Shown here in pieces: positions 1 to 64,000 of a DNA stretch of 64,000 nucleotides. A program made the translations under genes and the position numbers. Position 1 is the stretch's first letter; every line of letters starts with the position of its first letter. Origin of the DNA: Ilex aquifolium (lineage: Eukaryota; Streptophyta; Magnoliopsida; Aquifoliales; Aquifoliaceae); the NCBI GenBank assembly GCA_951799425.1, contig OX637409.1:10078960-10142959 (forward strand). The letters run 5' to 3'. The notes under the pieces were generated by a model, which was given only the letters and a program-made list of their open reading frames with translations, was not told the origin of the DNA and ran no database searches.

Positions 1-147
1 AAAAACAACATTTAAAACAAATCTTTTATGTTTCATCTTTTCGAAGAGTCATCGGATTCATTCGAACATGAATAACCATGCATACTTGCATGAGCTGCAA
101 CAATGAATCTTTTAAGGCAAAATCCCACTTGGATTAGGACTCAACGA

Positions 148-191
<44 letters not shown>

Positions 192-542
192 TTTATATAG
201 ATGTAAATGGATTGATGTATCCAAGCTGATCTGTGTATTATAATTGTGATTAGAACAGGGGAAGGGAAAGGGGAGCTTTGGTAAGAGGAGGAACAAAACT
301 CATACCCTCTGTATTAGGTGTGGCCGTGGCATCTTTCACATTCAGAAGGTTAAAACAATAATTACAAAAAAAAAAAAGAGTTGTAGTTAAACACATAAAA
401 GTTGTCGTATACTTAGAACCAAATACGTTTAAGACTTGTACATAAATCCTTAAAAGTCTCCAATATTAGACTGACCTTCAATTTTCTGTATTAACAATGA
501 TATAATTTTTACTGTTGGGGCTAGTATATAAGAGTGTAAATT
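1..542. other. AT-rich non-coding DNA, no gene seen
   Basis: No open frame here shows family-like composition or splice structure. The only ordered feature is a (TC)n microsatellite, listed separately. An A-run lies near 368-378. It may be intergenic DNA downstream of the RanBP1 gene. Confidence 0.5.
153..189. repeat. (TC)n microsatellite
   Basis: About 18 uninterrupted TC dinucleotides, followed by TATTTTATATAG. No other function is visible. Confidence 0.9.
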
Positions 543-1130
543 TCATTCATCTCTAATCTTCATGGATTTTCGAGAACATTTTGGTCCAAAAAAAAATACA
601 ATTCCTGAACTTGTCATCATCTTCTCGGGCCAGCATTCCCTGCCACCACCGGAAAACCACCCAACAACGAAGTTCAGGATTAAATGACCAACACAGCAGG
701 GGAAAGCATCGGCCATCACACCATCGCACACAGCAGGATTAAAACCACACATCACACCACCACCACCACCACCACCACAGCAGTGCCACAACCACAAAAA
801 ATCATAGTTCGACCAACACCACCATACACTCAAAGCTCTAATCCTAAACACTACCAACACCATTGCTCCATCAATCTGAAAAATCCAAAACACCGCCCAA
901 CTCCGAAAACCACCACAATTGAGAACCTCCATTTCACGCCCCACCGACCAACAAGAAAACCCAATCCTCCATCGCAATAATCCTACACCTACGCCACAGA
1001 CCACCGACCACCACAATGATTGGAACAACCCTCTTCCAGCCACCCCCATTTCGCCACAATTGGCAATGACCAATTCAGCCACGTCCATCTCCAGCAACCC
1101 AACCAATTGAATCAAAACTGAATTGGACAC
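543..1130. other. Low-complexity CA/CAC-rich stretch, no gene
   Basis: Both strands are open for long distances only because the base composition is skewed (CCA/CAC-rich on plus). It contains a (CAC)n run at about 755-779. The translations are Thr/His/Pro-rich or Gly/Val/Trp-rich, with no recognisable domain. I treat the open frames as compositional artefacts. Confidence 0.6.
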
Positions 1131-1266
1131 AAGGTATTAAAATAAAAATTAATGGTATCATAAGGTATTAAAATAAAAAAAAATGGCATCATAAGGTATT
1201 AAAATAAAAAATAATGGCATCATAAGGTATTAAAATAAAAAATAATGTCATCATAAGGTATTAAAA
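1131..1266 (+). repeat. 31-bp minisatellite, about 4.4 units
   Basis: Units begin with AAGGTATTAAAATAAAAA at 1131, 1162, 1193, 1224 and 1255, an exact 31-bp period. Units differ by a few substitutions (for example TGGTATCAT, TGGCATCAT and TGTCATCAT). Confidence 0.95.
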
Positions 1267-2016
1267 AACCGAGAACAATGCGCAGCTAGTAGTAGCCACA
1301 GATATGCATCATCTGAATTTGGGTGAAAATTTAGACAAACGAACTCGCACAGGATTCAACCATCTCATCAGAATTAGACGTCATCTCATCACTGAATCTG
1401 ATCAGGTGACATGATAAAATCCTGATCGCTAATTCTTGTCGTATGGTTGTTTTGGATGAACTGAAGACCAAATTCAGATTTTCTGAAGTTGTCAGCAACA
1501 TAGACTGACCTTCGATGATAAATGATGCACCATGAAGGAGCTTTGCTATCACCACCAGAACATGTATTGTGACAACAGTAATTCAAGTCGTACTAACGTC
1601 AGCACTAGTATCGATTCTACTCATAATAATAAGGGAAAAAAACCAAGAAACCATCAATCAAGAATTATATCCCAAGAAAAACTTTTGTTTGTGACATTGT
1701 GTTTTCGGTGCACAGCACCATCATAACTCAACAAGCAACTTACACCAGGTCGACAATAGTATGGGGAAAACGCCTAGTTATATGCACTCACAGTACTGGA
1801 ACCAGAACAACATAGACCCTTGACACGAAAAGAGGACCCAAACAGACCAAATATGGGCAGACATGGACAACAGGACCAACAAAACCATACCATTTCCACC
1901 AACAAATCAAACCGATGGCACTTTGTCCAGACTGAAGTAAGACGAATGGCTGGCAAACTAGGTGAGATAATTAATCTTATCAAGTTGAAAGGGCAGAGTA
2001 TAGGTATGTTTCTACC
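1267..2016 (-). other. RanBP1 downstream region and probable 3' UTR
   Basis: The RanBP1 stop codon lies at 2017-2019 on the minus strand, so the adjacent few hundred bases are probably its 3' UTR. No second gene is evident, and I could not place the cleavage site. The short open frames here lack family-like features. Confidence 0.4.
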
Positions 2017-5000
2017 TTAGGTGGAGGAAACAGACTCCTCATCATTCTTTTCAGTATCTGCTTTTCCAGACTCCTTGTCAGATTCCTTTGCTTCCTTGGC
2101 TACGGGCGCCTCATCCTTCTGCTTCTCTTCAGTTTGTTTATCTTCAACACTCAGGTTCTCAAGTAGCCCAGCAGTAGCAGATGCATCCTTGTTTTCCTCA
2201 TTCTTACTTTGGGATTCAGCAACCTCTTGAACCATTTCCATGAAGGTTTTGCAATCTGAAAAATGAGAGAGGGAGATTAGGACCCTTTTTTGTGCTGTCC
2301 ACTTCAGACACACAAAGTACATAATAAATAAAAAATGATCCCAGAGATGTGCAGTGTCATCATGAACCCGATCTCAATGTAACACTGTTTGGCAGCACAA
2401 AAAAACCCACAAAGCTCTAGATTTCTCCCCTTCATTCTCTTGGTTTTTTTTTTTTTGCACCAGGAAAAGTAAAAAACAGAGAGAGGGGGGGGGGGGATCT
2501 AAGGGAAGCAACTTACACATGCGCGTAAATGGGTTTCGTTGTTATTTTATTATTGATCTTTCTTTGGCACAACTGACAACTTACAACCACCTATGACATT
2601 CAACTTACAAATCAAAACATCAACACATCATTTACCAATAACCAGCCAAATGTACAAAATCAATGTTACTACATGATATAAAAAACTATATATAGCATTT
2701 GCTCCATGAGAGAAAAACTTCAAGATAAAAAAGTAAGCTAGTGACCAAGTTGCATACTAGATAATAAGCAGAAATATGCATCGAATGAAGCTAGAACTCG
2801 ATATATTTTCCAATGAAATTCCCAGGTGACATATATGCTTCAAGTTGCAACCTCCCTTGACATTAGTGGAACAATAGATTATGCAAATCATTGATTTTCT
2901 CCCAGCTTTTACACGCATATGAACAAAATGACACATCCAAATCCTTTCAATATCATATTTTGTCAAGTCGCACAAGTTCAGTCACCACCATTAACAGTTC
3001 AAAAAAATAGTTACCCACCATTAACCATGATGCTTGACCAGTGGATGGTTATGGGTCCCACTATCCGTGGATAATTGAAGTTGATTAGATTTGAGAAAAT
3101 TAGAAATCAAGAGGATCCAAAACACATAATGGCCATAGCCTAGTTTTGAGACTTTTGTCACACACTCGAGTAAAAATGTAACCTTTAGCAAAATTCGCAT
3201 CAAAGCCCCAAGAGGTGGGTTATTGTTGATGGTTTTAGTTTGGTTTTGGATGTTGAGGGCCTATCATATGAGATAGACAGACCATGGTTCAAAGTCGCGG
3301 TATCGGTGATGTTAAACATGACAAGAGATTCAGTTCATATCACAGCGTCACGAAGCCGTATCGACATATTCGGTGACGATAACTCGATGACTAAGGATTG
3401 AATTGGAGACGACTCGAACGTTTCGGCTTAGGAGTGCGAAATTTGGGGTTTATATTTATCGTGTAACAGTATCGTCTCACAAGGTGTCGAGTCAAATACG
3501 ACTCAGTCGACTCGTATTTGAAACGGCCGATACTTTGAACCATGAGCCAAGACAGAGGAAGAATCCTAAGATGGAGTTTGATTCTTCAACAACAAAACTT
3601 GGATGATAAGATGCATGACAAATCTGAGCCCAAAAACTATTTTGAATCGATTTTAGAATAGGACTTTTTTCTTAAGTTAAATGTGTGGAATAAGCTAATT
3701 TCACCCTACTGTGGGGGCATTTAGTATTCCCAATATTACTAATCCTTTAAAACATACCATATACATCCCACCATAAATTTTGTATGAAAAACTCTATCCA
3801 CATTGCTAATGATGAGTTAAAGAAATGCATTTTGCATATGAATAAATGTCAAGATTTGCAATATGTCAAGGTATTCATCAATCTCCACATCGTCACGTCT
3901 ATTATAATAAAATGACCAGTCCCACTCCCACCCAAAATGAATAAGGTTTATAGTAGACCACAAGATAAACTTGGAGTCACACTTAGTAAATATAATGGTG
4001 ACCGTGCATAAAAGAATTCTTCACATAAAGTTCTCCCGAATACTTGAGATTCAAAAGAGAAACCACAAATAAAATATTTTATCCCACCCAAAATGAGTAC
4101 GCATACTTGTCAAATCGCGTATCGGAAGGCGTATCGTTTTTAAAAAATAGTGTATCGTATAGTATCATGTATCGTAAGATACGCGCAATTTTAATTTTTA
4201 AATTATTATCAATAATATATATATACCTTTGTAAAAAAGTCATAAACTCATAATAATATAGTATTTCATTAATATTCCACCAACTATTCAAGTTCCCAAC
4301 ATAGTTCAGTAATATCAAAATACAAAACCTCTAATTCAAATTTCTAACATCAACTACTTGAACAACCTTAATATTAATCAAGAATTTTGAATTCAATTGA
4401 ACAATATTAACATCAGACTTTATTTTTTATTTTTTTTAAACCATAACCATTGAAACGACGTTTCACTGGCTAGTAATTTAAAAATAAGTCCTAGGGTAAA
4501 ACGATGTCATTTCAACCCAAAAAAACCAAAAAAAAAATAAAAAAACAGAATCGTCACGTATTGTATGTATCGTATATCGTACGATACTGTGCAAAAACGA
4601 TACAGAGACACACTATATATATCGTTTTTCAAGTGTATCGTGACGTATCGTACGATACTAATAACTATGTGATAAGGTTTCAAGTAGATAGACCACTCTT
4701 TTTCCTTTTTTTAGCAAGTCTCCGCACGAACACAAACTTACAGTCACACTCGTAAATATTATGAAGGCTATGCATATTATGCAACATGAATACTTCTTAA
4801 GAAACGTCAAAATATGTGAGATCCAAAAGAGAAACAAAAAAAAAATGGTGAGGCCAAGGATTGTCAATGCATCAAATTTGATTCGGTTTTCAATTCATTC
4901 GTTCTGAATCTATATTCGTTTACACAACTCCGATCCAAATTCATTCTCATTATCCAACGGATTTCATCTTCCCAGTTCATATCTCAATTCGGAGATATCC

Positions 5001-6734
5001 GTTTAAAACCAAAATTTGATACGAAAACATTATCTGATACGAACAACAAAATAAGATTGAATTTTAACAAGTTAGATATGATTAACATTTAATTACATCA
5101 AATAATTACTTAATTTCATCATATGATTATACAACTTGGATCGGATCACAATCAAATTGGATATTAATATATCAAACTCTAAATCATTCAATATTATATA
5201 ATAATTCGGATTTTGATGTATAGACTGCTTACAATAGCACCAGTAAGATAAACAGATGTGATAGCTATTGTACAACAATCAACAGAGTAAAAGAAGGTCA
5301 AAATTAACTTTAACAGAAAGGATGACACTTAATAGAATACAATGACGAAATATGATTCATGTAGGCTTCATTGAGTGGAGTTGGGTTTTATGCGACAAAT
5401 CAGATTCATTATCTTTTACAATACTCAAGACCACGCTAACGAGCAATGTTATGCCACATCACTACACCAACATAAGGCATGTTCAAAAATCTATACATTA
5501 CAAAAATATAGGAAAACTACCTGGAAAAAAATAGTCATCCATAAAGACATATATGTCAAAAAATAAATAAATAAAGATCCACTGTAAGATATATGTGAAA
5601 AAATGTTAACTATTCCACCTTTCCATTCAAGTTATTTCACCTGAACCAGGCCAAGAGAACAGTTGCACATGACAGCATATACTTCTTTCTTGTACATACC
5701 ATAATAACTGATTATCATGCAAGCACCAAGGTTTTACATCACATATCATTTCCAAAACATCATGTACAAAATCTCTTTTCTGCAAAATCCAGATGGCATT
5801 TTGACGTTCCAAATGGTATGCACATATAAGTGATATAAATACCAACAATATGCACACATCCAGATATAACTGGAAACCTTTACCATTTAACTCAGAGCAA
5901 TTTGGCACTAAAAGATCATTTTGTTTAGTTTTCTTTCCTTTTCTTGTTAACACATTACATCACAGAAGATCAAGACCCTAGTACTTAGATCCATCCGCAG
6001 TCTTTAAGAAAGCAATTAAGTTAAATTGAACAACACGCAATCTAAATACAATCAACACGAATGCTTAGTTCAATATAGTAGTGAAGATATTTTCCAAAGT
6101 ATACTTACTCTCAACTGATCCGAATCTAATGCAGAACAGTTCATTCTTCAGTTCACCATCAGCGAAGTCAGCCGCATGCCACACACAAGACTTTTCATTC
6201 CCAGCGTGTTCCTGAACCGACATAGTAGGAAGAACTGCAAATTACAGTCAAAAAGGCATCCCAAATATTAATATCACACCAAACAAGTGCTATTAGATCA
6301 TATGGAGCAAAAGAAGTATTGAAAACAGACCGAGATGGTTTGCACAGATCTTGAGAGTTTTGGATTGGCGCATAACGAGACGAACTTTGTCAGTTTCCTT
6401 GTGCTTCAAGAGCTTCACAGTACCAGCACCTCTCTCCTTCCATTGATTTCCTTCTTTATCGAATCGATAGAGCTTTGCCTTCCTGCGGATCAGCAGAAAC
6501 GAAATCATTGAGAAATAAAACCTAGATTTTGACCATATCGAGACGAAATTGATCTCAGACTAGAAGAGAGGGGGAGTAAGATTACAGATCAAGAATTGCA
6601 TCTTCGCCTTCTTCACCGGTGCTCACAGAGACCTCTTCGAGCTTGACGATTGGGGCGACCTGTGCTCCGGTGTCTTCATCTTCGGCTCCAGCGGTTTCTT
6701 CCTCTTCTCTGTGCTCAGGATCGGTGCTCGCCAT
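2017..6734 (-). CDS. RANBP1: Ran-binding protein 1 (RanBP1-type), four exons
   Basis: Exons on the minus strand: 6734-6586, 6482-6331, 6234-6109 and 2255-2017. All introns are GT-AG and the phases agree, giving 222 codons including stop (221 aa). The ATG at 6734 opens [12 protein letters not shown]. An in-frame upstream ATG exists, but this one gives the N-terminus expected of plant RanBP1. Exon 1 holds the acidic leader and the segment [13 protein letters not shown]. Exons 2-3 hold the Ran-binding (PH-like) core, with [52 protein letters not shown] and LFCIRF. Exon 4 is a Lys/Glu/Ala-rich acidic tail, typical of plant members. The family binds Ran-GTP in the cytoplasm and stimulates RanGAP-driven GTP hydrolysis, releasing cargo after nuclear export. 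Intron 3 is unusually long (3853 bp) and holds transposon-like segments. Length and motifs fit plant RanBP1a/b/c; I cannot choose the paralogue. Confidence 0.95.
3283..3544. mobile_element. MITE-like element with CATGGTTCAAAGT inverted ends
   Basis: The left end reads CATGGTTCAAAGT and the right end reads ACTTTGAACCATG, a perfect 13-bp terminal inverted repeat around 262 bp. The interior is rich in CGA/TCG motifs, unlike the AT-rich intron around it. I could not find a convincing target-site duplication, so the superfamily is not assigned. Confidence 0.65.
4100..4665. repeat. GTATCG/CGATAC-rich palindromic block, possible MITE
   Basis: Both ends are dense in GTATC and GATAC words, for example the self-complementary CGTATCGTACGATAC near 4643-4657 and CGTATCGTAAGATACGCG near 4168-4185. 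The middle is plain AT-rich DNA. Opposing ends built from the same words suggest a degenerate inverted-repeat transposon. No target duplication was identified. Confidence 0.45.
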
Positions 6735-6828
6735 GGTGAAGAAAGATGAGAGAGAGTGTGAACTCAAGATAAGAGAGATAAAGCAAATTCTGAAAGTCTG
6801 AAATTAGGGAGAACTGTGCGAGGGTTGG

Positions 6829-6843
6829 AGGGTTTTATAGGAG
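6829..6843 (-). promoter_or_regulatory. Probable TATA box of RanBP1
   Basis: On the minus strand the sequence reads CCTATAAAACCC about 100 bases upstream of the ATG at 6734. That predicts a 5' UTR of roughly 70 nt. The position is right for a core promoter; transcription itself is inferred. Confidence 0.6.
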
Positions 6844-6849
6844 AGTGAG

Positions 6850-7056
6850 GAAAAAGTAGTAGTGAGCGAAGTGAGTTGAGAAAAGGAGGCGTGAGTTTTA
6901 TTTTTTATTTTGGTCAGAAGGAGGCGTGAGTTAAGTGAACCGCTTGAGCGGACGAATGGAAGGGTTTTTGAATAAGATTTCAACTGTTTGGCTCTCGGGT
7001 CATTGTTGTCTTATTCCGGAATAAGACTATTCCACTTATTTTTGTGGATCGTAGGT
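6850..7056. other. RanBP1 upstream region
   Basis: No coding potential is evident. The sequence holds short direct repeats of GGAGGCGTGAGTT (about 6885-6897 and 6920-6932). It is the probable promoter-proximal DNA of the minus-strand RanBP1 gene. Confidence 0.4.
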
Positions 7057-7259
7057 GGGACATGGCCCTTTCTTTTGGACTCGAGGCCCATGGATGCCCC
7101 CCAAGCGGCAAAGTCTTTGCCAAGTTCAAGGATTTCTCGAGGGTATAACTTGGCCCATTTATGACATTACAAGACGGCCTCTGATCTTAAACACATCATG
7201 CCTGCGTGATGGTGCAATCGGGATACAAAAATCATCCCAAGTGTTATTGTATATAATGA
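7057..7259 (+). mobile_element. Possible left part of a Ty1-copia LTR, split by a Helitron
   Basis: This stretch abuts the 3' terminus of the minus-strand Helitron (7260-8554). On the far side of that Helitron lies the end of an LTR followed by a tRNA-iMet-type primer site. If the Helitron is removed, 7057-7259 plus 8555-8692 would form a candidate LTR of about 340 bp. The left boundary (TGGGACATGG) is a guess, because no second LTR is present for comparison. Confidence 0.35.
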
Positions 7260-8554
7260 TTAGTTATTGTATGTGCCTGAAAACACAAAATAATAAAAAA
7301 AATGATTAAAAATAAATATATTTATATTCACATCCAAAATCAAATTACAAACATAAAGTAAAGAAAAAAATTTAAACACCGATTGTAGTGGGGGTGAACA
7401 GTGGTAATAGTGGTGGTGAGAGATGGTGATGGTTGTGGTGGGTGGCGACGACCATGGTGATGGTGGCAGTCATGGGTGGCAATGATGCTGGTGGTAGATT
7501 TTTGGTGACGATGGTGGTAGTGACAATCATGGATGACAACGATAGTGGTTGTGGGCGACGATGATGGTGGTTGGCAGTGGTGGTGGTGGGGCGACGACGG
7601 TGGTGTGTTGTGGTGGTGGACAGTGATGATGGAGGTGGTGGGCGACGATGGGTGCTTCTGGACGACAATGTGATAGGTTGTAGTAAATAGCGGTGGTGGT
7701 AGTGGTGGTGGTGGTGGTAGATGTGGTAGAGGTGGGTGACAATGGGTGGCAACAGCGGTGGGCGATGACAATTGGTGGTGGTGGTGGTTGGTGGTGGTAA
7801 GTTTGATGGGCGGTGGGTGACAGTGACTAGCAGCGATGGTGGGCAATGATGGGTGGTGGTGGGTTGTGATATTGGGCGGCGATGGGTGGTGATGAGCAAC
7901 AATGGTAGTGGTGGGTGTTGACGGTGGACGACGGTGATAATGATAATAAATATAAGAATGAGATGAAAATTATGGTGAGTGGTAGCGGTGGCGATGGTGG
8001 TGGGGCAACGGCGGCGATGGGAGGTGGCGATGGTGGTGGGGTGGGATGGCGACAGTAGTGGTGGCGGCGGTGATAGCGATGGTGGTGGTGTTGGTGATGG
8101 TGGTGGTATGGTGGCGACAGCGGTGATGGTGGTGGTGGTGGGGCGGTTGGTGGGGTGGTGATGGTGGGGTGGCGATAATGGTGGTGGTGGCGGGGTGGCA
8201 GTAATGGTGGTGGCAACGGCAGTGGTGGAGGTGGTGGTTGTTGTGGCATAACTGGTGATGGGGTGGCGGTGGTAATGGTGATGACGGTGGGGCGGTGGTA
8301 GTGGTGGAGCGGTTCCAAATATTATTATTATTATTTTTAAAGTGTTCATAAGTAGTTATAAATTCTAGAAGTACTTTTAAAAAGTCAACACAAGCACACC
8401 CTTAGAGGCATATTTTCTCTATTAAATTTGAGGTATTAATATTAGCCGTCAGATTAACTTTAGAATAAAATTTAAAGAGATCTCAACCGCGAAAAGCAAA
8501 AACCATTTTGTTTATCTTTTAAGATTTGAATTGTATTGTACTTTATTATATAGA
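7260..8554 (-). mobile_element. Helitron copy A, GGT/ACC triplet core (1295 bp)
   Basis: Read on the minus strand, the 5' end is A|TCTATATAATAAAGT at 8554. The 3' end at 7260 is a degenerate hairpin (TGTG...GGCACA), then ACAATAACTAA|T. That is the Helitron pattern: 5'-TC, 3'-CTRR, a terminal hairpin, insertion between A and T, and no target duplication. Between conserved flanks of about 200 bp lies about 0.9 kb of irregular GGT/GGC/GAT triplets on plus (ACC/GCC/ATC on minus). The long open frames in the core (up to 325 codons of Pro/Thr/His) are compositional. It carries no helicase/Rep gene, so it is non-autonomous. The same family appears at 23765-24518, 28826-30358 and 31067-31793. Confidence 0.88.
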
Positions 8555-9145
8555 TAATTTATTTGCCCCAAATCAGTTAGATTAAAAAAATGTATTACTC
8601 TTTTGTATTATAAATAAACCTCCGCACATATATTATGGATTACACTAAAGTAATATATAATTGATATTCGTTTTTTATTCTCTTCTTTTACATGGTATTA
8701 GAGTCTAGGCTAGTGAATCTTTTTTGCCAAGGCTAGTATGCTCTATGGTTGCTCTGCGGGGATCCTCCACATCAGAACTCTTGAGGTTCTTCTATTTTCG
8801 GTTGTCCTCCGAGATAATATGTTATGTGGTTGTCTTGTGAGGGATCCTCCACATCAGAACACTTGAGGCTTCTCTTTCGGTCGATCTCCGGTGACTTTCC
8901 AGTAGTCCTCCAGTGACATTCCAATTGCCTTCCAATCATCATCTGCGCGACATTCTGGCCATCCTCCGATGACGTTCCGATTTGCCCCACGTCCATCCTT
9001 CGACTACGTTCCGATCACCTCTCTGATTGACCTTCGGTGACCTTCCAGTCATTCACTGACTATCCAGATCTCACTATGACACTATCTGATGTTTTTCAGC
9101 CAATTTTCATCACTCTTGATGGCTCAAATTTTCAACGAATCTTGC
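8555..9145 (+). mobile_element. Ty1-copia remnant: LTR end, primer-binding site, gag start
   Basis: 8555-8692 resembles the 3' part of an LTR: a TATA-like TATTATAAATAAACC near 8608 and an end in ...TTTTACA. It is followed at once by TGGTATTAGAGTC (8693-8705), close to the primer-binding site TGGTATCAGAGC complementary to initiator tRNA-Met used by Ty1-copia elements. The leader has repeats of TTCC(A/G)(A/G)T and CCTCCG. An ATG at 9076 opens MTLSDVFQPIFITLDGSNF, matching the copia gag N-terminus (...I.LDGSN...). The element then breaks off near 9145, where sequence of a different retrotransposon begins. Confidence 0.7.
8693..8705 (+). promoter_or_regulatory. Primer-binding site (tRNA-iMet type)
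   Basis: TGGTATTAGAGTC directly follows an LTR-like ...CA end. It differs by a few bases from the canonical TGGTATCAGAGC. It primes minus-strand DNA synthesis in Ty1-copia elements; the copy here is a relic. Confidence 0.65.
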
Positions 9146-10360
9146 CATTATAAGCTTAGGATCCATCTGATCAGGGGAGTGTTTAGGCAAAGATTCGACT
9201 GGGGTGGTCTGAATAGGAAACGCCTCCACAGGGGACCCAAGCCCGTACTCAGTAAGCTTCTCCTTGGTCACCAGAGTAGAAAAGGGCTTGAGACCGTAGG
9301 CTTCAGCTAAAGCCACCGTCCCAGCCTCTGTAGTATCAAGAGAAGGGTGAAAACCTACAAAAGAGACAAAAGACAGGTTAGAGTCGTGATGGGAATGCAT
9401 TTAGCAGGTAAATGTTTAAATGTCATTCTTATGTGTGTTCCTTGGGACCCCCCAAAACCTAGGAATACGGGGAATGTTGCCAGACACTCTTGACAACTCC
9501 CAAGAATCGCCCCAGACGAAGATGAACTTTGGTTTTCACCCCTTGTTGAAAGAAGGAATCCCAGAAATCAAACTCTTCACCTTAAGCCGCTTGGCAAAAT
9601 AGAAAAAGCCTAGTGCGGGATAAGACTTAAGTCGGAAAAGGTGGGCAAACTCACGAATGGTGGGTGGAGAAGTGTTCCCACTCTTGCGCCAGTGAACAAG
9701 AAGGCCGACCGACAAGCCCTAACTGTTGGGGGAAACCCGAGCTTGACACACATTATATAAGGCAAGGATATCTCGAATGAAGGGATGAACAACGAATTTG
9801 AGGTCAGCATGGAATGCCAAGGTGAATAAACAAGTTATCCCTGGAATAGATAAGTTACACCTCTCATCTTCCTCAGGATAATGGAGTAGAATAGAAGCTG
9901 AAAATAAGTACTCCTCCCTCAGGGCCTCTAAGTCGTCCTTGTTGATACGACTCGAAGTCGACTCGGCACAACATGTAAGATCAGAGAGGTCTCATCAAAC
10001 TTTCTTTCTTTTAGGACCAGAGGAAGTTGGAACACCTTTGATCCCCCTCTTCTTGGCATGGCTAGAGACAGCTAGGGGCAAAGCCAATGGAAGCTCGATG
10101 GAGCGACCTGAAGTTGAGGCCACAGTAATAGATCCGAGGTCTTCATGATCTAACACCCTAGGACGAAACTCGAATCTTTCTACCAAAGCTAATGAAAATT
10201 GATCACCCTCAACTAGGGCAGTGTCGTCGACAAGAGGCTCCTCACCACTAGGGGGAGATGTGGCCTCTTCAGCACAACCACTAGTATGGGAAGCCGAAAC
10301 CTCCTCAACACTCTCATCACTTCTCTCCCCGGACGCAGGATTAGAAGAGGTACCATTGGG
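9110..10360 (-). pseudogene. Decayed antisense extra ORF of a Tat-type Ty3/gypsy element
   Basis: The minus-strand translation, in several frames broken by stops, gives a Ser/Glu-rich N-terminal part (about 10360-9995) ending in PTSSGPKRKKV. A globular part follows (about 9930-9420) with IPGITCLFTLAFHADLKF, VVHPFIRDILALYNVCQARV, GLLVHWRKSGNTSPPTIREF and IPRFWGVPRNTHKNDI. It ends in a segment to 9110. This pattern fits the plant 'putative gypsy-type transposon' family (PF04195-like) found as an additional ORF in Tat-lineage retrotransposons. It runs antisense to the 3' LTR at 11034-11805, starting on the LTR side. This is the same arrangement as the intact-LTR element at 35877-46780. Function is unknown even in intact members. 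Confidence 0.65.
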
Positions 10361-11033
10361 GCTTCAAATCATAACCCGAAATGTAAAGAAGGCAGATGCA
10401 AAGCACAAGCTATCAAAAGTAGTGGAGCAAAATACTAGGATCTGATCAAGGACAGCCTCAATAGGAAAGGGTAATCTACAAACTGCAAAAGAAAAGCAAA
10501 ATTGTCGGAATGACGCCGAAAGTAACTAAACCTCCAAATAATGAAACGAAACCCGCGGCCCCACCAACTGGGGTTAAAGGGATACAGAATGAAAGAAAGA
10601 GAACGGGCACATACCTAATTGAAAGGTAAGATCACTTCGTAAAGGAACAAAAGCACAGAATTTTCAAAATCACCGGAGAAATGAGGCAACCACCTTAGAG
10701 TCCAGAAAGGGGGAAAGGAACGCGAAAATTTGAAGTCACAGTGAAAAGACAAAGGGCATTTCCCCCCTTTTTATAACATTTATTACCACGATGAGATGTG
10801 GGAAAGAGACGTACCAAATGAGCTATCTCCCTGCGACGCGTGTCCTTTCCTAGCACATCTTTCACATCAGAGCGAATATAAGGGAACAAAAAATGATACT
10901 AAAACTGCGTTGGTAATCATGAGGAACCGTCATCCATAAAGTGATCATTGCAGCTGAAAAGACGATTTTAACCTCAGGACGGAGCTAGAAGGTCATCCTC
11001 CTAACCTGAGGCTAGGGGGCAACTGACGATGAT
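10361..11033. mobile_element. Tat remnant, region between extra ORF and 3' LTR
   Basis: No domain is recognised. Just before the LTR lies a purine-rich tract (GAGGCTAGGGGGCAAC, about 11018-11033), the expected polypurine tract for a plus-strand element. The 5' LTR, gag and pol of this element are missing to the left. Confidence 0.55.
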
Positions 11034-11805
11034 AGATTTAAGTTTGGGCCCCCTCTAGAGCCCAAAACCCTTTGAGCTCACATAAGGCGATCCAAGCGTC
11101 TCATCTAAATAGTATTTGTTGGGCTCGAGTTGGACCACAACCCAGTTCTGTAGAAACCCAAAATAAACTAGCTCGGAATAGATGTCAGCTCGACATCAAG
11201 AAGCCTAGTATAGGTACCAGCTCGGGGAATGTGAGCACAACACTAGGCTAGTTAGCAAGACCAGCAGCATGACACGTGGACATGAGATAAGGGGACAATA
11301 CCTGAAAATCCTAATGAACGAAAATCCACCAGTAGTGGAGATAACTCACATATTCTAGTCGGTGTGTAGTGGCTACAGAAAAGTGTCAGGGATAACAACT
11401 TCAGCAACAAGACAAACACAGAGGGGACTACAGAATCTGCAAAAAGGGATCAACACGAAAAGCCTAATGGTCAGACATATAAATAGCTAACGATACCACG
11501 CAGAGACACAGAGAAAAGCTACCCAGCAATAACTTAGGCAATATTCTGTAAAAAACTTCCAACCAAATACCTTGTAACAGAAATCTTTTGCCCCAAGCAA
11601 TACAATTCCTAAGGAGTAAGAGTCTCCCTTACAATAGACGTACCCCTAGTCCTTCGACTATAGAGTGAACTACTCATATTGTTGTTTTCATCTTGCATCT
11701 AACACTTAACATACTTTCTATCATATACACATGTACACATATTCTCTAAGCTACATCCTAGACTGTTCTGTAGTTCGATCCAGTCGACTTCAAGCACCAT
11801 CACCA
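11034..11805 (+). mobile_element. LTR (3') of truncated Ty3/gypsy Tat-type element
   Basis: It begins TGACGATG directly after a polypurine tract and probably ends ...CACCATCACCA (TG...CA). A TATA-like CATATAAATAGC at about 11479-11490 sits about 445 bp in, with a downstream R/U5-like stretch of pyrimidine-rich DNA, as in gypsy LTRs. There is no second LTR, so the right boundary is provisional. Confidence 0.65.
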
Positions 11806-12071
11806 AGTAATGTAAATCAGATAATCTAAGATCCAATGTGGAGAGGTCTAACTATTTCCGAGAGCAGTGCATTAGTGCAATTGGTCTTTTTTAACTATTT
11901 GGCTTGAAGATACAACTATGTAACATTTTTATGATCAATGATCAGAGATGTATGGCCACAAAATTACTCCGACAAGTTTTGGGTGCCATAACCTTAACGA
12001 GTAAAAGGTAGAGAAAATACCAATGCAAGCTTGGTTTACCATACATTTACGGCACTGGAATTTTCCCTATA

Positions 12072-13727
12072 GGCTCCGTTTGGTTAGCGTGAGAGTGGTG
12101 GAAAATGGGGGAAAGAGAAAAAAAACTAGATTTTAGTGCGTTTGTTTAGCAAGAAATCTAATTTCTCGGGTTTTATTTTTTTTCCCGCTGAACATATTTT
12201 CCCGCAAAAGCAGCAATTCGTTTTCCCACCAAATTTGCACGAAAATATTGTGTTTCCCGTGAAACTTGAGAGTTGTTATCTTGTGTACAACTCTGCCCCT
12301 ATTTCAGCACACGATAACTCCTCCAGTTTTCATCTTCATATACAACTCTCTCATATTAATCACTCTCAGCTTCACCTTGTGTCTCTGCACATCTGCTTAG
12401 ACCTATCCAGTGAGTTTATCTTCCATCTCTATTTTATTTTGTGTAGTACAATTGATATTTATCGCAAGTATCAAGACTTTAACCACTCACAACTTTTCTC
12501 TGCACATCTTCTCTGTTTTATCTTCCATCTTTTGTTTATCTGCATATCTTTATGTTGGTTGTTGGGTTAAGTGTTTTATTTAAGTATGAGTTTGTGATGT
12601 AGTAGATGAGATCGACTCCAAACAAGCTTCCCTGCTTTGCTCGTTACTTCCATTTGAGGTAGACAATAGCACAATAATGGAAAAGAAAAGAGTAATATGC
12701 CATAGGATTGCGCACAAATTAAAGCAATCAAGAAATTCACCTTCCGTTAGAGGAGAGTCCTTGTACATATGGGTAGAAGGTGTTTGATAAATTGTGTAAA
12801 CTAAAATGAACTATTATTAACAACCCAATTACACACACCAAGAAGGAGTGTTTGAACCACACACTCACAACATAGCATTTAAAGCAGGACATGGATATGG
12901 AAACAAAGAGATATACTCTTATGTAATATTTTTTATTTCCTCTATGTATATGTACAAATTCATATGATATGCAAAGTAAATCTCATACATATTGTCTAAC
13001 ACCAAATCAGATTCAAGCATTAATTTGAGAAGATATTATGCCTAGTCTTTTTGCCAATTTATACAGTCTCACTAGCCAGGAAAAGTTAGTTGATAGGGAA
13101 AAAAAATACAGTAAAGTCAGTATCAAGCTCTACTTAGGCAAATAATTGGTAAACTGCTCAAGGCAGTCACTGCCTAATTTGACACTGCAGCTATTGTTCA
13201 CAATTATATATCAAATGAACATGTGGGATTTGTATAATAGACACTCTCAGTTCAATACAAAGCTGTATTTAACTTCTTGGTCGTGGTCGTATATATCTTT
13301 TCTGACTGTCTATGGAGAACCACTATGAAATCATAAAATAAGCTCGATAAAGTAGTCCCATAACATTTGAGTGCATGAATTCAGTGCTTTTGATAACTAC
13401 CTTTTTTGGGAGGGTGTCAACAATATCCTTCAGTGTAACATTATTTGGAAGTGGTTCTCCAATTTGCCTAAAACCATAGCTTTCCGTTAATTGTTTCATA
13501 TGTTCTGCACTGCCGGGAGGAGATGGTGCAATTGGAATTGCCACAGCTTGTACAATCATAGACGAGTTAAGTTTATCGAGTAGCTTTTTTTCTTCTTCCA
13601 GTAACTAGTTTATTGGGTAGTTTAGTATCTTATTTGTGTGTTTGTTTCATCTATATTTCAATATTTTTATTTGTATTTTTAATGATGTGTTCTTTTTGTG
13701 ATTTTTTTTTAATATTCGATCTTTTAG
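12072..13727 (+). other. Left non-coding arm of the PIF/Harbinger element
   Basis: About 1.65 kb lies between the left terminal repeat and the transposase ATG. A 144-codon open frame at 12136-12570 is Phe/His/Ser-rich without domain signatures and is probably chance. The stretch should hold the element's promoter and 5' leader. The pyrimidine-rich sequence before 13728 (TTTTTTTTAATATTCGATCTTTTAG) resembles a 3' splice site, so the 5' UTR may be spliced. Confidence 0.45.
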
Positions 13728-15090
13728 ATGGATATCGATGATGATAATGATGACGAGATTGTTCTTATTTATGCACAATTTGTTGGCGTCATGGCTGTTA
13801 TGTATGGTGCTCACTACTTGCAACAATATGAAGAGAAGCCACAACGTAATTGTTATCTAACACAACGTGAATTTGTGGGCGACGTGACAGAAAGTGATGA
13901 ACATTGTCATAATCTATTAAGAATGAATGTGGAGTCTTTTCAAAGATTTGTATACATTTTTAAAGGAACTGGAAGGTTAAAGGATACTGTGCATTGTAGT
14001 GTTGAAGAACAATTAGCAATGTTTTTACATATAATATCACACAATCTCAAGAATCGTAGTGCAAAATGCTACTTTAAGAGGTCTGGGGAAACCATATCCC
14101 GATATTTCCACATAGTCTTAAATGCTATAATAGGCATGGAAGATGACTTTTTAAAGCAACCTACTTCTGCAATGGAGACACCTAGAGAAATAAGCGAAAA
14201 TCACAGGATGTGGCCATATTTTAAGGTAACATTTCATCATAGATAACACCTTTGAATATATGTTGGAGTTTTTTTTATCCATTCATTTCTCATTTGTTAT
14301 TGACGCAAGTAGGATTGTGTGGGAGCAATCGATGGTACACATCTTCCTGTGAAAGTTTCAGCTGAATATGTTGCCCGATTTCGTGGTAGAAAACAATGGC
14401 CTTCACAAAATGTACTAGCCGCTTGCACGCTAGATTTAAGATTTACCTATGTATTAGCCGGTTGGGAAGGCTCAACAGCTGATTCTAGAATCTTAAGTTG
14501 TGCTATTACTCGGGAGCATGGAATTACATGTCCTCCAGGTAATTACGTAATTTAACAATACTGATAATTATTTTAAAACATAAAATACCTCTACTAAATA
14601 ACATGTTATTTTTTGTGTAGGCAAATTCTATCTTGTTGATGCGGGATTTCCATTGCTAAAGCATTATATTACCCCATTCCGAAGTACAAGATATCACTTA
14701 AATGAAATAAGAGGTCGTGTACCAACCACACATAAAGAGTTGTTTAACCATAGGCATTCATCTTTACGGAACGCAATTGAGAGAGCCTTTGGGGTACTAA
14801 AAAAAAGATTTCGAATCTTAGTTGATGAGCCAATGTTTGGATATAATACTCAGACGAAGATAGTAATTGCTTGTTGTATTGTGCACAATCATATTCGAGG
14901 AGTGATGCCAGATGATCCACTCTTAGCCATTGTTGATCGAGAGATGCGACATCAACCCGCCACAACACATGATGTTGTCGACACACAATTAACAAGGGCT
15001 GAAGATGGAAGGGAAGGAAAAAGAATTCGAACACAAATAATGAATGAAATGTGGCCTGATTTTTGTAATGGGCATCATTTGGATACTTGA
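13728..15090 (+). CDS. PIF/Harbinger transposase (DDE_Tnp_4 type), 397 aa
   Basis: Three exons: 13728-14225, 14313-14538 and 14621-15090, joined by GT-AG introns of 87 and 82 bp with matching phases. The encoded protein of 397 aa has an N-terminal helix-turn-helix-like region with SVEEQLAMFLHIISHNLKNR and GETISRYFHIVLNAI. The nuclease core has GAIDGTH (D173), GWEGSTADSRIL (D223) and RNAIERAFGVLK (E295), the DDE triad. The ends show no truncation, and length and motif order match plant PIF transposases. With its partner ORF it should bind the terminal repeats and catalyse cut-and-paste transposition in the nucleus. An alternative reading as a domesticated HARBI1/ALP1-like gene is unlikely, because it sits inside terminal repeats with a partner ORF. 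Confidence 0.93.
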
Positions 15091-15280
15091 TGATATCGTA
15101 TTTTGATATTTTATGTTACATGTACATGGTAGTGTATGTCTCTTTACTGGGGAATTGAAAATAAATACTACCTTGTTTTTGATATAGTTTGTCTTTCAAT
15201 TATGCATGTATGCTATTTCAAAATTGACTATGTTTCTTTTGTTAATTGTTATTCAATATATGTGAGTTGTTATTTTAGGA

Positions 15281-16354
15281 ATGGAGCGAGGCGAGTCTCA
15301 AACCCTCGCAGGAGATGGGAAGAAAAAAGGAAAGAATGTAGTCTGGTCTAAGGAGATGGATCGTTGTCTCATTCTGGAACTTGTACATCAAGCTAATGAA
15401 GGTTATAAAGTGGACAAGGGCTTTAAAGATCACGCTTATACTGCAGTTTTATCGGCTGTGAATTCAAGTTTTAACCTTTCTCTCACTCGAGACAATTGTG
15501 TTAATCGGTTAAAAACCATCAAGAAAAAATTTAGAGTCATACAAGATATGTTGAGCAAAAGTGGATTTGCTTGGAATCCAGTGTCGAAAATTGTGGAGTG
15601 TAGTGATGAAGTCTGGGCTACATATGTTGTTGTAAGTATCATTTACATAATAGCAATGCCTAAATGTTAATTTTTTGCATTTCAAAAAAAAATGACAATT
15701 TTTCAACATATATGCTTGACTATAATGCTTGATATATTTTTATAGGCAAATCCAGATGCAAAAGGTTTGCGTGGTAAGAGAATTGATATGATTGACGAAT
15801 TAGCTATTGTGTGTGGCAATGATCAAGCAACTAGAGAATGGGCATGTTCAGGTAAGGATATAAATGCTAACTTGTCAAGACAAATGGATGTTAGTGACGA
15901 TGAGTACACGCCGGTCTTTGATCAGAATGAGAATATGGTAGTTGACGACTTGGGTGATATAGAAGGCAATGGATCTAGACATCAACAAGACAATGATAGT
16001 AGCCAGATACCAACACAAGGCAAACGCAACCATGGATCTTCAAAGCCTATGAGGCGTCATTCAAAGAAGCCAAAAAATGCAGAGATTGTTGTTGAAACAA
16101 TAAATGCAGTTGCTAATAACATGGCAAGACTAGCTGATGCCTACGAAAAGAGTAAACCTTGCGTAAATTATTCGGACCTTTACAAAGTTGTAATGGATGT
16201 TGAAGCGCTTGATATTGATAGTCGAATGACCGCTTTTGAGTACTTGAATGCAGATCCGGTCAAAGCGAGGGCATTTTTGATATATCCTGAGGAAATGCGC
16301 TATTTGTTTTTAATTAGACACCTAGCACAAGGTGGTGCCGGTGGTATAAATTGA
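15281..16354 (+). CDS. Myb/SANT-like protein of the PIF/Harbinger element, 319 aa
   Basis: Two exons, 15281-15631 and 15746-16354, phase 0, with GTAAGT donor and TTTTTATAG acceptor. The N-terminal ~110 residues form a Myb/SANT-like trihelix (NVVWSKEMDRCLILELV...HAYTAVLSAVNSSFNLSLTR...VNRLKTIKKKFRVIQDMLSKSGFAWNP). An acidic middle follows, then a basic cluster (KPMRRHSKKPKNAE) and a C-terminal helical part. In plant PIF/Harbinger elements this second ORF helps the transposase enter the nucleus and bind DNA. It lies 190 bp downstream of the transposase stop on the same strand. The ATG at 15281 immediately precedes the domain, and a TTTTAG just upstream could be a 5' UTR splice acceptor. Similar domains occur in host genes, but the position inside the transposon decides. 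Confidence 0.88.
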
Positions 16355-16873
16355 AGGTCAGGTGGTCATGATGGTGCATGGATTTTCTATTAAAGGATTA
16401 TAAATTCCATGGACTTAGTTTTCTAGTATGGTTTTTTTTTTTTTTTTTTGGTGTTGGGATTTTAGAGTGGTTTAATAACTTTGCATGTTATGTTGGTATA
16501 ACAGGACATGATTTATGTTTGATGGAATTTTAGTTATGCCTTTTTTTTTGTCTAGTATAAGACCACTTTTAAGAAGTTCAATATTAATGTGTTTCATATG
16601 AGAATGAGCATGTTAAGTATAGTGTTTCATATGGATATGACCAATTTTAAGAAGCCATAAATAAGGTCAATTTTGACAATTTAAAAAAAATTCTTGTAAC
16701 TTTCTTACTTTCCAAACTACAAAATGAAATTTTCTTGCAAAATTTTCATTATAATCAAACAAATGCAAGAAAATATTTTTTTTTTCATTTTCCTTTCTTT
16801 CACTTCACATTCCTATACTTTCTACCATTTTCACTTTCCAACATCTTTTTCTTTCTAACCAAACGGAGCCATA

Positions 16874-17343
16874 GAAAAATCTCGAAAGTCGAATTGTTGG
16901 AATAAATGGAAAGTTACAAGGCTAAGTAATATTGAAGTCTTTGTTTACATAGAAGCTTCTTGGGAAGTTGATTTGGTTGTCTGGTGTGAAAACTCTTGCG
17001 TGAGAGAAACTGCTTTCTTGTTCATTAAGGTATAGTACTGCCAAAACAAAAAAGCAAAGGCAAAAGCAACTTGAACAAATCTCACCGTTTAATCAGATTA
17101 GTTTGCCAAATCATATCCCACCCACAAAGTTTGTAACTCATCCATAGGATAAAAAAGAAAAACTAGAAAAGTGATGTCAAATGACATGCATAGTACTAGG
17201 AGTGTTGATTGAACCTGGTCTTTTGACTATCATTGATACAAACATGGTTAAAAACATGCTTATTGTAATTGAATTTTGAGTGTTTACATTGTATATGCGC
17301 ATGTTTGACTTGAACTTAACAAGTTAATTACAATGACCTCAAA
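16874..17343. other. Intergenic DNA and probable kinase 3' region
   Basis: No gene is seen. It lies between the PIF element's right target duplication and the end of the kinase reading frame. Confidence 0.5.
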
Positions 17344-18939
17344 TTAGAGCTCGACCTCGAGCTTGAGCTTAGCCTTATGGTTTGTAAAATGTGTGTAATG
17401 CATTGTAATCGTATCGATCTTTAAGTTTATTGAGCTAAGCAGACAATGCTCAAAAAAATATAGGTCAAAGGCACAAGTTGATGTCCAACATAACAGGTAA
17501 AACATTAGATATATGCCCAAAAAAATGGTACAATCGTAATTATTCAAGAACAAATGCATTAATAATAATCTACTATAGCTGTAACAGCCCACTTCTCTGC
17601 TCCCCACTACCCAATCCCACTCTATAGAACCATACTGACAGCTTGAACCAGCTTCAACCCCACCCAACCTACGTCCATTCCACCTTGAAACGACGTCGTA
17701 GTAGTAATACTCTAGTGTCTCCATTAAAAGACTGCTATCAGAATCAGAATATTCCATATTTGTCCTTCCATTTAAATTTACTTCAGCAGCCCCTGTAGAA
17801 TTCAAATATTCCAAACTGGCCCCAAAATTTTCCTCCTCCGTTCTAATCGAATCCAAATATGTCGAACTTGTCCCTTCCCCTTCTTCCTCGCAACAACACA
17901 CATCTGAAACTTCCTCTGTCGCACTGGTCAAACCCCTCACCGCCGTCCATCCATCTGATTCCCAATTTGCCCCTGTCTTCGACACCAATTCCCCAATTCT
18001 CTTTCTCGCTTTATCGTCTAAATTGTCAAAACTATAACAAATTTCCTCATCGTCTTCGTGCGATAGCTCTGAACCGAACCAATCAAGCACGCAACGAGGA
18101 GAAGAATCAGTAATCATGGCGGGTGGGTAAGATATTGATATAAATGGATGCTCTAGCAGCTGATCGCAGCTCCACCTTTCACTTGGGTCTCTTCTCAAAC
18201 ACTTCTCAAGAAAGTCTCGTCCCTGTTCTGAAAGCTGAGTCGGAAACTCCGGCAACTCGTCGGAATATCCAATTCTACACAGCGTGTCCGCTCCCCGGTC
18301 CTCCCAAGCCGGCCGGCCGGTGATCATCTCGATCACCGTGCACCCCAACGACCACACGTCGGACTCTGTCCCCTGGTACTCCCGTCGAATCACCTCCGGC
18401 GCCATCCACAGAGGACTCCCACGTGGTGAAATCACATCCGTCGATTCCGTCGCCGACCCGAAATCGGCGAGCTTGGCGGTGGTGTGTGTGGGTCCCACTA
18501 ATACATTCTTGCCTTTGACGTCGCAATGCACGATGCCCTTGGAGTGAACGTACCCCAGCGCCGACACGATGCACCAGGTGTAGCTCGCCGCAATTCTCTC
18601 GTCCACGTCAGCACCGGAACGTTTCGCGATGTCGGCGAGGGTGCCACCTGGCAAGTACTCTATATGTAAGTTTCGATACGACGTCGTGGGGTACTCACAT
18701 GTGACGTCGTCGCCGAGATACTTCACCACGTAAGGTGAGGAAAGTGATCGGAGAATTCGAATTTCGTTATCCAGAGCCTCAAGCTGAGAAGACAAACACG
18801 AGCTCTGATTAACGGACTTGACGGCGAAAACCTCACCGGCACCGTTCGAGTTCTTGACGGCGAGATTCACAGTTCCGAACGAGCCTCTACCTATACAACT
18901 CCCTCTGACCCAGTTCGAATTCAAGTTCACTTTATCCAT
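17344..18939 (-). CDS. MAPKKK17/18-like Ser/Thr protein kinase
   Basis: Single exon, ATG at 18939, open for 531 codons. The kinase domain spans about residues 8-272: glycine loop IGRGSFGTV (16-24), catalytic Lys in AVKSV (K41), Glu in DNEIRIL (E59), loop HCDVKGKNVL (D140, N145; HCD rather than HRD), DFG (159-161), MAPEVI (179-184), and subdomains IX-XI (SDVWSLGC, DPSERWSCDQLLEHPF). The short N-terminus, intron-less structure and HCDVKGKNVL loop fit the plant MEKK-type MAPKKK17/18/20 clade, linked to abscisic-acid and stress MAPK cascades. The region after the kinase is acidic and Ser-rich and ends in EWDWVVGSREVG. The last ~80 codons (about 17344-17590) are hydrophobic and look like translated 3' UTR, so the native stop may have been lost or may lie just past that motif. 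Confidence 0.9.
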   Translation of the reverse strand: MDKVNLNSNWVRGSCIGRGSFGTVNLAVKNSNGAGEVFAVKSVNQSSCLSSQLEALDNEIRILRSLSSPYVVKYLGDDVTCEYPTTSYRNLHIEYLPGGTLADIAKRSGADVDERIAASYTWCIVSALGYVHSKGIVHCDVKGKNVLVGPTHTTAKLADFGSATESTDVISPRGSPLWMAPEVIRREYQGTESDVWSLGCTVIEMITGRPAWEDRGADTLCRIGYSDELPEFPTQLSEQGRDFLEKCLRRDPSERWSCDQLLEHPFISISYPPAMITDSSPRCVLDWFGSELSHEDDEEICYSFDNLDDKARKRIGELVSKTGANWESDGWTAVRGLTSATEEVSDVCCCEEEGEGTSSTYLDSIRTEEENFGASLEYLNSTGAAEVNLNGRTNMEYSDSDSSLLMETLEYYYYDVVSRWNGRRLGGVEAGSSCQYGSIEWDWVVGSREVGCYSYSRLLLMHLFLNNYDCTIFLGIYLMFYLLCWTSTCAFDLYFFEHCLLSSINLKIDTITMHYTHFTNHKAKLKLEVEL

Positions 18940-19023
18940 TGATCTCAGAAACTCAAGAATTGAATTGGAATTTCGAAGAGACTGTGTTTCGGTTGTTCTT
19001 GTTGGAATCGGGACGCAATGGGT

Positions 19024-19036
19024 GGGTATTTATAGA
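19024..19036 (-). promoter_or_regulatory. TATA box of the kinase gene
   Basis: The minus strand reads TCTATAAATACC about 90 bases upstream of the kinase ATG (18939). The spacing suits a short 5' UTR. Confidence 0.65.
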
Positions 19037-19255
19037 TGTGAAAGTGGGAATTATCCGTAAAAAGTGTTTGCTGATGCCATAAGAGAGTTTTAAGGGGCAT
19101 ACGATACTGGGTTTTATCCTTATCCATTGACATTTTGGGGATCCAATTTAGGTCATCAATAAAACTCAAAACATGAGTCCATGGGGGAGGGGCACAGTGA
19201 TGTGCTGAGGTTTGGGTAATTAGGTAAGAACAAAAATGCATGGGACCTACTTTTT

Positions 19256-19267
19256 GATGACGTGGCA
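19256..19267 (-). promoter_or_regulatory. ACGT-core (ABRE/G-box-like) site upstream of the kinase
   Basis: TGCCACGTCATC on the minus strand, about 320 bp upstream of the kinase ATG, has an ACGT core bound by bZIP factors. It fits abscisic-acid induction known for the MAPKKK17/18 clade, but a single core is weak evidence. Confidence 0.4.
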
Positions 19268-19447
19268 GAAATGGGTAGGTCCACGTTGCGGCAACAGAGA
19301 ATGAGAGGCTGGTGTGGTGAAGGGAGATGCCAGATGGGTGTCGCTTTGTTCGCACATATGCCAGTGTCTGGCTCTATGAAGTTGTTCTGTTTCAACTTCA
19401 ACTGTGTACGTTGCGTGCACCTCCACCCTCCACGCCATATTTTAATA

Positions 19448-19822
19448 CTAGTTATAACTCGTGCCTGAAGGTACGATAAAATATAAAATTTGATCGTTTA
19501 AAAAATTAATATTACTATACTAAATAACAATTTTTTATTTCTTCGTTTATTTAATTACATCATTTAAAATTAATTTTTATCTATTATTTTTTTAAAAATA
19601 ACATCAAAATTTTTTCAAAATGTATAACTCGACAAAATTTTTTCAACACGTGTACATTATCGTGTATGAACAATGTATGAAACAAAAATTGTGTTAAATT
19701 ACAAATTAATCAAATATTAAATGATTAAACATGTGATATATAATTGGGTGATATGATGGTTTTGGGAGGGAAAATATGTGTGAGATAAAAATTCAAAACT
19801 CCTAAGTGTTTTATTATATAGA
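19448..19822 (-). mobile_element. Small non-autonomous Helitron, family 2 (375 bp)
   Basis: On the minus strand the 5' end is A|TCTATATAATAAAAC at 19822. The 3' end at 19448 is GTACCTTCAGGCAC (hairpin), then GAGTTATAACTAG|T. It inserted between A and T without target duplication. The interior is AT-rich without the triplet core, so it is a separate family sharing terminal signals with the ACC-core Helitrons. A longer relative lies at 46841-47456. Confidence 0.85.
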
Positions 19823-20689
19823 TCGAAGATAATGAAATTTGGTTCCCGGTCAAACCAAAGATAGGGTAATTTTATGAAATCAGTACGAAAATTTATTATT
19901 TTTTGAAGTCAAATTATATTTTTTTTAAATAAAATTATAATTATTTGAGTTACTTGTAACAAAGTTATTAAAAATAAAGTTATATAATTCATGAAATGTC
20001 CTGAACGATCATAAATATCCTCTAAACATTTGTAATTTCACCTTTGAAGATTATAACTTGATCTCAAAAAATAATAATTTAACCGTAATCTTTCTCAAGG
20101 ACCTAATACTAATTCTTATTTGAGTTGGACTATGTTGTTGGGGAAAAAATATTCGTACCGTAGTACTTGCTATTTTTTCAAAGTATTTTACCACTTATTG
20201 GGAAAAAAATTATGATTATTTTTTGGGATAAAATTTACTATCATATTTTTTTTTTTACTTTTCGATACAATGTCCAAAAGCAAACCATGGTACCATAGTA
20301 TTTTCGATACTATGCTTTATGCCAATGTGATCCTTTCGTCCAAATTCACAAATTAACACAAAGCATATTTCGGAACTTAATTAACACAAATAATATAGTT
20401 CAAAGATCAACTAAATATATTAACTTGATTAACTTCATATTAGATCCACTAACCACACGTACGACTAAACTCAAGGGTCACAAAAAATGATAGAATTCTA
20501 GATATTCAAGTTTATTATACTACTCATACACACCACTATACTACTCATGTAGATTTTTTTATATTTTTTTTTTTTGCCAAGATTAGGACGCCGGAAAAGA
20601 GTGCTTTTCTTGTGATGGTGAAAGTTACAATTCAATGAGCAAAAATTATGAATCAATGGAGTTTATTAAAATCAATCTAAAAAACTTGA
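19823..20689. other. AT-rich intergenic DNA, no gene seen
   Basis: No open frame has family-like composition, and no terminal repeats were recognised. Confidence 0.5.
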
Positions 20690-20827
20690 AATCGATTGTC
20701 ACAATTTGAAATTGAACTTTCTAAAATCTTGTAACTCTAACCCGATCGAATCGTAAAATCCTTAATAGTGCAGTACATTATCGAATTTGGTAGAGAGTCT
20801 CTTTCTAGGACCGTACCTATTCTCTAA

Positions 20828-21262
20828 TATTCTGTTTGGTAGGAAAGATAGAAAGTAAAAGGGATATAATTTCTATCCTCTAATGAAGGAAAGTAGAAAT
20901 GATTTATTTTCCTTCTTTTATATTTGGTAGGATTGATGCAAAATAAAAATGATTGATTTTTTTTTTGTGTTTAGTAAGATGGAAAAAATATTTTTTTTTA
21001 CTATTAATTTTTTATTTTAATTAAATTTTTAATTTTTAATTATAAATACATATTTTATCATTGTATTTATATATACAATTAATGTATACATAATATATGT
21101 ATATATTAAAGGATATATAGATAAATAAGATACATTTCAATAGAAATAATTAGTTTTTCATCTTTCCTTCAAATTTTAGAGGAATTGATTTTGATAAATT
21201 AGAAGGAAAGTTTATCTATCTACTTTTTCATCTTTCCTATTTTTCTTTCTTACTAAACATGA
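20828..21262. mobile_element. MITE-like element in duplication copy 1
   Basis: The left end CTGTTTGGTAGGAAAGATAG and the right end (complement) CATGTTTAGTAAGAAAGA are similar inverted repeats around an AT-rich interior of about 430 bp. The counterpart in copy 2 is at about 27605-28045, so the insertion predates the duplication. Superfamily and target duplication are unresolved. Confidence 0.55.
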
Positions 21263-22524
21263 TGTTTTATCTATCCCTTTAACTTTTTATCCTTCTAATT
21301 TTTTGCCTTTTTATTTTTTCATCATAACAAATAGAGTAAAATTCCCTTTTTGAGCACTCTCCCACTTCATTGAGCTGCCACGGAGGGCCATTATTTAGGT
21401 GGAAGTTAGGATAAGGCTTGTGGCTGTGGTGTTTAATAGGATATTTAATGATTTGAGTTTCGTTTTTTATTTTTTTATTTGTGCCCACTAACCATGAGGA
21501 TGTGCCATTTGTCAACCTGTGAGCAATTTGTACAAGGTATACATGTGTCAATGATTGCAATGTTGCTGGTCCATGATAGTGAAAACCAAATAAGGGGTTC
21601 AGAATGGATAAGTGGGAACAATGCCTTTCAGTACCAGAAAGAGAGAAGGGAGTGATGGTTCTCCACATACACTCTCAGTCTCTGGTCCTATTTAGAAGGA
21701 AATGTCCCAATTTGGTAATGCTTTTGAAGAAGTAATGAAAACTGGGTTTGTACAATTTGAAACCAAAAAAGGTTGTTCTATTTTTTTTGATATAGTCTCT
21801 AAATTTATAACCCCCCTCCAAAAAAAAAAAAAGAAGAAAAAGAAATAATCAGTCAATGCGGCATGGAGAACATAACACAAAGGCAACTTGGCGTTTTGGT
21901 CCTTATATTGTAAAGCTTTTATTTTATGCTGGATTTGGAAAGTGGGATGTTGTGGTGTGGTGGTGGTGGCAGACAAATCTCTACAAGCAAGTGGAAGCTT
22001 AGTTTGTTGGGACAGCAGGGAAGTGCATGTGGGCTTTGTTCGGGTGTCGGAGAGTTTATCAGTAACCAAAAATTTGTATTTTTAGAGGGTTCATATGTTA
22101 AACCGGTGGATCCATCTCACCTATCTAATTAATGGATGAACATGAATCTTGTTTACCTCTACACAAACCCAATTAAAAACATCATGACTACAGGTAAACA
22201 AGATTTACATACGACACAACATCACGAATACAGATAAACACGATGAATACGATACAATACGACACGACATTAATATATTATTACATCACACTAATTTAAT
22301 TTTGCAAAATTATAAATTAATTCAAAATAAACCTAATTTGAGTACCTATTCTATTATATGAGTTGAATGAAAAGTGAATCTCATTTAACATTGGCCTTAT
22401 GATGAATGGCATCCTTAAATTTGATCCAAATAACTTTGCTCTGATTTAATCGAGAACAAAGTAAAGTAAATTTTTTATTTTACATAACTTAGACATTGCA
22501 TAACCCGATAAAACAAGATTCAAT

Positions 22525-23025
22525 GTCAACTCTATGTTTTGTTTGGTACAATGAAAAAAATAGAAATATGAAAAGTTAGAATGATGAAAAATTATAAGGA
22601 TATATAAAACATTATATTTGATAACGAATGATGGAAAAGTGGATGGATTACTTTTCCTTCTAACTCACCAAAATTAATCCCTCCAAAATTGAGAGAAAAA
22701 GTTGATGAAAAGTTAATTCTATTTGTTGAAATGTATGATATTTACCTATGCATCATTTAATATATACATATATTATATTTATCTATTACATATATTATGT
22801 ATACATTAATTTTACGTATAGATATAATAGTAAAATATGCATCTATACTTTTTTCATTCTACCAAACACACAAAAAATCAATCATTCCTACTTTTCATCC
22901 CTCCTACCAAAACACAAAGAAGGAAAGTAAAGATTACTCCCTTGGAAAATAGAAATTATATTATTTTTACTTTTTGTTTTTCTATTTTTTTCATCCACTC
23001 TACCAAACACATCATAGGTATCTAG
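22525..23025. mobile_element. MITE-like element, TGTTTGGTA inverted ends (copy 1)
   Basis: The left end reads CTATGTTTTGTTTGGTAC and the complement of the right end reads CTATGATGTGTTTGGTAG, around about 500 AT-rich bp. The equivalent at about 31975-32460 in copy 2 shows that the insertion is older than the duplication. Its right half is included in the 349-bp direct repeat. Confidence 0.55.
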
Positions 23026-23111
23026 AACGATCAACTTAGATCACAGAGAATGGGGAGCGGAAGCGAGAGTGCGAACGCAAAAACGTCAACATTCAAAAAA
23101 AATTGAGAGCA
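22763..23111 (+). repeat. 349-bp direct repeat, left copy
   Basis: It starts TATACATATATTATATTTATC and ends GAGAGCA, matching 24519-24867 with a constant offset of 1756 bp. A 62-codon open frame inside is identical in both copies, so the duplication is recent. Copy 2 of the larger tandem duplication has only one version (near 32200-32555). This shows the doubling arose with the intervening insertion. Confidence 0.93.
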
Positions 23112-24518
23112 TGTTGTATGCTGTTGTTAGCACGCTTCCATCTTCTTGGCTGATTGACTTCATTCATACGAAGTTCGAGAATGGCTTCCTAGATATGATA
23201 GAATTGGAGGATCTGTTAGAGGATATCGAAAATGACTTAATTTGTTTACGAGCATTAGAAGACGTGGAGGATCAACTGACAAACAATGAACATCAGAACC
23301 TATGAAGCGATACTTTCCAGGTAAATATGTTTTCTCAATTTTTTTATTATTTGAATGTGGATGAATTGAAAAAAATATTTGTATGTTTTTAGAGAATGGA
23401 AAAACTTCTAAATACAAAATTTTTTTTTTACAGGCTGTATTCATTCTTTTGGAAGCTGGTGGAATTTCAAATGGGAAAACTTATTTTTTTGATAGCATTT
23501 GTGAACTTATTTTTATTATATAGATAATTGCATTTGTAGGCTGTTTTTTGTTTGAGATATTAGTTACATGAGTGGATTGAGTTTATAATTATGTTATGTT
23601 ATTGAATTAGATTATGGTAATGGTGATGAATTCTCCAAATATTTTATTATAAATTTGATTTGGTTCTGTCAGTAATTTTTTTTCCTAATATATTTGTATA
23701 TGTGGTGTTGCTTTGAAGAATTTTTTGTTCATTTTTTACGAGTCACGCAGTGCCTTCAGGCACGGGCAAACAAAATGACTTTTGCTATTCGCGGTTGAGA
23801 TCACTTTAAATTTTACTTTAAAGTTAATCTAACGGCCAATATTAACACCCTAAATTAATACGAAAAATAGACTCTTAAGGGTGTGTTTGGATGGAATGAC
23901 TTTTTAAAAGTATTTCTATAAATTATATCTCATAAATACTTTTAAAAAAAAATAATATTTGAAACCGCCCCACCACTACCTCTACCACCACCAACGCCAC
24001 AACCACCACCACCACTGCCACCACCGCCACCGCCACCACCACCACTGCCACCACCGCCACCGCCACCGCCACCACCCCTATCGCCACCATCACCACCACC
24101 ACCATTGCCGTCGTCGCCGCCACCACCATCACCGTCGCCGCCATCGCCACCGCCACCACCACCACCACCGACGCCACCACCACCGTCGCCACCACCGTCA
24201 TCGCCACCACCACTATTGCCGTCGTCGCCACCACCACCACCATCGTCGCCGCCACCACCCCTGCCTTCGCCGCCACCACCACCGCCATCGCCACCACTAC
24301 CATCATCGCCACCGCCGCCGCCACCACCACGGTCATTGCCACCCACCACAACCATCACCGTCTCCTACCACCACCACCTCTCACCCCCACTACAACCGAT
24401 GTTTAAATTCATTTATTTATCCTCTATGTTTGTGATTTGATTTTGGATATGAATACAAATATGTTTATTGTTTATCATTTTTTATTACTCTGTGCCTTTA
24501 GGCACAGGCAATAACTAG
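23112..24518 (+). mobile_element. Chimeric 1407-bp insert with Helitron 3' end, 5'-truncated
   Basis: It lies exactly between the two 349-bp repeats. Parts in order: (a) 23112-23305, a short open stretch ending ...DQLTNNEHQNL, with no recognised domain; (b) a minus-oriented Helitron-like 5' terminus, A|TCTATATAATAAAAATAAG, at 23524; (c) a Helitron-type hairpin AGTGCCTTCAGGCACG near 23748-23763; (d) 23765-24518, the ACC-core Helitron from its conserved left flank to hairpin CTGTGCCTTTAGGCACAG and CTAG|T. The usual 5' end TCTATATAATAAAG of part (d) is missing. Confidence 0.8.
23765..24518 (+). mobile_element. Helitron copy B, ACC core, 5' end missing
   Basis: From AAAATGACTTTTGCTATTCG onward it follows the same left flank as copies C and D (...GGTTGAGATC..., AAGGGTGTGTTTGG...). 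It then has about 380 bp of ACC/GCC/GTC triplets and the family 3' end (CTGTGCC/GGCACAG hairpin, GCAATAACTAG|T). Long Pro- or His-rich and Gly/Val-rich open frames are compositional. Confidence 0.85.
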
Positions 24519-24867
24519 TATACATATATTATATTTATCTATTACATATATTATGTATACATTAATTTTACGTATAGATATAATAGTAAAATATGCATCT
24601 ATACTTTTTTCATTCTACCAAACACACAAAAAATCAATCATTCCTACTTTTCATCCCTCCTACCAAAACACAAAGAAGGAAAGTAAAGATTACTCCCTTG
24701 GAAAATAGAAATTATATTATTTTTACTTTTTGTTTTTCTATTTTTTTCATCCACTCTACCAAACACATCATAGGTATCTAGAACGATCAACTTAGATCAC
24801 AGAGAATGGGGAGCGGAAGCGAGAGTGCGAACGCAAAAACGTCAACATTCAAAAAAAATTGAGAGCA
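24519..24867 (+). repeat. 349-bp direct repeat, right copy
   Basis: Same sequence as 22763-23111. Its left edge is the base directly after the Helitron-type 3' terminus ...AACTAG at 24518; its right edge continues into the ancestral flank GGAACATCATATTATATGC. Confidence 0.93.
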
Positions 24868-25654
24868 GGAACATCATATTATATGCACACTGACAAATAT
24901 TCACCCATAAAAATTTAATATAAAAAAATTAAAATTTCATGAAAAACTATGAGCAAATTATTTAATTTTTAAATATGTTGATTATAAAGTCCTAAAATGG
25001 TAATTATAATTTATAAATATTATTCTAGTTTGATATGTATCTTTAGGTCTGGATTAGTACTTCCCAAATAAAAATTTAAGTAATAATAAGTAAGTATATA
25101 AGTAAGTAAAATCACAAATTAGTCGAATTTGGAAAGTCATCGCGAATTAAAAAATTGAATTCACAAATTTTATAAAATAAGAGTGTGAATTAATAAAGAA
25201 TTCGCTCCCAAAACACGAATTTGCTCGTGGAGCGCGATATCATTAGAAATTTAGTTGAATTATGTGAGTAAGGGATCAACACGAGAAAGGGAAGTTGAGC
25301 CTGACCATCCTATATATTAAGCCTGACAAGCAAGCAAACCACACAGCCACCAACCATACAAGTTGTTTAAGTGTGATCTGACATGATCCTAAATACAGCA
25401 TGCATTATGGTCCAACTGGTCTTCAATTAATCCTCACCTTCCAACATCTCACATCATAATGTTTTTATATCTGTCTTCTTCATTAAAGCAAAATACCCAT
25501 GTCCTCTGTTTCTTAATTAAAAGAAAATAAGGGGAAGGAAAAAAGACCTACAAACATGCTTATATTTTAATTCTATTGTGGATGATACTAGGAAGATCAT
25601 ATCGTCACCATGATTGGTTCCAGTTCTTGACATAGTTGTAAGATGCAACTAACT
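24868..25654. other. Remainder of duplication copy 1, no gene
   Basis: AT-rich DNA collinear with about 32556-33336 in copy 2. No gene, terminal repeats or promoter-like element stand out. Confidence 0.5.
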
Positions 25655-25700
25655 CATCGATTTTCATAATTTGAAATTGAACTTTTTAAAATCTTGTGAC

Positions 25701-27501
25701 CAGGGCCGATCCAACAGTATGGAAAAAAAAAAGTATGGATTTTAAGCTCTAAAATTTTAAAATGTCCCATAATTTTAGGTACATCACTAGCTCACAAAAA
25801 AAATTAAATCTATTAAATTTTAAGTCCTACAAAAAAGCTTCAAAAAATTAAATCCAATCAAAATTTTTATAGGTAATTTGGAAGCCGGTAAAAAAATTTA
25901 GACTTTTTTGAGTTAAACTACATAAAAAAAAACTTGTTTGGCCTTAAGTGCATTTAAAAAAAAAAAAAACTAAAAGGGTATTTATTACTCCATTACTCTC
26001 TCTCATTCTCTCTCTCCATTACTCTTTCACTCTCTCTTCCTTATTCTCTCTCTCTCTCTCTCTCTCTTTCTCGCATATTGATAATTTTTTTTAAATATGT
26101 AAAGATTTAATTTAATTTTTTCATCTCTCTCCCCCTATTTTTTCTCTCTCTCACTCCCTCTCCCCTTATTTCTTTATTCTCTCCCTTTTTCTCTCTCATT
26201 ATATCAACGTTACACAACACAATTACACTAATCAGTTACATCAATTAGTTACAATTATCCTATAATATACTAAACAGTTACTCATGTGTTCTAATAAACT
26301 AAACAGTTACACTAAACAATTATACGAAATTACAATATCAACTCAATTTGTCATTTTGTTATTTACATAAATCAAAGAGTTACATCATTTAGTATCACGA
26401 AATGGTTATACCAATTATATATACCAAATTAGGTTTATCATTACACAAAAGACTTTACCATTATACTAAATTTGATATATATGATTGGTGTAACGACGTC
26501 GCGATACTAAATAGTGCAACTATTTAGTTTATGTAAACAAATGAATGGAAAATTGGGTTGGTGTTATAAATTTGTGTAATTATTCGGTGTAACTGTTTGA
26601 TTTATTAGAATGCATAAGTAACTATTTGGTGTATTATAAGACAATTGTAACTGATTGTGTAACTGATTAGTGTAATTGTATTGTTGTAATGTTGATATAA
26701 ATAGAGATAGAGAAAATAGGGAGAGAAAGAAATAGTTACAGAAAATAGGGAGAGAGAGATGAAAAAATAAATCAAATCTTTACATATTTGAAAAGAAAAT
26801 AAATTATCAATAATACATATAGAGAGAAAATAGGGGAGAGATTGGGAAAGTAATAGGGAAAGAGAGAGAGGTGGAGAGAAAATAGGAGAGAGATAATGAG
26901 ATAGTCTAATAAAATCTTTACATATTTGATTAGATATATAACTGTCAATTAAGAATGCATAATTTAAGGGAGGGTATTTAGGTAAAACAGTTTTGATTTC
27001 ATTTGAATTTTGTACCTAAACACAATATGTTTTATTAAAATTGAACTTAATAGAGTAAATAATTTATCTATACATTTTTCCTTAAATAAGTCTAAAAAAT
27101 TGTACCCACACCCAAAAAACCCAATTTTTATTGCAATAATTTGGGTCTATAACCCAATCCATAACATTAAAAACTTAGAAATTAAAAAAAAAAAATACTC
27201 AAAAGTCAACTCATATTTACTCCAACCCACACTCTCTCTCTCTCTCTCTCTCTCTCTAGTAAGAAGAATAAAAAATAAAAACAAAGTTGAAATTAAACAC
27301 TCTCTCTCCCTCTCTGTGGTAAAAAACAAAAATAAAAATCGAAATTTCTTTCTTGACAATATTAACACATCCTTCTTTTGTCTCATTCTCACATAAAAAA
27401 TTAAAAATAAATTAATTTTTTTTAAAAAATAATACTAAAAATAAAAAAGCCTCCATTTAATGTTTCTACTTTAAACCTCAAATTGGCTTGAGCCGCCCCT
27501 G
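25701..27501. mobile_element. hAT-type element (1801 bp) hosting a foldback MULE
   Basis: The left end is CAGGGCCGATCCAA; the right end complement is CAGGGGCGGCTCAAG, hAT-like. The flanks CTTGTGAC (25693-25700) and TTTCTAAC (27502-27509) correspond to the uninterrupted CTTGTAAC in copy 1 (near 20747), consistent with a decayed 8-bp target duplication. Without the nested 1252-bp element the hAT is about 540 bp and carries no transposase. CT-rich microsatellites occur at 27230-27258 and 27299-27315. Confidence 0.82.
25871..27122. mobile_element. Foldback MULE copy 1 (1252 bp), nested in the hAT
   Basis: It is flanked by the exact 9-bp duplication AATTTTTAT (25862-25870 and 27123-27131), typical of Mutator-like elements. 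Left end AGGTAATTTGGAAGCCGG; right end complement GGGTTTTTTGGGTGTGGG. The arms are inverted copies of each other: CT-rich tracts near 25990-26200 face GA-rich tracts near 26700-26890, and GTTACACTAA-type words reverse about a centre near 26450. It has no coding region. It is the same family as 50989-52327, in opposite orientation. Confidence 0.88.
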
Positions 27502-27604
27502 TTTCTAACTCTAGCATGATCGAATTGCAAATTCCTTAATAGTGTAGTACATTATCAAATTTGGTAGAGAGAGTCTCTTGTTAGAGACTCGTACCCATTC
27601 TTTA

Positions 27605-28045
27605 ATGATTCGTTTGGTAGGATAGATAGAAAAATAAAAAATGCAAGTGATACACTTTCTATCATTTAAGGGAGAAATTTATTTTTCCTACTTTGTGTTT
27701 GGTAAGAGGGATGGAGAGTAAGAATAATTGATTTTTTTTTTTTTTTTGAGTTTGATAAGATGAAAAAATTATTTTTAATTTTAATTTTTAATTTTTTATT
27801 AAAAAAATAAATACATATTTTATCATTATATCTATATATGAAATTAATGTATACTTAATATGTAATTGTTAAATATGATATATGTAGGATATATAGACAA
27901 ATAACATATATTTTAACATACATAAACTTTTCATCTAATTTTCCTCTTCATTTTGGAGGGATTGATTTTGATTAGTTAAAAAGAAAGTTAATCCATCTAA
28001 CTTTTCATATTTCCTATTTTTTTTCTTTATCAAACATAATGTTTT
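27605..28045. mobile_element. MITE-like element in duplication copy 2
   Basis: Counterpart of 20828-21262: left CGTTTGGTAGGATAGATAG, right (complement) ATGTTTGATAAAGAAAAAAA. The interior is AT-rich with no coding potential. Confidence 0.5.
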
Positions 28046-28546
28046 ATTTATTTCTTGAACTTTCTATCCTTTCAAATTTTCATCTTTTTATTTTTTCATT
28101 TGAAGCATAAGTTGCATTTTGTACACTCTCCCACTTCATTGGGCTGCCACGGAGGGCCAGAATTTAGGTTGGAGTTAGGATAAGGCCTGTGGCTGCGGTG
28201 ACAAGTAGCAATTTAATGGGAAATTTAATGATTTGAATTTCTTTTTTTTCTATGCCCCCACTAACCATGAGGATGTGCCATTTGTCAACCTGTGAGCAAT
28301 TTGTACAAGGCATAGATGTGTCAATGAGTGCAATGTTGCTGGTCCATGATAGTGAAAACCAAATAAGGGGTCCAGATTGGATAAGTAGGAACAATGCCTT
28401 TCAGTACCAGAAAGAGAGAAGGGAGTGATGGTTCTCCACATACACTCTCAGTCTCAGGTCCTATTTAGAAGGAAAGGTCCCAATTTGGTAATGCTTTTGA
28501 AGAAGTAATGAAAACTAGGTTTGTACAATTTGAGAACAAAAAAAGT

Positions 28547-30414
28547 TTTTTTTTTTTTTTTTTTATAATATGTTCAAGTTTGTGTCGACTATTTTCTCGA
28601 GTTAAATATTGGCCATCATTTCTAAAACATCAGGATGGCTAACCTTTAAAAAATACGAAAAGTTTTTTAAAAAAAAAGGTTAAACCAAGAAAACATGACA
28701 TAGATGAGTTTTTAATTTTTTGACTCTTTTTATTTATGATGTCTACTTATAACAATTGCACTGTAATAATCTTCTGCTCATGGTTAGGTTACTGAATGCT
28801 TTTAGTTGATTGGTAAGTCACATAATCTATATAATAAAGTATAATATAATTCAAATCCCAAAAAAATAAATAAAATGATTTTTGTTTTTCTCGGTTGAGA
28901 TCTCTTTAACTTTTACTTTAAAGTTAATCCGACAGCTAATATTAACACTCCAAATTTAATAGGAAAAATAGACTTCTAAGGGTGTGTTTAGAGTGATTTT
29001 TTAAAAATATTTTTAATACTTATAACTTCTCATAAGTACTTTAAAAACATATATATATATATTTGGAACCGCCCCACCAGCACCTTTACCACCGCCACCC
29101 CCCACCCCACCGCCATCACCACTACTACCATCGCCACCCCACCACCATCACCACTACCACCGCCACCCCACTAGAACCTTTACAACCGCCACCCCCCGCC
29201 CCACCGCCATCACCACTACTACCACCGCCACCCCACCACCATCACTACCACCGCCACCCCCACCACCGTCACTGCTACCACCACTGTCACCACCTTATCA
29301 CACCCATCGCCCCACCACCATTATCACCACTACCATCACCCCCACTGCCCCACTATCACCACCACCACTACTATCACCACCACCACCACCACTACCCCAC
29401 CCCCACCAACATCACCACTACCACCACCACAGTCGCCGCCACCCCACCACTACCACCTCCACTGCTCCACCACCACCATCCCCACTACCATCACTCCCAC
29501 AACCACCACCACCACCACCACCATCCCCACTACCATCACCCCCACAACCACCACCACCACCACTACTGTCGCACCTTACCACCACCGCCACTGTCGCACC
29601 TCAACCCTAACCACCCCCACTGCCCCACCACCCCCCCATCACTACCACCACCACCATCGTCACCCACCACCGATTGCATCCACCGTCGTCCACTGCCACC
29701 ACCAACTACCATCGTTATCTCATTCTTATATTTATTACTATTACCACCATAATCCAATTATCACAGTCGCCCATCATCGCCACTAGCCACTGTCACTCAT
29801 CCCCACCAAATCAACCACCATCACTTGTCATCACCCACAATTGCCGCCACCTACTGTCACCTATCCTCACCATACCTACCACCACCATCACCGTCGTCAT
29901 TTGACACCACTCATCATACTATATCCTAGAAGTACCCGTCGTCGCCCATCGCTACCATCGTCACTGCCCACCACCACAATCCACCACCGCCACCACTACC
30001 GTCGTCACTCCACCACCACTACTGCTAACCACCATCATCGTCGCCCACCACCACCAACACCCACCACTACTACCACCGTCACTCACGGCTGTCATTACCA
30101 CACATCGTTACCTAAAACCCACCACCACCATCACTGTTGCCACCCACGGCTACCACCACCACCATAGTAGTCGCCACCCACCACAACCATCACCGTCTCC
30201 CACCACCACTACTATCGCTCACCCCCACTACAATCGGTGCTTAAATTCTTCTTTATTTTCTCTATATTTGTGATTTAATTTTAGATGTGACTATAAATAT
30301 ATTTATTATTGACCATTTTTTTTATTACTCTGTGTCTTCAGGCACAGGTAATAACTAGCAATCTTATATCTCATATTCAATAGAGATTAGAGCAAGATTA
30401 CAATAACACAATTA
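28547..30414. mobile_element. Compound insertion in copy 2 containing Helitron C
   Basis: Copy 1 reads GGTTGTTCTATTTTTTTTGATATAGTC (about 21772-21798). In copy 2 the same flanks are separated by about 1.87 kb. Helitron C (28826-30358) accounts for most of it. About 280 bp on the left (with a T20 run) and 56 bp on the right are unexplained and may be an older insertion that received the Helitron. Confidence 0.6.
28826..30358 (+). mobile_element. Helitron copy C, long ACC triplet core (1533 bp)
   Basis: 5' end A|TCTATATAATAAAGT at 28826; 3' end CTGTGTCTTCAGGCACAG (hairpin), GTAATAACTAG at 30358. The base after it is C rather than the expected T. About 1.15 kb of ACC/ATC/GCC triplets fills the middle, more than in copies B or D. 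Long Pro/His/Thr open frames are compositional. No Rep/helicase is present. Confidence 0.85.
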
Positions 30415-31066
30415 TTTTTTGATATAGTCTCGAAATTTATAATTTTTACAATATAAGAAGATTATTGGGATTGATCTATATACTTTAAAATCAATCCAAA
30501 ATCATATTTTGATTAAAAAAAAAGAAGAAAAAAAGATAATCCGTTAATGCGGTATGGAGAACATAACACTAAGGCAACTTGGCGTTTTGGTCCTTATATT
30601 ATTAAGCTTTTATTTTATGTTGGGTTGGGAAAGTGGGATGTTGTGGTGGTGGCGGTGGCGGCAGACAAATCTCTAAGCAAGTGGTTAGTTTGTTGGGACA
30701 GCAGGGAAGTGCATGTGGGCTTTGTTCGGGTGTCGGAGAGTTTATCAGTAACCAAAAATTTGTATTTTTAGAGGGTTTATATGTTAAACTGGTGGATCCA
30801 TCTCACCTATCTAATTAATGGATGAACATGAATCTTTTTTTTTTTTTTGTGATCAAAAACATGAATTTTGTTTACCTCTACACAAACCTAATTAAAAACA
30901 TCACGATTACATGTAAACAAGATTTACATACGACAAAACATCACGAATACGAATAAATACGATACGATACGATACGACACGACACGACATTTATATTATT
31001 ATATCACATTAATTTAATTTTGCACAATTATAAATTAATTGAAAATAAACCTAATTTGAGTACCTA

Positions 31067-31793
31067 TCTATATAATAAAGTAGCTTACAATTCAAATCTC
31101 AAAAGATAAATAAAATGACTTTTGCTATTCGCGGTTGAGATCACTTTAAATTTTACTTTAAAATTAATCTAATGGCTAATATTAACACCCTAAATTTAAT
31201 AAGAAAAATAAGTCTCTAAGGGTGTGTTTGGATTGACTTTTTAAAATTACTTCTATAAATTATTTCTCATAAGTACTTTAAAAAAAATAGTGTTTCAAAC
31301 CGCTCCACCACTACCTTCACCACCACTGCCACCGCCGCCGCTGCCACCTCCACTACCACCGTCGCCATCACTGCCACCGCCACCTCCACCTCCACCACCA
31401 TCGTCGTCGTCGCCACCCCCACCACTACCCACACCCCCGCAACTGCCGCTGTCGTCGTCACCGCCGCCCCCACCACCACCGCCACCACCACCACTGTCAT
31501 CACCATCGCCGCCACCACCGCCATCACCACCACCACCGTCACCACCACCGCCGCCGCCACCACCACCATCGTCGCCGCCACCACCGTCGCCATCACCACC
31601 ACCACGGTCATTGCCACCCACCACAACTATCACTGTCTCCTACCACCACCACCTCTCACCTCCACTACGACCGATGTTTAAATTCATTTATCTATTCTCT
31701 ATGTTTGTGATTTGATTTTGAATATGAATACAAATATGTTTATTATTTACCATTTTTTATTACTCTGTGCCTTCAGGCACAGGCAATAACTAG
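31067..31793 (+). mobile_element. Helitron copy D (727 bp), with empty site in the window
   Basis: 5' A|TCTATATAATAAAGT at 31067; 3' hairpin CTGTGCCTTCAGGCACAG, then GCAATAACTAG|T at 31793. The flanks join exactly to the uninterrupted copy-1 sequence GAGTACCTA^TTCTATTATATG (between 22348 and 22349). That proves insertion between A and T, without target duplication, after the tandem duplication. The core is about 340 bp of ACC/GCC/GTC triplets. Confidence 0.95.
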
Positions 31794-31974
31794 TTCCATT
31801 ATATGAGTTGAATGAAAAGTGAATCTCATTCAATATTGGGCTATGATGAATGGCATCCTTAAATTTGATCCAAATAACTTTGCTCTGATTTAATCGCAAA
31901 CAAAGTAAAGTAAATTTTTTACTTTACATAGCTTAGACATGGCATAACCCGATAAAGCAGGATTCAATGTCAAC

Positions 31975-32460
31975 CCTATGCTTTGTTTGCTACAATGAAA
32001 AAATAAAAAGAGGAAAAGTTAGAATGATGAAAAATTGGAGGAATAGATAAAACATCATATTTGATAAGAAATGATAGAAAAATTGATGAATTACTTTTCC
32101 TTCTAACTTACCAAAATTAACCTTCTAAAATTAGGAGAAAAAATGGATGAAAAGTTAATTATGTTTGTTGAAATGTATCATATTTGCCTATGCACCCTTT
32201 AATATATACATATATTATATTTATCTATTACATATATTATGTATACATTAATTTTATATATAGATACAATAATAAAATATGCATCTATACTTTTTTCATC
32301 CTACCAAGCACAAAAAAAATCAATCATTCATACTTTTCATCCCTGCTACAAAAACACAGAGAATGGAATTAAAGATTACTCCCTTAGAAAATAGAAATTA
32401 TATTATTTTTACTTTTCATCCTTCCATATTTTTATCCAACCTACCAAACACACTGTAGGT
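31975..32460. mobile_element. MITE-like element, TGTTTG inverted ends (copy 2)
   Basis: Counterpart of 22525-23025: left CTATGCTTTGTTTGCTAC, right complement CCTACAGTGTGTTTGGTAGG. No coding potential. Confidence 0.5.
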
Positions 32461-33535
32461 GTCTGGAAGGATCAACCTAGATCACATAGAGTAGGAGCGG
32501 AAGCGAGAGTGAAAACGCAAAAACGTCAACATTCAAAAAAAAATTGAGAGCGGTAGCATCATATTATATGCACACAAAAACATATTCACCCATAAAAATT
32601 TAATATAAATAAAATATAAAAAATGAAAATTTCATGAACAAATATGATAAAATTTATTAATTTTTAAATATGTTGATTATAAAGTCCTAAAATGGTAATT
32701 ATAATTTACAAATATTATTCTAATTTGATATATATCTTTAGGTCTGGATCAGTACTTTCCAAATAAAAATTTAAGTAATAATAAGTAAGTGTATAAGTAA
32801 GTAAAATCATAAATTAGTCGAATTCGTGAATTCATCACGAATTAAAATTTTAAATTCTCAAATTTTATAAAATAAGAATGTGAATTCACGAAGAATTCGC
32901 TCCCAAAATACGAATTTACTCGTGGAGCCTGATAGCATTAGAAATTTAGTTGAATGATGTGATAGCATTAGAAATTTAGTTGAATGATGTGACTAAGGGA
33001 TCAACACCAGAAAGGGAAGTTAGTTGAGTCTGACCATCCTATATATTAAGCCTGACAAGCAAGCAAACCACACAGCCACCAATCATACAAGTTGTTTAAG
33101 TGTGATCTGACATGATCCTAAATACAGCATACATTATGGTCCAACTGGTCTTCAATTAATCCTCACTTTCCAGCATCTCACATCATAATGTCTGTCTTCT
33201 TCGTTAAAGCAAAATACCCATGTCCTCTGTTTCTTAATTAAAAGAAAACAAGGGGAAGGAAAAAAGACCTAGCAAGATCATCTCGTCACCATGATTGGTT
33301 CCAGTTCTTGACATAGTTGTAAGATGCAATTAACTCATCATTTTGAAGTTTTTTTTTTTTTTTCTGCTTTTCTTTTTTGTAAATTCTGGCATGCTAAAGT
33401 CCAATCCAACTCGAAAACCATATCCACATATAAATATCAAGTTACTCACATCGGAAATTCAAATTCCACGGGATTCTATCCACAAATATAAAGTTTATGG
33501 TTGGCTGATATTGATCATCATCATTTAGTTATTGT

Positions 33536-34292
33536 TAGGGGTGTTCATGAGCAGGGCCAGGCTAAGCCCGTGAATTTTTTTTTGGGTCGGATCTGGGTAG
33601 TGTAGGCCCAAGTCCTTATCCCATCGAGTTATCGGGCGGGGCGGGGCGGGCCGGACCGGGGTAGGCTATTGGGTGAGCTTGTGGGCGGACCTGCTTGCGA
33701 GTTTTTTTATATACAACTTTATTTAAAATAATGAATATTTTTATAATTTAATATTTGTGTAAATTATATTTTTGAATAAAAAATAGAGTCAAAATGGATA
33801 AAAATAAAATAATGAATAATTTTATTTTTAATTAAGGGATGAATTACATCCAATATAATGAATACATTCCAACTAGGTTGACACATACTCACTTATCTAT
33901 CATTTGTATTACTCTACCCTTTAAAATGTGTATACTTAATGCATGAAAATTAAAATAATAAATTATTTATAGTATATAAATTTTTAAAACTTTCAAATTC
34001 CGATATTAGGAGAGTTATTTCAAAGTTTCAAATCTAATTGTTTAAAAGTATGACTTTTTTTCAAAGGAATGGTGGGCGGGCTATGTGAGTGGGTTGGGCT
34101 TGGCAGGCGGGCTTGACGGGTGGGTTCTTGGGCCGGGTTTCGGGCCGGGTAATGGGTTTGGGATAAACACAAACCCTCTTTTTAAGGATATTGGGCTCGG
34201 GCGGGCCAATTATCGGGCCTATCGAATTTCAAGCCTATTTTTTCGAGCCGAGTAACAGGACCCGTGGATAACCCGGCCCATGGACACCCCTA
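33536..34292. mobile_element. hAT-like element with TAGGGGTGT ends (757 bp)
   Basis: Left end TAGGGGTGTTCATGAGC; complement of the right end TAGGGGTGTCCATGGGCC. The flanks GTTATTGT (33528-33535) and GTTATTGC (34293-34300) form an 8-bp duplication with one mismatch, as for hAT elements. The interior is rich in GGGC near both ends and AT-rich in the middle, with no transposase. Confidence 0.82.
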
Positions 34293-34300
34293 GTTATTGC

Positions 34301-35871
34301 ATTTATTTTTCTCATTGTTACTCATATGTATAAAACTAACTTTGGAATTGAGTAGAGTATAAAAGATCTTTTAGATGGTAAGTCATTCGTTATTGAACCA
34401 AAAAAAAAAATGCAAATGAGCAACTTCATTCTATTCAAAAAAATAATATTTGTATGACATTACAATTTTGCTCGAAAAAAATATAAAAATCGATGGGTGG
34501 AATTACATAATCAAATAGATATCTAACTAATATGAAGTGTCACATAATCAAATAGATACCTAACTAGTTATTAAGTTTTCTCACTTTGCAAGTACAAAAC
34601 TGGTTGATCTGCTGGCCAATAAAGAACATATTTTAAAACGGTGAAATTCTCCTAAGACCTGTTGTTTGGCCAAATCCATTGCATGGACGTCTAGTGTTTT
34701 GCAAGCCAAACATTAAAATACTCAACAAAAGACATGACAATAACTGGGAAGTACCCAATAACCCAAGTTGCATCTCCTCTGAGAAAGTTGAAGTACCCAA
34801 CAAAAGACGTGACAACAACTGGGAAGGACCAAAAGAAACAAGTTGGCCTCTTCCATGAAAGAAATTTAAGGTCAGAGAATTGCTAAGAACGTGTGATGTA
34901 GGGAAGAGGCAAAGACACTCTCTTGGTGGCATCATGTGCACCGCTTGGTTCATAATCATGGGAAATTATATGGTACTAAAATAAATTGGTACCGGACGTA
35001 TAGTCAATTATTATTTTTTATAGTTAAAAGTATAATTTTGAAATGAGAAATCACAACTGCTCTCATGATTGATCATGAAAATTTTAGTATCGATCCCAAT
35101 TTTCTATGATCGATAATACTTTTTAAAATTGTAACTTACACTTTAAAAAAATTATAACTTACACTTTAAAAAAATTATAACCTAATCTTAAAAATTTATA
35201 ATTTTTGTTACTATATCATGGGCAGTACCGTAGCCATTGTCATATTCATTATTGCAAAAGGTGGTCTTGTTGTCTACACTAGGCAATATCAATGTTTGTA
35301 CTTGTGAGATATGACTAATGATCCTCGAAGGCATCAACGTAAGTGGGGGCAGAGGTCGGTAGACATGTAGTCTTCTTCAGCCTCCCTTGGCTTCTTCGTA
35401 ACTGTGATTTGGTCGTTTTTTCCTTGGATTTACTTCAAATTTTAACCAAAATGCTAATTTTGCTGGTAGCAATGAGATTATGCTTGTTTTTGGTTAAAAA
35501 TCAAAGCAAACAAACTCCTCACAAAGACTTTTTTTTTTGAACGAGTAGGAATATTCGAATTAACTTATGCACACTGAGATTTTAATTATGCACTATACTA
35601 TACTAAATTTTTTTGGGACACTAACGCTTCACATGAGTTTTCATTTTTTTTTTCACAACGGTCAACATCAGCCACGTATTTTTTAAATTTATGATTTTTT
35701 TTCCTGGTAAGTATCTCCAAATTTATTACGACTTAAACGTGGAACAAGTATGGATGACTTGAACCTGGAACAAAACGTTGAAAATTCGGACTCAAGCAAA
35801 CTAGCAGCCCCTGTTGGGTGTTGTTTGATTTTTGCGTGGCTGAATTTGAGTTTTCAAGTTTATTTGCCTTG
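34301..35871. other. Intergenic DNA, no supported gene
   Basis: It contains a roughly 70-bp imperfect direct repeat at about 34710-34850 (AAGACATGACAATAACTGGGAAG... against AAGACGTGACAACAACTGGGAAGG...). This gives a 108-codon open frame with internal repetition and no domain. The bases up to 35871 (CAAGTTTATTTGCCTTG|GTGAG) resemble an exon end with a splice donor, but no gene could be built. Confidence 0.45.
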
Positions 35872-35876
35872 GTGAG

Positions 35877-36656
35877 TGCACGGGATATTTCCTGCAATCA
35901 ATGTGAGATAGCGATCGAACTGTTGGCGAACCCTGAAACAACCACAAGGTTAGGAAAAAAGGGAGCCAGGCGCACGCCCGACTTATCCCCTCCGAAGCTT
36001 AAGTCAGTAAGGGTGGGAGGATGAAACTCTATTGAATGTGTTCTGATTCGAGTTTGCGTACCTTTGTTCATTTTTCTGAGGGATATTTATACCTGGACTT
36101 GTAATGATTGCTCTGACACAGAGGTCATCTCAGCATTTAATGCCCTTCTCAATTACCCATGCGCAATGAGTGATTCCTACCTGGATTCCCGTGTCATCAA
36201 TGCTCGGGGGAGGGAACTAGTCCTCGGAGTCACGCCGAGAACCTCCAGCTATCCCCGAGTACTCGAGTGCCTATGAACGACGTCTGACACCTACTCCCGA
36301 GTAGTCGGCGTCTAGGGGCAAACACCCCCTACCTCTGTGCTCGGCGTATTAGCCATTAATGCACCCACTTATAATTGTCAGTTTGGGTCTTCGAGGGTGC
36401 AGAGGCTCATTAAATGCTCTGTCTGAGTCACTCACGTCTCCATAAATGCTGGGTCGCATCGCATTAATTGCTGGTGTCAGAAGCTTATACTCGGCTCCAC
36501 GAAACCATCCCTCGTCGGCTCTCCACCTTGTTGTCGGCGCTGATCACACCACTCGGAGTCGGCTCCATTCCTCGGCGTCGGCTCTTATGACTTCATAACA
36601 GCTACACCTGCACACGTGTCGCCTGGGGGTCTGCTAAGCCGCCTTGAGTCCCTCCA
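35877..36656 (-). repeat. 3' LTR of the Tat element (780 bp)
   Basis: In element orientation it begins TGGAGGGACTC and ends ATCCCGTGCA. It matches 46001-46780 without length difference. Short open frames shared by both LTRs (for example 36064-36276) are not genes. Confidence 0.95.
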
Positions 36657-36676
36657 ACTGCCCCCCAGCCCCCACT
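36657..36676 (-). promoter_or_regulatory. Polypurine tract of the Tat element
   Basis: On minus, AGTGGGGGCTGGGGGGCAGT lies immediately before the 3' LTR start (TGGAGGG). It is the expected plus-strand DNA primer site of reverse transcription. Confidence 0.85.
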
Positions 36677-37012
36677 CTTTTTGCGGCGTGGGACAGGTGG
36701 CGCAAGGAGAGAGGGGCCTTGCCTGTCACGTCCATTAAAGAGGGGCGGTTACTTGCACGCTTCGAGCCGCCCTTTTCAAATACCCTAATGATGAGAGTGT
36801 CTTCTCGATTCCTACTCTCTCATCTGCCTATAAATATGGGAAGTTTTGACCATTTGAGAACTTTGCAACTTCGAATTTCCTTCAAGCGATTAGCTGCCGA
36901 GTAATCCTTCCTCTCCTCCCGAGAACTCCCCTGCGAAGAAAACCCTGTAAGTACTCTCTCCATTCTATTTCCCTTTCTTCTTCTCCTTCCATTCTCTCCA
37001 GAATCTTTATCC

Positions 37013-39233
37013 ATGGCCAGAAATCGTAGCAACGAGGCTAGGAACCCTCCTTCACCCAAAACCCATAGGTAGAAGAAAACCGTAGTCAACGAGGACAACA
37101 TAGGCGCCTTTAGGGCCAAATACCGGATCCCCGAGAGAGTCCTGACCTTCCCCTTCCACCCCACACACCATAGCAGAGAACGGGGGAGCGTAGAAATGAT
37201 CCCTTTTTATACCAAGGCCATCATGGAAGGGGGGTTAACCTTCCCTTTACCTCCCCTTGTATTAAAGCTACTAATGCATCTCCAGTTGTTTCCACTCCAG
37301 TATGGGGTGAACTTCTTTAGGATAGTGATGGGCGTGATTGCCCTGAACGCTCGGCTAGGGGTAGAGTTAGGAGTAGATGAAATCCTATTCTGTTACGACC
37401 TACGACTAGTCGGCGGGGGAAGGTACTACCTTAAGGCTCGGGACACTTCAATGTACCTGGTCACCCACATGCCAGACTCGGACAAAGGGTATTTTGATGA
37501 TCTGATCATGCTCGGCGGAAGCTGGGAGAAAGGCACAGGGCCTGAGTATGACGGATTGTACTGCCCCAAAGTGCCGAGGAATGAATGTGTGTCTTGCACT
37601 GGTTGACACTTGTTCGGCTTGTCATTATCTTCATTTCTGACCTCGTCTTTTCATTTTTGCAGAAGGGTACCGTCGTGACACTGCTCAGCCCCAGAAGTCC
37701 CAAGTCAGGTTCACCGACCTATTGAAGGTGTGGTCCTCTGAACCGGCCAACGAGTTCTCCCGAGCAGCGCACGTACTCCTCGGTTATCATCCATTCTACA
37801 ACCGATTCTCTCAGGTCCCCACTCCTTTCGACCCTAAACGTTGGGAGGATTATTCTTCGAAAGAAGACGCCGAGAGAACTCCTTCTCCTTCCGCGCCTCC
37901 TTCTCCAGCCGAAGACATGTTCACCGTTCCACCAGTCTCTGCTGCTACCATGGAAGCTGCTGCTTCTCGGCGAAGAGCCAAGATCTCGGGACAGGGAGAA
38001 CCCCCGAGCGCAACACCGACCATCCCCTCACCAACTGTGCCTCAACGGGATGCGCCTCCACCTCCCCCGCGTCCTCGGCGATCAGGGGACACAACCATTC
38101 CGCCGACAGGACAACAAACAATTCGCCAAGTCCCTCTTACCAGCGGTCAGCACACGGGTAGGAGGGGTCGGGACCCCGAGGCACCCGAAGAGGGCCGGCA
38201 AGCTGAAGAGCGCCGGTAGAAACGCCGCTTCGACGCCCCGGGCGCCACCACTTCCACCCCTGGAGAGTCCAATTCCACCGAGTGGGTGGCTCAGGCGGAA
38301 AGGATGGAGGGCCAACCTATCCTGGAATCAGACTCCATCATTTAGGATAAGGAGGTGGCCTTTGCCGTGGCTTCGACCCTCCAGTTTGCGGCCGACATGA
38401 GGGTCCATTACGGTCAATCCGACAATGCACTCCTCTTAACCGCTCTCCAGAACAACTTGGTGGTAAGTGTCTTATTCTAACCCTTATCCCATATACTCGG
38501 CATTTGCCTATCTTGCTCTTCTATTGTTTTCTAGGCTTCCCAACAGCTGGGGGTCATCATTGAACGCTTCTGGGAGCACAAGCAGGCGGCGAGGGGCGCC
38601 AAAAAGACGATCGACTCCAAGGATGCCCACATCAAAGGCGTCGAGGCAGTCCTCGCCGACCAGAAGAGTCACATTACCAACCTCATCTGCCAACGCGACT
38701 CCCTGGACGCCGAGTTACAGAAGCTAAGGGCGAGTGAGGCTGCGGCGATGAAGAAGGTAGAGGAGTACAAGCTGAAAATCTCGGCCACCGAGGACAAAGC
38801 TCTGGACTCCGAGGGCCTTGTCAGGGAGCTAACTGCCCAAGTGGACTCTTTGACGGCGGAGAAGGCAGAGGAGCCGCAAAGGCTTCAAAGTGAATGCGAG
38901 AAGGTGTATTTGGAAACTCAAGAGCAGATGGTCCCTACTTTCGAAGAGGCCAAGGTCATCGCTTATCAGCGCGGATGGGTAGATGCCCTGCACGCCGCCC
39001 TGGTGGACCCGGCTAATGAACTTTTCCAGATGCACAGTTCTCTTGCCTGGAATGAAGCCGAGGTACTTCCAGAAGGGCAGCCAGACGCCGAGGGGGGTGA
39101 TGCGGCCGAGGGAAACAGTGCAGCCATTACTGTAAGTGATGGTTCTGATGCCCTTTCCCCCATCATCGGCGGCCAAGACCCCAATCTCCCTACTTCGCCT
39201 GTCGAAGAGCTCACTACGCACGAGGCGAAGTGA
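37013..39233 (+). pseudogene. Antisense extra ORF of the Tat element (PF04195-like), three exons
   Basis: On the strand opposite gag-pol. Exon 1 is 37013-37601, exon 2 37663-38462 and exon 3 38535-39233. The introns are short (61 and 72 bp) with GT-AG ends (the first donor is GTTGAC, the second GTAAGTG). Exon 1 encodes the globular 'putative gypsy-type transposon' region (PFYTKAIMEGGLTFPLPPLV, LLMHLQLFPLQYGVNFFRIV, DEILFCYDLRL). Exon 2 is Pro/Ser-rich and disordered. Exon 3 is a long coiled coil (QQLGVIIERFWEHKQAARGA onward). In-frame TAG codons at about 37070, 38217 and 38342 break it. It starts on the 3' LTR side, so LTR antisense transcription might drive it; the role is unknown. Confidence 0.75.
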
Positions 39234-39779
39234 ACCCCATGGCGAGCTCTCTATTTCTCTTTGGCTTTTCTCTTTTTTTGTAGGCCATAGGGGACGCAAA
39301 GCCCCGTTTTGATTTGTAATGCAATATTTCATCAATTAATGAAACCTTTCTTCATTTCGTTTGTGTTCAAACTGTGGATGCGATTGATCTCTACGCTGCC
39401 ATTTCTTCTTTATATGTGTTCCTTCGTTTTCTTTTTCGCTTACTGACTGTCCCCGATTCATTTAATCTCTGGAAAAATCGTGCTAAGTGTTGAATCGGCC
39501 CGCCTCGGTCTTTTCCCCCTAGGGGCCGAGATCCACACTTATTACTGCTCAAGGATCATCACTGCTCAAGGATCATACCACCTTATTTCTAGGAAGCGGA
39601 AGTGAAGTTACAACTAGTCAGTAACAGCCTCCAGAAGTAGTATGAAAGAGAAAACTGAGGCAGTAAGGCTTCACGCCGAAACCATAAAAGGAAATTCTCA
39701 ATAGGTGAAAAATGAGCAAACCCTTTAACTGCTAATCGTTACGCTGCCGCCGACATCTCCTCGGGGCCAGGACTGTGAT
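39234..39779. mobile_element. Tat element spacer between extra ORF and tandem repeats
   Basis: Non-coding. It includes the probable 3' UTR of the antisense gene (AATGCAATATTTCATCAATTAATGAAACC near 39320-39348). No domain was seen. Confidence 0.5.
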
Positions 39780-40393
39780 GACTGAGAGCTCGTCTCGTGT
39801 TATGTTTTTGAGGGCGTCGCCTCAAGGGTGAGGTCTTATACCCCTCGGGACCATACCCCTAACGACTGAGAGTTCGTCTCGTGTTGTTTTTGAGAGCGTT
39901 GCCTCAAGGGTGAGGTCTTATACCCCTCGGGACCATGCCCCTAACGACCGAGAGCTCGTCTCGTGTTATGTTTTTGAGAGCGTTGCCTCAAGGGTGAGGT
40001 CTTATACCCCTCGGTACCATGCCCCTAACGACCGAGAGCTCGTCTCGTGTTATGTTTTTGAGAGCGTTGCCTCAAGGGTGAGGTCTTATACCCCTCAGGA
40101 CCATGCCCCTAACGACCGAGAGCTCGTCTCGTGTTATGTTTTTGAGAGCGTTCCCTCAAGGGTGAGGTCTTATACCCCTCGGGACCATGCCCCTAACGAC
40201 CGAGAGCTCGTCTCGTGTTATGTTTTTGAGAGCGTTGCCTCAAGGGTGAGGTCTCATACCCCTCGGGACCATGCCCCTAACGACCGAGAGCTCGTCTTGT
40301 GTTATGTTTTTGAGAGCGTTGCCTCAAGGGTGATGTCTTATACCCCTCGGGACCATGCCCCTAACGACCGAGAGCTTGTCTCGTGTTATAACA
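39780..40393 (+). repeat. 84-bp tandem repeats in the Tat element, about 7 units
   Basis: Units contain GAGAGCTCGTCTCGTGTTAT, TTTTTGAGAGCGTTGCCTCA and TACCCCTCGGGACCATGCCC. Successive units begin at about 39783, 39868, 39951, 40035, 40119, 40203, 40287 and 40371 (84-bp period; unit 2 slightly shorter). Because 84 is a multiple of three, the array keeps a 172-codon frame open, which I regard as an artefact. Arrays in this position are known in Tat/Ogre elements. Confidence 0.95.
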
Positions 40394-40424
40394 TTCCAAG
40401 CAGAAACAAGATATTGAACCCATA

Positions 40425-42692
40425 CTAACAAAAATATCTTTTTAGATTAGATACATTCCAGGGTCGAATTACATCATTGCCATCCATATTCTGTAGGCTG
40501 TATGCCCCGGTGCCCCCCACTGCAACCACTTTGTAGGGGCCTTCCCAATTAGGTCCGAGCTTCCCTTCGGCGGGTTCCCGAGCAGTGCCTACCACCTTTC
40601 TAAGCACCAAGTCCCCCACTTTGAAGTCTCTTGTTTGGACCTTCTTCTGATGCTGTCTTGACAGTTCCCCTTGATACTTGGTTAATTTGATGGACGCCAG
40701 TTCTCTTCTTTCCTCAGCCAAGTCAAGATCTTTTGCAAGCATCTGGTCGTTATTTCCCAAATCGAATGCTTGACTTCGGATGGTCGGGAGCCCGACTTCC
40801 AACGGGATGACAGCCTCAACCCCGTATGTCAAGGCGAACGGCGTTTCCCCTGCTGAAGTTCTCAGCGTAGTCCTATAGGCCCATAGTACGTTGAGTAATT
40901 CCTCGGTCCATTTTCCCTTTGTCCTCTCAAGCCTTTTCTTGATTCCTTCTAACACAGTCTTGTTAGACACTTCTGCTTGCCCATTACTCTGGGGGTAGGC
41001 TGGCGTGGAATAATAGTTGCGTATTCCAAACCCCGAGCAAAATTCTCTGAAAGGACCACTGTTAAACTGAGTGCCGTTGTCCAAGATGATAGCCCTAGGA
41101 ATCCCAAACCGAGTGATTATGTTCTGCCACACGAATTTCTTTGTCTCGGCGTCTCGGATGCGGCTCAGGGGCTCGGCTTCAATCCACTTAGTAAAGTAAT
41201 CAGTGGCTACCAATAAGAACCTCTTGCCTAAGGGAGCCTTCGGGAGCTGACCCACGATATCCACTTCCCACTGAGAGAACGGCCAAGGACTAGTCAGCAA
41301 ATTCAGATCTCCTGCCGGCTGTCGGATCATGGGAGCAAATTTCTGACATTTGTCGCATTTTCGCACATAACTCTTCGCATCTTTCTGCATATAGGGCCAC
41401 CAATACCCTTGTGTCATTGCTCGGTGCGCAAGGGATCTGCCTCCCGTGTGACTTCCACATACGCCCTCATGGATCTCGTAGAGCAGAGGTTCCACCTTGT
41501 CCTCGGGGACACAAAGCAGATGGGGACCGGAGAAAGATTTCCTGTACAACTGCCGGTCGGCGGATATCCAAAACCTAGGAGCCTTGAGTCTGATCTTTCT
41601 GGCTTCTTTGGCATCCTCGGGGAGCACGCCCTCCGTTAGATAGACAACAATGGGTTCCATCCAGCCGAGAGTTGACTGCGCTTGCATAGGCAATACTTGC
41701 TGGGAACCTGTCTCTTCTATGCTTGGCTTTTCCCAGTTCTCAACAATGATACGCCGGGTTACCTCTGAAGCCAACGCCGAGGCCAGGCAGGCTAAGGCTA
41801 AGGCGTGGGTGTTCTGGTCTCTTGAAATCTGGGAAATTTCCACTTTCTCCAATTTCTCTATCTTCGATTTCGCCTTCTGGCAGTACACTTTCATCTTGGC
41901 GTCCCGGACCTCAAAGTCACCATTGATCTGATTCACCACTAGTTGGGAGTCACAGAAGACATGCAGGTGTCTGATTCCAACCGAGTAGGCAATATTGATC
42001 CCTGCCAATAGTGCCTTATACTCGGCTTCGTTATTAGATGCTTTAAATCCCAATCTGATAGCTCGTTCTATTGTGAATCCTTCTGAACTGGCCAGTACTA
42101 CCCTTACTCCTGCCCCCCTTGCGTTCGAGGACCCGTCAACATGAAGGCTCCAGTCAACATCAAAAGCGGCAATCTCCGGCGGGGGCTTGGGCGCAGAGAA
42201 CTCGGCAATGAAATCAGCAAGGACCTGACCCTTAATTGAAATACGATGCTTGTACCTTATTTCGAATTCCCCAAGCTCCACAGCCCACTTGGCGACTCTA
42301 CTCGACATGTCGGCTTTCTGAAGGATGGGCCTGAGAGGACGATCAGTCAATACCTCTATAGTATGTGCCTGGAAATAGTGCCTGAGTTTCCTCGCCGAGA
42401 CGACCAGAGCAAGAACTAACTTTTCCATCGGCAGGTATCTTGTCTCGGCATCAAGCAGGGTCTTACTCACAAAATAGATGGGCCTTTGTGCCCCTTCACA
42501 CTCCCTTACCAAAGCACCAGTGACAGCTTCCTCCGAGACAGACAAGTAGAGGTACAGCGTTTCCCCTGCCCCTGGGACGGACAGGGTCGGAGGACACTTC
42601 AGATATTCTTTAATCCCTTCCAATGCCCGGCCACATTCTTCGTCCCAGACCCCCTTTGCCGCCCAATTTAGCTTTACAAAAATGACTTGCAT
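40425..42692 (-). CDS. Tat pol, C-terminal part: RNase H, second RNase H, integrase
   Basis: A 755-codon open frame. Residues ~1-165 hold the RT-linked RNase H region (YLYLSVSEEAVTGALVRE, LTDRPLRPILQKADMSSR). Residues ~178-305 hold the additional RNase H typical of Tat (HVDGSSN D186, NEAEYKALL E224, FCDSQLVV D248); the expected last Asp is absent in NTHALALACLAS. The integrase zinc finger is H408, H415, C446, C449. The core triad is D478 (WEVDIVG), D538 (ILDNGTQF) and E574 (GQAE), in D-X35-E spacing. The C-terminal domain ends NVSNLKRYFC with no chromodomain. It is separated from the RT by a frameshift just upstream (near 42690), so it is not expressed as part of a working polyprotein. Confidence 0.93.
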   Translation of the reverse strand: MQVIFVKLNWAAKGVWDEECGRALEGIKEYLKCPPTLSVPGAGETLYLYLSVSEEAVTGALVRECEGAQRPIYFVSKTLLDAETRYLPMEKLVLALVVSARKLRHYFQAHTIEVLTDRPLRPILQKADMSSRVAKWAVELGEFEIRYKHRISIKGQVLADFIAEFSAPKPPPEIAAFDVDWSLHVDGSSNARGAGVRVVLASSEGFTIERAIRLGFKASNNEAEYKALLAGINIAYSVGIRHLHVFCDSQLVVNQINGDFEVRDAKMKVYCQKAKSKIEKLEKVEISQISRDQNTHALALACLASALASEVTRRIIVENWEKPSIEETGSQQVLPMQAQSTLGWMEPIVVYLTEGVLPEDAKEARKIRLKAPRFWISADRQLYRKSFSGPHLLCVPEDKVEPLLYEIHEGVCGSHTGGRSLAHRAMTQGYWWPYMQKDAKSYVRKCDKCQKFAPMIRQPAGDLNLLTSPWPFSQWEVDIVGQLPKAPLGKRFLLVATDYFTKWIEAEPLSRIRDAETKKFVWQNIITRFGIPRAIILDNGTQFNSGPFREFCSGFGIRNYYSTPAYPQSNGQAEVSNKTVLEGIKKRLERTKGKWTEELLNVLWAYRTTLRTSAGETPFALTYGVEAVIPLEVGLPTIRSQAFDLGNNDQMLAKDLDLAEERRELASIKLTKYQGELSRQHQKKVQTRDFKVGDLVLRKVVGTAREPAEGKLGPNWEGPYKVVAVGGTGAYSLQNMDGNDVIRPWNVSNLKRYFC

Positions 42693-43711
42693 CTATCAGA
42701 GGATTTGAAAATAAACCGGTGAAGGGCGGCAAACATACCGGTCAGCTTCTGGATATCTTTGATAGTCCTAGGCGCTTGGACGTTTTGGACCGCCTGGATC
42801 TGCTCGGGGTTAGCCTCAATGCCCATGTGGGTCACCAAGTACCCCAAAAACTTCCCCGAGCTTACCCCGAATGCACACTTCGATGCATTAAGCTTTAAGC
42901 CGTAGCGTCAGAGTATGGAGAATGTAGTACCGAGATCAGTCAGATGATCGGCGCTCTCCTTACTCTTCACCAGCATATAATCAATGTACACCTCCATGGT
43001 GACGCCTAGAAGACGCTTGAACATCTTGTTCATTAACCGCTGGTAAGTAGCACCGGCATTCTTCAATCCAAATGGCATCATCGTATAGCAATAGATCCCT
43101 CGGGGCGTAATGAAGGCCGTCTTCTCTTGATCCGACTCCTCCAAAGCGATTTGGTGATAGCCAGCCCGAGCATCCATGAAGGTGATGCGCTTGTGGCCCG
43201 CTGTTGCATCCACCAGCTGGTCAACTTTGGGAAGTGGGTACCCATCCTTGGGGCACGCCTTATTTAAGTCGGTGAAATCCACGCAAACCCGCCACTTGCC
43301 TTCCTTCTTTTTGGCGCACACGGTGTTAGACAGCCACTCGGGGAACTGGACCTCCCTAATGGTACCTGCCTCCAGCAATTTATCCACCTCTTCGTCCACG
43401 GCTTTTGCGTGATGCGGGGCCGTCCTGCGCGCCTTCTGTTTCATCGGCTTGAAATTCGGATTAGCATGAAGCCGATGGGTCATGACCTCGGGGCTGATCC
43501 CTGTCATCTTGGCATGAGTCCAGGTGAAGACGTCGGCATTTCGGCGCAGGAAAGAAGTCATCTCCGCTCTCTCGGCATCATCCAACGAGGACCCTATCAA
43601 AAAGTACCTCCCTTCATCATCGGGACTCAAAAGGATTTTGATCAGCGGTTCGGTGGAGTTGTCGGCTGGCTCCACTGCGGGCTCGTCTATCCCAAGCCGA
43701 CCAAACTGTGA
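42693..43711 (-). pseudogene. Tat reverse transcriptase, broken
   Basis: The open part (43675-42908) holds the RT fingers and palm: KKKEGKWRVCVDFTDLNKAC, DGYPLPKVDQLVDATAGHKR, FMDARAGYHQI, EKTAFITPRGIYCYTMMPFG. The catalytic box reads VYIDYMLVKSK, where the second Asp of YIDD is replaced by Tyr, which should abolish activity. An in-frame TGA near 42905 and a frameshift near 42690 follow; the region between still reads as RT thumb/connection (LNASKCAFGV, FLGYLVTHMGIEANPEQI). A TAG near 43712 separates it from the protease. Confidence 0.9.
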
Positions 43712-43714
43712 TTG

Positions 43715-44395
43715 CTATTTGGCTACAACTTCCTCAGGATCACGGTCTCCCAGCCGGGCACCGAGTCCTGTCTTCATCGCGGCGTAGAAACAGTTTTTTG
43801 CTGCCAACTGATCACCTCGGATTTCCATGATGCCGCGCGGGGTGGGGAATTTCATTTTCTGATGATAGCTGGAGTGGATTGCTTTCATGGCATGCAGCCA
43901 CGTCCTCTCCATTATGGCATTGTACGGGGAATCAAAGTCTATCACCAAAAACTCCACCGGGATTGAGACGATTGCCGCCCGAACCGTCAAAGTGATCTTG
44001 CCGAGTGGAAGAACACTTGACCCGTTAAAACCAATGAGGGGTGTCTGGACGGGCTTCAAGTTTTCGCGGGCTAGACCCAACTTTCGGAAGAGGTCGTCAT
44101 ACATTACTTCGGATGAGCTCCCAGAATCTACCAGGATCCTCCTCACATCACATTTGTCGATTCGCAAAGTGATCACGAGTGCATCATCATGCGGCAGGGC
44201 CACTCCTCCTAAGTCGGCGTCGGAGAAGCTGATAACCTCGTGATCCCGTCGGGGCCTCTTGGAGGATTGCCCTTCCCACTCGCTTTCTTCAACCTTCAAC
44301 GCTTGAGAAACCTTCTGGCGCTCGGCCCGGAGGACATTATACGTTGGCCTTTCAACTGTGCAGGCATGTATAACGTTAATTACAGGAACAACCTC
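43715..44395 (-). pseudogene. Tat protease region (retropepsin-like)
   Basis: ILVDSGSSSEVMYDDLFRKL carries the aspartic protease D-S-G motif. Downstream come GFNGSSVLPLGKITL and FLVIDFDSPYNAIMERTWLH, where Glu occupies a position usually held by Gly. Its frame continues from the gag zinc-knuckle frame but is split from it by a TGA near 44396 and from the RT by a TAG near 43712. Confidence 0.88.
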
Positions 44396-45948
44396 TCAGG
44401 GCGACTCCGCCCTCTCCTCGGCTACCCTCCGCCGGGGCCTTTGGTCAATGAACTCCCCAAGGTGGCCATCCCGGACCAACTGCTCGAGGAAGGCCTTGTA
44501 CGCCTTGCAGTCCTTAGTCATATGGCCAAAATCCCTATGATAGGAACATCTGGCTGTTGAGTCTCTCGTGGCCGGGTCACCTAACATTTTGGGGGCCATC
44601 TGAAATAAGGTTGGTACCTTATCTTTCTCAGCATCCTATAAATTGGTTCTTTAAAAACCGTGTTAACCCCTTGGAAGGACAAGCGGTTTGGTGGCGAAGT
44701 GGGTGCACTCCTCCGAGATGGCTGTTCTCTCTCTTTCTCTCTTTTCCTTGGCGCCGGGGCTCTGTTCTCGGGAACAGTGGTCTCTTCCTCAACTCGCGCG
44801 TACTTGTCTATGCGCGCCATCAGGTCCTTCATGTCCTCAGGAACCTTCTTAGTAAGAGACCTGTATAGGCCAGTGTCCCGGGACAACCCCAGCCTAAAAG
44901 ACGCTGTGGCCATTGCCTCCGAGCACGCGTCCACCTCATTAACCTCCTCCCAGTACCGTATTGCATACTGTCGGAGGGATTCCCCGTTTTTTCGCCTAAG
45001 TGTCAGCAAGGCGCCAATGTCTTTCGGCCTTCTAGTGCTGGTAATGAATCGCGCCTTGAAGAGCTCAGCCATTTGCCTCCAAGACTTAATGCTCTCCGGG
45101 GCCAAACTTTCATACCACTTCATAGCGGTATCTCCCAGGCTCATGGAGAAAACTCGGCATAACACCCCTTGGTCGGTGTCATAAATTGACATTAGTTGCT
45201 TGTAATGCCGAAGGTGACTCTCAGGATCGGTTCTCCCATCATACACCTTGAATCGGGGGACAGCAAACCTCTTGGGCATTTCAGTTTCCCTAATAGACCG
45301 CACAAAAGGAGAAGAGACCTGCTCATCATCTCCCATGGGCTGCGGTTCTCGGCCCCTATCGGCAGGGTGCTCTCGGGGGTATCTAGCCTCCCTTGGCCCC
45401 CTTGCGGTAGATTCTGCCTGAGATCCCGTAGACATGGCATCTCGGGGAATCCCACGACGAAGGTCCCACCACGAAAGGCCTGTACCGTGGCGATCTTCTC
45501 TGGACCCTTCGGCGGGCGCATGCTTCCCCCAATCTCGTGGATTTTGTCTATCGGCTGAGCGTCCACGCCGATTTCTCTCGGGGGTGTCAGGCCTCTCCCT
45601 CCTGTACTCCCCTCGGCTAGGACTTCGACTCTCTGGTTCTCGGGTACGCCAGCTGGCAGTTGCTGACCGTTCGAACTCTTTGAGCCTATGCTGCACCTTT
45701 GCGTTGTCTTTTTCAAATTCCTTGATGCGTTTCTCCATATGCTTCTCCACCATTTCCACAATGTCACGAGCTGAGGGGCCTTACCCCCCTGGACCCTGAT
45801 CCATAGGAAATGTCCGCTGTGAAGAACGCCCCACCCCAGCTGAGTGACCCACTAGGTCTAATTCCATAACCACCGGGAGGCGGGTAGCCTCCATATTTCT
45901 CATGCGTAAATTCCCTACCCCCTCTCCTTGGGATCGTGTGTTCACCAT
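44396..45948 (-). pseudogene. Tat gag, broken
   Basis: The probable ATG is at 45948 (MVNTRSQGEG), with an in-frame TAA near 45781. The main open frame (45759-44581) has an Arg/Glu/Ser-rich N-terminal half, then the capsid-type region (MPKRFAVPRFKVYDGRTDPE, SMSLGDTAMKWYESLAPESI, FKARFITS, LRQYAIRYWEEVNEV). A one-base frameshift near 44590 leads into the zinc-knuckle segment RCSYHRDFGHMTKDCKAYK (44599-44396). Gag forms the virus-like particle in which reverse transcription occurs; this copy cannot make one. Confidence 0.9.
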
Positions 45949-45980
45949 GACACAACCGCTACAAGGGAAATGTTGTATGT

Positions 45981-46000
45981 TCCCACAGACGGTGCCAAAT
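45981..46000 (-). promoter_or_regulatory. Primer-binding site of the Tat element
   Basis: Directly downstream of the 5' LTR in element orientation: ATTTGGCACCGTCTGTGGGA. Position and TGG start fit a tRNA primer site; I do not assign the tRNA. Confidence 0.75.
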
Positions 46001-46780
46001 TGCAAGGGATATTTCCTGCAATCAATGTGAGATAGCGATTGAACTGTTGGCGAACCCTGAAACAACCACAAGGTTAGGAAAAAAGGGAGTCAGGCGCACG
46101 CCCGACTTATCCCCTCCGAAGCTTAAGTCAGTAAGGGTGGGAGGATGAAGCTCTATTGAATGTGTTCTGATTCGAGTTTCCGTACCTTTGTTCATTTTTT
46201 TGAGGGATATTTATACCTGGACTTGTAATGATTGCTCTGACACAGAGGTCATCTCAGCATTTAATGCCCTTCTCAATTACCCATGCGCAATGAGTGATTC
46301 CTACCTGGATTCCCGTGTCATCAATGCTCGGGGGAGGGAACTAGTCCTCGGAGCCATGCCGAGAACCTCCAGCTATCCCCGAGTACTCGAGTGCCTATGA
46401 ACGACGTCTAACACCTACTCCCGAGTAGTCGGCGTCTAGGGGCAAACACCCCCTACCTCTATGCTCGGCGTATTAGCCATTAATGCACCCACTCATAATT
46501 GTCAGTTTGGGTCTTCGAGGGTGCAGAGACTCATTAAATGCTCTGTCTGAGTCACTCACGTCTCCATAAATGCTGGGTCGCATTGCATTAATTGCTGGTG
46601 TCAGAAGCTTATACTCCGCTCCACGAAACCATCCCTCGTCGGCTCTCCACCTTGTTGTCGGCGCTGATCACACCACTCGGAGTCGGCTCCATTCCTCGGC
46701 GTCAGCTCTTATGGCTTCATAACAGCTACACCTGCACACGTGTCGCCTGGGGGTCTGCTAAGCCGCCTTGAGTCCCTCCA
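46001..46780 (-). repeat. 5' LTR of the Tat element (780 bp)
   Basis: Same length as the 3' LTR, with about 16 mismatches, mostly transitions. It starts TGGAGGGACTC on the minus strand and ends ATCCCTTGCA, followed by the primer site. Confidence 0.95.
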
Positions 46781-46840
46781 GTGAGTTTTAGTTCTTATTG
46801 CAAGGCATAATGTTTTTACAATTGGTGATCTATTTGAATA

Positions 46841-47456
46841 CTAGTCATAATTCGTGCTTGAAGGTACGATAAAACTTAAAATTCGAACGCCTAAAAAAAT
46901 TTATTCTATTATATTAAATAATAAATTTTTTTCTTCATTTATTTGATTACATCATTTAAAATCTATGTTTATCTATTATTTTTAACTATATTAAATAATA
47001 AATTTTTTTCTTCATTTCTTTGATTACATCATTTAAAATCTATGTTTATCTATTATTTTCAACTATATTAAATAATAATTTTTTTTTTTGCTTCATTTGT
47101 TTGATTACATCATTTAAAATCTATGTTTATCCATTATTTTCTTAAAAATTATCAACAATTTTTTTTTCAAAATATATAATTCGACAAAAATTTCTCAACA
47201 TACGTATACTATCGTGTATGGATAATATTTGAAATAAAAATTATATTAAACTATAAATTAATCAAATATTAAAATAATTGGACATGTGATATAAATGAGT
47301 GATATGATATTTTTGGGGGAAAATGAGTAGGAGATAAAATTCAACTTATGAGCTATTAAAATAATTGGACATGAGATAAAAATGAGTGATGTAATATTTT
47401 TGGGGGAAAAAATGTGTAGGATAAAATTCAACTTATCATCTATCTTATTATATAGA
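46841..47456 (-). mobile_element. Helitron, family 2, with internal tandem repeats (616 bp)
   Basis: On minus, 5' A|TCTATATAATAAGAT at 47456; 3' hairpin GTACCTTCAAGCACGAATTATGACTAG|T at 46841. The interior has three tandem copies of a 65-70-bp unit (CTTCATTTATTTGATTACAT..., about 46905-47145) and a two-fold repeat containing GTGATATGATATTTTTGGGG. It is a relative of 19448-19822, lengthened by these duplications. Confidence 0.87.
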
Positions 47457-48382
47457 TAGGTTTTATATTTTTTTATTGTTGGTTACTTTATACATTCTTT
47501 GATGGCAATTTTTAATGGAAATTTTTTGATTACTTTCTCTACCAAACATGGTATTATTTTATAACAACTACATTAATTAAGGATGTATAAAATAAATAAT
47601 TACATTCCTATCTATCTATATGTGGGAGCCAAGGACTAAGGAGGGCAATTGTTGGGACCAAGCCAGTGCAACTGCCGGTCGGCACTAGTAAGGCCTAGTT
47701 GCTACTGCCTACTTGTTATTGCCTAGTTATTACTGTCTAGCTACTACTACCTAGTTTCTGATGTTCACTTGTCACAACCTAGCTGTTACTGTCAATCGGC
47801 ACTAGTGAAATGGGGGTCTTTGCACGAGCCTATTCGCAACTACTAAAGCTTCACTACTCAGCTAAGATCCTACCAAAAAAATAGAGTCCTAGTCCAACTC
47901 TACTATGAGTATTAAGGGACTAGTGATACGGTTAACAGCGCCTCCTGACAAGCATATTGGTTCCTTCAATCTAGAACCTAGTATCCTAGTGTGATCCTAC
48001 CTCAAATAAGTAGGAGTCGGAGATAAGGATCTAGAACCAAGAGTCCTAATCTAACTCTACTTCGTGCATCTGGGGCCTAGTGACAAGGTTGAGCCAATCA
48101 ATCAAAGTTCAGGTTCCTTTGGGATACATTTCTCTATTGCTATAAATAAAGGCCTCTGGATACCAGGTAAATCATTCAATCCGAACCTATTCACTCAATA
48201 CTACTCTCTGACTTGTGATATTATTTAAGCGTCGGAGTTCCTTTAGCCGCCTCCGATCATCAGTTCACCTAAGTGTTCTCTTGTCTTGCAGGTTCCACGA
48301 GGCTTCTTCATCATCCTCTTCGTCCATACGAGGTGGTTACTCTTTGTGTGAAGTTATTCCCTCACACTTATACATAATATAT
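47457..48382 (+). mobile_element. LTR remnant, Ty3/gypsy-like
   Basis: A purine-rich stretch (CTAAGGAGGGCAAT, about 47636-47649) is followed by TGTTGGGACC, a plausible LTR start at 47650. CTATAAATAAAGG at about 48138-48150 looks like the LTR TATA box. CTCTGACTTGTGATATTATTTAAGCGTCGGAG then resembles the R/U5 of gypsy LTRs, also seen in the solo LTR at 57346-58466. The end is near ...TTCCCTCACA (about 48366). No second LTR or target duplication was found. The first half has loosely repeated CTAGTTRYTACTGCCTA words. Confidence 0.55.
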
Positions 48383-48860
48383 GGAATAAACTACACATAT
48401 GACCATCAAACTATGACTCTTGTGTTAATTAAGCCCTGAACTTTTTTTTTTTTTGTGTCAATTGAACCCCTAAACTCTCAAATTATATCAATTAAACCAT
48501 TCTATTTGCCTCTGTTAGATTTTCTAACGAAAAATGGAGAAATGTGTTACTCACGTGACACAAATGAGTTAGAGTAAACTACACATATGACGCTCAAATT
48601 ATGACCCTTGTGTCAATTAAGCTACTGAACTTTTTTTTATATCAATTGAGCCCCTAAACTCTCTAATTGTATCAATTAAACCATTTTGTCTTTTTATGCC
48701 ATATGGTCACGTGAGTGGCATACTCTAACGGAGGCAGACAGAATGACTCAATTGACACAATTAGAAAGTTCAGGGACTAAATTGACACAAAAAAAAAAAA
48801 GTTCAGAGACTTAATTGACACAAAGATCATAATTTAAAGGTCAATTGTGTAGTTTACTCT
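48383..48860. mobile_element. MITE with GTAAACTACACA inverted ends (478 bp)
   Basis: Left GGAATAAACTACACATATGACC; right complement AGAGTAAACTACACAATTGACC. A third internal copy (AGAGTAAACTACACATATGACG) lies near 48572. The flanks share AATATAT (48376-48382 and 48861-48867). The interior repeats GTGTCAATTAAG and GAACTTTTTTTT words. No coding potential. Confidence 0.75.
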
Positions 48861-49209
48861 AATATATAACAATGTAGTTGGTTTAGATGAGCTCCAAAAT
48901 CTCATCCCAATTATTTTGAAAATTTTATTTTTTAAATTGCCAAATTTGATTTGGTTTTGTCATTGATCCTTTTTTTTTTTGTCGTAATATAAATTTCATT
49001 AAAATAAAAAGCATAACTTTTTACATAGTAAAATTACCCTATACCTATCCTAGCTTCCTTGAGCAGAATTTGCTTCAATTGCGGTGGACGGGATGATAAT
49101 CAGTGAGGGAAAAGGGGTGAGAGAGTTCCTTGTCTGGTCAACTTCGCCACTCTGTGAGTTGCTTGGTTGATTGTCCTCTTAGTGAAGTAAAAGGAGACTT
49201 GGGGTAATT

Positions 49210-50979
49210 GATGTGTATAGTCAAATGTCTTGTTGAATTGCCTCAATTTCCCTTATAGCTACTGCTGGTCCTTGGTTGATGGAGTCAATCAAATTTTTGG
49301 AATTTGATTCTATGATCACTGCTTGATATCCATTCTGATTAGCCATCATGCATGCTATCCTCACTGTAGTAGCCACAGCCACCAACGGCGAGGCGACTAT
49401 TATATTTGATGAACTCCCGTTAATCAATTTTTCATCATGGTTATGTGCTATAGTCGCACATGCACTATTCTTGGATGTTTGCACGTAGGCTCCATCACAG
49501 TTAATTTTCAGCCAACCCACTAGAGGTGGAGTCCATACGGCTTCTAATCGAGGTGAGCTTGACTGAGATTCTTCATCTGTTTATCAGTTGCAACTCTGTA
49601 TTGGTTGTAATTGCTTGATTAACCACAAGCCCGTAGTTTGGTTGTTGACGACGATAAATCCATTCATTGTGTCCTTTCCATATGAACCAACAAAAGTAGG
49701 CTAACATATCCTGTTGTTCAGTGCTTCCCGAGCTTACCAGTTCTTCTAATTGCTACATTAACTAGGTCTCCATCATTGTGATCTTGAACATGTCTACGTG
49801 TATCCTCAGTGGAGATTCTTACCATACTTTAGTAGCCCAAAGGCAGAGCAAAAAAAAATGTTTCATAGTCTCCTCCTCATCTGGGCATACAGGGTTGTGA
49901 GTAATCTTTCTTTTCCAAAAGACTCATGTTGTGGCTAGCACTCCATGTTATAGTTTCCACATTAATGATTGTCCCTTCGGAGACACCTTCAATTCACAGA
50001 TCATTTTCCATAGGCCCTTAGGGATTTGGTAAGAAGAGCTTGCTGCATCATTATTAGTGACCTTTGGGGACTTTGTAAAAGATGATAATCTCTCCTCACT
50101 GAATACAAACCTGATTTTGTGTAAGCCCATTTGAGAGTGTCCTGCTGGTTTGTCTCTCCCAATGGTATTTCGAAGATTTGTGTAGATGTTTCTGGAGGGA
50201 AAGTATTTCGGATGAGCTCAGCGTTCCATCTTTTGCTAGGCTGCTGGATTAGTTCTTGAACTCTGGAGAGATTGCTTTGAGTATTGTTCAATATCTGCTG
50301 ATGGCCTGGCACCGATTGATCCTCCCATCATCTTATATTACTGTCATTCCCTACCTTCCAAATACATCCCCTTCATCAGCACATCCTTCTCTTGTAGGAT
50401 ACTTTTCCAAATCCACGAATTGATGGCCTTCAGATTAACCTCCCACAATGGTTTTCCTTGACAATACTTGGTCTGCAATACCTTAACCCATAGTGATTCT
50501 GGGTTTTGTATGAATCTCCATAGTTGTTTAGTTAGTAGTGCCTTATCGAAGTCTTCTAGGTCTCTAAAACCTAGGCCTCCCTCCCTGTTGCTTTTAGTTT
50601 CGCCTAAAGTCTTGTTCCACCAAAATCTCTGTATACTAGTTGTTATCTCTTGACAGAAGGTCTTGGGAAATTTGAATATTGATATAGCATAGGCTGGTAT
50701 AGCCTGTACCACAGCTTTGATGAGTACCTCCCTTCCTGAGTGATTCAAAAATCTTCCTTTCCATCCTGCTACTTTCGCTAGGATCCTTTCTTTTATCCAT
50801 GCAAGGATTTGCCTCTTTGATCTTCCTCACTCCATAACAAGCCCTAGATATTTCTCTGCCTTTTGTGCTAGTGAAATTCTGATAAACTGAGCCCAGTTCT
50901 TGTTGGTGATGCATTGGGGTATTTGTGACTGAAAGTAACGGCAGATTTGTTTAGGTTGATTAACTGGCCTGTAGCATAG
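49210..50979 (-). pseudogene. LINE RT C-terminus, zf-RVT and RNase H, broken
   Basis: In reading order: YYATGQLINLNKSAVTFSHK (RT end, beginning at the MULE junction and continuing past 52336 as AECNALMDIF); a thumb/connection part (GREVLIKAVVQAIPAYAISI, FWWNKTLGETKSNREGGLGF, CQGKPLWEVNLKAINSWIWK); a zf-RVT-like part (KWAYTKSGLYSVRRDYHLL); and a C-terminal RNase H (GWLKINCDGAYVQTSKNSAC, AVIIESNSKNLIDSI). The RNase H motif has ESNSK where ESDSK is usual, losing a catalytic Asp. Frameshifts and stops separate the parts, so no protein is made. Confidence 0.85.
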
Positions 50980-50988
50980 TACTATCTA

Positions 50989-52056
50989 GGGTTTTTTAGG
51001 TGTGGGTACAATTTTTTAGACTTATTTAGACAAAAGTGTATGGATAAGTTGTTTATTCCATTAAGTACAATTTTTATAAAACTTTTTGTGTTTAGGTACA
51101 AAATTCAAATGAATTAAAATCTTTTTCACCTAAACATCCTTCCTTAATTTATACATTCTTAATTGGCAGTTATATATCTAATCAAATATGTAAAGATTTC
51201 ATTAGATTCTTTCACTATCTCTCCCCTATTTTCTCTCCATCTCTCTCTCTCTTTCCCCTTTACTTTCCCTATCTCTCCCCTATTTTCTCTCTATATCTAT
51301 CATTGATAATTTATTTTATTTTCAAATATGTAAATATTTGATTTATTTTTTCATCTCTCTCCCCTATTTTCTCTCTCTCCCCTTATTTTCTATAACCATT
51401 TCGCTCTCTCCCTATTTTCTCTCTTTATTTATATCAACATTACAACAATATAATTACACTAATCAGTTACACCAATCAGTTACAATTGTCTTATAATACA
51501 CCAAACAGTTATTCATACATTCTAATAAACCAAACAGTTACACCAAACAATTACACAAATTTATAATATCAACTCAATTTGTCATTCAGTTGTTTACATA
51601 AACTTAATAGTTGCACTATTTAGTATCGCGACATCGTTACACCAATCATATATATCAAATTTAGTATAATGATAAAGTCTTTTGTGTAATGATAAACCCA
51701 ATTTGGTGTATATAATTGATGTAACCATGGCGTGATACTAAATGATGTAACTCTTTGATTTATGTAAATAAAAAAATGACAAATTGAGTTGGTGTTGTAA
51801 TTTCATATAATTGTTTAGTATAACTGTTTAGTTTATTAGAACACATGAGTAACTGTTTAGTGTATTATAGAGTAATTATAACTAATTGGTGTAACTGATT
51901 AGTATAATTGTGTTGTGTAACATAGATATAAGGAGAGAGAAAAAGGGAGAGAATAAGGAAATAAGGGGAGAAGAAGTGAGAGAGAGAGAAAAAATAAGGG
52001 GAGAGAGAGATGAAAAAATTAAATCAAATGTTTACATATTTAAATTTTTTTTATCA

Positions 52057-52132
<76 letters not shown>

Positions 52133-52327
52133 GAGAGAGAGAAATAGATAGAGAGAAAATAGGAAAGAGAGAGTGAAAGAGTAATGAAGAGAGAGGAGAA
52201 AGAGTAATGGAGTAATAAATACCCTTTTAATCTTTTTTCAAAAAAATGCACTTAGGGAAAAATAAGTTTTTTTAATGTAGTTTAACTCAAATAAGTCTAA
52301 ATTTTTGTACCGGCTTCTAAATTACCC
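50989..52327. mobile_element. Foldback MULE copy 2 (1339 bp), inserted in the LINE
   Basis: The flanks TACTATCTA (50980-50988) and TAGTATCTA (52328-52336) are a 9-bp duplication with one mismatch. Left end GGGTTTTTTAGGTGTGGG; right end complement GGGTAATTTAGAAGCCGG; both continue TACAAWWWTTTAGACTTATTT. The whole element is nearly one inverted repeat: AATCAGTTACACCAATCAGT near 51462 faces its reverse complement near 51890, with a centre about 51680. It includes a (GA)n tract at 52062-52140. No gene. Confidence 0.92.
52062..52140 (+). repeat. (GA)n microsatellite inside the foldback MULE
   Basis: About 39 GA units with one C interruption (GCGA). The resulting Leu/Ser open frame on minus is an artefact. 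Confidence 0.9.
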
Positions 52328-52835
52328 TAGTATCTATTGAAGATATCCATAAGGGCATTACATTCTGCATTTGTTGTTGTGGAAGAGAATATTGATAGGA
52401 TAACTTAATTGATCTTTTTTGAATCCTCGCCTTTGTCATTGATCCTTTTTGAATAACTTAATTCCTCATTAATAAGATAACTCCTAAAATTTCTCAGATG
52501 TCCCAAGTTTTTCTTTCATAAGATAACTTAATTGTGACTGAAAGAATGTACTTATGAAACTTTCCCTCATTAAAAAATTAATTTTTTAAATTTAAAATTA
52601 TTTAATGCATTAATCTCATCAAATTATATCATTTCATGTGGCTTATGTAACTAGCAATTGCTCATACAAAACGACTGTGTTTCATCCTCCTTTTTTTTGT
52701 CAGTATTTCATCCTCCTTAATCTAACATAATAATGAATAATTTTACAAAAAATATTATGGTCAGGATCAGCGTGGGATGAGGGGTGGCAACAGGGGTGTA
52801 CGGATGGTAGGATTGTAATGGAAGAAATTAAAAAT

Positions 52836-52862
52836 ATTGTGCATCGCACATGGCTCTGCTAG
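52836..52862 (+). mobile_element. Helitron 3' terminus
   Basis: Hairpin TTGTGCATCGCACA, then TGGCTCTGCTAG|T: a short GC-rich stem followed by 3' CTAG and flanking T. This is a different Helitron family from those above. The matching 5' end was not identified, so the body (probably to the left) is undefined. Confidence 0.6.
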
Positions 52863-53103
52863 TGTAATTATATTGCAATGTGGCTGAAGATTTTTTAGAA
52901 TTTCGCATTTTTGGTTCGACAACAAGGTGATCTCATTTAGAGATTTTCTATATTCATTTGGTCTTACATCAATGGGATTATCTAATAGTTCTATTAAATT
53001 GGGTGGTTTTGATTTCTATATTCATTCAAGTTCAATAATTGCTATTAATTGCAGGTTTTCTTCTACTTGTTTGTGTTGGAAATTTAATTGGGTTCAACTT
53101 TTT

Positions 53104-53131
53104 AATTGACGCTTTTATGCCTTTAAGCATG
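53104..53131 (+). mobile_element. Degenerate Helitron 3' terminus
   Basis: TTTATGCCTTTAAGCATGG (stem ATGC/GCAT) then ATAATTACTAA|T. It resembles a decayed form of the CTGTGCC/GGCACAG-CTAG end found elsewhere in the window. Confidence 0.45.
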
Positions 53132-54252
53132 GATAATTACTAATTTATTCATGGATAACACAAACTCTTCTTTTCTGATTCTAAGGTATATGGTTCCTGC
53201 AAGGAAGAATTGATCGAGGTCTTATCATCAATACACAAATTATATCTGAATCTTCATTAAGCTCTGATATATATAAAACTCTTTCCAACCAGATTCTTTA
53301 TGTGTATCAGCACTGTTGAAAATGAAGTATCATAATAAATATTAAAACTGATTATCCTAATTTCCTGTCATTAGATAATAAATCACTTCCCTCAAAATGC
53401 CCCTACTACTCTCATGGTAGATATCTATTAACACCATGATCTTCCATTATAAAGCCTCCCACGCTTGTGTACCTTAATTGTCAAAAAAAACAAAAAAAAT
53501 GCCAAATAAAAAATTCTGTAATTTTAAAGGTCACATATAGTATATATAAATTTCTAACTTATAAAAAAGTGTATGAATAACTGTTTTGAATGACAAAAAA
53601 ACATCTGAATATTTATTATGTATAAAAAAAATAATCAAATTAGGTGACAAATGACTTGAGAGAAGCCTTCTCTCCCACTTTAATTTTTTCTTATAATTTT
53701 TAATTATTTAATTATCACACATGATTTTAACCAATTATATTTTAACATGTCTCACTACTCTTTTACCCCACTAATTAATTATCACTCATTTAAAAAAATT
53801 TAAAAATCAGCCATAAATATAAAAAATTTTAAAAATATATTTTTACCACCATAAATTTTTAGAATTATTTTAACACACTAATTTTTCATAATTTTTTGTC
53901 CAACTTTTCTAACGGGATGATAAGAATAAAAAAAAAAAAGTAAGAGAAAAGAGAACAGGGAGGAAAGGGGGAGTTCACAAATAAATAAATAAATCCAAAC
54001 AATATTAGGCAATTTGACACAAATTTAATTAAACATATCTGGATAAAATTAACAAATACTTAACATAGAATCCAAAATAACACAATCCAGACTCAAGACA
54101 CAAAATATGTGTAGTTTAGGGCAAACCAAAGAGATAAATACATAAAAATAGTTCAATCAATTTGAAAAAGAAAGAAAAAAATTTAAAAACAAAAACAAAT
54201 TGAAATAATATAAAACTAAGGAAGTTATCAGAGATGAAATCAACTCAGTCAC
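53132..54252. other. AT-rich intergenic DNA, no gene seen
   Basis: No recognisable coding sequence or paired terminal repeats. Confidence 0.5.
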
Positions 54253-54255
54253 TTA

Positions 54256-54455
54256 GGGTGCGCTTGGTAACGTTTTTATTTTTATGTTTTTTTTTTATAA
54301 AAAAAAAAGAACTAATTTTTTTTTTTTTTTGTGATAAAAATTAAAAATATAAAACATGTTTGGTACTCATTTATATTTAAAAAATTATAAAAACAAAAAT
54401 AAAAAACATGTTTGGTATTATATATTTTGAGTAATAGTTTATTTTGGGTAATAGG

Positions 54456-54491
<36 letters not shown>

Positions 54492-55240
54492 TTAATATTT
54501 TAATCCCAAATATTACTGGTGATCCTCAATTGCAGGTGTTCTTTGTGATCAACCTAAAAAAAAAATAAAAAAATGGAGATGCTCTTATTGACACTCACAG
54601 GCAAGATCTTTTGTTGGAACACGCGCACACACACACACAAACACACACACATACATATATATACACACAGATCTCTATATACAGCACACACAAACACAAA
54701 TAAACACACACACACACACACATGTAGATCTATGTAAAAATAACATCATATATGTAGATCTATGCCTATATATATATATATATATACATAGATCTATTTA
54801 TATATGGTATAAAGAAGGAAAAAGGGGGAAACGAACAAGAGAGACGATCTAGGTTTCGTCTTCGTCTTCAGCTTCAACTTCTTCGTCTTCGTTGTTGGTT
54901 TCAGGAGAGAGGAACGAGCGAGACAGAGAGAGGCAGATGAGGGAAAGAGATTAAAAAAAAAAAAGGAAAAGGGCTTTTTATAGTTGGCACAAAAAAAAGT
55001 CTCATTTTGTTGCTAATGAGATTCGAATGTTGGATCTCATTAATTGTTCACAGGAGACACGCGTGTTTTTAGTTTTGGATGTTTTAAAAAACATCATTTT
55101 TGATGTTTATAGATTTGGACCTTGTTTTTAAAACAATATGGCTTAAAAAAAAATAAAAACACTTCCCAAACATGTTATTATTTTTTCTTTTTACAAAAAG
55201 TGAAAAAAAAAACACAAACATAATGTTACCAAACAGTACC
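54256..55240. mobile_element. Tourist-like (PIF/Harbinger) element (985 bp)
   Basis: TTA duplications at 54253-54255 and 55241-55243. Left end GGGTGCGCTTGGTAACG; right end complement GGTACTGTTTGGTAACA. The interior has (TA)n near 54462-54488, CA-rich microsatellite DNA near 54620-54722, and a GA/TTC-rich block (54838-54960). On minus that block reads an acidic run ending ETNNEDEEVEAEDEDET* and may be captured host sequence. No transposase. Confidence 0.82.
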
Positions 55241-55243
55241 TTA

Positions 55244-55653
55244 GCCTGTTTGGTATGTTTTTTGGGAGGAGTTTGGATTGGATTGTCCAAACCCGAGTTT
55301 GACCCAAAGATGGGATTCAACATTCAATATTGTCTATGCCCATGTTTGGTATGTGCAGAGATATATGATTATTATAATAATATATTTGTATGTAAATGAC
55401 TATTTTACCCTTTAACCAATTTATATATATGGGGTATATAGGATATATGGGGGTATAAATGTCATTTGTATGTTAAACCCCTTAACCCCCATATGAAACC
55501 CCCCCCCCCCCCCCTGGGTTTCATGACCAGACCATCCAACGGGCTGGGTTTCCAAACCCTAGGCTAAACATGGGTTACCAAACATGGGTTTAAGGAGTTT
55601 ATTCTCCAACCCACAATCCAAACTCCTCCCAAACCCTCATACCAAACAGCCCC
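55244..55653. mobile_element. Second MITE abutting the first, GTTTGGTATG ends
   Basis: Left GCCTGTTTGGTATG then GGGAGGAGTTTGGATTG; right complement GGGGCTGTTTGGTATGAGG then GGGAGGAGTTTGGATTG. It starts right after the TTA of its neighbour. It includes a C-homopolymer of about 16 (55499-55514). The right flank is TAG, so a perfect TTA duplication is not seen. Confidence 0.7.
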
Positions 55654-56330
55654 TAGATGTTCATAAAGAGTTGTGATCATTTTCGCAAATCATTACAGGT
55701 CTGTAGGGCTCATCATCGATGTTACGCACATTATCAGCTAATCAAATCATATACAAAATATACATCTTATATACATATATGTGACCTCGTTTGGTAGACG
55801 TATTATGAAAGAATTAAATATTGAATTGTACTATTTTTTATTTAGTCGGACCTAATACTTTGTTTGGTAATCAAATTTGATACTGTATTAATTTAAAAAA
55901 CGTATACTAATCGTATATTTTTTGTACGATAGACCTATATTATGGAAATATTTTAATACTACCAAGAGAGATAGTATTATAATCCAACTCAAACGTATTA
56001 TTCTACACATTTACTATTATAACCCTCCAATTGATAAAATCAAGCTGTCATCAATATAACAAATACTGATAAATGATATTTTTGTTAATTCAACATTAAT
56101 ACGATGAAATAATTCTCTAATTAAACAACCGATTGGATTAAATAACTACTATCCAACATTTATGTTGTGTATTGTTAAACACTAGATAAAATTACGTATT
56201 ATTATAATATTTTATTTAATTTTGTTTTTTGTCCATTTATATTTTATTAGACTGGATTAATTTATCTAATTCATCCATTTCTAATAGGGCAACAAAACGA
56301 ACCCACAGAGAAGTATAGCTGCCTCTTAAT
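55654..56330. other. AT-rich DNA, possible degenerate MITE
   Basis: CTCGTTTGGTAGACGTATTATG near 55788 and AACAAAACGAACCC near 56290 could be degenerate inverted ends of one element, but the match is weak. No gene seen. Confidence 0.3.
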
Positions 56331-56800
56331 GTTCTCCAAACACAAAAGAAGATTGTTCGAAGTAAAGCGAGAAAAGAAAAAAGCAGCACAATCCCTTTAG
56401 CTTCAAGGGAACAAGTCGGTCAGAAACTTATCAATTTTGACGATCAGATGGTGAAGCTCCATCAAATATGCATCTAATACAGAAAAAAATGCATCTCTCC
56501 AATCGAAACATTTATGGAATAGATCTTGAGTAAATTGAAGAAATCACAGAAAAGGGAATCGAAATTAATAAATCTCCCAAACAAGATGGTAACTAATTGA
56601 GTGCCAAAACACTAAGACCTATTCATATATGAAAATTAGAAAACACAAAAAAAACCCTAAGGCCTAATTATACCCAAAATTTGGAGAGAGAGAGAGTAGT
56701 TCGGCGGAATGGCGAAGCCTTTCATTTGCTTTATAGGGATAGGAATAGAGAGATCCACCGGTTCTTAGAGGGTTCTTGGAACAGTTAATTATGTTAGGTC
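56331..56800 (-). promoter_or_regulatory. Possible orphan promoter and 5' leader
   Basis: On minus, CCTATAAAGC (about 56732-56741) is followed by a CT-rich leader (CTACTCTCTCTCTCTCC) and TTAGGGTTTTTTTTG, typical of plant 5' UTRs with a telo-box. No downstream coding exons were recognised. Composition is unlike the surrounding AT-rich DNA. Confidence 0.3.
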
Positions 56801-57345
56801 CTCTTTTGGTGTGTAAACTAATTTTAGTCATATCAAATTTTTGATATATAAAAAGTCTTCAGTATTTTAAAAAAAATTACATGCGGTCCCTGTGTGGTCA
56901 CAAACGTATAGGGGTTGGGCAGTTAGTGTATTTTCATTATTCATTTTTCCCTCATCACATGATTTTAGCCTAAAATAAAATTAGTTTTCTTTTTTTTTTT
57001 TGCATTTGTTATTGAAGATTTTGTGGTGTTGTCTATCAGTTTTGAATTTCAAATTCGTAAACTAAGTAATTTGGAATATGTCGGTTGTTTATCTTAAGCG
57101 TTGATTTGGTAGGTACACAAATTAGATTGCAACAATTAAGTTTTAGGTATTCGTTGGTAGGTTTAGGGACATGTTCGTTATGATTTACGTAATTTTAAAT
57201 TATGTTTGATTTTTTTGTACTTGTGTACCTGTAATGGTGTATATGTATTTCTTCTCAATTAAATACTGATATTCCTAACTCGTGGATGTATATATGCATA
57301 TAATGTATCTAAATAATCGTGTATGTTGTTCATCGTATATGATAT

Positions 57346-58466
57346 TGATGGGACACTTCTGAGACAGAAGCAAATCGCGACACGTGGCCTCGGCACCAAG
57401 GACGTCCTTCCCTCTGACAAAATCACGTGTCCTCGGCCACAAGGTGTCCTCGGAGCCGAGGAACATTGCACTCAGGCAAGATCCCCTCAGCCCCAAGGGG
57501 ATTCTCCATTCTCTTGAACTATGTACCCTCGGCGCCGAGGGTACCTCCACTCCAAGACCCCCATGTGTCCTCGGCGCCGATGGATACTAGCTGGGACTAT
57601 GGACCTACTGCACGACTTCGACTTCTAGAGAGGCTACCGACTGACAGCTGATCAGCCTCAACTAGACTAGGAATCATGAGGGTGCTCTGCACAAGGAGGT
57701 CAGAGTGGCAGGCCCAACACGACACTCCACCAAGGGGAGCAAGGCGCGTGGCATAAAGTGCACGATGAGGGGCGAACAAACGAAATATCCCTGCTGACAT
57801 ACAGTTATTACAGGCAAGCATTTAATGAATCCTCAACTGATGAGACATCTACAATGACACGAGAAGCCAGAAAGGGATGGGGTATTAAATGCTCCAGCAT
57901 CATGACATTTAATGACTCATCCTTGAAGAAAGAACATTAAATGCTCCGGGATCCGAGCATTTAATGTCCTTGCATAGAAAGAGCAGCATTGATTGCTCGG
58001 AGATCCGAACAATTAATAATGGGGTTTTTCCCACACAAATTAGGGGGCACACTGCCCCATCTCTGAACACTACCTACTATCTAGGCTATCAGCAATGATG
58101 AGTTCGGGTGGGTATAAATAGCTTCCAAAAAACACATTGCAGAGGTATGCAAAATCATCTCTCAAGAACACAAACAATGTTTTTCTTCTTCCCCTCTCTC
58201 AAAGAGCTGACTTGATCGTCGGAGGGGATACGCCGGAAAACACTCCGACGCCCTTTTTAACCTGTTTTCTGTGTGTCAGGGAACCATCATCGACCCATCT
58301 GAATCGATCGAGCGACTCATAGAAACAATCCATCACCACTCCTTAGGCCCCTTTGGCCCTCTCAACCATTTCCTTGCTACGGGATCTTCGATGTTCGAGG
58401 CCGGCACGAGCTCACCAAGGGAGAGATCTGTCTTTTACAACTATTGTGCGAAATTCATCACGCACA
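57346..58466 (+). mobile_element. Solo LTR, Ty3/gypsy-type (1121 bp)
   Basis: Starts TGATGGGACAC and ends CATCACGCACA (TG...CA), flanked by the 5-bp duplication GATAT at 57341-57345 and 58467-58471. Direct CCTCGG motifs fill the first third. GGGTATAAATAGC at about 58111-58123 is the LTR TATA box, and TGACTTGATCGTCGGAGGGG follows in R/U5. With no internal region but an intact target duplication, it fits LTR-LTR recombination. Short open frames inside are not genes. Confidence 0.87.
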
Positions 58467-58708
58467 GATATGTTTTGTACCTATGTAAACACGTATATAT
58501 TAATTGCGTACATGTTGTGCTTGTTAATGCATTTTTTTGTGTGTAATCATGAATGTTTGTAAGCGTGATTACCTTTCATATTCAATTTTTAGTTTTGCTG
58601 AGGATGGATACGTAACTCCTGTGATAAAATTTTAGTTACCTGTTTATGTATTTGTTGTTCATTTGTATATGTTTTGACAGTTTGAACACTATTTCTATTT
58701 TTTAGAGG

Positions 58709-59573
58709 ATGAAAGGAATTATGATTGTGATGTATACGTTTGATTCAGTCACTTTTGTTGTTGCTCTCAACGATTGTAATACGTATGAAGATCTTTGTAA
58801 TGAGATAACTTTCAGGTTTCAAGATTTAAAGGGCTTTATTTTTAGCGTAAGATACTGTATAGATGATAATTGTGGATGTTTGGTTGAACCTGATAAGGAT
58901 TTTAGACTTATGATGTTGTCTCAGCCGTTGGCAATTTCAAAATTCGTTGGTCTATACATGTTACATAATAATGTTCAGTCGAGTCAAGCAAGCAATTGAA
59001 GTATTGTAGATTTGTCGTGTTATGTGAATTGGACGATATCTTCAAATGATAGTGAATTTTTGGGCAAATTTGGTGCTTCAATAAAGAGGTCATACCTATC
59101 TGATTCATGGAAGAATTATATTAGTCATGTGGGTTTGAGGATGGCGCAGTTGATTTTCCAGACAAGCTGTGTAAATATGAGATTGAGCTCGATTTTGGTT
59201 TTGTTTATGTTAAGAATGAGAAGACAAGGGTAACTGCAGAGTGTTTTAAAAAGAGAACTGATGACTACAATTGGTGTGTTCATGTTTCGGTGTGCCAGGT
59301 GAATGGTTTTTTTTATATTATAAAATTAGAAAATGTTCATTCATGTAGAGTGTTTATCGTGAGCAAAATGGTGCAATGATGCAGTCTAATATTGTCTAAT
59401 CTATTTTGGTTGAGAAAATCAAGGATAAACCATTGATTAAGCCGATTGAAGTGGTTAAAGATTTCAAGAAATACTATGGTTTAAATATTTCTTACCATAA
59501 TGTTTGGTATGAAAAGGAGATGGTAAAGAATCACTGTCGTACAATTAATGTATCTATTCCAGAGATACACTGA
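58709..59573 (+). pseudogene. MULE (MuDR-type) transposase N-terminal remnant
   Basis: The first open part (58709-58999) encodes a PB1-like N-terminal module (VMYTFDSVTFVVALNDCNTY, LCNEITFRFQDLKGFIFSVR, CGCLVEPDKDFRLMMLS). After stops and frameshifts come segments typical of the Mutator transposase DNA-binding region: CFKKRTDDYNWCVHVSVCQV, NGFFYIIKLENVHSC, KDKPLIKPIEVVKDFKKYYG and LNISYHNVWYEKEMVKNHC. The catalytic DDE core is absent. FAR1/FRS host genes share ancestry, but the decay and the transposon setting favour a dead MULE. Confidence 0.75.
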
Positions 59574-60702
59574 ATTCTGTCGCTATTAGTAAATATATTT
59601 TAATGTACCTGCGAACCACCAGCTAATGATTATGTTAATCGAGAGCAAGTCATTTTTTTTAGTGTACATGTGTTTATGGAGAAAACGATATATTATGATG
59701 ACGTAATTTTTTAGAAGAGATGTTTCAATTAAGTGATGTCATTGTCGTTATTTTTGCAATTTTAAAGGCTGTTATTTATGTCTATTATTTTAACTTTTCA
59801 ACAACGACCTAATGCAAAAGTAAATTGACGAGTGAGTTTTTTTTTTTTAAGTCCTATTAGGCCTAGAACTAGGCATTGGCCTCCATAAAAACTCTTTTTA
59901 AAATCGATGGCTGAGATTGTATACTACTGGGCTGGGCTCACATTTATTTTTCTGGGTTGGACTGGTCGCAATGCTAGATTGATTGAACACAAATCCTACC
60001 TTGGTTGGAAGGTTAAAGAACATTATACGCCATCATAAATTCAAGAGGATAACTTGGCATGACGTAACCTTCTGCCTTGGGCTGATTATAATGTGTGTCA
60101 TGGGGTTCGTAATGTGCCTTACTCATACCGTACTCAATCTATATACAACTTATTTATTTTCATGTATAGGTCTGAGTCTTATTGAGTTCATACATGGCCG
60201 AATCAGTGTAAACCTATTTATTAAAAAGATCTAGTCCTGCCAATCTAGTTGTGACTTGAAGTTACTAAGGTTGAACTCATAATCACTAATTTCACACTAA
60301 TTTTGTGTTGATGTGATGAGTAATGTTGAGAATTATCAGCCCCGTTTCAATTTCCTGATTTGTTTACAGCTACACAAGTTTGAAAGACAACTTGATACTT
60401 ACGAATGTAGATTTCTCTAGCTATGTTGTTAACAACTACACAATCAAAGCATTTATAGATCTAATCCAACTTAGATCTTTTTTTTTTTTGGTTTAACTGT
60501 CAAGAATGGTAGGACTAATTTACGCACATCTCGACTTATTTTCTCCTCAATTTTGTCAAAAACAGGTCATCCACGTCGATACTAAAATATCATGCTTAAA
60601 AACCTAGTTTAATTGATGACATTCATCTCATAGGTAACGGTGACAGCAAGTTCCCCCATCTCGCTTGAACATAGATACATAGCATTATGATTAGAGTATA
60701 TA
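59574..60702. other. Intergenic DNA, no gene seen
   Basis: An 83-codon open frame at 59983-60234 has no family signature. No terminal repeats were recognised. Confidence 0.45.
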
Positions 60703-60715
60703 TCTATATAATAAA
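60703..60715 (+). mobile_element. Helitron-type 5' terminus interrupted by a hAT element
   Basis: A|TCTATATAATAAA at 60703 matches the 5' end shared by the Helitrons of this window. A hAT element follows at 60716, and the hAT target duplication overlaps this terminus. No matching 3' end was located to the right. Confidence 0.45.
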
Positions 60716-61345
60716 CAGGGCCGGCCATAGGGCTAGGCCACTAAGGTGGATGTCTAAGCCCCCACATTTTAAGGGCCCAAAAAAAATTCAGCCCAAGTTT
60801 CAGACCAATTGGACCATGCGTTGTGTGTACTCAAAAAATACTCTCTCTCTCTCTCTCTCATAATACAATAGGTCAATAGCCTTTTGGAGTTAAAAAGAAA
60901 ACTCATGGTCCATTTCCGAAGGAAATATGCTGTTAACAAAAAGGGGATGTATTTAATCAATTGTCAGCTAATATTTGGTTGCTTAATCACATGTAACATT
61001 TTTTAATTTATATTTTTTTAGTATTTAATTATTTTTTTTAATTCATGATTACAAATCATTCAAACAAAAATAATGATTGAAAATGATTTTAATATGGTAT
61101 TGATTTCAGTATTTTAGTTTTATTCATATAAATAAAAAATTTGGGTTGTTGGACTTGAAATTTATTATTCATAAATTTATTATTTTCTATGATGTGTGAC
61201 ATAGAACATAATAAATCTTTTATATTCCATGCTTTAATTAAAATACATAAAAAATAAAATATTATTTCTAGTATTACTATAAATCTTAATAGGACATCGT
61301 TTACAGTTTTCGTCTAAGGCCCCCATTTTGATTGGGCCGCCCCTA
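60716..61345. mobile_element. hAT-type element (630 bp), exact 8-bp duplication
   Basis: Left end CAGGGCCGGCCATAGGG; right end complement TAGGGGCGGCCCAATC. The exact duplication ATAATAAA flanks it (60708-60715, 61346-61353). No transposase; the interior is AT-rich between GGGCC-rich subterminal regions. Confidence 0.9.
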
Positions 61346-61400
61346 ATAATAAATGAGTTTCAGATCTAGTAGCTTGCCCCTAATAATAAATGAGTTTCAG
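61339..61400 (+). repeat. 25-bp direct duplication spanning the hAT right junction
   Basis: 61339-61363 and 61376-61400 share a 25-base sequence beginning GCCCCTAATAATAAATGAGT. It consists of the hAT terminus, the target duplication and flanking DNA, separated by 12 bp. Confidence 0.9.
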
Positions 61401-61808
61401 AGGTTAAATAAATGTAATTTATACTAATAATACTAACTAGTAGCAGTGGCGGTAGCAGCAGCAATTGTAGAAAGACTTTTATATCAAATCAAAACCAGCA
61501 TTTGGGCAATGAAATTGAGTAAAAGCTTAATCGAGAAAATTTCAATTAGATCAAATTGATCAAAACAGAATTTTCATAGTCGTGATTCGTGAAATCTAAC
61601 ATATCGAGGCAACGAAACCGGAGCACTGATATAGTGATATGTCACTACCACTCAACATTGATGGCCAAGTAGCTTTATCTCTCCTCTACCTCTAGTGAAG
61701 AAAATTAGACTGTGGCGTAATTGTATCTCTTCTACACCCAAAAGTCTCCAAGTATGCTAACAACACGAAAGCTAACTGATTGGTAGCTTCGATTTTGTTG
61801 ATTGGTGG

Positions 61809-62425
61809 TAGGGGTGTAATTCGGACGGGTTGGACAGTCAACCCTAATCCAACTCTAAGTATATAATATTTAACCCTAACTTTAACTCTAACCCTACTTC
61901 GGGTTGAGGGACTCAACTCAAGCACTGTTTGAGTTTAATTCGGGCAGACTCGGATTGAATTCGGGTTAATGATTTCGGACTGATTTCGGGTTACTTTACG
62001 AGTTCAATTCGGGTTGAGTTCGAGTTGAGCCTAAAATAGGCTTGTTGTTCTAAACCTGATGCACTATCCCACAATCCAGCTGCATCATACATGTTTGCTA
62101 GAACCACATAGTTTACTGACTTCTCAGGTTCTATATTAAATAGGTGTTTGACTGCAATTTTTCCAATAGATATATTGTCATAGTTACTATATGTCCCAAG
62201 AATGGAACCCCAAAGTGAGGCATTAATTCGGGTTGAGCCCGATTTTAATACTCGGGTTCAACCCGTGAATCCGATGGCTCAACCCAAGCCCAATCCAAAT
62301 TGAATTCATGTTGAGATTTTTTGACCTAAGCCCAACTCAAGTATTAAAAACCTTAGTCCAAGCCCTAATTTTTTCGGATTGGGTTCGGATTGGAATCGGG
62401 TTAGCCCGCCCAAGTTACACCCCTA
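61809..62425. mobile_element. hAT-like element with TAGGGGTGT ends (617 bp)
   Basis: Left TAGGGGTGTAATTCGGACGG; right complement TAGGGGTGTAACTTGGGCGG. The flanks ATTGGTGG (61801-61808) and ATTTGTAG (62426-62433) agree at 6 of 8 positions. The interior is full of CGGGTTGAG/CTCAACCCG words near both ends. It resembles the element at 33536-34292 in its termini. Confidence 0.75.
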
Positions 62426-62433
62426 ATTTGTAG

Positions 62434-63599
62434 GGGATCATTCTGAATGATCAATAATGTTATTTGGACCTAATTTATTGACCTAATTTATCACAATTAT
62501 TGGATTGGTAGCGTGTTCTAACAAATTTTGTGACTCACAATCAATTCAATGATTATGAATAATTCGGTCAACAAATTATATCAATAAATCAGATTCAAGT
62601 AACATTGCTAATAAAAGATTTGGATTCTAATCCCAAGCCCTTTTTTGTGATCCAGAAGAAATCTTGCAATGTGACCACTGACCACATGATGGAAGTGAAA
62701 ATAAAGTCGGGTTGAGGTTACCAATTTGGGCCTGGCCCAGCCCAGTTATGAAAAGTCATCCTCTATGGATTGAAGACCTTTCTACTTGCATATCTATTGT
62801 TGGTATGCTCAACTTCCATAAGAAACAACTTTGGATGAAATGAACATATTCTAGCCCAATGCCAATTGATCAATGCGTTGGGCTTTTGGCTTATCGGAAT
62901 TGGAAATATATCTGCGACATTTTTTTCCTATTAATTTTCATGCATCGGCTTCCCTAATATTTATACAAGAATATGCCGTTTTATAAAAATTTTCAAGTAT
63001 CATTTTTAAAAAAAAAATTATGATTTATATTTCATCTTTCTTTTACTTGTTTTTTGTTTCAAGAATGTTTTATTTTTATTATTTTTATTTTTTCCTTGAT
63101 TATTTCAAATAGAAATGTATAGATCCATGGATGTGTACATCTATAATCCACTTAAAATTAGAAGGTGTGTTATTTGATTGAAATTGTTGATTTTACGGAT
63201 TTAGATTGAGAATGTGTCATCCCGTTTCATCCAACTGGGAAATTATTTCGTCAAAGTATGAAGAAATCATGAATTCATTTTATGGTAATTTCTTAACTTT
63301 ATTTCTATGAAATCGCGACTTTGAATTCATGCTCTTCAGTATAAAAATGACTATAAAATAAAGTAAGTAGAAGTAGTGTACTAGCTATTGTTTTTATTTA
63401 AAAATAACTCATTTTCTTTATGATATCTAACAGTTAGGGGTAACCGGTGCCTAAAGGTACAGTGCAACGTAAGTGAGAAGTGATGAATTTAGGGGGGAAA
63501 TTCAATTTGAATAGTTTGGAGAAAAATGTTGGTGACCGTTAAATAAGTCTATTTGAGACTGTCAGATGAGCTTATTAAAAGTTGTCATATTTTATATTA
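62434..63599. other. AT-rich intergenic DNA, no gene seen
   Basis: No coding region recognised. GGTGCCTAAAGGTAC near 63446 resembles a Helitron hairpin, but no CTRR terminus follows at the right distance. Confidence 0.45.
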
Positions 63600-64000
63600 C
63601 TAGTTAGTGCACATGTGCGTTGCACGTGGTTCATTTCGAGTAGTGATTTTAATTTTAATTTTTTATTTCTATTTTTCAAAATTTGAGGTGTTTAGCATAT
63701 GTCTATTGATATAACTTTTAGGAAACACAAAAACTAAAACGGAAAAGAAATCGATAGAAAAATATTAGCTCATAGTGATATTTTAGCCCTTTCATGTACA
63801 ACTTTACTACTCACTCCAAGAAATACTTGATGCATTCAACAAACCGCATTTCTATTTTAACAATTCAATTTCTCACTTGAACATTCCAAACTCTTATTGA
63901 ATACTAAAAAGCATTCTATTCTATTTTTATTAGCTTTCTATTATAGCCTCCAACTAACATGATGGCTTACTAACTTAATGATGACATCATTTCAGATTTG
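63600..64000 (-). mobile_element. Helitron 3' part, continuing beyond the window
   Basis: On minus, GTGCAACGCACATGTGCAC (stem GTGC/GCAC) is followed by TAACTAG|T at 63600. The terminus is CTAG with flanking T. The 5' end would lie beyond 64000. This hairpin type is common in plant Helitrons. Confidence 0.65.

Follow-up and report, generated by a model that had tools for sequence, protein, structure and literature searches.

Helitron copies in Ilex aquifolium, besides inserting at scattered sites, appear to land at the 5′ boundary of copies already resident in the genome, in the same orientation, with the result that chains of units grow in the 5′ direction; the probability of this reading is put at roughly 0.82. 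New units within these chains seem to insert precisely at the leading edge of their predecessors. The insertion history within the arrays is well supported, whereas a nick made by the Rep protein as the landing site is something that we infer. The family is represented by an insert, herein termed insert A, within the window (the whole 64 kb stretch of DNA analysed; G000:C19:10078960-10142959), and was followed across 800 Mb of genome. Insert A is itself an ordinary Helitron, and it is only the stacking behaviour that is new.

Insert A is a Helitron whose unoccupied counterpart, an exact empty site, lies in the same window (Table 1). It is 727 bp long, begins with TCTATATAATAAAG, ends with GGCAATAACTAG, and lies in the second copy of a duplication of approximately 5 kb. 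When the flanks from copy 2 are joined without the insert and aligned to copy 1, 1166 of the 1274 letter-to-letter columns (91.5 %) are identical, with 50 further gap columns, 0 of which are at the junction. At that point (the bar marking the junction) copy 2 reads ...TTTGAGTACCTA|TTCCATTATATGAG and copy 1 reads ...TTTGAGTACCTA|TTCTATTATATGAG, which with the insert removed corresponds to GTACCTA|TTCCATT and GTACCTA|TTCTATT, respectively. As both the insert and the right flank begin with T, the left cut is ambiguous by one T and may lie one base rightward; the A|T placement is preferred because it fits the ends of other copies. The alignment therefore bears out an earlier, sequence-only reading, which had claimed a 727 bp insert with an empty counterpart in copy 1, and, save for this single T, its claim that no target bases were duplicated or deleted. 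That both termini are thereby fixed also holds, in that copies B and C of the window stop at the same two ends, with a central tract of different length, and other copies from the genome search finish at the same bases in host flanks that are unlike one another. The 3′ hairpin of insert A has a 7 bp stem and a TTCA loop, ending 11 nt from the 3′ end, and the middle of the element is an imperfect CCN tract.

Table 1. Location within the window of insert A, its empty site, the surrounding duplication and the other family copies
Feature	Description	Position	Strand	Basis
Insert A	non-autonomous Helitron, 727 bp	31067..31793	+	sequence and alignment to empty site
5′ end	TCTATATAATAAAG, common to the family	31067..31080	+	comparison of copies
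CCN tract	imperfect trinucleotide tract; limits approximate, length varies among copies	31303..31668	+	
Hairpin	CTGTGCC-TTCA-GGCACAG, 11 nt before the 3′ end	31765..31782	+	
3′ end	CTAG of insert A	31790..31793	+	
Empty site	CCTA|TTCT in duplicate copy 1	22348..22349	.	
Duplicate copy 1	contains broken copy D	20729..25664	+	
Duplicate copy 2	contains copies A and B	27503..33344	+	
Copy B	older subfamily, 1533 bp; right flank begins with C instead of T	28826..30358	+	
Copy C	older subfamily; 3′ end CTAA	7260..8554	-	
Copy D	first ~41 bases missing, CTAG end intact; left side fused to the hairpin of another unit	23767..24518	+	

Three more members of the family, beyond the insert noted in the earlier reading, lie within the window, namely B, C and the broken copy D. 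The target of copy B reads A|C, an exception to A|T, and the joined flanks of B and C returned no empty site among the examined loci and the window. Copy D is bracketed, together with a gene-like fragment (23112-24518 overall), by a 349 bp direct repeat that is 100 % identical (22763-23111 and 24519-24867) and that is present once in duplicate copy 2. A Helitron should not produce a flanking duplication of 349 bp. The gene-like fragment (23112-23767) has a short open exon-like stretch and terminates at a Helitron hairpin, which in turn is joined to internal sequence of another unit. Elsewhere in the window, repeats with a period of ~84 bp are arrayed in tandem within an open frame (39759-40389), and a 531 aa open frame on the minus strand (17344-18939) carries a domain of the protein kinase type (Pfam PF00069, E 7.7e-59).

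With regard to the genome as a whole, a search with insert A yielded 6449 candidate places, 40 of which were scored to give 90 matches, the stronger of these mostly covering positions 1-727 or 3-727 of the query; insert A belongs to a high-copy non-autonomous family. A set of units was assembled from 67 loci and the window (excluding L001 and L039-L050), with 142 units that are complete and distinct and with host-side ends numbering 63 on the left and 65 on the right. The A|T junction claimed for insert A is supported by this set, as A precedes the element in 59/63 left ends and T follows it in 61/65 right ends. Left ends start with TC in 50 of 63 cases (TA in 6, TT in 6 and AA in 1), and right ends finish with CTAG in 52 of 65 and with CTAA in 6. 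Five canonical features of Helitrons are found: a 5′ TC, a 3′ CTRR, a hairpin 10-12 nt before the 3′ end, A|T insertion without target duplication, and a partner with the same ends that would encode Rep and a PIF1 helicase, the last of these from one element.

This partner was found amongst the Rep-domain matches, which are frequent in the genome (150 scored of 204 candidates), one of them, at C4:1519598, having a family junction 3.9 kb downstream. The corresponding element (C4:1517559-1524034) starts ATA|TCTATATAATAAAGTAGCTTAC, finishes with a hairpin and CTAG, and is 89.6 % identical to insert A over its first 113 bp and 88.9 % over its last 27 bp. A 535 aa open stretch within it matches the Helitron Rep domain (E 3.8e-54) and Helraiser (PDB 7lcc; E 2.6e-139), with its HMH and YIHKY motifs aligning to the HAH and YLFKY of the latter, and separate further open stretches carry PIF1 domains. 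An element with the ends of this family is therefore predicted to encode a Helraiser-like Rep and a PIF1 helicase, the link between such an element and the family being formed by this one example. No family 5′ end was present upstream of four other Rep loci (L081-L084) in the stretches read, and a second junction near a Rep match, on C3 (L088), was discarded as a further case since its upstream unit is a CCN-rich, non-autonomous one. Several other groups of Rep-bearing Helitrons (e.g. L039-L042) have copies that share ~97-99 % identity across 3.5 kb, suggestive of recent activity.

Empty sites were also sought for other copies by joining the host flanks, and are seen for both a single copy and an array. 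The single copy L002 has an empty site in a related repeat (L056), aligned with no gap where the two flanks meet. The three-unit array L019 has empty sites at L071, L030 and window positions 46992-46840, none of them gapped at the junction, and two of the three have small gaps a few columns away; a whole array can therefore occupy one site. These cases derive from 31 junction-spanning alignments, 16 of which (to L052 and L066) were rejected as empty sites because they are family sequence itself, the other 15 being judged singly. Amongst the latter, two alignments for L019 (window 19641-19447 and L014) lack a clean fit, L073 is ungapped at the junction yet a weak match (101/148), three alignments for the dimer L023 are one base off, and four for L003 and one for L056 are gapped. 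As a separate observation, L002 and L056 carry two family insertions at the same place, within four bases, in related copies of another repeat.

The head-to-tail pattern AATAACTAGT-N(0-10)-ATAATAAAGTA occurs 865 times in the genome (430 + 435), compared with 1 occurrence of its reversed control, and in most of these junctions CTAG directly abuts the next 5′ end. For 75 distinct junctions examined, most at loci chosen by the junction pattern itself, the spacing is 0 in 58, of which 45 read TCTATATAAT; a further 11 are two bases shorter and 6 have a four-base spacer. Counting the two commonest intact 5′-end words, 259 stand directly behind AACTAG and 2072 behind A, so that ~11 % of 2331 are stacked. 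In a list chosen only by similarity to insert A, the 56 near-full-length rows (of the 90 matches) include 16 same-strand neighbours at less than 1 kb, 10 of these within 6 bp, and none on the opposite strand, although neighbours are over-represented in this list because candidate places were scored together with their surroundings. Two of the 34 shorter rows, which were omitted from the neighbour count, do adjoin units on the opposite strand, namely C4:20625637-20626181 and, at C12:30599838, a match of 40 bases. In the 68 sequences examined there are no head-to-head or tail-to-tail pairs at less than 40 bp.

The units fall into two subfamilies that differ at 26 of 354 columns, one of 114 units with a mean divergence of 0.067 from its own consensus, and the other of 28 units with 0.120. 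Pairs of neighbours drawn from both subfamilies number 10, at 10 loci, and in 10/10 the less diverged type is on the 5′ side (p=0.002). With the 72 pairs taken together, divergence is lower in the 5′ unit than in its neighbour in 49, higher in 22 and equal in 1 (p=0.0018), with terminal branches giving 44 to 28 (p=0.08). Within a single subfamily the count is 39 to 22 (p=0.04), with a mean difference near 0, indicating a weak age order, and the terminal branches, at 34 to 28, show no significant difference. This order fits growth at the 5′ side, at which each insertion restores host-A|TC, but not at the 3′ side, which offers G|T. The prediction that older ends should be landed on more often was tested on the subfamily ends and was not borne out, those of the older subfamily not being significantly more stacked upon (71/572 versus 188/1759, p=0.25). 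Words at the 3′ end do not separate the subfamilies, and were therefore dropped as markers with which to count the order across the genome.

Insertion of a new copy at the 5′ boundary of a resident would give host-A|TC...CTAG|TC...CTAG|T-host, and every landing would re-create an A|T site at the new 5′ side. As to why this boundary should be chosen, the transposase may nick the 5′ end of a resident as its normal first step, and this nick could then become the target for the circle of another copy. In the pathway proposed for Helraiser, as outlined in the available text, nicking begins at the left end, which once cut remains bound by transposase (PMC5876387). That the transposase-made nick is the preferred landing site, such that Helitrons home to their own 5′ ends, is offered tentatively, its chances being rated a little short of even.

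A resident end might alternatively be hit like any other suitable site, given that the family 5′ end, ATA|TCTATATA, resembles the favourite target, ATA|TNTATATA. ATA indeed forms the three bases before the element in 44/63 host-side left ends, and 21/65 host flanks fit T.TATATA. With a family preference for ATA|T ahead of TATATA-like sequence, and a family 5′ end that reads ATA|TCTATATA, resemblance to the target does contribute. The frequency of stacking, however, is far from that expected of resemblance. On one strand of the 64 kb window ATAT occurs 614 times and ATAT.TATATA 20 times, and by rough arithmetic these densities predict that ~0.15 % of insertions should be at resident ends, compared with the 11 % seen. 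Moreover, the A|T sites that lie 4 or 6 bp within a resident copy from its 5′ end are unused, the exact words for such junctions having 0 and 0 occurrences, and no interior stacking exists in the 68 sequences examined, despite an average of 5.4 ATAT per unit (eight cases were flagged, all of them overlaps of two bases that belong to the class two bases shorter). Plain target mimicry is thus considered an unlikely account of the arrays.

A very improbable source of the arrays is rolling-circle replication, in which the transposase runs on beyond the 3′ end, or a circle whose ends have been joined is copied repeatedly, and a multimer of one template inserts once. Exact CTAG|TC junctions are equal to the circle junction seen with Helraiser (PMC5876387, in the part available), and neighbours resemble each other slightly more than random pairs do: over the end blocks, 72 adjacent pairs have a mean distance of 0.124 and random pairs one of 0.135 (0.0002 by shuffling of partners), with 0.243 and 0.336, respectively, at informative columns. 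In the younger subfamily alone the latter values become 0.204 and 0.235, the excess likeness being partly due to shared subfamily. Most adjacent units do not, however, look like sisters from a single template. The unit closest in sequence is the neighbour in 1/72 pairs, with a median rank for neighbours of 68.5 of 141, and 1/72 pairs is amongst the 47 cherries in a tree of units. No pair (0/72) shares a haplotype, as judged by identity at 18 transversion-informative columns, or has lengths within 3 bp (0/72). With a rate of 0.012 for private transversions in the slow columns, sisters would be identical at informative columns ~65 % of the time, and the share of sisters is therefore bounded at ~6 %, a value that is optimistic if the informative columns evolve faster; a simple mixture of means permits up to 30 %. 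Pairs of mixed subfamily, always in one order, also oppose a multimeric origin. In addition, a small non-autonomous unit, its last bases beyond the stretch read, adjoins the 3′ end of the Rep-bearing element at 0 bp, and neighbours of which one is large and coding and the other small and non-coding cannot be sister units. The test does detect duplicates where they occur, as in L007 (G000:C7:4568784-4572495), where units 1 and 3 differ by 1.7 % and units 2 and 4 by 0.6 %. On these comparisons of sequence we conclude that most junctions are not sister joins, and concatemers are rejected as the main source of arrays by neighbour distances, order, haplotypes and tree.

L007 is a dimer present twice, and local duplication therefore also lengthens arrays; that tandem duplication or unequal crossing-over built the arrays in general after one insertion is, nonetheless, scarcely credible, as other neighbours are not near relatives and the breakpoints would not coincide with element ends. 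The remaining alternative concerns insert A, for which the exact empty site upholds the claim that insertion came after the duplication, unless copy 1 once carried the element and lost it by exact excision; possible somatic excision products have been reported in maize (in the accessible part of PMC2267711), but this is the remotest of the explanations considered, with no footprint in copy 1 and insert A lying 5.1 % from its subfamily consensus, less than the 8.5 % between duplicate flanks and as expected for a later insertion, albeit that rates in element and flanks may differ.

Several known systems resemble parts of this picture, as far as the available portions of their descriptions extend. 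Adjacent Helitrons at maize r1 likewise have a CTAG|TC junction without spacer and neighbours that are unlike, read there as consecutive insertions, although they form one pair with its order left open in that portion, compared with 865 junctions and a consistent order for the Ilex family (PMC2267711). Bat Helitrons, including Helraiser, share the TC and CTAG ends, hairpin terminator, A|T target, Rep with HUH and two tyrosines, and PIF1-type helicase (PMC4778049, PMC5876387), and amongst the bat exemplars the 5′ end of one Helitron abuts the 3′ end of another, with empty-site support (PMC4778049). Arrays are cited in support of rolling circle in the text seen of PMC5876387, which differs in giving no unit phylogeny there. 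For FoHeli of Fusarium and relatives, self-insertion at or near the resident 5′ end has similarly been considered, with one insertion 2 bp upstream and three in tandem in Metarhizium acridum; these elements differ in their non-canonical ends and are single cases, their origin left open in the sections available (PMC5148889). Mothra of rice is also a high-copy non-autonomous plant Helitron with internal repeat blocs, TC and CTAG ends and a hairpin, its mother element being described, in the accessible text, as without RepHel, whereas the Ilex family has a RepHel element with the same ends (PMC4683698). Maize Helitrons preferentially insert near or inside others, as cited in PMC3288121, and an active wheat family makes A|T insertions (PMC13286980), both according to partial texts. 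Amongst the titles and abstract openings covered, none settles the origin of arrays by unit phylogeny.

The choice between rolling circle and repeated insertion for head-to-tail Helitrons has been left open for maize and fungi, on the portions of PMC2267711 and PMC5148889 available. With hundreds of junctions in one genome and subfamilies that order events, the origin of arrays becomes testable by counting. Were the boundary truly a landing site, Helitrons could accumulate without inserting into further host DNA, and could act as seeds of repeat arrays. Should the proposed homing of Helitrons to their own 5′ ends prove true, arrays would be a time-ordered record of insertion, with the youngest unit at the 5′ side, and those cited as evidence for rolling-circle concatemers would need re-examination.
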